From a virus: a stretch of 38,588 bases of DNA. The position numbers and the translations under genes are program-made. The DNA lies in the IMG/VR virus record IMGVR_UViG_3300032278_004286, positions 1-38,588 of that record; one strand, written 5' to 3'. Numbering within the stretch: position 1 is the stretch's first letter; each line of letters begins with the position of its first letter. The notes below the pieces were generated by a model. It did no database searches and was not told the origin of the DNA. It was given only the letters and a program-made list of their open reading frames with translations. Shown one piece after another: positions 1 to 38,588 of this stretch.

Positions 1-366
1 ATGGGGCTGAGAGTGCTGGTCTGCGGAGGCAGAAACTTCAACGACGCCATGACGCTCGGATCATGGCTTGGCGGTATCCACAAGTCTCACCGGATCGACT
101 TGCTGATCCACGGCGCGGCGACTGGCGCGGACACCATGGCCGAGAAATTCGGGGAATGGGCTGGCATCCCGACCAAAGCTTACCCCGCAGACTGGAAGGC
201 GCACGGAAAAGCGGCGGGGCCAATTCGCAACGCCCAGATGCTGGAAGATGGACGCCCGGATATTGTCGTCGCTTTCGAGGGTGGTCGCGGCACGGCAGAC
301 ATGATCGCGAAGGCGGAGAGAGCCGGGATTCCCGTTACACGCGCCGACCGGATCGTCGTCCAGTGA
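1..366 (+). CDS. YspA/DUF2493-type SLOG-fold protein
   Basis: The 121-residue product has the DUF2493 (YspA-like) pattern: an N-terminal Rossmann strand ending in CGGRNF, then HGAATGADTMAEKFGE, a conserved ADW-x4-GKAAGPIRN stretch around residues 63-78, and FEGGRGTADMI near residues 93-102. The family belongs to the SLOG nucleotide-binding superfamily; its exact role in phages is unknown. The ATG is the first base of the window, so the true start cannot be checked. The preceding 147 bases at the right end of the window are open in the same frame, which matters if the molecule is circular. The family call is firm; the function is not. Confidence 0.85.
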   Translation: MGLRVLVCGGRNFNDAMTLGSWLGGIHKSHRIDLLIHGAATGADTMAEKFGEWAGIPTKAYPADWKAHGKAAGPIRNAQMLEDGRPDIVVAFEGGRGTADMIAKAERAGIPVTRADRIVVQ

Positions 367-368
367 CC

Positions 369-548
369 TCACCGCGCCTCGAACGGATTGACCCCTGCGT
401 CCCATCCGATGGACATGCGCACGGCGGCTTTTGCCCCGCAGAGGGAGCATCTGGCGCGGGCCTGTATCTCGGGCCAGGTCAGCAGGGGAGGCACCGCAGG
501 GACGCGCCCGACATGGCCGCACCGACATTCGATCCAGTAGATCTGCAT
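369..548 (-). CDS. Small zinc-ribbon-like protein
   Basis: A 59-residue frame reading against its neighbours. It has two cysteine knuckles, CRCGH at residues 9-13 and CSLCG near 33-37, separated by about 20 residues as in a zinc ribbon. The ATG at 548 was chosen because upstream residues in the frame look like out-of-frame coding; no strong Shine-Dalgarno is visible. It ends two bases from the DUF2493 gene (convergent). Function unknown; a real gene is likely but not certain. Confidence 0.55.
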   Translation of the reverse strand: MQIYWIECRCGHVGRVPAVPPLLTWPEIQARARCSLCGAKAAVRMSIGWDAGVNPFEAR

Positions 549-589
549 CGCCGGAACATGGCGCAGATCAGCAGAAGGAGGAAGAGACG

Positions 590-769
590 ATGAACGACGG
601 GAAGATTGCCGAGGGCGAGTTGCGGAGACTGTTCGGGGACCGGATTCCGTTAGAAGCGGTCGATATCCTGCTCCACTGCCCGCCGGATTGGACGGTGGAG
701 CGGGTGCGGCAGGAAATTCGCGCAATTGCCGAACACCCCAAACGCAACGAAAAAGCCCCGCGCGGATGA
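590..769 (+). CDS. Hypothetical 59-aa protein
   Basis: Starts at the ATG preceded by a strong AAGGAGG site at 575-581. The product is acidic and helical at the N-terminus (MNDGKIAEGELRRLF) and ends in a basic tail. No family recognised. The start is set by the ribosome-binding site; the longer upstream frame has no protein-like content. Part of a rightward row with the next gene. Confidence 0.65.
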   Translation: MNDGKIAEGELRRLFGDRIPLEAVDILLHCPPDWTVERVRQEIRAIAEHPKRNEKAPRG

Positions 770-793
770 CCGGCGGGGCGAAGGGAGATAGCG

Positions 794-1051
794 ATGGCGG
801 GATACATCAGAACGGAGCCGCTGAAAGGCGCGATTGCCGTGGTTGTCGAGCCTGGGTTCATCGTGCGGCTGGCAGACGGGGACCATACGATCAGCGACGA
901 CTTGATCGTGAACAAGCACCGTGTCATCTACTGCACCGAGGCGAACGTAGAGAGGGTCAAGGCGTTCCGCTATGTCGGCGGGGTGCCAATTCCGATCAAC
1001 GCCCCACTCCGACCCCTCAGGTATCCCGCCCCTTCCGGCATTGCGTGCTGA
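794..1051 (+). CDS. Hypothetical 85-aa protein
   Basis: ATG at 794 follows a GAAGGGAGA ribosome-binding site. The sequence has alternating beta-type stretches (AIAVVVEPGFIVRLADGDHTI) and a short C-terminal tail. No family recognised. Its last 35 bases overlap the 3' end of the convergent minus-strand lysis operon, so the two operons meet here tail to tail. Confidence 0.65.
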   Translation: MAGYIRTEPLKGAIAVVVEPGFIVRLADGDHTISDDLIVNKHRVIYCTEANVERVKAFRYVGGVPIPINAPLRPLRYPAPSGIAC

Positions 1052-1214
1052 GGTGCAGGACGGACACGCGGGCGCTCGTCTCCGCGAGATACCGCATTTC
1101 GGCCTGTGCGACGGCCTTGCAATCGCTCAGGTCGCCGTGGACATACCGGGCGGACTTGCGGCATTCCGCGTCAGGCCCGACCGCGAGGCAGAGCGTCGTC
1201 ACCAGCAGCCACAT
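1017..1214 (-). CDS. Small exported cysteine-containing protein, end of lysis operon
   Basis: The 65-residue product starts MWLLVTTLCLAVG, a signal-peptide-like hydrophobic stretch, followed by a polar domain with three further cysteines. ATG at 1214 shares its A with the TGA of the upstream o-spanin-like gene (TGATG), which favours it over the GTG nine bases earlier. Last gene of the leftward operon. It could be exported to the periplasm; no family recognised. Confidence 0.6.
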   Translation of the reverse strand: MWLLVTTLCLAVGPDAECRKSARYVHGDLSDCKAVAQAEMRYLAETSARVSVLHLSTQCRKGRDT

Positions 1215-1414
1215 CAGCGGCACCCTGCCTCGACAATGACCACCACGTCCGTTGCCGGCTCACCGACCGCATCGGGCGTCGTCGTCAGGTTCGCTTCCAA
1301 CCCGGCGCGGAGGGCCTTCGCAGGGGGCCGCAGAGCGCCGCACATGGCCGCGTCAGTCGTTGCAGAACAGCCGGTCAGACCAGTGACGGCCAGAGCAATC
1401 AGAAAGAGCTTCAT
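1214..1414 (-). CDS. Outer-membrane spanin-like lipoprotein (Rz1-like)
   Basis: A 66-residue lipoprotein. The signal sequence MKLFLIALAVTGLTGCS has a clear lipobox (LTGC), so the mature protein begins at Cys16 and should be lipid-anchored. It overlaps the 3' end of a small single-pass membrane protein gene in another frame (62 bases), the arrangement typical of Rz/Rz1 spanin pairs. An AAGGGA ribosome-binding site precedes the ATG. By family behaviour it would fuse the outer membrane to the inner membrane after endolysin action. The role is inferred from position and lipobox rather than sequence similarity. Confidence 0.7.
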   Translation of the reverse strand: MKLFLIALAVTGLTGCSATTDAAMCGALRPPAKALRAGLEANLTTTPDAVGEPATDVVVIVEAGCR

Positions 1415-1547
1415 CTATCCGTTCCCTTGTTTCGAGGGTGTCTTCCATCTGGCTCCCCCGCTCGACGTCGCGGCCGAGGAAGAAGGCGTAGGCCAGCAGG
1501 ATCGCCAGCGCCGCCAGCCCGCCCAGCGGGACGATCCAGCGGGTCAT
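1353..1547 (-). CDS. Inner-membrane spanin-like protein (Rz-like)
   Basis: The 64-residue product has an N-terminal transmembrane segment (residues about 4-24, IVPLGGLAALAILLAYAFFLG) followed by a charged, helical periplasmic-type tail. It is short for an Rz protein (usually over 100 residues). The ATG at 1547 overlaps the stop of the 25-aa gene as ATGA, and its 3' end overlaps the lipoprotein gene. Spanin function is inferred from this overlapping partner and from its place after holin and lysozyme. Confidence 0.6.
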   Translation of the reverse strand: MTRWIVPLGGLAALAILLAYAFFLGRDVERGSQMEDTLETRERIDEALSDCSGRHWSDRLFCND

Positions 1548-1621
1548 GCGATCAGGCGGCTTGCCAGCCAGACAAACAGCACGACGAGAATGCAGATCAC
1601 CAGTGCGCGTTCGATGCTCAT
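1544..1621 (-). CDS. 25-aa single-pass membrane micro-protein
   Basis: A tiny frame, MSIERALVICILVVLFVWLA plus five residues, almost entirely one transmembrane helix. Its ATG overlaps the holin-like stop as ATGA at 1618-1621, its TGA overlaps the next ATG as ATGA at 1544-1547, and GGAGG lies upstream. Two coupled junctions plus a ribosome-binding site make it likely to be translated. It could be a second holin, an antiholin or a pinholin-type helix; its role is not determined. Confidence 0.6.
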   Translation of the reverse strand: MSIERALVICILVVLFVWLASRLIA

Positions 1622-1836
1622 TTCATGGCCTCCTTCAAGGCTTTGCGGCTGCGGCTGTAGAGATACCAGGCGAGGGTGCCGATCCCGACGCAGAGGCCGG
1701 TGACAAGCTCGACCACGGCGGGGTCGGTGGCGAAGTCTCGCGCCACGTCCTCCGGCAACCAGCCGCCCCGCGCCAGCCATGAGGCGAGCGCGATCAGGCC
1801 GTAGCGGATGAACGGCGTGAAGGTGTGGATGTTCAT
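1618..1836 (-). CDS. Small phage holin-like membrane protein
   Basis: A 72-residue protein with a hydrophobic segment near residues 9-22 (FIRYGLIALASWLARGG) and a second at about 42-60 (VVELVTGLCVGIGTLAWYLY), ending in a basic tail (SRSRKALKEAMK). This resembles the small two-helix holins annotated as Pam3-gp28-like in cyanophage and alphaproteobacterial phages (from memory). ATG at 1836 was chosen because the upstream extension is basic and not conserved-looking. It sits directly downstream of the lysozyme gene. It probably forms membrane lesions that release endolysin or trigger lysis timing. Confidence 0.65.
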   Translation of the reverse strand: MNIHTFTPFIRYGLIALASWLARGGWLPEDVARDFATDPAVVELVTGLCVGIGTLAWYLYSRSRKALKEAMK

Positions 1837-1871
1837 TGCGTTTGGTCCTGTTTTGGGGGATAATCTTGCCC

Positions 1872-1946
1872 GAAGGGTCGCTCCCTTCTTCAAGCGCGGT
1901 ATGGCACGAAAGTCATCGTTTGTGGGTCAACGCTCCTTTGCGTTGA
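1872..1946. repeat. Two short hairpins between lysozyme and holin genes
   Basis: The 142-base gap 1837-1978 holds two perfect inverted repeats. GAAGGG/CCCTTC at 1872-1888 has a 5-base loop; TCAACGC/GCGTTGA at 1927-1946 has a 6-base loop. Neither is followed by a good T-run on the minus strand, so they are more likely processing or attenuation structures than full terminators. No clear promoter was seen. Confidence 0.45.
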
Positions 1947-1978
1947 TGGTCGACCTCCACCGGGACCGCCGCGCTTGC

Positions 1979-2524
1979 TTATCTCCGGAACACCCTCGCC
2001 AGCGCCTTGACCAGCACGGCCCAGAAGCCCGACGCCGCAGCGGGCGGCTCCACGTCGGGGCGCACGGGGGGGATGGCGTCAGGCGTCAGGAACAGCCGCC
2101 GCTCGGCTTCACGACGCCGCACCAGTCCGCGCAGAACCTTCCCGCCGGCCCGGTTCCAGAGCAGGATGGCGTCCGCCGCTTTCGACCTGTCACCGGCGTT
2201 GAAGTGCCGCAGCGCCGAGGACCGCTTGAACGCCGCCGGGCCGATGTTGTAGGCCAGCGAGACGAAGGCCGAGAATTCGTTGGATCCGATGGGCGCGGTA
2301 ATGGCGGGTTCGATACTGTCGGCGAACTTGTTCAGCGCCTTTTCGAGGTAGTGTTCCGCCTCGGCCTTGGTGATGGTCATGCCGGGTTGCGGGTCGATGC
2401 CGACGCCCGCGCGGGCCGTGGTGCCGTAGCCGATGGTGAGGACACCCACGGCGTCCTTGTAGGTAGAGGCCCGGAAGCCCTCGAAACTTTTGACCAGGTC
2501 GATGCCAGCTTGGTTGATGCGCAT
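1979..2524 (-). CDS. Endolysin, T4-lysozyme-type muramidase (GH24)
   Basis: 181 residues. The catalytic signature of GH24 phage lysozymes is intact: Glu15 (VKSFEGFR), Asp24 (YKDAVG) and Thr30 (LTIGYGTT), spaced E-8-D-5-T. It hydrolyses the MurNAc-GlcNAc bond of peptidoglycan. No N-terminal signal or SAR helix is present, so holin-dependent export is expected. The C-terminus carries a Pro-rich linker and an amphipathic, positively charged tail (FWAVLVKALARVFRR) that could bind membrane. First gene of the holin/spanin cassette, preceded by a 309-base gap. Confidence 0.9.
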   Translation of the reverse strand: MRINQAGIDLVKSFEGFRASTYKDAVGVLTIGYGTTARAGVGIDPQPGMTITKAEAEHYLEKALNKFADSIEPAITAPIGSNEFSAFVSLAYNIGPAAFKRSSALRHFNAGDRSKAADAILLWNRAGGKVLRGLVRRREAERRLFLTPDAIPPVRPDVEPPAAASGFWAVLVKALARVFRR

Positions 2525-2833
2525 GTCGGGGGATTCCCTTTTCGGGGTGGATGGGCTATATGAGGGGGGAGCGCGGCGGCATAGCCGGAAAGGCGGTTTC
2601 CTACGAAACGGTAGCCCGCAAGGGTGAAGCCGGGATCAGGTCCGGCCCGCGCTCAAACCGCCTTCTGGCGGTGCATCGAAAAGAGCCTTTCAAGCCGGTC
2701 GATATGCCCGGCCTCTCAAGACCAGAGGGCACTGGCGGCGGGATTGATCACCCGTGACGATGCACCCCCAGAGCGCGGAACGGATTGGGCTTTACCCGGT
2801 CGTGAAGCAAGGACTGGAAACGGTCGCCGCGCT
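2525..2833. other. 309-base region without an assigned gene
   Basis: No convincing minus-strand frame lies here. Arms AAGGCGGTTT (2610-2619) and AAACCGCCTT (2656-2665) form a 10-base inverted repeat. On the plus strand two short frames lie back to back, 2551-2757 (68 codons) and 2760-2858 (32 codons ending TAG), the second starting three bases after the first stop. Neither is recognised. The stretch may be a leader or regulatory RNA for the lysis cassette, or hold small plus-strand genes. Confidence 0.35.
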
Positions 2834-3418
2834 CTACTTTCGCTCCAACAACTCGTAGGCCAGCACCGACGACTGGTCATGCACAACCGCCTCGCCGTTT
2901 CCGTTCGGGCAGTTGTAGGTCAGCGTCAGATACACCGTCACGCGGCCCGGCATCAGGTTCGGAGGCGGCACCATTTCTATCCGCAGGGTTTGCAGGTCGC
3001 CGTCTATCTGCCGCGCCACCGGCCCGGTGCGTGCCCTGTCGCCCGGCGTCGGGATGTTCCGCTCGTCCGTGAATATCGGCACCCAATCGGTGAGCCGGCA
3101 ATCGGCCCCCAGCTTCGTCCGCCCCGCCACCATGAACATGATGACGTTCTCGCCGACCGTCACGGGTTCCTTGATGTAGGACAGGCCCGGAGGCTGGCGG
3201 ATAACCCGGTCATCGCCGTTTGCCCGCGCCACTTCCTCTTTCAGAAACTGCACGTCCTCGACCAGAAGGTCGATGCGGTCGAAGAAGTCGGACACCGGCC
3301 CGACCGTCCACGCCCACACACCGATGCCGGCGGAAAAGATGATCGAGATTGCCCCGATGATCTTCGCCAGTTCGATGATTCGGCCTGACCATGTGGAGGG
3401 GAACGTGTCTGCTGTCAC
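2834..3418 (-). CDS. Membrane-anchored hypothetical protein upstream of lysis genes
   Basis: The 194-residue product has one transmembrane segment (residues about 15-40, IIELAKIIGAISIIFSAGIG region), a short coiled-coil-like stretch (FFDRIDLLVEDVQFLKEEVA) and a C-terminal beta-rich domain. GTG at 3418 is preferred because AAGGAAG lies just upstream; a TTG at 3436 overlapping the previous stop is the alternative. It sits between the tail genes and lysozyme and probably faces the periplasm. No family recognised. Confidence 0.65.
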   Translation of the reverse strand: MTADTFPSTWSGRIIELAKIIGAISIIFSAGIGVWAWTVGPVSDFFDRIDLLVEDVQFLKEEVARANGDDRVIRQPPGLSYIKEPVTVGENVIMFMVAGRTKLGADCRLTDWVPIFTDERNIPTPGDRARTGPVARQIDGDLQTLRIEMVPPPNLMPGRVTVYLTLTYNCPNGNGEAVVHDQSSVLAYELLERK

Positions 3419-3432
3419 CGGGTCTTCCTTTG

Positions 3433-3516
3433 TCAAGAGCGACCACCTGACACAAAAACGGCGGTTTTCACGACTTGTTGAACCAACGTGTCGGGGCCAA
3501 TTCTGGTTTCAGCCAT
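3433..3516 (-). CDS. 27-aa hypothetical micro-protein
   Basis: Frame MAETRIGPDTLVQQVVKTAV plus seven residues, with a GGAGGG site at the right distance from its ATG. It lies in the gap between the 47-aa gene and the membrane protein. Probably translated; no function can be assigned. Confidence 0.45.
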   Translation of the reverse strand: MAETRIGPDTLVQQVVKTAVFVSGGRS

Positions 3517-3584
3517 TCGCGCCCTCCATCGGCGTGTCTGGTCAGTCCCCGGCCCTTCCTGCACGTCGGGTCGGGGGCGCTGGT

Positions 3585-3728
3585 TTACTTGACGGCGCGG
3601 ACTTCGTTTATCAGGTCTGTCAGCTTGCCCGCAGGGACATTGCCGACCGCATGGGCCGGGAACGCCTCCATGAAGGCCACCAGCCGCTGCCACAGGTCCG
3701 CAGGGACCGTCACGTTCTTCTCGCTCAT
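3585..3728 (-). CDS. 47-aa hypothetical protein after tail gene
   Basis: Product MSEKNVTVPADLWQRLVAFM followed by 27 residues, helical and polar. Its ATG overlaps the upstream tail gene stop as ATGA at 3725-3728, which strongly supports translation although it is short. The N-terminal beta-then-helix pattern resembles ribbon-helix-helix-like or small coiled proteins found beside tail genes, but no family call is made. Confidence 0.6.
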   Translation of the reverse strand: MSEKNVTVPADLWQRLVAFMEAFPAHAVGNVPAGKLTDLINEVRAVK

Positions 3729-4840
3729 GAGACCACCGCCAGCTTGCGGACCGTGCCGCCGCTGTCCTTTATCGTGATGTAGCCTGTCACCGTTTCCGCA
3801 GCCAGGGCCGCGTGGGTGCCGAACCTGATGTTCCCCGCGCCCTTGCCGCTCAGAGACAGGTCCACGTCCGTATCCACGCCCGCAGCCGAAATCACCGGAG
3901 CCGACCCCGTGCCGTTCGATGTGAACGAGGCGTAGTTGACCTGCGCCGAGTTCGGGCCGTTGTTGAAGAACACGAACGGATGCCCGGCGTCGTTGTAGAA
4001 GCCGATGCCGCTGTTCGTCAGTTCGATCTTCTGGGCGTTCGCCGCGCCGGTCGCCGTGGTCGTGATGGCACCTACCTGGTTACTGGATGCATCGAACCAC
4101 GCGATTTCCGAGGTCCGGGGCAGAAGCATCGCCTTCGTGCGCCCGTCGCCCCAGGCTTGCAGCGCGTCGTCGCGGAACACGATCCCGCTGGCGAAGGTGC
4201 CGCCCGTGCCTTCGATCCGCAGCGCCCACGAGACCGCGTAAACGTCGCCAGAGTTGTTCGGGTCCACCCCGGAGCCGATGGTCACGCCGAAGGCCCCGGA
4301 TGCCGCAACCGTCCCGGAAGGCGTAAGCGCGGCCGTGTCGCTCTCGTAGTTCGCGATCTGCAATTCGGCGATGTGGGTATAGCCGGTGTGACCCGATGTC
4401 AGAGGGCCGTGGTGACTTTCGACGTAGAGGCCCCAGCCCCGCGCGTCGTAGGCCGAGGGGTTGCCTTCGTTCCACGCGATGCCGCCAAGCCCGAACACCG
4501 ACCGGGACGCATTGACCGTGCTGGCAAGGTGCCCGCCGCCGACCACGCCGAGACCGATCGGCGTCGTGAAGATCGCCCGCGCAGAAACCTCCATCCACGC
4601 GGACGTGGCATCGGTCGGTGTGTCCGCCAGCCACGAATGGGTGTCGCCGTTGTTGCCGGTCGTCGCCCCGGTGAAGCCCGCGCTCTCGCCGCCGAACACC
4701 CGGCCGTGAAACCGCGTCATCGTCGCGCTCGTCTGCCCCTCCGCAGGAACCGTGTTCGAGAAAAACACGTCCGTCGCCTGCCCCACGTCCGAGAACCCGT
4801 AAGTCGGATCCACCATGCGGCTGTCTGTCTTCGTGACCAT
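3725..4840 (-). CDS. Tail spike/fibre protein, C-terminal GYITIKD-type end
   Basis: 371 residues, rich in Gly, Thr, Ser and Asn with a beta-structure composition typical of tail fibres. The C-terminus (GAGNIRFGTHAALAAETVTG, then YITIKDSGGTVRKLAVV) matches a motif common at the ends of phage tail spike proteins (from memory). The ATG at 4840 follows TAGGGGCG and lies eight bases after the esterase gene. The frame stays open far upstream, but that part only shadows the esterase. It likely acts as a host-binding or structural partner of the esterase. Confidence 0.7.
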   Translation of the reverse strand: MVTKTDSRMVDPTYGFSDVGQATDVFFSNTVPAEGQTSATMTRFHGRVFGGESAGFTGATTGNNGDTHSWLADTPTDATSAWMEVSARAIFTTPIGLGVVGGGHLASTVNASRSVFGLGGIAWNEGNPSAYDARGWGLYVESHHGPLTSGHTGYTHIAELQIANYESDTAALTPSGTVAASGAFGVTIGSGVDPNNSGDVYAVSWALRIEGTGGTFASGIVFRDDALQAWGDGRTKAMLLPRTSEIAWFDASSNQVGAITTTATGAANAQKIELTNSGIGFYNDAGHPFVFFNNGPNSAQVNYASFTSNGTGSAPVISAAGVDTDVDLSLSGKGAGNIRFGTHAALAAETVTGYITIKDSGGTVRKLAVVS

Positions 4841-4848
4841 GTGCGCCC

Positions 4849-6573
4849 CTACGTTACGGGAAGCCCGGACAGTTCCGTGAACATGCCCGAACGCCAGTTG
4901 TTTTCGATGGTGTTGGAAGCCGTCGCGCCGGCCGCATAAAGGCTGTTCACCCCGAGGATGTTCCACTCGCGGTTCGCAAGGGAAAACTCGCCCCAGGTGT
5001 AGCCCGGCTGGCTGGCGAAGCTGTAGAGCGGCAGGTCTTCCGAGCCGTTCCAGTCGCCGCTGGTGCAGAAGTTCAGCACCCCGCGCATGACTGCCTCGCT
5101 GTGCTGCACGTCCTGCGCATAGACGGCCATTTCCGACCCGCTCATACCGACCTTCCATCCCAAGGCCGAGCCGCCGAACATGTAGCCGATGAAGCTGGTG
5201 TGCGCCGTGAAGCTGTTGCCGTTCCCCGCCGACTTGTAGTTGTCGTAGATCAGGCTGACGTTTCCGCCCGCGTCGGCAATCTCCACCGCCATCTGATAGG
5301 CGGGCCACCAGTAGAGCGCCCCGCTGTAGTAATGGACGTTCTGCGCGGTCGTGTTCGCGCCGGAAATCCACGTGTTCGTTTCCATCTGCCGCCGGCCGCC
5401 GGGATAGCCGAACAGGCTCGCGATGGTATTGCGGTTCAGGTTGAACGTGTCCGTGCTGTGCGTGATGCCCAGCACCGAAGCCTCGTTGGGGGCAACGACG
5501 AAGGCCGTGTCGAGGCTGTCGTAGATCCCATCCCGCGCCGCATCGACCGCGCTGCGATAGGCCAGCTGCGAACCGTCCTCCCACGGGAAGATGTTCTGGT
5601 CATTGTGGACCTGAACCAGAAATTCCGGCGGGACCGTCTCCCGCAGATACTCCGCTTCATCCCCCACGGCAGGAAGCACCTGGTTCATCGCCGCGAAGGC
5701 CCGTTCGCAGATCCTCTCGTAGCCCGTCAGGCCGCGCCTGCGGCTGATGCCCGCCCTGCGCCTGTCACCACCACCCCCGCCGGAAATCACCAGCATACGG
5801 GCCACCAGCGCCCGCACGGAGGCATCCTCCAGCACCGCGAGGGTAGAGGCCCCGCCGAACGACCCGCCCGAGACCGTGATTTTCGTTGGGTCGCCATCGA
5901 ACGCCGAGATATAGGCCGACACCCAACGAACCAGCGCACGCTGATATTCCAGCGTGTAGTTCGGCCCGCCGGTCAGGTCCGCGTGGTAAAAGTGCCCGAG
6001 AAAGCCGCGAGGATAGTTCCCGACGACGACGACGATCCCCATGCTGGCGAGGCGGTGCGCCCAATACCACGGGCAGATGGCACCCCCCACATCGCCGCCG
6101 CCACCGGGCCAGAAGATCAGCACCGGATACGTGCCTGCCGCCGTGGGGCGATAGATGGCGCAATTGTCCATCTTCTCGCTTTCGACCGCGCCGTATGCCG
6201 CCCAGCGGGCAACCCCCACGTCCAGCCCGGTCGGCCACCGCCCCACGGCGTAGTTCGCGACGTTCTCCTGCCCCCATTGCTGATACGGCGCATACCGCCA
6301 GCGGGTGCAGTCCGTCACGCCCGTCCGCAGCCCCTCCACCGGGTTCGTGAACCGGGGCGTATCCGAGGCCGTGAAGGGCAAGTCGCGGTAGACATCGACA
6401 TAGCCGATCTTGTCGGCCCCGTAGGTCGCGTATTCCGTCGCCAGCGCGGACACGTCGGCCGACCACACCGGAATGGGGCCGATCTGCTCCTGCGACCCGA
6501 TATAGGTCGCCGTGCCGATGCTCGTCGCCGTGGTCGAGCCGGTCTGGAAGTAGGCGTAGGGATCGGTCGTCAT
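4849..6573 (-). CDS. Tail-associated type-B carboxylesterase
   Basis: 574 residues with the cholinesterase/carboxylesterase-B layout of the alpha/beta-hydrolase fold. Seen in order: RF-x2-P near 74-77; SEKMDNCAIYRP (132-143, equivalent of SEDCLYLNVYRP); oxyanion loop FWPGGGGD (154-161); NYPRGFLGH (186-194); LVRWVSAYISAFDGDPTKIT (214-233); nucleophile GGSFGGAS with Ser238; acid candidate Glu364 in APNEASVLG; catalytic His458 in TAHTSFIGYMFG; and NFCTSGDWNG (501-510). No signal peptide. ATG at 6573 overlaps the upstream stop as ATGA. Lying among tail genes, it probably removes ester groups (e.g. O-acetyl) from host surface polysaccharide; the substrate is inference. Confidence 0.85.
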   Translation of the reverse strand: MTTDPYAYFQTGSTTATSIGTATYIGSQEQIGPIPVWSADVSALATEYATYGADKIGYVDVYRDLPFTASDTPRFTNPVEGLRTGVTDCTRWRYAPYQQWGQENVANYAVGRWPTGLDVGVARWAAYGAVESEKMDNCAIYRPTAAGTYPVLIFWPGGGGDVGGAICPWYWAHRLASMGIVVVVGNYPRGFLGHFYHADLTGGPNYTLEYQRALVRWVSAYISAFDGDPTKITVSGGSFGGASTLAVLEDASVRALVARMLVISGGGGGDRRRAGISRRRGLTGYERICERAFAAMNQVLPAVGDEAEYLRETVPPEFLVQVHNDQNIFPWEDGSQLAYRSAVDAARDGIYDSLDTAFVVAPNEASVLGITHSTDTFNLNRNTIASLFGYPGGRRQMETNTWISGANTTAQNVHYYSGALYWWPAYQMAVEIADAGGNVSLIYDNYKSAGNGNSFTAHTSFIGYMFGGSALGWKVGMSGSEMAVYAQDVQHSEAVMRGVLNFCTSGDWNGSEDLPLYSFASQPGYTWGEFSLANREWNILGVNSLYAAGATASNTIENNWRSGMFTELSGLPVT

Positions 6574-7826
6574 TCTGTCGAAAACACCAGCCAGAAGCCC
6601 AGCGCGAAGGGCTGCTGCGCCGTGTTCCACTCCGCCGCCGTGACGGTCGCGGTCGGATACTGCGGATAATCATAGACGAGGGTGGCGTAGTCGTTCCCGA
6701 CGCCGATGGACGGGCGCAGGTTGTCCGGGTTGTGGGTGCGCCAGTCAGCGGCCCCTGCCGTGCCGGTGACGATCAGCGGAAGGTCCAGCGCACCGCCGAC
6801 ATTCGTGACCCCGCCGAACCGCAGGGCGTTGGTCGGCAGAACACCCACGGTTGCGAGGTCCAGCAGCAGCGGTTCGGTGGACAGGACGCTGTTTTTCGTC
6901 AGCGAGGCCGTGACGGACCCCGCCGCGACGATCAGCGAGCCGATCTGGTAGACGATCCCCTCGCGGTCGCCGTAGGACCATGCGGCAGGCGTCGGCGTGC
7001 CCGGAGAGGCAAACTTGAACGCGGGCGTGAAGGACCACGTTGCCACCGACACCGCGTCCACGGTGTTGAGAATGTCCGCCATTGCCGCCGCAAGCCCGGC
7101 CTGCGTTGCCAGCGTGCCCGTCTCGTCCGGCAGGGTCAGCGTGCGGTTCGTGGAAATGCTCGCCGCCGACAGCGCCACCGTCGCGTCGTTCGACGTGTTC
7201 TTGAACGTCGGCGTGTCGCGGAAGTCGTCCAGCGTCTGCTCCACCGACCGCCCGTCCGGCATCTGGATCAGGTCCGGGTCCGTCGCCGAGTAGCTTTCGG
7301 ACGGCTCCCGCAGGATGGCCGTGATCTGCACCCCGTCCGGGGCCGAGGGGTAAATCTCGATGCCCTTGCCCGAGGGCGACGATCCCATCGTGACCAGCGC
7401 GTAATCCGTGGTCGGGCGCTGCCCCGCCGCCCCGCCGATCACGAGGTCGATCAGCTTTTCGGTGCCGGGGTCCAGCGACAGGGCGAACGGGCCGCTTGTG
7501 CCGTCTCCCGTGAACGTGTCGATCCCGGCCACGACGGTTGACCCGGTGGTGCGGGTCCAGGTCCGCGCGTCCCCGGTTGTCAGGTCCGTGCCGCTCGCGT
7601 CGTATTTGTAGGTCTGCCCTGCCACGATGATGGCGGTGGCGGTGCCGGTGCTGCCGACCTGTGCCGCGCCGGTCGTGGCGAAGGTCTTGACCAGCCCGAG
7701 GCTGTCGATGGTCGTCTGCGGTGCGGCCTGATAGAGCAGCCCGTCACGCCCGACGATGACCGCATCATCGGCGAGGATCGAGGATGCGACCGGCAGCTGG
7801 TTTTCGGTCTTGGACGGTTCAGCCAT
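6570..7826 (-). CDS. Tail fibre/tail structural protein
   Basis: 418 residues. The N-terminal half has a phage tail look: repeated Thr/Gly/Asp-rich beta segments, and NRTLTLPDETGTLAT near residues 225-240, a motif frequent in tail fibres. The last ~150 residues (from WSFTPAFKFASPGTPT) resemble the whole 159-residue protein encoded at 14754-15233: both start with FTP-F-FA-PGT and share a LLLD segment and a DYAT/TYAT-like motif. It sits between two other tail genes and is coupled to the esterase by ATGA. Probably attaches to or presents the esterase. Confidence 0.65.
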   Translation of the reverse strand: MAEPSKTENQLPVASSILADDAVIVGRDGLLYQAAPQTTIDSLGLVKTFATTGAAQVGSTGTATAIIVAGQTYKYDASGTDLTTGDARTWTRTTGSTVVAGIDTFTGDGTSGPFALSLDPGTEKLIDLVIGGAAGQRPTTDYALVTMGSSPSGKGIEIYPSAPDGVQITAILREPSESYSATDPDLIQMPDGRSVEQTLDDFRDTPTFKNTSNDATVALSAASISTNRTLTLPDETGTLATQAGLAAAMADILNTVDAVSVATWSFTPAFKFASPGTPTPAAWSYGDREGIVYQIGSLIVAAGSVTASLTKNSVLSTEPLLLDLATVGVLPTNALRFGGVTNVGGALDLPLIVTGTAGAADWRTHNPDNLRPSIGVGNDYATLVYDYPQYPTATVTAAEWNTAQQPFALGFWLVFSTE

Positions 7827-7835
7827 GATGCCCCC

Positions 7836-8831
7836 TCAGCGCAGCCAGAGCCGGACGCGCGTGTAGATCTCGTTCCCGCCCGCGCCGGCCGCGTAGGCTG
7901 CGGGAACCGTGTTCGTCGCCCATTGCTCGATCCGGTAGGCCTTGCCCGCGACCAGATCGCCGCCGCCCGTGCTGATGGACACGCCGCCGCCTGTGCCGCC
8001 CACGTTGTGCGAGATTGCTACCTGCGCCCCGTCCGTGACGTTCCAGAGCCGCGTGACGCCCGGATCGCGCATCGGGGCCTCCCATTCGCACCAGGCATTC
8101 TGTGTTGGCGTGAAGGCAAAGCCCGCGATGCTGACGATGTTCAGGTCGTCCCTGACTTCCGCGTTGATCTGCCGGGTGTTCCATGCCGACGCCGTGACCG
8201 TCATCGCGTTGGTGCCGGTCGATTTCTGTTCTTCCAGCACCGCCACCGGGCGGATGCCCCGTGCGCCGAGGCGGGACGAGATATAGGCCTTGGCCGATTG
8301 CTGCGACGGCGGGCGCGTGGCGCTGTCGGTCGCGAAGTCGTCCTCGTCCAGCACGTCCAGCGTTGCCAGCCCGCCGAGGCCCAACACCTCCCGCGCTGCC
8401 GCCGCGTCTTCCGCCTCGTTGAAGTCGCCCGACCATTCACTGGTCGCGTTCCACCGCGCCATGAGGCTTTCGATGGCATCCTGAACGTTGGTGTCCGTGA
8501 ACCCGGTGTAGGGGTCGAAACTCACGTCCGCCGCGCCGCTGGCCGAGGTCGATATCGTCGGCACCGGGTCGATGGGATAGCCCGGCAGGTCCACCCCGTC
8601 CGGGTCGGTGACGTTCACCTTCAACTGTGCGCCGCTGTGGTAGATCGGCGGGAAGAAGCCCGAACTGTCCGCCACGATGGGACTTGCGTGCGCGATCGTC
8701 TCCGCGAGGTCGGAATACACCGTCGCCAGCGTCAGCGTCCCCGTGAGATAGACATACATCAGCGCCCCGGATACGGGGTCGCCGTTCGCATCCACCGCTC
8801 GGAGCGGATGCGCATGAACATGCTCGACCAT
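7836..8831 (-). CDS. Tail fibre protein with receptor-type C-terminal domain
   Basis: 331 residues. The N-terminal ~95 residues (DANGDPVSGALMYVYLTGTL ... IYHSGAQLKVNVTDPDG) look like the virion-attachment/carbohydrate-binding-like module found at the start of tail spikes. A middle helical part contains AREVLGLGGLATLD, a common tail fibre motif. The C-terminal domain (WNTRQIN ... TRLWNVTDG) resembles TNF-like tail fibre ends. ATG at 8831 lies back to back with the plus-strand lipoprotein promoter. Confidence 0.65.
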   Translation of the reverse strand: MVEHVHAHPLRAVDANGDPVSGALMYVYLTGTLTLATVYSDLAETIAHASPIVADSSGFFPPIYHSGAQLKVNVTDPDGVDLPGYPIDPVPTISTSASGAADVSFDPYTGFTDTNVQDAIESLMARWNATSEWSGDFNEAEDAAAAREVLGLGGLATLDVLDEDDFATDSATRPPSQQSAKAYISSRLGARGIRPVAVLEEQKSTGTNAMTVTASAWNTRQINAEVRDDLNIVSIAGFAFTPTQNAWCEWEAPMRDPGVTRLWNVTDGAQVAISHNVGGTGGGVSISTGGGDLVAGKAYRIEQWATNTVPAAYAAGAGGNEIYTRVRLWLR

Positions 8832-8859
8832 TGCGGCCTCGTTTTTTCGTGACTAGATT
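8831..8859 (+). promoter_or_regulatory. Promoter of the plus-strand lipoprotein gene
   Basis: TTGCGG (8831-8836) and TAGATT (8854-8859) are separated by exactly 17 bases, with a T-run in the spacer. The expected transcription start is about 8866, which is the ATG itself, implying a leaderless mRNA. Read by eye; fair match only. Confidence 0.5.
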
Positions 8860-8865
8860 GTGAGG

Positions 8866-9099
8866 ATGCGAACGCTTGACCGATTCCTGCCCTGCGCTGC
8901 CGTGGTTGCCCTGCTCATGGGCTGCTCAGGCCCCATCAACGACGGGACTGTGGCGTCCAAACCCACCGGCTATCTCTGCCAGCTGTTGGGACCGGACTAC
9001 ATTTCGATGCCTTCCGAACAAGAAGCCATCTTCCGGGAATTGGAGCGCCGTGGCGCAGAATGCCTGCCATCCCGCAGGATTGTTGTTCAGGTGCAGTGA
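8866..9099 (+). CDS. Small lipoprotein, plus-strand moron candidate
   Basis: 77 residues: signal sequence MRTLDRFLPCAAVVALLMGC with lipobox LMGC (Cys20), then a ~57-residue mature part with Cys residues and a helix SEQEAIFRELERRGAEC. It reads opposite to the late operon that surrounds it and has its own promoter, the usual signature of a moron expressed from the prophage. Lipid-anchored phage proteins often block superinfection or alter the host envelope; that role is inference. No family recognised. Confidence 0.7.
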   Translation: MRTLDRFLPCAAVVALLMGCSGPINDGTVASKPTGYLCQLLGPDYISMPSEQEAIFRELERRGAECLPSRRIVVQVQ

Positions 9100-9107
9100 A
9101 TGCCGTG

Positions 9108-11657
9108 CTATTCGGCCGCAGCGGCCCCGATCAGATAGGGGACGATGCGAGGCAGAACCCTTTCGTCCAGCTTCGGGCTGTCCATCTGCGTCAACAGCGC
9201 CTTGAACAATTCCGGATCCTCGACCGCACGGGCAAGGATGGTGGATGCCTTGTCCGATACCAGCCGCCCGAGGATCTCTTTCGCCCGGCTGGACGCCATC
9301 TGAGCGGTTTGCAGACTGCCGCCGCTGCCGCCCCCCATTTCAGCGCCGTGCCGCGCCGCGACAACGCGAGCCATGAATTCGATCACCCGAGACGGCTTCG
9401 CGCCTGACAGAGTGCTGCCAACGTCCGCAGCCTGACCGCCCGTCACCTTCGCCATTTCGCGGGCAATGCGCTGCATCCTGCCCAACTCGGACGGGGTGAA
9501 GATCTGTTGCAGGCCGGCCCGCATCTTCGGATCGGCAAGCTGAGCCAACAGCCTGTCACCGGACAACGTGCCTGCCCCGTCCCGAATGCCGGCGGCGTTC
9601 GCGATCAGGTGGTCAGAAAAAGAAGCCTTAAGACCTGCCAGAGCCTTCCCAGACGGGTCGCGGCGGGCCTCGTTTGCAAGCCTGCGGGCCGCCTGCGCGG
9701 GGCTTTTCGCCCCGAGGATCGCCTGTATCTCCCGCCCATCTATAACCGCTTGACCGGCAGACCGCTTGCCCGCCAGTGCCTCAAGGCGGCTTGAAATCCT
9801 TTTGGCAAAGCGGTCGGCATTCTCCCGCGCAAGGACCGATGCGTCGATCTCGCTCCTGAGTTCGGGATACATGGACAAGAGCGGCTTGTTGTCACGAATG
9901 AACTTTCGGGCAGAGGCTTGCGTGAACTCACCGCTTGCGGAAACGGCCGCCTGCGTGAACTGGTCCCTGATATAGTCCTGTATCGGTCCGCTTGCACGCC
10001 CTTCCGTCGCCGTCTCGATCTGACGCGCTCCGACAGCCCCTTCCACGCCCCTGCGCCCTACGGTGCGCTTGAGCGACAATTCCGGGTCAATCGACGTGTC
10101 GCCGTCGATTGTGCGCTTGAGAATGCGCCCTACGGCTCCCCTGTCGAAGGTTTCGTGCAGAGCCGATGAAAACGCCCGCGCCTCATTGATTGCGCGACCG
10201 ATTTGCGTGTCGGCGTCCACCGCACCCAGATCTTCAAGGATTGCGTCGGCAATCTCGTTCGCTACGCGGGCAAGGTTCTTGTTCTGATCGTTCCCCGCCA
10301 TTGCGGCACGGGCCACCCGGCGAAGCTCGGAATAAAGCCCGTGCATGTCGTTCACGGTCGCCTGATCGCCATAAACTCCTTCGGAGGTCAGAACCTCCCC
10401 GGCCCGTTGAGGCATGTCGCCCCGCTGCGCGTAGGGCAGGCTTTCACTGAGGCGCTGAACGGCGGCCTTCGTGTTGGCGGTGTTGACCTGCGCCCCACGC
10501 GGGACCGCTGCCCACAGGGCCTTTTCCTCGTCCACTGCCCGTTCCAGCGCGTAGTCGATCTCACGTCTGACTTGCAGGCTGTTTTCCGCCTCGTCCGTGA
10601 CAGGGCCGGCCCGCCGGATATTGCCGTCCGCCCGTCGAATTGCCTCGTCCGCCCGCCCCTGGAGGCGATTGGCAAATTCGGTGCGGCGCTGCTGGAAGAA
10701 CGCCTGCGCGTCCTCGGTCCTGCCGCCCATGTCCTGCACCGCCTGCCGGCCTGCGTCCTGCGAAGCCTGACGGCGGGCGTCCAGCCGGGACCGCAGCGCG
10801 GCGTCCTGCTCGCCCGCGAGGCGTTCCAGCCCCAGCATGTTCGGATCCTGCGTCTGCTGCGCCGGGGTCAGCCCGAATTCGTTATCCGTCTCGATCCCCC
10901 GCGCCAGCTCGGCCGCGCGATCCTCGCCGCCCGCCAGAGATTGCAGGCGCTTCCGGGCAACCTCTCGGCCCCCCGCTTCCGTGTAGGGGGCCACCGTCCG
11001 CTTGACTGCCGCAGCCGCGCGTCGGCCACCGACAACAGAGGGGAGATAGCGGGGCGCGGCCGTGGCCGCAGGAACGGCAATGCCGCCCGCCAGGATGCCG
11101 GCGGTGTCCTGCGCCCATTCGGGCGCTCCCTGCTCCGCAGCGGCCTGCTGTGCGCCCTGAGAGGCTGCACCGGCCGCAACCTCGGCCCCGGTGCCTCCGA
11201 TGGACGCAAGGGCGCGATAGGCATCTGTCGCAAGCCGGCCGACCATGCCGGGAGCCTGCCGCAGCGCCGCGATACCGCCCGCAGCCGGGATCAGCGAACC
11301 AGCCGCCTCCCCTGCGCCTCGGGCCATGGCCTGACCGACGTTCCGGGGGTCGCCCTGCGCAACCTCGATGCCGCCCGCCTGCATGGCATCCTGTAGCCCC
11401 TGACGGGCGCTGCCGGTGCCTCCCGGGAACGGGTTGAGGGCGTGCGGCTGGTCGAAGGGGTTCAGCAGGTCCACCAACCCGCCCGCCGCATCGGCGATGC
11501 CCCGGTTTACCTGAGACATGACGGGGTGTTTCGGGCCGGCCGAAATCTTCATCTGCGAGGCGATTTCCTCCACCGTGCGCTCCTGCTCTGCAGGCGACAG
11601 GGTGAGGAAGTCATCGGAAACCCGGACCTTGCGGCCCTCGATGTTGAGCGTCGTCAT
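9108..11657 (-). CDS. Large DNA-ejection/internal virion protein
   Basis: 849 residues, helical and rich in Ala, Arg, Gln and Glu. The N-terminus TLNIEGRKVRVSDDFLTLSP followed by AEQERTVEEIA is a short module seen at the start of several podoviral ejection proteins (from memory). A Gly/Ala-rich hydrophobic stretch (about 100-210) could insert into membrane. ATG at 11657 overlaps the upstream stop as ATGA. It is the last of four inner-body genes, the position of P22 gp16/T7 gp16-type proteins. It likely leaves the capsid to help form the DNA channel. Confidence 0.65.
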   Translation of the reverse strand: MTTLNIEGRKVRVSDDFLTLSPAEQERTVEEIASQMKISAGPKHPVMSQVNRGIADAAGGLVDLLNPFDQPHALNPFPGGTGSARQGLQDAMQAGGIEVAQGDPRNVGQAMARGAGEAAGSLIPAAGGIAALRQAPGMVGRLATDAYRALASIGGTGAEVAAGAASQGAQQAAAEQGAPEWAQDTAGILAGGIAVPAATAAPRYLPSVVGGRRAAAAVKRTVAPYTEAGGREVARKRLQSLAGGEDRAAELARGIETDNEFGLTPAQQTQDPNMLGLERLAGEQDAALRSRLDARRQASQDAGRQAVQDMGGRTEDAQAFFQQRRTEFANRLQGRADEAIRRADGNIRRAGPVTDEAENSLQVRREIDYALERAVDEEKALWAAVPRGAQVNTANTKAAVQRLSESLPYAQRGDMPQRAGEVLTSEGVYGDQATVNDMHGLYSELRRVARAAMAGNDQNKNLARVANEIADAILEDLGAVDADTQIGRAINEARAFSSALHETFDRGAVGRILKRTIDGDTSIDPELSLKRTVGRRGVEGAVGARQIETATEGRASGPIQDYIRDQFTQAAVSASGEFTQASARKFIRDNKPLLSMYPELRSEIDASVLARENADRFAKRISSRLEALAGKRSAGQAVIDGREIQAILGAKSPAQAARRLANEARRDPSGKALAGLKASFSDHLIANAAGIRDGAGTLSGDRLLAQLADPKMRAGLQQIFTPSELGRMQRIAREMAKVTGGQAADVGSTLSGAKPSRVIEFMARVVAARHGAEMGGGSGGSLQTAQMASSRAKEILGRLVSDKASTILARAVEDPELFKALLTQMDSPKLDERVLPRIVPYLIGAAAAE

Positions 11658-12916
11658 TCCTCGATGCTCCACGACACGCCGCTGGACGTTTTTTTCGTCT
11701 CGCCCGATCCGAACCGGGCCAAGGCACCATCCACACGGTCAACCGCAGCCCTGAGGCCTTCCAGCCGCGCCTCCGTCTTTTCGCGCTGACCGGGCGACAT
11801 GCGTCGGGAGAGCTGCTTTTCCGCCAACTCGACTTCCTGCTGGAAATTCCGCCGCAGCGCCCGCATTCGAGACTGTGCGCCCTGCGCACCCTGCCGCAGG
11901 CTCCCGGCTTCCGGCGTCAGCTTGCGGATCTCCTGCATCAGCCAGGACGGCGGTTGCCGATCATAGGCGTCTGCTATGCTGTTCAACAGGCTTTCCCGCA
12001 GGATGCCGAAATCGGCCTGCGTCTCCTGCACGTCCGGGAACGGAACGCCCGCACCCGTCACGTCACCCACCCGGTTCGCAACGCCCTTGGTGAAGCCCTC
12101 GACGCCGAACGCATCTTCGGCATTGCCGCCCTGAGGGGCCGTGACAGGGGCCGAAGGCGCGGCCTCCGGGGCAACCTGCTGCTGCCCTGCCATGTCCACC
12201 CGCCAGACCGGCGCTCCGTTGCTCAGATCGATGACGATGGTTTCCCGCGTCGTCGGGTCCGTGACCGTCCTGTAGACGCCTTCCTTGATCTTGATGCCCA
12301 CGTCGCGGGGGATGCCGATGCTTTCCAGCCGGGCCAGCTCCCGCTCGGCCTCGTTGTCGCCGCCGGGAAATTTCTGCCCCTTCAGGATATCCGCCACCGA
12401 CATGAAGCGGTTGGCGATGGCCTGCCGGTTCTCGAACTGCCCGACCAGATCCGGCGCGACCGAACCGACGTAGGCGTCCCATTCCTCCGGGGTCCGCGCC
12501 GCGAGGCCCATCCTGACGCCCTGTTCGACCTTCTGCGCCTCGGCCTCGCGTTCTGCCGCCGACAGGCTGGCCGCGTGCTGTTCGACGGCCCGCCGCTCCT
12601 GCGCCGACAGGATATCAAGACGCTTGTCGGCCCGCGTGTTTTCCTGCCGCTGAATGTCCATTGTCTGGCGTGTGGAATCCATCGACAGACGGCCCTTCTG
12701 GATGTCCTGCACGGCGAACGGGTCAACCTGCGCCAGCATCGCCAGCGCGTTCTGTTCACCTGCCGCAATTCCCGCGCCGTGCTGCCGATAGAGGTCGGCC
12801 AGCGCGTTCTCCCGCTGAACCGCGTTCGCCATCGCAGCCGCCCGCGTGCCACCGGCCAGCGCGTTCACCACGTCCGGCCCCTGTCCGGCCAGGATTATGC
12901 GGGGGTCGTAGGCCAT
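11654..12916 (-). CDS. DNA-ejection/internal virion protein
   Basis: 420 residues, mostly helical, with a Gln/Glu/Arg-rich coiled-coil-like region at about 70-130 (TMDIQRQENTRADKRLDILS onward) and a Pro/Ala linker (about 255-275) before a helical C-terminus. ATG at 12916 shares a base with the upstream stop (TAATG); the longer open frame upstream shadows the transglycosylase gene. Its place between the transglycosylase and the 849-residue protein matches the P22 gp20/T7 gp15 slot. Assignment is by context. Confidence 0.6.
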   Translation of the reverse strand: MAYDPRIILAGQGPDVVNALAGGTRAAAMANAVQRENALADLYRQHGAGIAAGEQNALAMLAQVDPFAVQDIQKGRLSMDSTRQTMDIQRQENTRADKRLDILSAQERRAVEQHAASLSAAEREAEAQKVEQGVRMGLAARTPEEWDAYVGSVAPDLVGQFENRQAIANRFMSVADILKGQKFPGGDNEAERELARLESIGIPRDVGIKIKEGVYRTVTDPTTRETIVIDLSNGAPVWRVDMAGQQQVAPEAAPSAPVTAPQGGNAEDAFGVEGFTKGVANRVGDVTGAGVPFPDVQETQADFGILRESLLNSIADAYDRQPPSWLMQEIRKLTPEAGSLRQGAQGAQSRMRALRRNFQQEVELAEKQLSRRMSPGQREKTEARLEGLRAAVDRVDGALARFGSGETKKTSSGVSWSIEE

Positions 12917-13512
12917 TACACGCGCCTCATGAATGCTTCGGGGTCGAGATAGTTCGCCTGCGGGCGGAACTGCTCCAGCACCGCCAGCGCGTTCAACGTC
13001 GGGTCCGGTTGCTGCATCGGAGCCGCCAGCGCGTTCGTCATGCTGCCCTGCCCCATGTCGAGCGGGGCGGCGGAATAGCCCGCCAGCAGCGCCTCGGCCT
13101 TCTGCCGGTGCCCGGCCATCTGGTGGTTCACCTTGTCCGCGACCGTGCCCGGTGCGCCGCCGTTGTTGGCGTCTGACGCGCCGTAGCGGCCCGGTGCGCC
13201 CGCGTTGACGATGCTGTAGGCGTCGAGCATCCCCATCCCCGGACGCCAGCCGTTCTCGCTGAAATACCGCGCCACCGCGCCTTCCGGGCCGAGCTGCGAA
13301 CCCAGCGGATCGTTCCAATCAACGCCGTATTGCCGGGCCTGCGGCTCACCGAACTGGATCAGGCCGCGATGCTGGCCCCATTGCGTCGTCGGGCCGCGCT
13401 TCGTCGGGTCGAACGTGCCTGCCGTCTCGTAGGAAATGATCGTGGCAAGGTCGAGCGGATCCATCCCGAGGGCGGATGCGGTCTCGTAAATGCCGGACGC
13501 GAGGGCGTTCAT
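12916..13512 (-). CDS. Virion-associated transglycosylase-like protein
   Basis: 198 residues. The N-terminal ~140 residues have a lysozyme-like/soluble transglycosylase pattern: an early helix, then IISYETAGTFDP with a likely catalytic Glu29, GLIQFGEPQARQYG as the GxxQ-type substrate segment, and a later NGWRPGMGMLDAYSIVN stretch. It would open the peptidoglycan locally during DNA entry. ATG at 13512 overlaps the previous stop as TGATG, preferred over the GTG three bases earlier. The C-terminal 50 residues are a flexible tail rich in Ala, Pro and Gln. Confidence 0.7.
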   Translation of the reverse strand: MNALASGIYETASALGMDPLDLATIISYETAGTFDPTKRGPTTQWGQHRGLIQFGEPQARQYGVDWNDPLGSQLGPEGAVARYFSENGWRPGMGMLDAYSIVNAGAPGRYGASDANNGGAPGTVADKVNHQMAGHRQKAEALLAGYSAAPLDMGQGSMTNALAAPMQQPDPTLNALAVLEQFRPQANYLDPEAFMRRV

Positions 13513-14357
13513 CACCAGATCCCCGTGCCCGGCATGGACTGCTGGTTCCGGTTCAGCATCGAATTGAACTGCATCCCGCCGATGATGTTGGTCAGGCCGT
13601 TGTTCCAGGCATTCCCGGCCCCGATAGCGCCCGCAGACTGCGCGTTGCCGATCCCTGCCAGCGCGTTGCCCACGCCGTTGGCGTAGACATTGCCCGCGTT
13701 CGCCTGCTGGCCTGCTGCCGCCTGCCCGGAGGATGCCAGGCTGCCCAGACCGCGAATATGGTCCTGATAGTGCCCGGTCGCGTAATCCTGATTGTAGCGG
13801 ATCGCCTGTTTCAGCGCGTTGCCGCTGAAATACCGGCCTTGCGCAGCATTCGCGCCGTCCAGAACATTCATGCCCTCTTGCAGGCGGAAATCATATCCGG
13901 GGGTCTTGGTATAGCCGCCATATTCCGTGCCGCCGGTCTTGTTCGCGTTCGCCCACTGCTCGGCCGCGTCCATCGTGTCGAAGGTCTGCCCGCCGACGCG
14001 GTAGGTATCCGCTGCCGGAGTGCCGGGAACCCAATGCTCCCCCGCTTCGCCGCCGCGCCACTCCCACCGGCCCGGTGTCGCCTGCCCCTTGATCGTCTCG
14101 ATTGCCGGGGCCGTGCCGCCGACCGTTGGGCGCGGACCGATGCCGTATTCGTAGGCGAGGGCGTTGAATGCTTCGCGCCCGGTATCGTAGAACGGGCGAA
14201 ACAGGGCGGACTGCTCGTCGTAAATCCGTTCGCGCAGCTCGATTTCGCGGTTCGCCGCGTTTTCCTGCGCTTTCGCGCCCTTCTTCGCTGCGGATGCCTG
14301 CATGGCACTTCCCGCAACGGATGCGCCGACCAGCGCGGCGGTTGTTCCAATCGCCAT
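13512..14357 (-). CDS. P22 gp7-like DNA transfer protein
   Basis: 281 residues. The N-terminal hydrophobic Gly/Ala segment followed by SAAKKGAKAQENAANREIEL is typical of P22 gp7-type DNA transfer proteins. The remainder is Gly/Asn/Gln/Ala-rich with repeats near the C-terminus (NAGNVYANGVGNALAGIGNA). First of the four inner-body genes; coupled to its neighbours by TGATG junctions. Likely ejected into the cell envelope with the DNA. Confidence 0.7.
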   Translation of the reverse strand: MAIGTTAALVGASVAGSAMQASAAKKGAKAQENAANREIELRERIYDEQSALFRPFYDTGREAFNALAYEYGIGPRPTVGGTAPAIETIKGQATPGRWEWRGGEAGEHWVPGTPAADTYRVGGQTFDTMDAAEQWANANKTGGTEYGGYTKTPGYDFRLQEGMNVLDGANAAQGRYFSGNALKQAIRYNQDYATGHYQDHIRGLGSLASSGQAAAGQQANAGNVYANGVGNALAGIGNAQSAGAIGAGNAWNNGLTNIIGGMQFNSMLNRNQQSMPGTGIW

Positions 14358-14761
14358 CAGATCACCTTCGTGTAGCTGATTTCACAGGGCGCGTAGCCCT
14401 TGCGTTTCAAGAGCCGGTCGGCCCGGTCCAGCGCCGCCAGCGAGGTCATTCGCACTTCCTGCGCACCCGCCGCGATTGCCCATTCCTCGAACCCGCGCAG
14501 AAGCCGCAAACCGCTTCCACCGGCCCACCAGAACAACTCCACCGCCATGACCCACTTCGGATCGCAGTATGCAGGGCTGAGAAGCCCACCCACGCACCCG
14601 TCAGCCTCGATCAGGACACAGGCGCTGTCGGAAGCGATGAGGCCGTTCAGAAGCTGCCCTATGGCCTCCGGGTCGTAGCCGCATGGCATGGTCGATGCCC
14701 GATGAAAGGCCCGCCCCATTTCGACCAGCGCGGGAATGTCTGCCGCCTCTGCCCTACGCAA
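14357..14761 (-). CDS. GNAT-fold acetyltransferase-like protein
   Basis: 134 residues with a GNAT layout: start RRAEAADIPALVEMG, central ACVLIEADGCVGGLL, and a C-terminal ALDRADRLLKRKGYAP-C segment. A clear Q/RxxGxA acetyl-CoA loop is not obvious (GSGLRLLRGFEEWA is the candidate), so activity is uncertain. The frame starts with TTG at 14761, overlapping the upstream gene end by 8 bases. Similar proteins often sit among podoviral structural genes. Confidence 0.65.
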   Translation of the reverse strand: MRRAEAADIPALVEMGRAFHRASTMPCGYDPEAIGQLLNGLIASDSACVLIEADGCVGGLLSPAYCDPKWVMAVELFWWAGGSGLRLLRGFEEWAIAAGAQEVRMTSLAALDRADRLLKRKGYAPCEISYTKVI

Positions 14762-15233
14762 CGCGGAAACCGCCCCGCATCCAGAAGGTCATGCCCCCGG
14801 TTTCGAAATTGTCTATCGTCACCGTCTGCTGCGCGTAGGACTGAGACGTGTAGTGCATCGTCGCATAGGTCGTGCCGGGGTCGATCCGGAACACCGTGTC
14901 GATAGGATCCTGCCCGCCGACCGCCGCAAGGTCGATCTGCGCAGGGTCCAGCAGCAGCGTCCCCCAGCCCATCCGGCCCGAGGGCGTCACGCCGATCCCC
15001 GACAGGTCCAGTCGGAAGGCCCCTGCCCCCGTGCCCTTCGTCAGCGAGGTCGTCACCACGTAGACGCTGAAATCCACCAGCTTGCCGGTCCTGATCCAGT
15101 CGCCCGACTGCGAGGAGTAGGCGAACGACGACGTGCCCGGCGTGGCGAAGGTGAACGACGGCGTGAACGTGCCTTCTGTCTGGGTGACAAGGTTTGCCCC
15201 CAGGTGCGTCGGCTGCGCCTTGAAGTCCGTCAC
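14754..15233 (-). CDS. Small tail/fibre protein, paralogous to the 418-aa tail protein end
   Basis: 159 residues, beta-rich. From FTPSFTFATPGTSSFAYSSQ onward it parallels the C-terminal ~150 residues of the protein at 6570-7826, pointing to a shared domain. The start is GTG at 15233, overlapping the upstream TGA as GTGA; an in-frame extension upstream only shadows the neighbour. Probably a fibre tip or accessory module. Confidence 0.6.
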   Translation of the reverse strand: MTDFKAQPTHLGANLVTQTEGTFTPSFTFATPGTSSFAYSSQSGDWIRTGKLVDFSVYVVTTSLTKGTGAGAFRLDLSGIGVTPSGRMGWGTLLLDPAQIDLAAVGGQDPIDTVFRIDPGTTYATMHYTSQSYAQQTVTIDNFETGGMTFWMRGGFRVA

Positions 15234-16132
15234 TTCTTGACAACCACCCGGTAAGCGCCGCTGCCGAGCGCGGGGTTTGCCGTCACCGTGATGTTGTTCG
15301 CGTCCACCCGCGAGATTTCGCACAGGACCGTGTCGCCGCTGGACTTCTCGTAGACCTCCACCGTCACGTCGAGACTGTTCAGCGCGTGGTTCACGTTGAT
15401 GGACGTCGTGGAGCCGTCGCCGATGTCCGCGTCGTAGCGCCGGATTATCGCATCCGCATCATCCTGCAACGCCTTCACGGCGTCGATGATTTCGCGGAGC
15501 GTGTCGAACTCGCTGTCGGCCCCTGCCGTCGTGTCGATATACGAAACGATCTGCGTGTTCACCGCAGTTGCAAAATCGCTGATATCCGAACTGAGGATGC
15601 CCAGAAGCCCCTTGACCGTTGTCGGCCCGAGATAGCCCAACTCCGCAGTCGCTCCGGTGTGGTTGCCCAGAATGGTCTGAGCCGGCGCGTGCGCCATCTT
15701 CGCGACCGTCACCGCATCGTTGGTGATGTTCGCCGTGTCCACAGACGAAAGCGTTGCCACCGTGCCCAGCCCGAGCGTCGTCCGCATTGCCGATGCACTG
15801 GTGTCGTCCAGCAGCGTTTCCGCGAAGGCCGAGATTGTCGGCACGTCCACCGCTGCAACCGCCGTGGTGACAAACTCCGTCGTCGCGATCCGCGTGGAGT
15901 TGTTCCCCGCCGTCTGCGTCGGAGCCGTGGGGTTGCCCGTGAAGGACGGGGACGCCAGAAACGCGACCGTCTGGAAGCTGGCCCCGTTGTCCACCTGGAT
16001 CATGCCAGTGGACGTGTTGAAGATAGACCGCCCCGCGTTCCCCGCAGTCGGAGCGGACGACAGGTTTTCCGCCCGCGCGTCAACCAGTTCGTTGCCGTTC
16101 AGGTCGAGGTCGGACAGGACATTGAAAGCCAT
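15230..16132 (-). CDS. Phage tail fibre protein
   Basis: 300 residues. Typical fibre features: NELVDARAENLSSAPTAG near the start, SPSFTGNPTAPTQTAGNNST plus RIATTEFV (the common fibre repeat 'PTAPT-x-NxSTxIATTxFV'), and a C-terminal beta domain NVNHALNSLDVTVEVYEKSS ending YRVVVKK. It starts at ATG 16132 (TGATG with the upstream gene). Likely part of the adsorption apparatus near the gp10-like hub. Confidence 0.75.
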   Translation of the reverse strand: MAFNVLSDLDLNGNELVDARAENLSSAPTAGNAGRSIFNTSTGMIQVDNGASFQTVAFLASPSFTGNPTAPTQTAGNNSTRIATTEFVTTAVAAVDVPTISAFAETLLDDTSASAMRTTLGLGTVATLSSVDTANITNDAVTVAKMAHAPAQTILGNHTGATAELGYLGPTTVKGLLGILSSDISDFATAVNTQIVSYIDTTAGADSEFDTLREIIDAVKALQDDADAIIRRYDADIGDGSTTSINVNHALNSLDVTVEVYEKSSGDTVLCEISRVDANNITVTANPALGSGAYRVVVKK

Positions 16133-16455
16133 CAGATCACCCGTGCGCTTCCGGCGACTGCCGTGGAAAACGTGATTGTCAGGCGGTTGAGCGTCGGTTG
16201 CGCCTCGCCGCCGTGAATGCGGGTGCCGCCCGCGTCGTAGCAGACCGCCCCGCAGGGCCGGCCGAGGTTGTGGTCGATTGTCCAGATCGCCGCCGGGGTC
16301 GTCTGCTCGTGCAGATACCAGCTGATGGCGCTGTCACCGCTGCCGCCCGCGTCGATGGCCGAGGCGACGGAGGCAAAGAGCTTCTGCCCTTCCAGCGTCG
16401 GTCGCCCGTCCGGCTGGAAATACGCAATCGCGCTGTTCAGACGGGGTGCGGTCAT
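16132..16455 (-). CDS. Small tail-end domain protein
   Basis: 107 residues. The C-terminal half (AIWTIDHNLGRPCGAVCYDA ... LTITFSTAVAGSARVI) is the same kind of I-x-HNLG fibre end domain as in the next gene. The N-terminal helix (GQKLFASVASAI) may trimerise. Coupled to the gp10-like gene by ATGA and to the next by TGATG. Structural role inferred from position. Confidence 0.6.
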   Translation of the reverse strand: MTAPRLNSAIAYFQPDGRPTLEGQKLFASVASAIDAGGSGDSAISWYLHEQTTPAAIWTIDHNLGRPCGAVCYDAGGTRIHGGEAQPTLNRLTITFSTAVAGSARVI

Positions 16456-17903
16456 GCTTCCAGCCTCACTCGCGCGTCACAGAAAACGGGCAGATCCACA
16501 GGCGCGGCGCAGTTCAGCTCGAACACGAAAAAACGCCCGCGACCGAGCGCCCGCCAGACAACCCGCTTTGCGTATTCGCCCAGCTTTCCAAGGCTCCGCT
16601 GCTTCGCCAGACCCCACGTCTTGCCGTGGCTCTTCGAGACCCGCAGCCAGCAATGCACGTCCACCTGACGCGCCCGCGTGCCCGATTGCAGCAGATATTC
16701 CCCGCCAGCCGACATGAAGAACCCGCCGCCGGCCGACAGAAACTCCGGGTCGTAGCCGATGTAACTCGTGCCCCCGACCTGTCCGTAGAGTTCCAGTTCC
16801 GCGACCGTGAACCGCTCACCGCCCTGCCAGAGCGACCGCGACACCGCCCGCCGCAGCAGGGGCTGGCCGACATCCGCGTTCGTCCGCGCCAGCCGGTGCA
16901 GCTTGCCGAGGTCCGTCCCCACGTGCCAGTGACCGAACGCCTTGACCGCCGCGACAGCCGCCCAACGTGTGTGCTGCGCCCCCTCGCCCCGTTCGTGCCA
17001 CTCGCCCGTCGCAAGGTCGAAGCACCACGCGGGCCGGTCCCGAAAGCGGATGACGCAGAACTTGTGCCCCTCGTCCTCGTAGTAGAAGCACCGCATTCCC
17101 TCGCCGACAGCGACAGCGGTTTCCACACCGGTCGTGGATATCGGCTGGACCGCAGCCCCGCCCCCGTCCGAAATGACGTAGACCACACCGTCGGACCCGA
17201 CGAAGAACGCCCCGCCCGGCATCGTCGCCAGCAGGCCGTGCGATTTCAGCCCGACCTCGATTGTCCGCAGCGGCGTGACCACCTCCGACCCGCCGGTCAG
17301 CCCCCAGACCTCCACCGACTTCTCGCCGAACACCCACAGGTTCTCCGCGACAGCAACCGCCCGGATCACCTTGTCGTCCCGGCTCTCCTTCGTCGCGAAC
17401 GCCAGCGCGTCCAGGCTGTCGGGATCGGCCACCGCCGACCATTGCACCCGCCTGCCGCCGCGCTCCGTCAGGAACGTCCGCTGCCCCAGAAAGACCGCGC
17501 TGCCGAAACTGTCGAACGCACCCGCCGCAGGCTGCGTCAGCGTCTCGCCGTCCCAGACGTAATATCGTCCGCCCGCCGTGATGCAGACGTTGCCGTTGTT
17601 GCCGCAGATCGTCGTTTCCGCGCTGTCCTGCACCGCGCCGAGATCCGAAGCCGCCGCGCTCGCGTTGACCGAATAGAGCCGCCCGCCCGCCACCGCGTAG
17701 ACGATGCCCTCGATTTCCACCGCGTCCCGCATGAACACCGTGGACAGGTCCGCGAAGGCCTTCATGCCCAGCACGGACTTGAGGATGAAGCGTGTGCGGT
17801 CGCCGCCAGCCGGTTCGCGGTAGCAGTTGACGAGGCGAGAAGGTTCCGCCTGCGTGTTGTCCTCGTCGCGCCGCGACTGGCCGACCCACTCGACAATGGG
17901 CAT
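16452..17903 (-). CDS. P22 gp10-like packaged-DNA stabilisation protein
   Basis: 483 residues with the beta-propeller-like pattern of P22 gp10-type proteins: start VEWVGQSRRDEDNTQAEPSR then LVNCY, later repeats such as IVYAVAGGRLYSVN, NVCITAGGRYYVWDGETL, and VGSDGVVYVISDGGG. In P22 this protein extends the portal vertex after gp4 and closes the channel. Directly follows the gp4-like gene (TGATG), the same order as P22. The family call is strong on pattern and synteny. Confidence 0.75.
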   Translation of the reverse strand: MPIVEWVGQSRRDEDNTQAEPSRLVNCYREPAGGDRTRFILKSVLGMKAFADLSTVFMRDAVEIEGIVYAVAGGRLYSVNASAAASDLGAVQDSAETTICGNNGNVCITAGGRYYVWDGETLTQPAAGAFDSFGSAVFLGQRTFLTERGGRRVQWSAVADPDSLDALAFATKESRDDKVIRAVAVAENLWVFGEKSVEVWGLTGGSEVVTPLRTIEVGLKSHGLLATMPGGAFFVGSDGVVYVISDGGGAAVQPISTTGVETAVAVGEGMRCFYYEDEGHKFCVIRFRDRPAWCFDLATGEWHERGEGAQHTRWAAVAAVKAFGHWHVGTDLGKLHRLARTNADVGQPLLRRAVSRSLWQGGERFTVAELELYGQVGGTSYIGYDPEFLSAGGGFFMSAGGEYLLQSGTRARQVDVHCWLRVSKSHGKTWGLAKQRSLGKLGEYAKRVVWRALGRGRFFVFELNCAAPVDLPVFCDARVRLEA

Positions 17904-18562
17904 CAGTCATACCCGCAGAAGAACACGGACCCCTCGCGGTCGGCCGCAAGCGCCTCGGACAGTTCCCGCTCCGCCCTTGCAATCACGTTCGGCGCGTTGA
18001 CCATGAAATCATCCGCCAGACGCGCCGCCAGCCCGTAGACCACCGCGTCCCACCACTCGCCCGGCATATCCAGCGTGTCGTTCAGATCGCCGGGGGACGC
18101 CATGTCCTCCAATTCACGCTCGTAGGTGATTTCCAGCGTCTCGCCGTTCGCCGTCGCCAGCACGGGCCAGATATAAAGCCGTGCCGCCTCGCGCTGCCGG
18201 TCGAAATACCAGGTCGTCGGCATCCCCTGCGATGACTTCATCGGCAGGTCGTCGTATTCGTCCCGCGTCAGACGCTCCATCGGCGTTTCCACGGCCCCGC
18301 GCTTCAACCGCACGGAATGCACGCGCACCGGCCGCACAGGATCCAGCGTGTAACTTGCCGCTGTCGTCAGAGGCACCGACTGCGAAGCGTAGGTCCAGAG
18401 ATTGTAGCCCTTGTTCTGCCACGATTTCAGCATCCGGTTCAGCGCCCGGACGCCCTTCGCGACCTCGTACGCCTCCGGTTCGCTCTCCCCGTCCACCACG
18501 CCGATCTTTTCCAGCGCATCCGTGACAACCTCGCGGATGGTCTGCGTTCCGGTCACTGCCAT
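17903..18562 (-). CDS. P22 gp4-like head-to-tail adaptor
   Basis: 219 residues. N-terminus TIREVVTDALEKIGVVDGES followed by an ALNRMLKSWQNKGYNLW segment is characteristic of gp4-type adaptors that bind the portal after packaging. Mostly helical, with a WWDAVVYGLAARLADDF helix near the end. It is placed before the gp10-like gene as in P22. Starts at ATG 18562. Confidence 0.75.
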   Translation of the reverse strand: MAVTGTQTIREVVTDALEKIGVVDGESEPEAYEVAKGVRALNRMLKSWQNKGYNLWTYASQSVPLTTAASYTLDPVRPVRVHSVRLKRGAVETPMERLTRDEYDDLPMKSSQGMPTTWYFDRQREAARLYIWPVLATANGETLEITYERELEDMASPGDLNDTLDMPGEWWDAVVYGLAARLADDFMVNAPNVIARAERELSEALAADREGSVFFCGYD

Positions 18563-18571
18563 GGGGATACC

Positions 18572-18838
18572 TCAGAGCGCGTCCCAGTCGGGCGCGGCAG
18601 GCGTGTCTTCGCTGTCCGGCTGCTCGGGACGGACCCACGGCGGGGTCTGCTTGTCCTTGCGCCCCCGCACGAATTCCTGCGGGTGCCGAGGCTCGAAACA
18701 GTTGTTGGTCCCGCCCCCGCTGCACGTGCGGAGGCCGGTCCATTCACGGCGCAGCTGTGAAGAATAGAAGCGGAAGCCACACCTGTCACAGATTGCAGCC
18801 CATTGACCGTGCCTGAACGTATCTTTTGACTGGATCAT
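18572..18838 (-). CDS. Small zinc-finger structural-region protein
   Basis: 88 residues from ATG 18838. A CDRCGF pair (residues about 18-23), then C39 and C47 form a likely zinc site. It contains LRREWTGLRTC and EPRHPQEFVRG, a combination I recall from small proteins coded next to head-tail connectors in many phages. An earlier ATG at 18868 would lie beyond the divergent HNH start. Function unknown. Confidence 0.65.
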   Translation of the reverse strand: MIQSKDTFRHGQWAAICDRCGFRFYSSQLRREWTGLRTCSGGGTNNCFEPRHPQEFVRGRKDKQTPPWVRPEQPDSEDTPAAPDWDAL

Positions 18839-18856
18839 TTTGTAACCGCCTGCTAT
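18826..18856 (+). promoter_or_regulatory. Promoter of the HNH gene
   Basis: TTGACT (18826-18831) and TGCTAT (18851-18856) with a 19-base spacer. The start would fall near the ATG at 18867, so the message may be leaderless. It overlaps the first codons of the divergent zinc-finger gene. Weak-to-fair match by eye. Confidence 0.4.
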
Positions 18857-18866
18857 GTTCGTAGAC

Positions 18867-19499
18867 ATGCCACGCCCAGCTTTAAGCCTTGCGGGTCAAA
18901 CCTTTGGGTTGTGGACCGCAATCGAAAGAACCGAGAACATCGGCGCCCAAAGCGCTTATCTCTGCAAGTGCTCGTGCGGAGCAGAGGGTGTCGTTCGCAG
19001 CGTCAGTCTTAAGTCCGGGAAGTCCCGGAGTTGCGGATGCGCGGGCAGGAAAAAACTAGGGAACTCCGCGAGGAAGCATGGGCTTCACGGCCATCATTTG
19101 TATGGCACGTGGCGCTCAATGCACGAGCGGTGTCGGTCACCGAAGCATGTAGCTTTTCACCGCTACGGGGGCCGAGGCATTGCTGTTTGTGACCGCTGGT
19201 CAGACTTTACGAGCTTCTTGGCGGATATGGAACGCGGTTGGCGCAGAGGCCTGTCCTTGGACAGGATCGACAACGACGGGCATTATTCCCCCGAAAATTG
19301 CCGATGGGCCACGCCGTCCCAGCAAACACGAAACCGGGCACACCCAACCTCCCTCACCTTCGAAGGGCGAACCCAAAGCGTTACTGAATGGGCACGGGAA
19401 CTTGGGATCCGGCCCGCACTGATCTCCCAAAGGCTCTCACGTGGACACCCCGTAGAGAAAGCATTGAAGCCGCCAACGAAGTCCCGGCGGCCTCTTTGA
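18867..19499 (+). CDS. HNH-type endonuclease with zinc finger and C-terminal HTH
   Basis: 210 residues from ATG 18867 (18855 is an alternative). N-terminal zinc finger (LCKCSCG and SCGCAG). Central YGTWRSMHERC and RYGGRGIAVCDRW, then LDRIDNDGHYSPENCRWATP, the HNH-like core seen in free-standing phage homing endonucleases. The C-terminal TEWARELGIRPALISQRLSR is a helix-turn-helix. It reads against the surrounding late operon and lies exactly between two minus-strand genes, as expected for a mobile endonuclease gene. Probably cuts DNA of related phages lacking the insertion. Confidence 0.85.
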   Translation: MPRPALSLAGQTFGLWTAIERTENIGAQSAYLCKCSCGAEGVVRSVSLKSGKSRSCGCAGRKKLGNSARKHGLHGHHLYGTWRSMHERCRSPKHVAFHRYGGRGIAVCDRWSDFTSFLADMERGWRRGLSLDRIDNDGHYSPENCRWATPSQQTRNRAHPTSLTFEGRTQSVTEWARELGIRPALISQRLSRGHPVEKALKPPTKSRRPL

Positions 19500-19706
19500 T
19501 CAGCCTTGCGCGTCGATCAGTTCGTTGATCTTCGCCGCCAGCGAGGCAATCGCGTTCTGCACCGCCGCCTGGTTGTACGTGCCGCCGATGGCCGCAATCG
19601 TATCGGACGCCGTGCCGCCGCTGTTGTCGGTCAGCGTCGAAACAGGATCGCCGTTCTCGTCCGTGAACGGGGCGGTGACACCGCCCGGAAATCTGGTCTT
19701 CGCCAT
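19500..19706 (-). CDS. Small head-fibre-like structural protein
   Basis: 68 residues. MAKTRFPGGVTAPFTDENGD, then a linker TLTDNSGGTASDTIAAIGGT and a C-terminal helix NAIASLAAKINELI. This layout (short bind-in segment, loop, trimerising helix) is typical of short head fibre or decoration-type proteins. Ends adjacent to the stop of the HNH gene, on the opposite strand. Confidence 0.6.
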   Translation of the reverse strand: MAKTRFPGGVTAPFTDENGDPVSTLTDNSGGTASDTIAAIGGTYNQAAVQNAIASLAAKINELIDAQG

Positions 19707-19707
19707 G

Positions 19708-19782
19708 TCAGTTCCCCTTCTTCACGGGTTTGTCCTTGCCCTGCTTGTAGCCGGGCCGCTTCACGTCAGGTTTCTTCGCCAT
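19708..19782 (-). CDS. 24-aa lysine-rich micro-protein
   Basis: MAKKPDVKRPGYKQGKDKPV plus KKGN, nine lysines in 24 residues, with a GGAGG site five bases before its ATG. It lies between the capsid gene's stem-loop and the head-fibre-like gene. The strong ribosome-binding site argues for translation. Possibly a minor basic head protein; function unknown. Confidence 0.55.
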   Translation of the reverse strand: MAKKPDVKRPGYKQGKDKPVKKGN

Positions 19783-19800
19783 GTCGGCCTCCATGTGTGA

Positions 19801-19822
19801 GGGGGCGACCGAAGCCGCCCCC
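19801..19822 (-). terminator. GC-rich UUCG stem-loop after the capsid gene
   Basis: Minus-strand 9-bp stem GGGGGCGGC/GTCGCCCCC closed by a TTCG tetraloop (one G-U pair), starting 8 bases after the capsid stop. There is no U-tract after it, so it may be a partial terminator or a 3' stabiliser giving more capsid mRNA. Confidence 0.6.
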
Positions 19823-19829
19823 GTCAGGA

Positions 19830-20738
19830 TCACGCCGCGCCGGCAGAGCCATAGACCGCACGCGGATCGGTCCAGCCGACCGCGTACCGTTCATAACCCT
19901 TCGCCTTGGCGTTGTCGGTGTCGAAGTCGTTGTCGCGCTTGAACTCGAACGGAGTGCGCTGGAACGACTGGAGGCCGTTCGGAACGTCCGTCAGCACGAA
20001 CCAGGCGTCCTCGTCGGTCAGGTAGTGGTTGACCACCACACCGCCCGGCAGAAGGCCCATCGACTTCACCGCGTTGACAGCGTTGTTCGCGCTGTCGTTC
20101 TGGAGCGACGACTTCATGATCCGCTCGGCGTTGAACGCCTCGGACGGATGCACGACCAGCTTCCGGCCACGGATGGCGACAGGATGCCCGTTGTCGTTCT
20201 TCGCGGTCTCGATCTGCGTCAGCATGTCTTCCAACGATGCTTCCGACAGGTCGGCCGCGACCGCCAGTTCGTTCGACCAGTTGCCGGCCAGCGACGGATG
20301 GTCCGTCGCGATCAGCTCCTTGCCGTCCCCGCCCGTGTAGGACGAGTTGAACGCGCGGTTCAGGACGTTCGCGTGAACGATTTCCTTCGTGGTGTTGAAG
20401 GAGAACGTCAGCATCGCGCCCCGATCGAACGAACGCCCCTTGTACAGGTTGTCGTCCATTTCCTCGCGGGTCACGATGTAGCCCAGCGAGTAGGCGACAT
20501 GCGTGTACCGCTTGGTCCAGCCCTGCATGTGCGTCTCGTACTCCGACGACGCGCCTTCGGCTTTCACCTTGGCGAGGCCGAAGCCGGTCAGCTGCACCTG
20601 CTCCTCGTAGGCCATCTTCGAAGACTTCACGGTGAAGATCTGCGAATATTCCTTCGGGTGCTGGTTGTACGAACCCATGACGAAGGCGTTGACGCCCGGC
20701 CAGAGGGCCTTCGGGTGGTTACCCGTGGAGATAGGCAT
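19830..20738 (-). CDS. Major capsid protein (Mu gpT-like, HK97 fold)
   Basis: 302 residues. The sequence is like Mu-type/gpT-like major head subunits: a long N-arm with E-loop residues, HMQGWTKRYTHVAYSLGYIV and TREEMDD, then LNRAFNSSYTGGDGKELIAT followed by DHPSL, a highly conserved capsid motif, then a KLVVHPSEAFNAERI strand and a C-terminal KGYERYAVGWTDPRAVYG. A strong AAGGAGGG site precedes ATG 20738. It follows scaffold and decoration genes. Self-assembles into the icosahedral shell. Confidence 0.85.
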   Translation of the reverse strand: MPISTGNHPKALWPGVNAFVMGSYNQHPKEYSQIFTVKSSKMAYEEQVQLTGFGLAKVKAEGASSEYETHMQGWTKRYTHVAYSLGYIVTREEMDDNLYKGRSFDRGAMLTFSFNTTKEIVHANVLNRAFNSSYTGGDGKELIATDHPSLAGNWSNELAVAADLSEASLEDMLTQIETAKNDNGHPVAIRGRKLVVHPSEAFNAERIMKSSLQNDSANNAVNAVKSMGLLPGGVVVNHYLTDEDAWFVLTDVPNGLQSFQRTPFEFKRDNDFDTDNAKAKGYERYAVGWTDPRAVYGSAGAA

Positions 20739-20751
20739 TGCTCAGCCCTCC

Positions 20752-21336
20752 TTATGCGCCGGCAACGCCGTCAACGAAGAAATGGTTGTTCAGACGAACC
20801 ATCCACTTCGCATTGACGCCGATTGCGTTGTCTGCCGGGGACTGCGACAGGCCGACGATCAGAACGTCTTCCGTGCCATCGCCCGAGGCGGTTGCGGTGG
20901 AACTGTCGATCTCGATGGCCGACAGGCCCGTGGACGTGGACCCCGACGTGAACCCGGTCAGGTCCGCCGTGTTGCCCACTGCCGTGACAGCAAGGGCACC
21001 GCCCACGCTGTCCTCCTGGACCTCGAACACGAGGTCGGGGTCGTCCGCGACGTACACGTACCGTTCGGTCGAAGCCGCGCGATAGGTCGTGCTGTCTGCG
21101 GTCACCGGCACGATGCCGACGACGACGCCGAGAACCGGGTTGCCGGTCGCGACGTTGCCCGTCACCGACATGACGCCATCGGCGTCAGCCGAACCGGCAG
21201 GCTTGACCAGCCCACCGATGTAGATTGCAGTGCTGTCCCCGGCGGCGACGTAGTATTTGTTCTGCGCGCCGTTGTAGGGGGCACCGCTGAGATAGCGCGT
21301 CGGCTTCAAGCCGCGCGGCGCATCCGCGTTTGCCAT
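20752..21336 (-). CDS. Capsid decoration/head structural protein
   Basis: 194 residues, beta-rich, starting MANADAPRGLKPTRYLSGAP, then YNGAQNKYYVAAGDSTAIYI, and containing VLGVVVGIVPVT. This start and context directly before the major capsid gene match capsid-accessory or decoration proteins in similar phages. TAGGAGC serves as the ribosome-binding site. Precise role (cement or vertex protein) unknown. Confidence 0.65.
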   Translation of the reverse strand: MANADAPRGLKPTRYLSGAPYNGAQNKYYVAAGDSTAIYIGGLVKPAGSADADGVMSVTGNVATGNPVLGVVVGIVPVTADSTTYRAASTERYVYVADDPDLVFEVQEDSVGGALAVTAVGNTADLTGFTSGSTSTGLSAIEIDSSTATASGDGTEDVLIVGLSQSPADNAIGVNAKWMVRLNNHFFVDGVAGA

Positions 21337-21372
21337 TGTAAGGCTCCTACGATGTGAGGTTGAAGTGAGGCG

Positions 21373-21858
21373 TCAGCCTCGGGTCATCCGGATGCCCTCT
21401 TGCGGGACATACATCTGACCATCATCGGACGATCCGGGGGTCTGGCCCCGGCGCAGTCCGGCTTCGGTTTCATCAATACGGCGCTGACGTGCAGCGTAGT
21501 CTTCATCGGCGTAGGCCTTCGGCTTCCGAAGAAGCACGGTTTTCAGGGCGGCCCCGTTGCCCTGCGTTCCGGCAAGAATGGAGACGGTCGAGCCGTCCCC
21601 TGCCGTATCCTGCTTGATGGCCGCTTCCCGGTCGGTCACGACTTCCCAATCGTCCTGCACCGTCAGCTGGTGAATGCGGCCCCGCTCGTCGTCGTTCGCG
21701 AAGCGATAGACGTAATTCTCGCGGTCCAGTTTGGTTTCGTCCACCATCAGGCGGCGACGACGCCCCCCGAGGCTGTCGGAGTTGCGGCGACGGCGCTCCG
21801 CCTGCACTTTCGCAGGGCGACCGCGCTTCGGTGCTTCGGGCTGCTCGAAATCGTTCAT
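21373..21858 (-). CDS. Hypothetical head-region protein
   Basis: 161 residues from ATG 21858, which overlaps the scaffold stop as ATGA with GGAGG upstream. Basic Arg-rich N-terminus (PKRGRPAKVQAERRRRNSDS), then a mixed domain (YVYRFANDDERGRIHQLTVQ ... DDWEVVTD) like small proteins coded between scaffold and capsid in podoviruses. The N-terminus could bind DNA or capsid. No firm family. Confidence 0.65.
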   Translation of the reverse strand: MNDFEQPEAPKRGRPAKVQAERRRRNSDSLGGRRRRLMVDETKLDRENYVYRFANDDERGRIHQLTVQDDWEVVTDREAAIKQDTAGDGSTVSILAGTQGNGAALKTVLLRKPKAYADEDYAARQRRIDETEAGLRRGQTPGSSDDGQMYVPQEGIRMTRG

Positions 21859-22694
21859 TCTGCGGCCTCCTGCGACCAGTAATCCTTCGCGTAGTCGTCG
21901 AGGCTCTTGTAGATCCCCGCCTCGACAAACTCCTTCCCGGCGGCCCTCGCCTCGGCCGGCAGGCTGTTCACGCCCTTGCCCCGCTGCGCCCCGCCAAGCC
22001 CGCCACCGTCCACGCGGTTGCGCGGCTGCTTCGGCTGTTCGGCCTGCTGCTGGAACATGTGCGGGAAATACTGGCGCACGTGCTTTTCGGCATAGGCCAG
22101 CTGCTCCGAAACGGGGCGACCGACCATCCCGCCGGACTGGATCGCCTCGGCTCCGATGCGTTTCAGCACCGGGTCGTTGACCCACTTGCCGGCCTCCGAT
22201 TGCGCGTACTGCTCGACCTCGGGCGGCGGGCCGTCCGGCTGCTGCGTCGGCGGCTGCATTCGGTTGCGCTGCTGTTCGAGCCGGTCCCACGTCTCGACGT
22301 CGCCGCTCTCGACCGCTTCGCGCTGGCGCGTCCGCAGCGCCTCCATTTCGCGCTCGTATTCGGCCTTCTGGTTCTCCATCGCCCGCCGCATCGCGGCCTT
22401 GTTGGCGTTGTCGAGCCGGTCAAGCCGCTCTGCGAACGTCTCTCGGGTCGACTTCAGTTCGTCCCGAAGTTGCTTGTTCTGCGTGCTGGGAAGCTCCAGA
22501 AACCGCGCAGCGTCAACCCATCCGTCCTTGTTTCCGCGAAACTCGGACAGGGGACGCCAGCCGTACTTCCGGGCTTCTTCCTCTGCCGCCGGGTCCACCT
22601 GGACTACCGGCTCGCCTTCTTCCTCGGCCTGTTCTTCCTCGACCTGGCCTTCTTCCAGATCGTCTTCCAGTTCCTGCTCGATATCGTCGTTCAT
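21855..22694 (-). CDS. Head scaffolding protein
   Basis: 279 residues. Very acidic N-terminus (DIEQELEDDLEEGQVEEEQA), then YGWRPLSEFRGNKDGWVDAA, and a long coiled coil (about 80-155, Gln/Arg/Glu-rich). A Pro/Gln linker and a helical C-terminus follow. Acid start plus coiled coil between portal and capsid genes is the standard scaffold signature. ATG at 22694 overlaps the GroES-like stop as ATGA. It should direct capsid assembly and be lost before DNA packaging. Confidence 0.75.
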   Translation of the reverse strand: MNDDIEQELEDDLEEGQVEEEQAEEEGEPVVQVDPAAEEEARKYGWRPLSEFRGNKDGWVDAARFLELPSTQNKQLRDELKSTRETFAERLDRLDNANKAAMRRAMENQKAEYEREMEALRTRQREAVESGDVETWDRLEQQRNRMQPPTQQPDGPPPEVEQYAQSEAGKWVNDPVLKRIGAEAIQSGGMVGRPVSEQLAYAEKHVRQYFPHMFQQQAEQPKQPRNRVDGGGLGGAQRGKGVNSLPAEARAAGKEFVEAGIYKSLDDYAKDYWSQEAAE

Positions 22695-23014
22695 GCCTCG
22701 TCCTCGATCAGCGCCACAACATCCTTGTCCTTCACGATCCGGTATTCCTGGCCGTCCGCTCCATCGCAGAACGTGCCCGCGTGCTTGGCGATCAGCACCC
22801 GCGCTCCCGGCTCCGGCTTCGCCACACCCACCGGCCATATGCTTTCATCGAAGGCCATCGGCGACAGGGCCACCAGCGTTGCCTTCGTGGCCGAATGCTT
22901 GTTCCGCTCCCGCGTTTCATCGGACAGGATCAGCCCGCCCTTCGTCTTTTCCTCCACCGGGTCCGGCAGGACCACGACGTTGAACTCACAGGGGATTATC
23001 CCGCTCGAAAACAT
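22691..23014 (-). CDS. Phage GroES-like co-chaperonin
   Basis: 107 residues with the Cpn10 pattern: FNVVVLPDPVEEKTKGGLIL (mobile loop start TKGGLILSDET), a beta stretch ATLVALSPMAF, GARVLIAKHAGT in place of GDRVLFGKYAGT, and the end EYRIVKDKDVVALIEDEA, like GroES '...EYLIMRESDILAIVE'. It should cap host GroEL. Its place between portal and scaffold/capsid suggests capsid folding, like T4 gp31 in role. ATG 23014 has a GGAG site; 29 bases overlap the upstream gene. Confidence 0.85.
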   Translation of the reverse strand: MFSSGIIPCEFNVVVLPDPVEEKTKGGLILSDETRERNKHSATKATLVALSPMAFDESIWPVGVAKPEPGARVLIAKHAGTFCDGADGQEYRIVKDKDVVALIEDEA

Positions 23015-23258
23015 CCAGTTGCTCCATCGTTTCGATCATCGTTTCGAGGTCGGGGTCAAACGTATCCCCCACCCATTCCTCCATTCGGCGCAACGCCCGC
23101 AGGCGCTCCGGGGGCCACGGGTTGCCCGACCAGTAGGCCTGCAACGCCAGACGCTTCTGCACCCGGAACAGGCGCTCCTGCGCGTCCCGCATTGCCTGCG
23201 TCACCGGATGCTCCAGCCACGCTTCCACGTCTTCCCGAGACAGCTCGCTCAATCTCAA
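22986..23258 (-). CDS. Hypothetical 90-aa helical protein overlapping the portal gene end
   Basis: Starts with TTG at 23258. Product RLSELSREDVEAWLEHPVTQ ... QERLFRVQKRLALQAYWSGN ... ERLRALRRMEEWVGD is helical with a natural amino-acid mix. It overlaps the portal frame by 203 bases; in that overlap the portal translation becomes Gly/Ala/Pro-rich, suggesting this frame is the constrained one. No family recognised. Confidence 0.6.
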   Translation of the reverse strand: MRLSELSREDVEAWLEHPVTQAMRDAQERLFRVQKRLALQAYWSGNPWPPERLRALRRMEEWVGDTFDPDLETMIETMEQLDVFERDNPL

Positions 23259-25173
23259 GTTTTGTCGCCTCCAGCGCCTTGCCGATGGCTTCCAGCCGGA
23301 CGCGAGCGGCTTCCGCCCCCGCCTCGCCGTAGATCTTCACCACCTCGGCCTTCGTTTTCTCGATTTCCATCAGTTTCAGGTCGATATCGACCAGCTTCAT
23401 GGACAGGTCGGCTTGCGCCGCCTGCATCCCCATCTGCTCCATGGCCTGCTGCGCCGGGTTCGGCTTCGGCATCAGGGCCTCCGTGTCGTCCACGTTCGCG
23501 GCTTCCAGAATACGCTTCGCCGCCTCGCCGGCATCGACCAGTCCCGCCTGCGCCAACTCCATCAGGAACTGCGCGACCGCCATGGCCTGCATCTTCGTGA
23601 CCATCTGCGGGTCGGCGACAGGGCAGATATCCATGTCCGCCAGCGCGTAGTCCTGCGCCGGGTCGTACATCTCCTGCCCGTCGTGGAAGGCGTTGTACTT
23701 CTCCGCGTTCACCGTCACCGCGTTGATCTGCGCCAGAAGCTTGAACTCGTGCTTCATGGCGCGGAAGATCCGCTTGTAGACCGCCGTGAACACCGCCAGC
23801 CCCTGCTCGATCAGGGCAATGGTCGTCGTGGCCGTCTGCTGCCGTCCGCCCGCGTCCCCGGTCATCACGTCCTGCACGCTGGCAATCTCGCGGCCGGCGT
23901 CGATCAGCATCCCCAGCATCTGGAACAGCGTGCCGTCCGGGCCGGGGAACGTCATCGGCGCGATGGCGCTGCGAATGTCCGCGCCCGAGGCCGGAAGCAT
24001 CTTCCACTCACCCGGTTCGAACTGCTGCCGCCCGCCTTTCAGCCGCAGCTCCGACCCGATGAACCCGCCGCCCCGCGATGCCATGTGCCCCGCGTCGATC
24101 AGCATGTTCAGGATGCTGTTCACCGACGCCGAAATGTCGGCCAGCAGCATCCCCAGACCCGTACCCCAGAAGCCGCCCTCAAGCCCCGGAATGAACTGGT
24201 ACGCGACGAAGTAGTGATTGCGCCGGATCGCCAGAACGCCCGTCTTCACTTCGACAGGCTGCGGCACATCCATGATGCCGCCCCACTGGTCCTGCACCGG
24301 GACCATCTGCATTTTCTGCCGGGTCTTGTACTTCACGTCCTCCGGCTCGAAATCGGCCACGATACGCACGATCTTCCGCGTCTTGCAGTGGAACGTGACG
24401 ATGTACGGCTCGGGATATCCGTCTTCGTCCAGATCCAGCCGCGTATGCTGCTCCACGAACTCCTGCAATTTCTGCGCGTCGTCGTCCGTGTCCTCCAGGT
24501 CGATATCCAGGAACAGGCCCGCCTCCACCCGCTCGCGGATTTCGTACGGATAGAGCGGCAGGATTTCCCCGCAGCGCGGCGCTTCGTTCAGCACCTTCAC
24601 CTTGTCGTTCACGATGAAGTTGCCCGGCTCGATCAGCTTGCACCGGGCGCGGCCATGCACCGGATCGAACCAGACCTTCCGAACCATCGTGCCGACGATA
24701 GGCAGTTGCAGCAGAAGCTTGTCGGTCTCTTCCTCCCATTCCTCGATTTCGGAGGACAGCTGGTAGGACGTGTATTCCGACACCCTGTCGGCGCGGGCCG
24801 CTTTCAGCCCCTGCGGGTCGGCCCCCCACGTCTTGCACTTCACCACGCGGTCAGGGGCCACGATGGCCGGGTACGCGCGGGCGTTGAACTGCATCGCTGC
24901 CGACGTGATCAGCGGATACTTGATGTTCGAGGCGTTCTTGAACGGATAGGACTTGTCTTCCTTCACCAGCTTGGCGAGGTCGATGCCCTTCTTCATCCGG
25001 TCCAGCCAGTCCTTCATGCTGTCGGAATCGGTCTCGTGGTCCTGCGCCACGTCATGCGCGATGGCGTTCAGCTGGCCGTCGTCCATCATGGCGGCGATGT
25101 TGTCGCTGCCGGTGACGCTGGCGACGAATTCCTCCGGCGACAGTGCAGGCTGTTCGGGCTGTTGCTCTTCCAT
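23056..25173 (-). CDS. P22-like portal protein
   Basis: 705 residues. Matches P22 gp1-type portals in pattern: DSMKDWLDRMKKGIDLAKLV near 52-71, then YPFKNASNIKYPLITSAAMQ with FNARAYPAI. Later QFIPGLEGGFWGTGLGMLLA (about 345-364), and SVQDVMTGDAGGRQQTATTT near 455-475, the usual portal helix region. A long helical C-terminus follows (barrel-like). The last ~67 residues overlap the next gene and are low-complexity. ATG 25173 overlaps TerL's stop (TGATG). Forms the dodecameric DNA gate of the procapsid. Confidence 0.85.
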   Translation of the reverse strand: MEEQQPEQPALSPEEFVASVTGSDNIAAMMDDGQLNAIAHDVAQDHETDSDSMKDWLDRMKKGIDLAKLVKEDKSYPFKNASNIKYPLITSAAMQFNARAYPAIVAPDRVVKCKTWGADPQGLKAARADRVSEYTSYQLSSEIEEWEEETDKLLLQLPIVGTMVRKVWFDPVHGRARCKLIEPGNFIVNDKVKVLNEAPRCGEILPLYPYEIRERVEAGLFLDIDLEDTDDDAQKLQEFVEQHTRLDLDEDGYPEPYIVTFHCKTRKIVRIVADFEPEDVKYKTRQKMQMVPVQDQWGGIMDVPQPVEVKTGVLAIRRNHYFVAYQFIPGLEGGFWGTGLGMLLADISASVNSILNMLIDAGHMASRGGGFIGSELRLKGGRQQFEPGEWKMLPASGADIRSAIAPMTFPGPDGTLFQMLGMLIDAGREIASVQDVMTGDAGGRQQTATTTIALIEQGLAVFTAVYKRIFRAMKHEFKLLAQINAVTVNAEKYNAFHDGQEMYDPAQDYALADMDICPVADPQMVTKMQAMAVAQFLMELAQAGLVDAGEAAKRILEAANVDDTEALMPKPNPAQQAMEQMGMQAAQADLSMKLVDIDLKLMEIEKTKAEVVKIYGEAGAEAARVRLEAIGKALEATKLEIERAVSGRRGSVAGASGDAGNAGRAGAPVPGAEASGVAGLLVGQPVAPGAPAGVAPNGGMGGGYV

Positions 25174-26501
25174 CAGTACCCCGTCGCGTCGTCGCGTGAG
25201 TGGTCCGGCTCGTCGTGCCAGGTGTCATCAGCCTTGCCCTGCACCGGATAGGCGAACGTCAGGGCGAAGGCGTCGGCCACGTCAGGCGACGGAATCCCGC
25301 GCTTCTTCATGTCCTCCTTCTTTTCGAGGACAATCGCGTTGTTCGCGTCGTATCGGTACATAGGGCCGGTCAATTCCGCCGCCAGAAGGTCGTCCTTCGG
25401 AAGCGAACCCGTCGCCAGCCAGGATCGCGCGTTCAGCCACATCTCGCTGCGCTTGTTCGCCGCCCGCTCGCCGCTGCGCTGACTGTCGGAGCGGCCGCCG
25501 AAGTTGACCCCCGTCACCCGGAAGCCCAGCTGCCGCAGCCGGTCCACAACCCCGCCGCCGACGCCCCCGTCGTCCACGAACACCGCGTCGGGATTCCAGC
25601 GGTCGATCCACGCCGCCACCTTCGCGGCCAGCATCATCGTGTCTATTCCGCTGTGCCGCTCGTACTTCAACGGCGCACCGTCGCGGCCATGACGGAAGTA
25701 GATCACCGACTTGTCGTCACCGAACCGCGCCACGTCCACGCCGATGACCTTCTCGTCGAAGACCTCGGGGCGCACGTCCCGCGCCTGTGCATCAGCAACC
25801 AGATCGTAAGCGATCAGCTGGTCGTCGCTCTCTGCCTCGAAGCTGCAGAAGAACTCCTGCCGGATCTTCCCGTCCGACATGCCGGCGCGGCGCTCGTCGT
25901 CGATCTGCGCCTGCGTGACAAGCCCCGTGTCCTCCACCGACAGGCTCTGACAGAACCAACCGTCATCATCCAGCGCCCGGAGATACGTGGAATAGCCGTG
26001 GTTCCGGCCGCGCGGCGTGTAGATGAACAGCGCCCAGCCACCGTTCTCGACCAGGATCGGCCGAATGTACTCCCACGCCTCCGGGTTCGCGAGCGACCAT
26101 TCCGAAAACACGACGCCCACCGGGTTGGAGCCAACAAGGCTGTCGTAGTTGTCCGACCCCGCCATCTGCCATATCGAGCCATTGACGGTCTCGATCAACA
26201 TTTCCTGGTCCGACTTCCGCTTGCGGACCTCCGGCGGCAGGAACTGGTCGATGATGCGCCGGCTGTCGCGGTCGATGCCGTTCCAGATTGCCCGGCGGGC
26301 CTGCGTCTGCTCGGGGAACAGGTGCCAGTACGTCCCCGTTCGCTTGAACATGTCCCGCGCCGTCAGGTTGAGTGCGCAACTGTCCTTGCCTGCCCGGCGA
26401 TGCCACACCGCAGCCCCGCGCTGAAACTTCTTCCCGTGCCCGAAACTGTTGTAGAGCGCCCGCTGATGCGGACGCGCCTGCCAGTCATTCGGGATCTGCA
26501 A
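25173..26501 (-). CDS. Terminase large subunit (TerL)
   Basis: 442 residues. N-terminal ATPase: Walker A variant VWHRRAGKDS (33-41), Walker B VVFSEWS with Glu134. C-terminal RNase-H-like nuclease: GVDVARFGDDKSV (Asp256), FVDDGGVGGG (Asp310/311) and SPDVADAFALTF (Asp407/410). It pumps and cuts DNA into the procapsid, working with the small subunit coded just upstream (17-base overlap) and the portal. All key acidic residues are visible. Confidence 0.92.
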   Translation of the reverse strand: MQIPNDWQARPHQRALYNSFGHGKKFQRGAAVWHRRAGKDSCALNLTARDMFKRTGTYWHLFPEQTQARRAIWNGIDRDSRRIIDQFLPPEVRKRKSDQEMLIETVNGSIWQMAGSDNYDSLVGSNPVGVVFSEWSLANPEAWEYIRPILVENGGWALFIYTPRGRNHGYSTYLRALDDDGWFCQSLSVEDTGLVTQAQIDDERRAGMSDGKIRQEFFCSFEAESDDQLIAYDLVADAQARDVRPEVFDEKVIGVDVARFGDDKSVIYFRHGRDGAPLKYERHSGIDTMMLAAKVAAWIDRWNPDAVFVDDGGVGGGVVDRLRQLGFRVTGVNFGGRSDSQRSGERAANKRSEMWLNARSWLATGSLPKDDLLAAELTGPMYRYDANNAIVLEKKEDMKKRGIPSPDVADAFALTFAYPVQGKADDTWHDEPDHSRDDATGY

Positions 26502-26922
26502 AGGTGTCCACGACGTTGATGTTCAGGCCCCCGGAATGCTCCACGTCACGCTTGTCGCGCCATTCGTCTGGCCGGCGGTTCTTCAACCAGAAGATCGCCG
26601 CTGTTGTGTCAGGCGCAATCTTCGCGGTGTAGGGCGCATAGACAGGCTCAGCCGCCCCAGCGGGCATGAATATCTTGACCTCTTCCTGCTCGTATCCGAT
26701 GGCGCGGTGGTACAGGGCACGCTCAACGCGGGCGTCCGCTTCCTCCTTGCCGACCTTTAGGGCCTCGCAAAACTCGGCGTGAACATTCTTCCAGCGGTAA
26801 ATCGTTGCGACGGAAACGTTGAAGAAGTCTGCGACTTCCGCGTCGGTCGCGCCAAGTCGCGCCAGCTTCTTCGCGCCCTCTGCGTATGCCTCCCTGTAGT
26901 CTGTCGGTCTACCTCCAGCCAT
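26485..26922 (-). CDS. Terminase small subunit-like DNA-binding protein
   Basis: 145 residues. MAGGRPTDYREAYAEGAKKL followed by ATDAEVADFFNVSVATIYRW is a helix-turn-helix typical of small terminase subunits (DNA recognition). The middle GKEEADARVERALYHRAIGY and YAPYTAKIAPDTTAAIFWLK, ending NRRPDEWRDK, are classical TerS residues. ATG 26922 shares its A with the upstream stop (TAATG). Recognises the packaging site. Confidence 0.88.
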   Translation of the reverse strand: MAGGRPTDYREAYAEGAKKLARLGATDAEVADFFNVSVATIYRWKNVHAEFCEALKVGKEEADARVERALYHRAIGYEQEEVKIFMPAGAAEPVYAPYTAKIAPDTTAAIFWLKNRRPDEWRDKRDVEHSGGLNINVVDTFADPE

Positions 26923-27170
26923 TACGCCACCGACAGTCTGGACCAGACGGTGAACTGGTCGCTGATCTTCTCGACACGCGGCGCGGCGCGAACGTAGACG
27001 ATGTTCCTGTCCGCCATGAACTGGCTCAGCTGGCGCGTGTATGCGGCTTCGGCCTCTTGCTGCGTGGCGTAGAGCGCGGGGAACGTCTGGCCCTCCGGCT
27101 TCACGCCTCCACTGGTCAGGGTGACGAATGCCTTGCCGTTGGGGTCGTGCTGTCCGGTGAACATGGTCAC
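26922..27170 (-). CDS. Hypothetical 82-aa late-operon protein
   Basis: Small protein starting at GTG 27170 (GTGA overlap) or ATG 27164; the choice is open. Contains GKAFVTLTSGGVKPEGQTFP, a beta-hairpin-like start, and a helix QEAEAAYTRQLSQFMAD. Lies just before TerS in the late operon. No family recognised. Confidence 0.6.
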   Translation of the reverse strand: MTMFTGQHDPNGKAFVTLTSGGVKPEGQTFPALYATQQEAEAAYTRQLSQFMADRNIVYVRAAPRVEKISDQFTVWSRLSVA

Positions 27171-27487
27171 GCCACGTCGATGATGCTGATGGTGCCGGAC
27201 GCGGGAATTTCGATGTACCGCGTTTCCCCCGCGAAGATGACATGCCCCAGCGTTGCGGTTGCTGCCGTGCCGCCGAATGCAAGGCGCATTGCCTCGTCAC
27301 CCTGGATATGCAGCACGTCGCCCTCCACGGCGCTGATGGCCGTGCCGCCACCTGCCGCGCCGTTGGTCAGGTTGGTGGCGCTGGTGCTGGTGGTGTGAGC
27401 GCCGCTGGTGGTCAAGCGACCGGACGGAACAGACGAGTCGCTGCCGTTGGAGCCGTACCGGCATATGTCGAAGGTGGCTGTGCCCAT
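27167..27487 (-). CDS. Hypothetical 106-aa first gene of late operon
   Basis: Starts at ATG 27487; an earlier in-frame ATG at 27523 would run through the leader hairpin, so it is less likely. Beta-rich, Thr/Ser/Gly-rich (SGAHTTSTSATNLTNGAAGG). The C-terminal part HVIFAGETRYIEIPASGTIS looks like a small structural domain. First gene downstream of the predicted late promoter and hairpin. Possibly a minor virion protein. Confidence 0.55.
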   Translation of the reverse strand: MGTATFDICRYGSNGSDSSVPSGRLTTSGAHTTSTSATNLTNGAAGGGTAISAVEGDVLHIQGDEAMRLAFGGTAATATLGHVIFAGETRYIEIPASGTISIIDVA

Positions 27488-27521
27488 CGGGTCATGCCTC
27501 GCTGTCTGAAAATGCAGTCGC

Positions 27522-27550
27522 ACCGCGCAGGGTCTTGCCCTCTGCGCGGT
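27522..27550 (-). terminator. Leader hairpin ahead of the late operon
   Basis: Arms ACCGCGCAG and CTGCGCGGT (9 bp perfect) around an 11-base loop region that can add GG-CC pairs. It sits about 70 bases after the late promoter's predicted start and before ATG 27487. No U-tract is visible on the minus side, so termination may need other factors; it may be the point where the NusG paralogue acts. Confidence 0.5.
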
Positions 27551-27627
27551 TTACCCCGTGTTAGCCGCCGGGTGCGCCGTCTGACCGCCGCCGGGCTGGT
27601 GCAGACCTTGGCTCGGCTGTTGGGCGC

Positions 27628-27655
27628 AGTATACAGGGTATGGGTTGCAACGCAA
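27628..27655 (-). promoter_or_regulatory. Probable late promoter
   Basis: On the minus strand TTGCGT (27655-27650) and TATACT (27633-27628) are 16 bases apart. It lies right after the NusG-like stop codon and points into the packaging/head operon. A GTTGCAAC palindrome (27644-27651) overlaps the promoter and could bind a regulator. Confidence 0.6.
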
Positions 27656-27664
27656 TATCTGGTG

Positions 27665-28276
27665 TTACACGGCCTTGCGAACATCAAGCGGGTCGATCAC
27701 GCCGGGCACGGCGCGTCCGAACAATTCGCCCTCGAAGCCGACCATCGGGTGCATTTCGTGCGCGGCGCTGACCATGCGGGTAAAACGCACCACCTGGTTC
27801 ATGAAGGGGCCGGAGAGGATTTCCAACATATCGCCGGGGTCGAACTGGCACATGGCGGCGCGGTCGTTGCGGTCGATGATGCGGCGAGCTTCCTCCGCCT
27901 TGGCGTTGGCGCGAGTGATGAACTCGGACAGGCCCTTGCCGGTCTGAACCTCGTTCTGGTCCTTGTCCTTGCGAACGCCGGTCATGTCGGCGCGGCTGAT
28001 CGCCATGAGCGTGGGCGCGAGGCCACGGGCGCGGATCGCGGCGTGATACAGATCATCGGGGATATCCGCGAAGACATAGTTGGGCAGCAGGACTTCCGTC
28101 TCCGGCTCTGCATATCGGCGCTTGCCCTTGCGCAGGAACGTGATGCGCACCGGGGCGTGAGCCTCGATCCCCATGGCTTGCAGTTGGCGAACGACGGCGA
28201 ACTCGCCGCGCTCCTTTTCGGCGCCGGGGAACGGTGCGATCTTCCTTGTGGTCGTGATGCCCAGATACCAAGTCAT
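27665..28276 (-). CDS. NusG/RfaH-family transcription elongation factor paralogue
   Basis: 203 residues. N-terminal NGN-like domain: WYLGITTTRK start, LQAMGIEAHAPV, then ETEVLLPNYVFADIP, the typical 'LFPGYVFV' strand. The C-terminal KOW segment FDPGDMLEILSGPFMN (145-160) ends with a beta barrel-like FGRAVPGVI. It should bind RNA polymerase and alter pausing or termination. Last gene of the early operon, directly before the late promoter and hairpin, so a role as late-operon antiterminator or stabiliser is inferred. A GAGGGGCAGG site precedes ATG 28276. Confidence 0.85.
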   Translation of the reverse strand: MTWYLGITTTRKIAPFPGAEKERGEFAVVRQLQAMGIEAHAPVRITFLRKGKRRYAEPETEVLLPNYVFADIPDDLYHAAIRARGLAPTLMAISRADMTGVRKDKDQNEVQTGKGLSEFITRANAKAEEARRIIDRNDRAAMCQFDPGDMLEILSGPFMNQVVRFTRMVSAAHEMHPMVGFEGELFGRAVPGVIDPLDVRKAV

Positions 28277-28413
28277 GTCCTGCCCCTCTGTTGTGGTTTG
28301 GCGGGTCTCCGGGTGGAGAGTTCACCCTTCGTGTCCCGCCTCGGGCGATAGGGGATACCCGGTCCCCGGCTCTGCCCGCGCACCGCCAGCGTTGCCCCGC
28401 TGGTCAGGGGGTT

Positions 28414-28602
28414 TCAGGTCGCTATCTGCCCGTCCATGCCTTCGAGATATGACCACACGGCGTCGGCGGTTTCCCCGCCCCGCGCCATTGCTTCAGCAGC
28501 CGTCATTCCGTCCAGAAACGGCTGGGGCGAAGTCAGGAACTGCCGCGCCTCATCTTCGGTGTAGAACTCCATCAGGAACTCCCACAGCGTCCATTCGCGC
28601 AT
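28414..28602 (-). CDS. Toxin-binding-domain-like small protein (MbcA/ParS/Xre C-domain type)
   Basis: 62 residues. The second half QPFLDGMTAAEAMARGGETA then DAVWSYLEGMDGQ resembles the DUF2384 domain of MbcA/ParS/Xre antitoxins ('P..L.G.TPLE.L..G..V...L..I..G'). The usual N-terminal HTH is absent, so it would be a domain alone. ATG 28602 overlaps the upstream stop (TGATG). A 137-base gap to the NusG-like gene follows, holding no clear gene; its CCAGCG/CGCTGG hairpin has no T-run. Moderate family call. Confidence 0.55.
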   Translation of the reverse strand: MREWTLWEFLMEFYTEDEARQFLTSPQPFLDGMTAAEAMARGGETADAVWSYLEGMDGQIAT

Positions 28603-28946
28603 CACTCGAATTCCTCCGTTGCTGTTGCGATACCCTCTGGCAGGCCCGTGGCGGGGCGATGAGGGGCCAAGTCGTGTTTGCCGGTGTCCGTGGTGCCCTC
28701 GGGCGAGTTGCCGCCCTGTGGCGCGTTTTTCGTCAGCGCCGCTTTCAGCGCCTCGGCCACGGCGAGGTAGCTGCCGCGCTCGTAGTCCCGCGCCATGTTG
28801 CGATACCAGACCTCCCAGTTGGTCGCCCGGCGGCGGTCCATCGTGTCGGACCATGCGCCCGTCACCAGGTGGATCCGCCCGTCAGGCATTACCTCGGCGG
28901 TCGGGAGCGCGGCTGTCTGGCGCTGCTGCTCTGCGCGGCGGTTCAT
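28602..28946 (-). CDS. Hypothetical 114-aa early protein
   Basis: Starts at ATG 28946 (ATGA overlap). Contains GRIHLVTGAWSDTMDRRRAT and WEVWYRNMARDYERGSYLAV then EALKAAL, a helical stretch. The C-terminal third is polar and probably disordered. No family recognised; gene reality is supported by both coupled junctions. Confidence 0.6.
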   Translation of the reverse strand: MNRRAEQQRQTAALPTAEVMPDGRIHLVTGAWSDTMDRRRATNWEVWYRNMARDYERGSYLAVAEALKAALTKNAPQGGNSPEGTTDTGKHDLAPHRPATGLPEGIATATEEFE

Positions 28947-29398
28947 GCGGTGGTCTCCCAGAGAAGCTTGACCGTGGTAGGGCTCTTCATCGACTTCCGC
29001 GGTCTGCTGGGCGACGACCATTCGCCACCGCCCCTCTCGCCTATCAGGGTCCACCCGCTCGCCCGTAGAGACGCCCCGCCTTCCTCGGGCAGGGTGTAGG
29101 TTCCAATCCTCGTGAACCCCAAGGCGAACGCCGCTCGGGATGCTCTGCCGTAGAGGAAGGAACATGCGTTGCGAGTGCCGTCCGTGCAGAGCCGCGTCAC
29201 CTCGGCGGTCAGGCCGTCGTCACGCATTCTGGCGACAGGCCGACCGACAATCACGACGCCGACCAGCCGCCCGCCTGCGAATGCGCCGATGCTGAACAGG
29301 TGCCCGACAACAGGGGGATGGTGGCGGTGAATATCCGCGACAAAGGCGTTTGCCTCGTCCAAGGATATGCGCCCGTGCCGAAGCCTGTGGTCACTCAT
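28943..29398 (-). CDS. XF1762-family phage protein (GNAT-like)
   Basis: 151 residues from ATG 29398 (ATGA). Conserved string DEANAFVADIHRHHPPVVGH, GGRLVGVVIVGRPVARMRDD, EVTRLCTDGTRNACSFLYGR, YTLPEEGGASLRASGW and the GGGEWSSPSR end all match the XF1762 type, known in phages and prophages; it looks like an acetyltransferase-fold protein. Substrate unknown. Confidence 0.8.
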   Translation of the reverse strand: MSDHRLRHGRISLDEANAFVADIHRHHPPVVGHLFSIGAFAGGRLVGVVIVGRPVARMRDDGLTAEVTRLCTDGTRNACSFLYGRASRAAFALGFTRIGTYTLPEEGGASLRASGWTLIGERGGGEWSSPSRPRKSMKSPTTVKLLWETTA

Positions 29399-29532
29399 CC
29401 AAACAACTCCATCTGCTTCATCGTGTCGGTGCGGGCGAACCATCCGGCGGGCCACCAGCTGCGGCAGCGAGGGCAGGACAGCCCGCCAGTGTGGCCGGGG
29501 CGCAGGGAGACCGTGCAGCGGGGGCAGGTCAT
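29395..29532 (-). CDS. 45-aa zinc-ribbon protein
   Basis: MTCPRCTVSLRPGHTGGLSC followed by PRCRSWWP: two CPRC knuckles 16 residues apart, a clear zinc ribbon. Coupled by ATGA on both sides. Small phage zinc ribbons often bind nucleic acid or polymerase; no specific role. Confidence 0.6.
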   Translation of the reverse strand: MTCPRCTVSLRPGHTGGLSCPRCRSWWPAGWFARTDTMKQMELFG

Positions 29533-29846
29533 GCTGCCTCCCACGGCTGGGCGACCCCGGCAGCGCGTCGACCGGCGGCGGTCAGTTCGTAGGTCAGGGC
29601 GCGGTCCTGGCTGGTCCACGGTGACGCCTTGCCGGCCAGCAGGCCCTTGTCGCACAGCCGGGCGACGGCTTCGCTGCCACGGCTGTGGTTCTGTTCGCCC
29701 CCGAGGTGGCGCTGTGCGTGAGCGAGGGTGAGCGGCGACAGCGCACGGGCGCGGGCGGCGGCAAGGCGCAGCACGACGGCTTCGTCGGCCAGTGCGCTTT
29801 CGGTGGCGCGGGTTATCTCGGCGATGGTGCGGGGGGCGAGGATCAT
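29529..29846 (-). CDS. Winged-helix-like small protein
   Basis: 105 residues. An Ala/Arg-rich helical start, then LSPLTLAHAQRHLGGEQNHS, and RLCDKGLLAGKASPW followed by ALTYELTAAGRRA, the 'recognition helix plus wing' pattern of MarR-like folds. Coupled to its neighbours by ATGA. Possibly DNA-binding; no family name. Confidence 0.6.
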   Translation of the reverse strand: MILAPRTIAEITRATESALADEAVVLRLAAARARALSPLTLAHAQRHLGGEQNHSRGSEAVARLCDKGLLAGKASPWTSQDRALTYELTAAGRRAAGVAQPWEAA

Positions 29847-30673
29847 GCGAGCGCCTCCAGAATTGCGTTGCCGATCAGTTCGGGGATTTGCGGGACGACG
29901 GCGTTTCCAAAACGCCTTGCGGTCTGCGTGGCCATCCCATCGGATAGCCCATCATCCATGCCGCGAAGGCGGTGCAGGACTTCGTGCCAGGTTTCAGGCC
30001 AAGCCTGTTCAGGGTCGTATACAAGCCGTCCCCGCTGGTCGCGGAAGCGCCAACCCGATTGTAGTTCCCGTTGACGGTAATCGTGGGCAACAACCGCCGC
30101 AGCTTCTGCCGAGCATGTGTGCCGCCGTCCAAGAAATAGCTCGATCCCTTCCCGCCTGATCTGGCGACCGGCGTCGGAAGCAATGATCCAGACGCGCTCG
30201 CGTTCGTGCGGGGCACCAAGTCCGGCTGCGGGAATAACATGCCACTCCGCATCATACCCGAGCGCGGCCAGCTGCCCGAATACGTGGCCAGCCCATCCCC
30301 CTCCATCGCCAGTAAGCAGATCTGCGGAGTTTTCCAGGATGATGAAGCCGGGTCGAATTTCGCCAGCCAGCCTGATGATCTCGGAGAATAGCCCGGTTCG
30401 TTCACCATGAATTCCCGCCTTCTTCCCGGCTGCTGAAATGTCTTGGCAGGGAAACCCGCCGGTTATCACGTCGATGCAAGGCGGCAGGTCATTTGCCGAC
30501 AGCGCCCTCACGTCCTCGAAGATCGGAACGCCCGGCCATGCGGTTGCCAGATCGTTGCGCCGGTCGGGGTCTATCTCGCAGAATGCGACCGTCTCGAAAC
30601 CGCCCGTCCGTTCCAGCCCGAGGCTGAAACCGCCGATGCCGCTGAACAGATCGAGAACCTTGAGTTTGCTCAT
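29843..30673 (-). CDS. DNA cytosine-5 methyltransferase
   Basis: 276 residues with C5-MTase motifs: I DLFSGIGGFSLGLE (8-21), II-like FCEIDPDRRNDL, IV GGFPCQDISAAG with catalytic Cys76, VI LENSADLL (Glu114), VIII APHERERVWII (154-164), and X RRFGNAVVPQIPELIG near the end. The target-recognition region between VIII and IX is short. Likely protects phage DNA from host restriction. A second protein-like frame overlaps most of it. ATG 30673 overlaps the upstream stop. Confidence 0.9.
   Translation of the reverse strand: MSKLKVLDLFSGIGGFSLGLERTGGFETVAFCEIDPDRRNDLATAWPGVPIFEDVRALSANDLPPCIDVITGGFPCQDISAAGKKAGIHGERTGLFSEIIRLAGEIRPGFIILENSADLLTGDGGGWAGHVFGQLAALGYDAEWHVIPAAGLGAPHERERVWIIASDAGRQIRREGIELFLGRRHTCSAEAAAVVAHDYRQRELQSGWRFRDQRGRLVYDPEQAWPETWHEVLHRLRGMDDGLSDGMATQTARRFGNAVVPQIPELIGNAILEALA
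29875..30408 (-). CDS. Overprinted frame inside the methyltransferase gene
   Basis: 177 codons in the +1 frame. The product contains WLAKFDPASSSWKTPQICLL, YSGSWPRSGMMRSGMLFPQP, SGSLLPTPVARSGGKG, LLPTITVNGNYNRVGASATS, MMGYPMGWPRR and LETPSSRKSPN. From memory this W-PRSGM..G / LLPTP / MG-P-GW pattern occurs in many phage proteins annotated as hypothetical or methyltransferase-related. Here it is wholly encoded across methyltransferase codons. ATG 30408 has a weak AAGGCGGG site. Translation is unproven. Confidence 0.5.
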   Translation of the reverse strand: MVNEPGYSPRSSGWLAKFDPASSSWKTPQICLLAMEGDGLATYSGSWPRSGMMRSGMLFPQPDLVPRTNASASGSLLPTPVARSGGKGSSYFLDGGTHARQKLRRLLPTITVNGNYNRVGASATSGDGLYTTLNRLGLKPGTKSCTAFAAWMMGYPMGWPRRPQGVLETPSSRKSPN

Positions 30674-30870
30674 GCAAGCCTCCGGTATGCCTGTGCGCTG
30701 GTCTGCCCGGTGCCGATGCGGTCGGAGACGACGCGGTTGGCCGTGGTCAGGCGATAGAGCGCGCTGCGGACCTCGCCCGCCGTCAGCTTCGTGCGGTTCA
30801 CCATGTCGGCGGCGGTGTATTCCCGGCCGGGCTTCATGGCGGCGAATACGGTTTCGGTGTGGTCGGTCAT
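30670..30870 (-). CDS. Small winged-HTH-like protein
   Basis: 66 residues: ETVFAAMKPGREYTAADMVN then RTKLTAGEVRSALYRLTTAN, the layout of a winged helix (two helices plus turn). Ends with ATGA overlap into the methyltransferase gene. Probably DNA-binding. Confidence 0.6.
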   Translation of the reverse strand: MTDHTETVFAAMKPGREYTAADMVNRTKLTAGEVRSALYRLTTANRVVSDRIGTGQTSAQAYRRLA

Positions 30871-31214
30871 TCTTCGCCCTCCAGGTGGACAAGACCGGCG
30901 GCTCGACGGCGCTGCTGCGTCGTGACGAGCGCCCGGAACAGCTCCTCCCAGCCGACCGATGCAGCCCGCGATTCCTGCGCCGAGTGGCAGGCGTGGCAGG
31001 CGTCCACGATGAACAGGTCGTCCGGCTTCTGCCCCATGCCTGCGAGGGACAGGACGCGAAGGTGAGCGCCGACCACGGTTTCCGGGTCGTGGGTGCAAAT
31101 TCCCGGCAGGGCGAGGGTGCAGGACATGCCCCGCGAGGCATTGCGGATAGGCTTCGACTTGCCGGGGCGGTTGCCCTTCTGGTAGGGGGCGCGGCCTGTT
31201 TCGATGTAGGTCAT
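30867..31214 (-). CDS. YbcO/DUF1364-like nuclease
   Basis: 115 residues. KPIRNASRGMSCTLALPGIC followed by THDPETVVGAHLR, then GMGQKPDDLFIVDACHACH, matches the DUF1364 (YbcO) pattern of lambdoid phages: a zinc-binding His-Me-like nuclease fold with C-x8-C, H and C-x2-C-H. Probably acts in phage recombination. Coupled to both neighbours by ATGA overlaps. Confidence 0.75.
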   Translation of the reverse strand: MTYIETGRAPYQKGNRPGKSKPIRNASRGMSCTLALPGICTHDPETVVGAHLRVLSLAGMGQKPDDLFIVDACHACHSAQESRAASVGWEELFRALVTTQQRRRAAGLVHLEGEE

Positions 31215-31690
31215 GCCGCCTCCATCATGTGCGAAGCCGCGAGGATCGCCTGTATCTCGGGCCAGTGTTCGCTGTCCTCGATCCACCGGCAGAGATCGTC
31301 GCGGATGTAGCGCATGGCGGCGTCCATGAAGGCTCCGAAAGCCTGCTCGTCCATCGCCGCGAAGCTGATGGACTTCGGCAGGGCCGCATACTCCACCCCC
31401 AGCCGTTCGCGGTCCCGGCGGGACAGTTTCAGCGTCTCGACGTGCCCCGTCGCCAGCTTGACGTGGGTCAGGACGCGCTCCGCATCCCAATCCGTTGCTG
31501 TCGGGCCGTCGTTCAGAGCATCCGCCACGTAGGTGAACAGGGCGAAGGCCATGCGGTGAAATTTGCCGTTGCGCGGCTGCTTCGGATCCACCTTGAGCGG
31601 GACGCCCCGCGCCAGCTTCTCGACCTCGATAGCCGCCGCCTTGTTGGACGGGCGAAGTGTCCGACCGTCGCTTGTCACGAAGAAGGTCAT
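31211..31690 (-). CDS. DUF1367-like phage protein
   Basis: 159 residues. DGRTLRPSNKAAAIEVEKLA, PKQPRNGKFHRMAFALFTYV, and LPKSISFAAMDEQAFGAFMD follow the DUF1367 pattern ('PRN..HRKFFALL', 'SISF..MD...F'). Found in early regions of lambdoid-like phages next to DUF1364 genes, as here. Function unknown. ATG 31690 overlaps the Rad52-like stop (ATGA). Confidence 0.7.
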   Translation of the reverse strand: MTFFVTSDGRTLRPSNKAAAIEVEKLARGVPLKVDPKQPRNGKFHRMAFALFTYVADALNDGPTATDWDAERVLTHVKLATGHVETLKLSRRDRERLGVEYAALPKSISFAAMDEQAFGAFMDAAMRYIRDDLCRWIEDSEHWPEIQAILAASHMMEAA

Positions 31691-32367
31691 TCCGCAGCCT
31701 CCGCAGGAGCCTGGCCGAGGTTGCCCGCCCGGATGGTCGCCGCGTGGCGAAGTTCGTTCTGCATCGGCATGGGAAGCCGATCCACCGCCGCCTGAATTTT
31801 CTCGCTCTCCCACAGGGCGACGAAATCATCCAGGGTTGATGCCTCCGCGATCTTGTCCTTGATCCAATCGCGCTTTTCAGCATCCGACATGGGGCGCTTG
31901 GCCTTGTCGGCTGGCTTGCGCGGCGGGGCCTTCTGCTGCCCACGAACGTGGTTCCACGGATCATCCGTCCACTTCGACCACTTGCCGTTGTAAGTCTCGC
32001 ACGGGCACCAGACGTTCGGCAGGCGGTAGAGATACCGACCGATGCCCCACGACACGGCGGCGCGTTTCAGCGCGTCGGAAATGCCGCCCTTCTCGCCCTC
32101 AACGTCGGTGTTGCCAGCGCCGTCAGACTTCCAGATCCACTCACCATCGACCCGGATGCCAAGGCGGCAGAGAACCCGGCCCTTGGCAGTCTCGGAAAAC
32201 TCCGTCTGCCAATTCTCGGGGCCGCACACATCGTCCAGCCGGTCCATCACGTCGCGGGCGTCCAGGTAGGCCAAAGCGAGCGCCTTGTCGCCCGCCTTGG
32301 TGACGGTCTGCGCCCGCCAGTGAACGGAAGCGCGGTCAAATTCCGCAGAGAGTGCTTGCAGGTCCAT
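31687..32367 (-). CDS. Rad52/22-family single-strand annealing protein
   Basis: 226 residues. The core YLDARDVMDRLDDVCGPENW QTEF (residues 34-57), then a beta strand pair RVLCRLGIRVDGEWIWKSDG and KGGISDALKRAAVSWGIGRY with LYRLPNVW, is the Rad52/Rad22 pattern of phage recombinases. It should anneal complementary single strands and work with Gp157-type and SSB-like neighbours. The C-terminal ~80 residues are a linker plus helical tail. Confidence 0.85.
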   Translation of the reverse strand: MDLQALSAEFDRASVHWRAQTVTKAGDKALALAYLDARDVMDRLDDVCGPENWQTEFSETAKGRVLCRLGIRVDGEWIWKSDGAGNTDVEGEKGGISDALKRAAVSWGIGRYLYRLPNVWCPCETYNGKWSKWTDDPWNHVRGQQKAPPRKPADKAKRPMSDAEKRDWIKDKIAEASTLDDFVALWESEKIQAAVDRLPMPMQNELRHAATIRAGNLGQAPAEAAE

Positions 32368-32870
32368 CAGTCTCTCCTCACCGTCACGCCATCCTCGCCC
32401 CGCACCAGTTCGGCACCGGGCACCGTCTCGCCCGCTTCGATCTGCTTCTTGATCGCCGCCTTGTCGGGGGACGTGATGGTCTTCGTCGTTGTCAGCTGCG
32501 TCGGGATAGACGCCTCGTCCGTGATGCTCACCGACAGGCTGCCAGACCGCCGGGAGACGGTGGCAAGCGGGCGCTCCATCTTCTTCTGGCCGGTGGCGTC
32601 GAGGATCATCAGCAGGGTCCGGCGCTTCGCCTTGGCCCGCGCTTCGATGCGGTCCCGCCGCGCCTTCATCGCAGCTTCCTGCGCCTTGATGGCCTCCGCC
32701 AGCGCCTCGTCTCCGAACATGCTGGCAAGCACATGGTCCGCCACGTCCAGCACGTCGGTTTCCCCGTCGAGACTGTCCCAGAAGGTTTCCGCGTCGAATT
32801 CCTCGCCGAGCATGTCAGTCAGTTCGGCTGAAACGGCTTCGATCAGTTTCAGGTCTGCGCGGATGTTCAT
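32367..32870 (-). CDS. Siphovirus Gp157-like protein
   Basis: 167 residues from ATG 32870. A long coiled coil (ALAEAIKAQEAAMKARRDRI then EARAKAKRRTLLMILDATGQ) followed by LATVSRRSGSLSVSITDEAS and IPTQLTTTKTITSPDKAAIK matches the Gp157 family, which often precedes a recombinase gene. Role in recombination is by association. TGATG overlap with the Rad52-like gene. Confidence 0.8.
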   Translation of the reverse strand: MNIRADLKLIEAVSAELTDMLGEEFDAETFWDSLDGETDVLDVADHVLASMFGDEALAEAIKAQEAAMKARRDRIEARAKAKRRTLLMILDATGQKKMERPLATVSRRSGSLSVSITDEASIPTQLTTTKTITSPDKAAIKKQIEAGETVPGAELVRGEDGVTVRRD

Positions 32871-33058
32871 GCCCGACCCTCCAGCTTGCGGACCAGCCGC
32901 CCGAAATGCAGGGCGTGGTCGCGGGCCGTCCACCGCTGCACCCACAGGGTTGCCGCCTTGTATTTGCGGATCTGGGTGGCGCGGTGCCGCCGGAAGTATG
33001 CCGCGAGGTCTGCCGCTTCCGGCGTGACTTGCCGCTTCGGTTCGGTTACGTGTTTCAT
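32867..33058 (-). CDS. Hypothetical 63-aa basic protein
   Basis: Very basic and aromatic: ADLAAYFRRHRATQIRKYKA then ATLWVQRWTARDHALHFGRL. Starts at ATG 33058, ends with ATGA into the Gp157 gene. May bind nucleic acid; unrecognised. Confidence 0.6.
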   Translation of the reverse strand: MKHVTEPKRQVTPEAADLAAYFRRHRATQIRKYKAATLWVQRWTARDHALHFGRLVRKLEGRA

Positions 33059-33119
33059 CGTCGTAGGCTCCTTTCAGCCTGTGGCTTGGCTGGCGCGGGG
33101 TTCCGTCCCGCGCCGGCCG

Positions 33120-33383
33120 TCAAAACGGGATTTCGTCGTTGATGTCGCGGCTCGGGGCATCGTTCCGACCGTAGCCGTTCGACTGCTGGCGAGGCTGCTC
33201 ATCGCGCGGCTTCGGCTCGAACAGCGACACGCTGCAACGGCCCTCGGCGTCGGGAAGCGGCAGAGCGTCGAAAACGATGTTCCACCCATTGCCGGACTTC
33301 GCGGGAAACGCCGCGCCGATCTTGAGCCAGCGGGTCTTGCCGTCGTTGCCCTTGCGGGGGGTGCAAACGTCCATTCTTTCCAT
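33120..33383 (-). CDS. SSB-like small protein with acidic IPF tip
   Basis: 87 residues. N-terminal beta-type core (TRWLKIGAAFPAKSGNGWNI then VFDALPLP), a flexible Gln/Asn/Gly linker, and the end SRDINDEIPF, close to the bacterial SSB tip DDDIPF that binds partner proteins. An AGGGAG site precedes ATG 33383. Lies between helicase and recombination genes. An OB-fold was not shown; the tip is seen directly. Confidence 0.55.
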   Translation of the reverse strand: MERMDVCTPRKGNDGKTRWLKIGAAFPAKSGNGWNIVFDALPLPDAEGRCSVSLFEPKPRDEQPRQQSNGYGRNDAPSRDINDEIPF

Positions 33384-33402
33384 CGGGTATCTCCCTTTTC
33401 GC

Positions 33403-34815
33403 TCAGGCCGGGACGGACTGAGATTTGCGCTTGTGGTAAGTCATCGTGGCGGCGTCGAAGTCGGCCTTCACCTTGCCCTTGCCGAAGCCGTAGAGCCGCG
33501 TCTTGCGGACCTTCCAGACGTTCAGCGAGACATACGGCTCGCCGTCCTCGTCCTCTTCCTGATGAACCGTCACGCCGAGGCTGGGCTTGTTGTAGAACGC
33601 CGCACTGTCGGCCACGTCGTAGCCGGTCGGGGCCTTGATCCGCCCTTCCGTGCTCATCTTCTTCGGGTGCGCCACCAGAGCGATATGCACTTCCAGACGC
33701 TCGGCCATCTGCCGGATGAACTTCGTGGCGAAGTTGATGTATTGCGTCATGCTTTCGCCGGGGTTGGGCAGATGCTCCAACTCGTTCCACGGGTCGATGA
33801 TGATCAGCTTGCAGCGGTCCCGGACGGCCAGCGCGTAGACCATGCTTTCGAGCCAGGCCAGATGCTGCGTCGTGTCGTCCAGCGTGACATGAACCAGCCG
33901 ATACCGCTCATCGACCGACGCGAGGAAATCCCGGCGGGTCGCCTCCGGCATGGACCGGAAGTCGCTGCCTGTCCGCATCAGCGCCAGCTGGTCCCGGAAG
34001 TCGTGGGCGTGGGTCTCGAACGCCATCACGCCAACGCGGATCCGCTCGTTCACGCTGACCCGCTCTGCCGCCCACGTCAGGAACGTGGACTTGCCGCTAC
34101 CGGGGATGCCGGTCCAGACGGACATGGCCCCCAACTCGAACGCGACGGCCCAATCGAAGGGGCTTTGCCCGATGCGCAGAACGCGCCGGTCCGACAGGGG
34201 CGGCAGGTCGCTGATGGCCGTGATGCTGCCGCCCGGCGGGTCGATCCGGCGGGCCTCGTTGAGGCAGGACGCAAGCGCACCCTCCCCGAACTTCACCAGC
34301 ACGTCGTTGGCATCCTTGCAGCCCTCGGGCCACGTTGCCACCCGAACGTCATGGCCCTTGAGGATGGTCGCCACGGCGCGGGGCAGGCTTTCTCCGGCCT
34401 CGTCGCTGTCGCCCGCCACGATGACGAACGGCGACTTGCGAAGATCGTCCTCCACCGCCAGCAGGGCCTCGGTCTTGTTGCCCTCTGCCGTCCACCCATC
34501 GGGGACGGAAACCGCCCGGTCGAAGCCCGCCTGGATCACGCTCAGACAGTCGATTTCGCCCTCGGTGATGACCACCGGAAGGCTGGGAAACGCCCGCAGC
34601 AGATCTTCGCAGTAGAGGCCACGGGACACGCCCGACGTGCTGCGGAAGGTCTTGCCGGCCCCCCGGAACTTGTCAGCGTAGTGCTGCCCGTTGCGGTGAT
34701 ACCCGAAGGCAATCGCGGGTCCGAGATCCCCATGAACGACCGCCCGAACATTGCCCGCCGAAAGCACGGCGCTTTCCAGCTTCCGAACGTCCCGGAGCCA
34801 CTTCATCACGTCCAT
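33403..34815 (-). CDS. Primase-helicase: TOPRIM plus RecA-like helicase domain
   Basis: 470 residues from ATG 34815. N-terminal primase part FGYHRNGQHYADKFRGAGKT, then TOPRIM EGEID (85-89) and DSDEAG (136-141). Helicase part: Walker A GIPGSGKST (236-244), Walker B LIIIDPWNE (~337-345), and VAHPKK motif near 386-391, as in Twinkle/T7 gp4. It unwinds the fork and lays primers. Its zinc finger is coded separately by the overlapping upstream frame (143-base overlap), shifted +1 at a G6 run. A GTG at 34842 is an alternative start. Confidence 0.85.
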   Translation of the reverse strand: MDVMKWLRDVRKLESAVLSAGNVRAVVHGDLGPAIAFGYHRNGQHYADKFRGAGKTFRSTSGVSRGLYCEDLLRAFPSLPVVITEGEIDCLSVIQAGFDRAVSVPDGWTAEGNKTEALLAVEDDLRKSPFVIVAGDSDEAGESLPRAVATILKGHDVRVATWPEGCKDANDVLVKFGEGALASCLNEARRIDPPGGSITAISDLPPLSDRRVLRIGQSPFDWAVAFELGAMSVWTGIPGSGKSTFLTWAAERVSVNERIRVGVMAFETHAHDFRDQLALMRTGSDFRSMPEATRRDFLASVDERYRLVHVTLDDTTQHLAWLESMVYALAVRDRCKLIIIDPWNELEHLPNPGESMTQYINFATKFIRQMAERLEVHIALVAHPKKMSTEGRIKAPTGYDVADSAAFYNKPSLGVTVHQEEDEDGEPYVSLNVWKVRKTRLYGFGKGKVKADFDAATMTYHKRKSQSVPA

Positions 34816-35011
34816 CAGTGAACCCCCCGCCCGACCAGCCACAATGCCAGCAGGTCCACACCGGACCGTCCGGCTTGAACGTCACGGACAGGCACAAGTC
34901 GTTTTTCTTCGTCCGCCCACTCGAACACTCGGGGCAGGTCGTCCGCTGCGTCCCGTGCATCCGCCGGACGGTGATCCCGGATGCGGCCAAGATTTCGGAA
35001 GTTGTCGCCAT
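34673..35011 (-). CDS. Primase zinc-finger protein (split N-terminus of primase-helicase)
   Basis: 112 residues. The first ~65 residues (GITVRRMHGTQRTTCPECSS ... VWTCWHCGWSGGGFTDG) carry CPEC and CWHC, the zinc-ribbon pair of T7-type primases. After that the translation runs over the helicase gene and loses protein character, so the useful part may be only the N-terminal 65 residues. SD-like AGAGGG precedes ATG 35011. Either a stand-alone zinc protein or the first half of a frameshifted fusion. Confidence 0.7.
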   Translation of the reverse strand: MATTSEILAASGITVRRMHGTQRTTCPECSSGRTKKNDLCLSVTFKPDGPVWTCWHCGWSGGGFTDGRDEVAPGRSEAGKRRAFGGQCSGGRSWGSRTRDCLRVSPQRAALR

Positions 35012-35020
35012 GAAGCCCTC

Positions 35021-35752
35021 TCATTCGTGAACCTCCACCCATTCGCCGCCGACGAATTCCTGGAACCGCCCGTCACGGGTTTCCCGCCTGTCGCCGGAAG
35101 CCGGACCCGCCTTGAGCCGCGAGAACCGGAAGCAGCCTTCGATGAACGGGATCGGGTCCGCAGCGCCTTCGCGCACTGCCCTGCCGATTGCGTCCACCAC
35201 TGCGGGTGCGTCGTGGTCCTTGACCCACCGGCCGATCATCGTCCGGGCGGCGGCTTTGGATTTTCCCGCCTGAACCAGCAGGGAAATGCCGCTGTCGAAC
35301 GCGACCTTTTTCGGGTCCAGCGGCGGCGCGTCAGCGGCGTCCGACGTAGTCGGAATATTATTCCCTTGTTCTTTACTGTGTCGCTGCTGTGTCGCTCGCT
35401 GTGTCGGCGCTGTGTCGCTCGCCTCTTTCTCGTCCTGATATTGTGAATAATTACAGATGGTTATGATGGTCCGGCCCTGTGTCACGTCCTGTGTCACCGC
35501 ATGTGTCGATTCCAGTTCGGCCAGAAACGTCCGCAACTGGCGGTGAGGCATGCCGGTGGCCTCGCAGATCTGGCGCTGAGACGCGCAGAGCTGGCCCCGC
35601 TCAAGCATCGTGATCTTCCCGTTGATCTTGAACGGGGTCGGCTTCCACGCCGCCGTGTGCAGCATCCAGTGCCACACCCCGACCCTCTGCGCGTTGCCCG
35701 CGAAAATCGGATGCTCCCATATCTTCCGGTAGCTGCTGATCCAGCCGCTCAT
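35021..35752 (-). CDS. Replication initiator (lambda O-like) protein
   Basis: 243 residues. N-terminal winged HTH of phage replication proteins: SSYRKIWEHPIFAGNAQRVG, WKPTPFKINGKITMLERGQL with CASQRQICEATGMPHRQLRT and TIITICNYSQYQ. A linker rich in Thr/Gln/Arg (about 82-125) contains the iteron DNA. A C-terminal helical domain (PKKVAFDSGISLLVQAGKSK onward) could contact the helicase. Lies one gene before the primase-helicase genes. The initiator role is inferred from fold, order and iterons. Confidence 0.75.
   Translation of the reverse strand: MSGWISSYRKIWEHPIFAGNAQRVGVWHWMLHTAAWKPTPFKINGKITMLERGQLCASQRQICEATGMPHRQLRTFLAELESTHAVTQDVTQGRTIITICNYSQYQDEKEASDTAPTQRATQQRHSKEQGNNIPTTSDAADAPPLDPKKVAFDSGISLLVQAGKSKAAARTMIGRWVKDHDAPAVVDAIGRAVREGAADPIPFIEGCFRFSRLKAGPASGDRRETRDGRFQEFVGGEWVEVHE
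35352..35507. repeat. Iteron cluster, probable replication origin inside the initiator gene
   Basis: Seven TGTGTC units (plus-strand view) start at 35377, 35388, 35400, 35411, 35478, 35490 and 35502. Spacings within the two groups are 11, 12, 11 and 12, 12 bases, close to one helical turn. Between them lies an AT-rich stretch around 35427-35470. A GGAATATTATTCC palindrome lies at 35352-35364. This is the arrangement of an initiator-bound origin, located in the coding sequence as in lambda O. Confidence 0.65.
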
Positions 35753-36161
35753 GGCCCTGCGCCTCCTGCATCGAGGCGGCTATTTCTCCGACCGAGCGCC
35801 AGCCTTCTGTTGTGTCGTTACTGATCTGCACCAGCACCGCGCCGCCCTTGACCGGCTGCGAAAACTCGTCCGGGAAACGGGGCCGGAACCCGTGGTCATC
35901 GCAGCCCATGGCGTCGGCGATGCCGTCGATGTAGGCTTTCAGCGTGGCGGGCATGTTCTGCACGTCGCGCCGCCTGCGGTCGGGCGGGAAGTAGCTGAAT
36001 TCCAGGATTGCCCCCGGCATCAGGGTGACGCCCTGCTGCTTGGCGAGGAAGAACGCATCCGAACGGGCCTTCGCGGTTGCGGCGCGGCGCTTGGTCCAGT
36101 GCCCGCGAGCGTTGGACGACAGCCTCTTGTCGGGCCACGGAAGGCGGACAAGATACTTCAC
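35601..36161 (-). CDS. RusA-like Holliday junction resolvase
   Basis: 186 codons from GTG 36161, which has GGAGGG six bases before it. RusA signature: KRLSSNARGHWTKRRA start, then DRRRRDVQNMPATLKAYIDG IADAMGCDD with Asp66, Lys75, Asp79 and Asp88/89. One catalytic-site Asp of the classic DxDN is Gln here (DVQN). RusA is usually about 120-140 residues; the last ~50 residues overlap the initiator gene by 152 bases and look like filler. Resolves recombination junctions before packaging. Confidence 0.8.
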   Translation of the reverse strand: MKYLVRLPWPDKRLSSNARGHWTKRRAATAKARSDAFFLAKQQGVTLMPGAILEFSYFPPDRRRRDVQNMPATLKAYIDGIADAMGCDDHGFRPRFPDEFSQPVKGGAVLVQISNDTTEGWRSVGEIAASMQEAQGHERLDQQLPEDMGASDFRGQRAEGRGVALDAAHGGVEADPVQDQREDHDA

Positions 36162-36307
36162 GTCCTGCCCTCCATCGCTGCGACGGTGGCCTTTGCGCGG
36201 ATCCACTTGCGGCGCAGGGCAGCGGCTGGACGGTGCGCCTTGCGGGCGGCGCTGTATGCGCCTCCTGCGACAAGGGCGGTGATGCGGGCGATAAGCAGGT
36301 CGTGCAT
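36158..36307 (-). CDS. 49-aa basic protein
   Basis: HDLLIARITALVAGGAYSAA followed by basic RKAHRPAAALRRKWIRAKAT. A hydrophobic start and a basic tail. ATG 36307 (TGATG) and GTGA coupling into the RusA gene support translation. Unrecognised. Confidence 0.55.
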   Translation of the reverse strand: MHDLLIARITALVAGGAYSAARKAHRPAAALRRKWIRAKATVAAMEGRT

Positions 36308-36561
36308 CACAACCTCCCCATGTCTTCGAGGGCGGCATCTCGCCTGACATGCAGCGGAGCCTCGCTCCACCGCCCATCGCCACTTCTGTCCTGCCTCGCC
36401 ACCCGTAGCCGGTCGAGCCAGCCCTTATGCTGGCAGACGCCGATGATTACGCCTTTGCGCACTTCCAGTGCCTCGGCCAGTTCGGGGATGGACACGTCCC
36501 ATCCGCGCGGATCTGCGTGGCACCAGATGCGGTAGGCGATTGCCTGGGTGCGAGGGTTCAT
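36307..36561 (-). CDS. 84-aa HTH-like protein
   Basis: AIAYRIWCHADPRGWDVSIP then ELAEALEVRKGVIIGVCQHK and GWLDRLRVARQD: a helix-turn-helix with wing-like end, as in small replication-region DNA-binding proteins. Coupled to the upstream gene by ATGA. Confidence 0.6.
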   Translation of the reverse strand: MNPRTQAIAYRIWCHADPRGWDVSIPELAEALEVRKGVIIGVCQHKGWLDRLRVARQDRSGDGRWSEAPLHVRRDAALEDMGRL

Positions 36562-36758
36562 GCGCCCCTCCCGAGAAAGGCCCCTCCGGCCAGCCCGGCC
36601 AGCCGGAGGGAGTTTGCCGCCTGCACAGGGAGGGTGAGAGGCAGACGGGTTCCGATGTTCGATTTTGTGTCAGGGCCTTGCGCGCGCAGCATCGTCCCCC
36701 ATTTGGGGTAGGCGCGGGCGACAAGACCCGCAGAGGCAGACAGGCGAACCTTCGGCAT
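36558..36758 (-). CDS. 66-aa hypothetical protein
   Basis: MPKVRLSASAGLVARAYPKW then GTMLRAQGPD. It starts at ATG 36758 sharing its A with the Cro-like stop (TGATG). Gly/Leu-rich C-terminus. Unrecognised. Confidence 0.55.
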   Translation of the reverse strand: MPKVRLSASAGLVARAYPKWGTMLRAQGPDTKSNIGTRLPLTLPVQAANSLRLAGLAGGAFLGRGA

Positions 36759-37021
36759 CACGACGCCTCCGAGCGGGGGGCGGTGGACGAAGGAGACGAC
36801 GTGACCGCATGTGCATTCACAAACCGCTCGGCGCTGACCTTGAGGCCCCGCGCCTTGCCGCCGTCGATGAGGGCTTGCCAGTATTTCGCCGGGACGCTCT
36901 GGCGGCTGTGCCAGCGGTGGACCGCGATCAGATCAAGGTCGGGATCAGCGGCGCGTGCGTCCTCGTGGACCGCCTTGCGGTCGGGCCAGAGTCCGAGAAG
37001 CTGTGTGACGGGGCTGTTCAT
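36758..37021 (-). CDS. Cro-like early repressor
   Basis: 87 residues. Pattern of Cro/YdaS-type proteins: LLGLWPDRKAVHEDARAADP, DLIAVHRWHSRQSVPAKYWQ then ALIDGGKARGLKVS, with the W-x2-R-x2-IPA-x-YW string. ATG 37021 is favoured because the upstream ATG at 37051 lies inside the operator ahead of the -10 box. First gene of the leftward early operon and divergent from the CI-like gene. Probably competes for the same operators. Confidence 0.75.
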   Translation of the reverse strand: MNSPVTQLLGLWPDRKAVHEDARAADPDLDLIAVHRWHSRQSVPAKYWQALIDGGKARGLKVSAERFVNAHAVTSSPSSTAPRSEAS

Positions 37022-37029
37022 AGCACCGC

Positions 37030-37058
37030 ACACTATGACCAAATCGGTCACAGGTCAA
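37030..37058 (-). promoter_or_regulatory. Leftward early promoter with operator O1 in its spacer
   Basis: Minus-strand TTGACC (37058-37053) and TAGTGT (37035-37030), spacer 17 bases. The spacer holds operator O1 TGACCAAATCGGTCA (37036-37050, plus view). Expected start is about 37023, next to ATG 37021, so the transcript is nearly leaderless. A bound repressor would block polymerase directly. Confidence 0.75.
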
Positions 37059-37068
37059 TAGTGCCGAG

Positions 37069-37422
37069 ATGGTTATTGCGACCGAAATGGTCATGGGCGA
37101 GATTTCGGCCACCATGTCGAAGCCCGAATCCTTCCTCGCCGAAAGCACGGCGTCAGAGATGCGGCCCGAGAAGATCGGGCATCGCCTCTACCTGCTGCGG
37201 GAAGCTCTCGGCATGAAGCCTTCGGAAATTGCCGACTACCTCGGCATCGAACGGACCTACTGGTCGCGCTTCGAGGGCGGCAAGCGTGCCATATCCGATG
37301 TCGTTGCGGCCTTGCTGGTCGAGCGGTTCGGCGTCACGCTGGACTTCTTGATACTGGGCCGCTGGGACAGGCTTCCGCTGGACCTCGCCGAAAAGATGCG
37401 GTCGGTCGAAAAGAAGAGCTGA
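37069..37422 (+). CDS. CI-like XRE-family repressor
   Basis: 117 residues. An XRE HTH: IGHRLYLLREALGMKPSEIA then DYLGIERTYWSRFEGGKRAI, ending with a short LLVERFGVTLDFLILG tail. No LexA-type peptidase domain, so induction by RecA is not expected. Start is unsure: ATG at 37069, 37087, 37093 or 37114; the first would be leaderless. Divergent from the Cro-like gene with operators between. Likely the lysogeny regulator. Confidence 0.75.
   Translation: MVIATEMVMGEISATMSKPESFLAESTASEMRPEKIGHRLYLLREALGMKPSEIADYLGIERTYWSRFEGGKRAISDVVAALLVERFGVTLDFLILGRWDRLPLDLAEKMRSVEKKS
37079..37093. promoter_or_regulatory. Operator O2
   Basis: CGACCGAAATGGTCA, 14 of 15 bases fitting the TGACC-N5-GGTCA pattern of O1, O3 and O4. 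Centre 43 bases from O1. It lies in the first codons of the CI-like gene if that starts at 37069, or in its leader if it starts at 37114. Confidence 0.6.
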
Positions 37423-37456
37423 TCCAGGCTTTCCCCAGTGCGCCGCGCCCTTCTGG

Positions 37457-37474
37457 CGAGGCACCACAGCCTCG
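37457..37474. terminator. Hairpin after the CI-like gene
   Basis: CGAGGC-ACCACA-GCCTCG, a perfect 6-bp stem with a 6-base loop, 35 bases after the stop. No T-run follows. It could end or stabilise the repressor message. The rest of 37423-37579 shows no gene. Confidence 0.35.
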
Positions 37475-37579
37475 GGTTCCACGCCCAATAGGCCATCCCC
37501 AACCTACTCGCATTCTAGAACAAATCGTGACCGCCAGCATATGAAGCTAGGCGGCGTCTCGCCACACATTTTTTAGATG

Positions 37580-37594
37580 TGACCGACATGGTCA
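37580..37594. promoter_or_regulatory. Operator O3
   Basis: TGACCGACATGGTCA, a near-perfect palindrome of the same family as O1, O2 and O4. Its centre lies 32 bases upstream of O4, about three helical turns, fitting cooperative binding. Confidence 0.7.
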
Positions 37595-37603
37595 TTTCTC
37601 GTG

Positions 37604-37632
37604 TTGACTTGTGACCGTTTTGGTCATAGCCT
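37604..37632 (+). promoter_or_regulatory. Rightward early promoter with operator O4 in its spacer
   Basis: TTGACT (37604-37609) and TAGCCT (37627-37632), spacer 17 bases. O4 TGACCGTTTTGGTCA (37612-37626) lies wholly inside the spacer, the same placement as O1 in the leftward promoter. Transcription should begin near 37639, giving a 50-base leader for the next gene. Confidence 0.75.
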
Positions 37633-37689
37633 CTCCCCATCACCGCACAACGCGGCCCCCGCCCCGAAGGGCAGATGATGGAGAGGACG

Positions 37690-38172
37690 ATGACGCGTAA
37701 GCCGATCAGGGAAGAGGACGGAACTCACAAGGAATGGATGGAGCGAGCCAAGTCGATCACGCTCGACACCCTTCCTGACTTCCTTCGCGAGCTGACCGAA
37801 GACTACGACCACGATTACGGCACGATCTGCCACGCTATTGCGGCGGCAGCGGTCGCGGCGGCTTGGGCGGTGGAGAAATCTCCGCAAGGCGGCATCACCG
37901 GCTTTCAAGGCAGCGCCGTTACGTGGGAGTTCATCAGGGGCTGGAACAGCTCGATGATCGGCGAGACCGGCGCTCGCATCCAGAACATGGATAACCTCCT
38001 GTTCCCGCAATACGCCGACAGCTTCACCACAGTCCCGGAAGATACGTGGCGGCGGGTTCAGGAGAAGGCGAAAGAACACCTCGCCTCGAAAGACGAAGCC
38101 GCGTCGAGTGTTCGAGCGCACTGGCAGAGCATCGCAAACGGCTCCGTTCCGTTCGGGCTTCGCATCGCCTGA
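37690..38172 (+). CDS. Hypothetical early protein, conserved type
   Basis: 160 residues. DYDHDYGTICHAIAAAAVAA followed by GGITGFQGSAVTWEFIRGWN, and LLFPQYADSFTTVPEDTWRR then VQEKAKEHL is a set of strings I recall from conserved phage proteins of unknown function. ATG 37690 was chosen with GGAGAGG just before it; ATGs at 37675 and 37678 are possible. First gene of the repressed rightward operon. Confidence 0.7.
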   Translation: MTRKPIREEDGTHKEWMERAKSITLDTLPDFLRELTEDYDHDYGTICHAIAAAAVAAAWAVEKSPQGGITGFQGSAVTWEFIRGWNSSMIGETGARIQNMDNLLFPQYADSFTTVPEDTWRRVQEKAKEHLASKDEAASSVRAHWQSIANGSVPFGLRIA

Positions 38173-38219
38173 CCCCCCAGCGGGTCCACGCGGCCCGCTC
38201 CACCCCGGAGACACCCGAT

Positions 38220-38432
38220 ATGCACTGGTCCGATCACGACAGCATGGCAATCCGCCGGCATCTGGACGGCCTGCCCGATCCGCTGGGCGAGGAACCCGGC
38301 GAGGAATGCGGCGCATGGTCCGAGCCTGACGAGGACTGCCCCCGCGCATGGCGCTGCACCGGCACCATGCAGATCCTGCCCGATCAACCCGACGAAGGCG
38401 TCCACTGCGACACCTGCCACCGCCCGGCATAG
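38220..38432 (+). CDS. Small acidic Cys-rich protein
   Basis: 70 residues. MHWSDHDSMAIRRHLDGLPD start, several acidic residues, and DEDCPRAWRCTG ... HCDTCHRPA with five Cys and His residues, perhaps a zinc site. A GGAG site lies upstream of the ATG. Unrecognised. Confidence 0.55.
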   Translation: MHWSDHDSMAIRRHLDGLPDPLGEEPGEECGAWSEPDEDCPRAWRCTGTMQILPDQPDEGVHCDTCHRPA

Positions 38433-38441
38433 GAGGCCGAC

Positions 38442-38588
38442 ATGAAAATCACCCCGTCCCGAATCGGGCTTATCACTGCCGCCAACAATGCGCAGTCATT
38501 GGCCAACGACATGCGTGCCGCTTACTGGCTGGAATGCGAGCGCGGGAAAGAAGGCTCCGCGACCTGCCACCGGCAACAGGCATGGGAG
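38442..38588 (+). CDS. Partial gene running off the right end
   Basis: Open for 49 codons from ATG 38442 after a strong AGGAGG site to the last base. Sequence MKITPSRIGLITAANNAQSL onward. No stop is reached; if the molecule is circular it would continue in frame into the DUF2493 gene at position 1 and give a 170-residue product. Unrecognised. Confidence 0.6.
   Translation, partial: MKITPSRIGLITAANNAQSLANDMRAAYWLECERGKEGSATCHRQQAWE

Follow-up and report, generated by a model that had tools for sequence, protein, structure and literature searches.

In phage lambda, the operator OR1 lies within the promoter PR, OR2 lies between the -35 boxes, and OR3 lies within PRM, and the cI message is leaderless. 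Repressors of the P2-type short C family are about 100 residues long and lack a peptidase domain, so they do not undergo SOS self-cleavage, and P2 itself relies on a two-gene switch and has no separate set of OL operators. Phage N15 has two OL sites in addition to three operators that lie between cro and the prophage repressor, and in PY54 the cI and cro mRNAs both start at the AUG, i.e., are leaderless, as determined by RACE (PMC4488713). In Rhodobacter sphaeroides, an operon without a leader has been described (PMC3017554). The quorum-sensing prophage switches of Phaeobacter, which show a similar divergent layout, were considered and set aside as a model, since the passages considered describe no operators (PMC13345283). 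For Rhodobacteraceae phages, no description of an operator set was found in the literature searched.

The sequence under study, referred to here as the window, covers a whole virus record from IMG/VR (38,588 bases), which is classed as linear, is possibly a fragment, and may be incomplete. It contains what appears to be a bistable temperate-phage immunity region, lambda-type in mirror image, which would be run by a CI-like repressor at O1, O4, Ox, and O2 with a Cro-like partner (Table 1). Judged from sequence comparison, the probability of this reading is about 0.86. The layout is called a mirror image of lambda because the order is replication operon, cro, OR, cI, OL, and second early operon. 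A sequence-only reading of the window had proposed an immunity switch of two operons whose repressor lacks a peptidase, and this proposal appears well supported by the same architecture in roughly 20 phages and prophages of Rhodobacteraceae. It had missed the close match to lambda in mirror image, in which O1, Ox, and O2 form an OR set separating cro from cI, and O3 and O4 form an OL set on the far side of cI.

After cro, the leftward operon contains RusA-, DnaD-, primase/helicase-, Erf-, and Gam-like genes and, further on, terminase, portal, head, and tail genes. A DNA methyltransferase-like open reading frame (29843-31141) and an HNH endonuclease-like one (30867-31964) overlap on the minus strand of this operon. 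The rightward operon is cut off by the end of the record. Its first gene gave no match in Pfam, PHROGs, or NCBIfam, and an IMG/VR search for its relatives confirmed none. At the DNA level, a distant search against phage records found no match. At its beginning, the rightward transcript can form a hairpin, CCATCG...CGATGG, which abuts or overlaps the Shine-Dalgarno sequence of the first gene. This hairpin is located just after O4 in L005, L006, L007, L008, L011, and L031, and has a looser form in the window (37638-37690). No integrase match was found in the window record, and 8 of the 11 related virus records searched had one.

Table 1. Genes, predicted promoters, and candidate operators of the proposed immunity region in the window.
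Feature	Position	Strand	Description
cro-like gene	36758..37021	-	87 aa; heads the leftward operon
PR	37030..37058	-	-35 TTGACC (37053-37058), 17-nt spacer TG + O1, -10 TAGTGT (37030-37035)
O1 (OR1-like)	37036-37050	no strand	TGACCAAATCGGTCA, exact TGACC-N5-GGTCA
Ox (OR2-like), weak operator	37061-37075	no strand	GTGCCGAGATGGTTA, exactly between the PR and PRM -35 boxes
PRM	37076..37104	+	-35 TTGCGA (37076-37081), 17-nt spacer, -10 GAGATT (37099-37104)
O2 (OR3-like)	37079-37093	no strand	CGACCGAAATGGTCA, one mismatch (CGACC)
cI-like repressor gene	37114..37422	+	102 aa; ATG aligned among relatives
O3 (OL2-like)	37580-37594	no strand	TGACCGACATGGTCA, exact TGACC-N5-GGTCA
PL	37604..37632	+	-35 TTGACT (37604-37609), spacer TG + O4, -10 TAGCCT (37627-37632)
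O4 (OL1-like)	37612-37626	no strand	TGACCGTTTTGGTCA, exact TGACC-N5-GGTCA
Rightward operon, first gene	37690..38172	+	from the ORF list; Shine-Dalgarno GGAGAGG

Four palindromes sharing TGACC-N5-GGTCA had been described from the sequence at these positions; this form is exact in O1, O3, and O4, and O2 departs from it by one mismatch. In a 700-bp stretch of the same composition, chance predicts 0.0005 exact sites, versus three found; with up to one mismatch allowed, it predicts 0.02, versus four found. The proposed check, a search for copies of the 15-mer across the 38,588-bp record, returned no further exact copy, and the remaining one-mismatch sites, at 27769 and 29197, are at the chance level (about 1.5). 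The near identity of the outward promoters, with O1 and O4 filling their spacers, was also borne out: TTGACC-TG-O1-TAGTGT corresponds to TTGACT-TG-O4-TAGCCT, and the arms at 37033-37058 and 37604-37629 are 92% complementary over 26 nt.

IMG/VR records contain relatives of the CI-like protein with 52-73% identity, as do genome contigs of Rhodobacteraceae such as Pseudoroseicyclus, Aquimixticola, Palleronia, Oceanicola, and Paracoccus. Among the 23 loci compared, window included, O1 is present in all, and the O3/O4 pair is present in 20, always 30-32 bp apart. Nearly all relatives have TTGAC-N17 with an operator in the PR spacer, and the -35 boxes preceding their O1 and O4 are mostly TTGACA. O2 is kept in most relatives, with C, A, or T as the first base, and is lost in at least L010, L014, L017, L020, L036, and L038. 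L010 and L038 carry extra operator copies about 243 bp past O1, beyond cro, and L012 and L031 carry them right next to O1. In L016 and L035, O3/O4 lie about 900 bp from the cI start versus the usual 500 bp or so, which leaves room for an extra gene. Wider searches added no further operator class to the TGACC and TGACT groups analysed here.

The cI start had been taken as 37069, the position given by the ORF caller, which would place most of Ox and O2 inside the coding sequence. Comparison with relatives corrects it to 37114: they share an ATG at the matching position, in L016 a stop codon interrupts the frame shortly before its ATG, and L008 has no ATG, GTG, or TTG at the upstream position. 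Since cI begins at 37114, O2 is promoter DNA. In 18 of 22 loci, a TTG is found exactly 35 nt upstream of the cI ATG, and 16 of 22 carry A-N3-T at -11/-7; both offsets are the strongest of their kind within the 60 nt upstream of the ATG. Because these offsets are fixed relative to the cI ATG, PRM can be described as TTGnnn-N17-nAnnnT-N6-ATG. In the window, the TTG-to-ATG distance is 38, which exceeds that of the relatives by 3 nt, and the -10 box is poor. The sequence-only reading lacked both the repressor's own promoter, whose spacer contains most of O2, and a fifth, degenerate site, Ox, having counted four operators only. Automatic annotation may swallow regulatory regions, as the corrected cI start and the promoter with O2 warn.

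A Shine-Dalgarno-like tetramer is missing upstream of the cI ATG in 18 of 22 loci, and the predicted 5' end of the cI mRNA lies at the AUG or close to it, which would leave no leader or almost none. In the first eight loci, the cro ATG sits 6-9 nt past its -10, so the cro leader would be about 0-2 nt; in the window, the PR start is predicted about 2 nt upstream of the cro ATG. The cro message is probably leaderless or nearly so as well.

The CI-like protein contains an HTH and a C-terminal helix, and its only profile matches are to HTH families (HTH_31/HTH_3). The structural model (pLDDT 95.6) is one compact helical domain with the recognition helix at residues 47-54, and no peptidase domain was found by profile matches or in the predicted structure. 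Solved relatives identified by a PDB sequence search include PezA, C.BclI, and C.AhdI, and a fold search returned C.BclI, C.AhdI, and C.Esp1396I, none at E < 0.001. The spacing of R47, T48, Y49, and R58, as counted here, equals that of R35, T36, Y37, and R46 in C.Esp1396I, where T36 and R46 touch DNA bases (PMC4041747). On the best reading, the predicted DNA-reading helix resembles that of restriction-modification C proteins.

The Cro-like protein of the window matches the carph-isopro family weakly (E 6e-5, below the cut-off), as do, weakly, 21 of the 22 Cro-like proteins, and a few relatives match P22_Cro/YdaS, also weakly. It is predicted to be helical with a recognition helix at residues 31-40. 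Its fold search gave poor matches, none convincing, no solved relative was found, and the IMG/VR search for relatives of the window protein confirmed none. Family matches and gene position weakly suggest that it is a Cro. The C-terminus, encoded at 36758-36763 in the window, is -AA in 14 of 22 Cro-like proteins versus 9 of 143 control ORFs, and much of this may be due to the GCATGA overlap with the start of the next gene and not to a degradation tag.

Two loci, L014 and L036, depart from this operator sequence: O1, the O3/O4 pair, and Ox have all moved toward the T/A form, which is TGACT-N5-AGTCA in the strong operators. CI residue 58 is R in 21 of 23 proteins and Q in these two alone. The same two alone have N at Cro residue 40, a position in the predicted recognition helix that is R in 20 of 22 Cro-like proteins. 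Because L014 and L036 look closely related, the covariation probably reflects a single evolutionary event. A simple recognition code (Arg-to-G, Gln/Asn-to-A) is not claimed, as R46 of C.Esp1396I contacts the G of GTC, which is unchanged here. In a combined proposal, a 102-residue peptidase-less repressor runs both halves, OR and OL, of a lambda-type switch and stimulates its own synthesis through the weak central site Ox, and the family includes a natural specificity shift of CI, Cro, and all operators (GGTCA to AGTCA half-site, R58Q, R40N). This proposal is tentative, with the odds somewhat against it.

We take Ox as the counterpart of lambda OR2 from its sequence and position. In a simpler switch, CI would purely repress, bound at O1-O4 alone, and Ox would be a promoter element around the back-to-back -35 boxes. 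Such a role would suit the poor conservation of the Ox outer bases, most of which are missing in the window copy, the overlap of its right half with the ATTG of the PRM -35, and matrix scores in individual loci that are far below those of O1 and O2. However, with an operator matrix built solely from O1, O3, and O4, the Ox offset (-15 from the PRM -35) has a mean score of -2.6 against a null mean of -37 (sd 2.4) and ranks third, after O2 (0.8) and O1 (-0.5); other offsets are at or below -25, except -40, which is O1 at an alternative spacing. O1, Ox, and O2 are three operator peaks at fixed offsets from the PRM -35. The Ox core CC-N5-GG is present in 18 of the 20 scored loci, compared with at most 3 across 20,000 shuffles, and it turns to CT-N5-AG in L014 and L036 along with the remaining operators. 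We therefore regard the purely repressing switch as unlikely.

Two further explanations would remove the CI-like protein from the control of a phage switch. In a toxin-antitoxin, restriction-controller, or plasmid-type autoregulator, the HTH protein would control only itself and its neighbor, a role that would agree with PezA, C.BclI, and C.AhdI being among the solved sequence relatives, and with an operator geometry resembling CTAAG-N5-CTTAG of C.Csp231I (PMC4321490). The CI-like protein also shares with C proteins the HTH fold with an RTY recognition helix. Its neighbors, however, are phage replication genes and no linked endonuclease/methyltransferase was found, the methyltransferase-like frame noted above being distant. 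The divergent Cro-like gene heads a replication/structural operon, a second promoter past the repressor gene also has operators, and the setting recurs in virus records with integrases, all of which make an autoregulator highly improbable. Even harder to credit is a host regulator binding the palindromes in place of the phage HTH proteins: simple half-sites of the TGACC/GGTCA type could fit many regulators, but the record holds no other exact copy, and the operator change coincides with changes at interface positions of both phage proteins.

In the lambda-type switch, CI binding to O1 and O4 inside the PR and PL spacers would shut off the replication/structural and rightward operons, and would do so by blocking RNA polymerase because the operators occupy the promoter spacers. 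CI on Ox, centered about 43 bp upstream of where cI is predicted to start, would help to repress PR and possibly activate PRM. High CI, or Cro, on O2 in the PRM spacer would limit cI, and the Cro-like protein made from PR would act on the same sites to push toward lysis. The sites, the promoter-like boxes, their spacing, conservation, and covariation are read directly from the sequences, and from them we infer the occupancy of the sites by each protein, the affinity order, activation from Ox, autoregulation through O2, and leaderless translation. Since CI lacks a peptidase domain, induction would not proceed by RecA-stimulated self-cleavage, and an antirepressor or proteolysis may serve instead. 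A LexA-type box (GTTC-N7-GTTC) was rejected as an inducer route, its single match at 30644-30658 being at the chance level.

The features of lambda-type bipartite immunity found here are a divergent cro/cI pair with several operators overlapping PR and PRM, and a second operator set (O3/O4, with PL) across cI from OR at an early operon. As in lambda, the gene order is cro, OR, cI, OL, and second early operon, O1 is in PR, Ox between the -35 boxes at an O1-Ox spacing of 24-25 bp, and O2 in PRM, and the cI message is predicted to be leaderless. Unlike lambda, the 102-residue repressor has no peptidase/oligomerisation domain, and the self-cleaving C-terminal domain of the lambda CI family (HTH + S24 peptidase) is absent; Ox is very weak, several relatives have lost O2, the OL sites found number only two, and the operator is TGACC-N5-GGTCA. 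In size (about 100 residues) and in lacking a peptidase, the repressor resembles P2 short C. Within the immB group of N15, PY54, and phiKO2, the OR triplet and two OL sites resemble those of N15 and the predicted leaderless cI/cro messages those of PY54, although hosts and protein families differ and PY54 Cro binds OR3 only. Like C.Esp1396I, the repressor is a small HTH protein with RTY...R recognition residues (PMC4041747), and like that of C.Csp231I, its 15-bp site has the 5-N5-5 form (PMC4321490), but here a phage repressor has a divergent Cro-like partner and several promoters. The system would allow tests of cooperativity, autoregulation, and induction without the lambda CI C-terminal domain. 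For phages of Rhodobacteraceae, it would provide a switch in the style of lambda, run by a minimal repressor and occurring naturally in two operator specificities.
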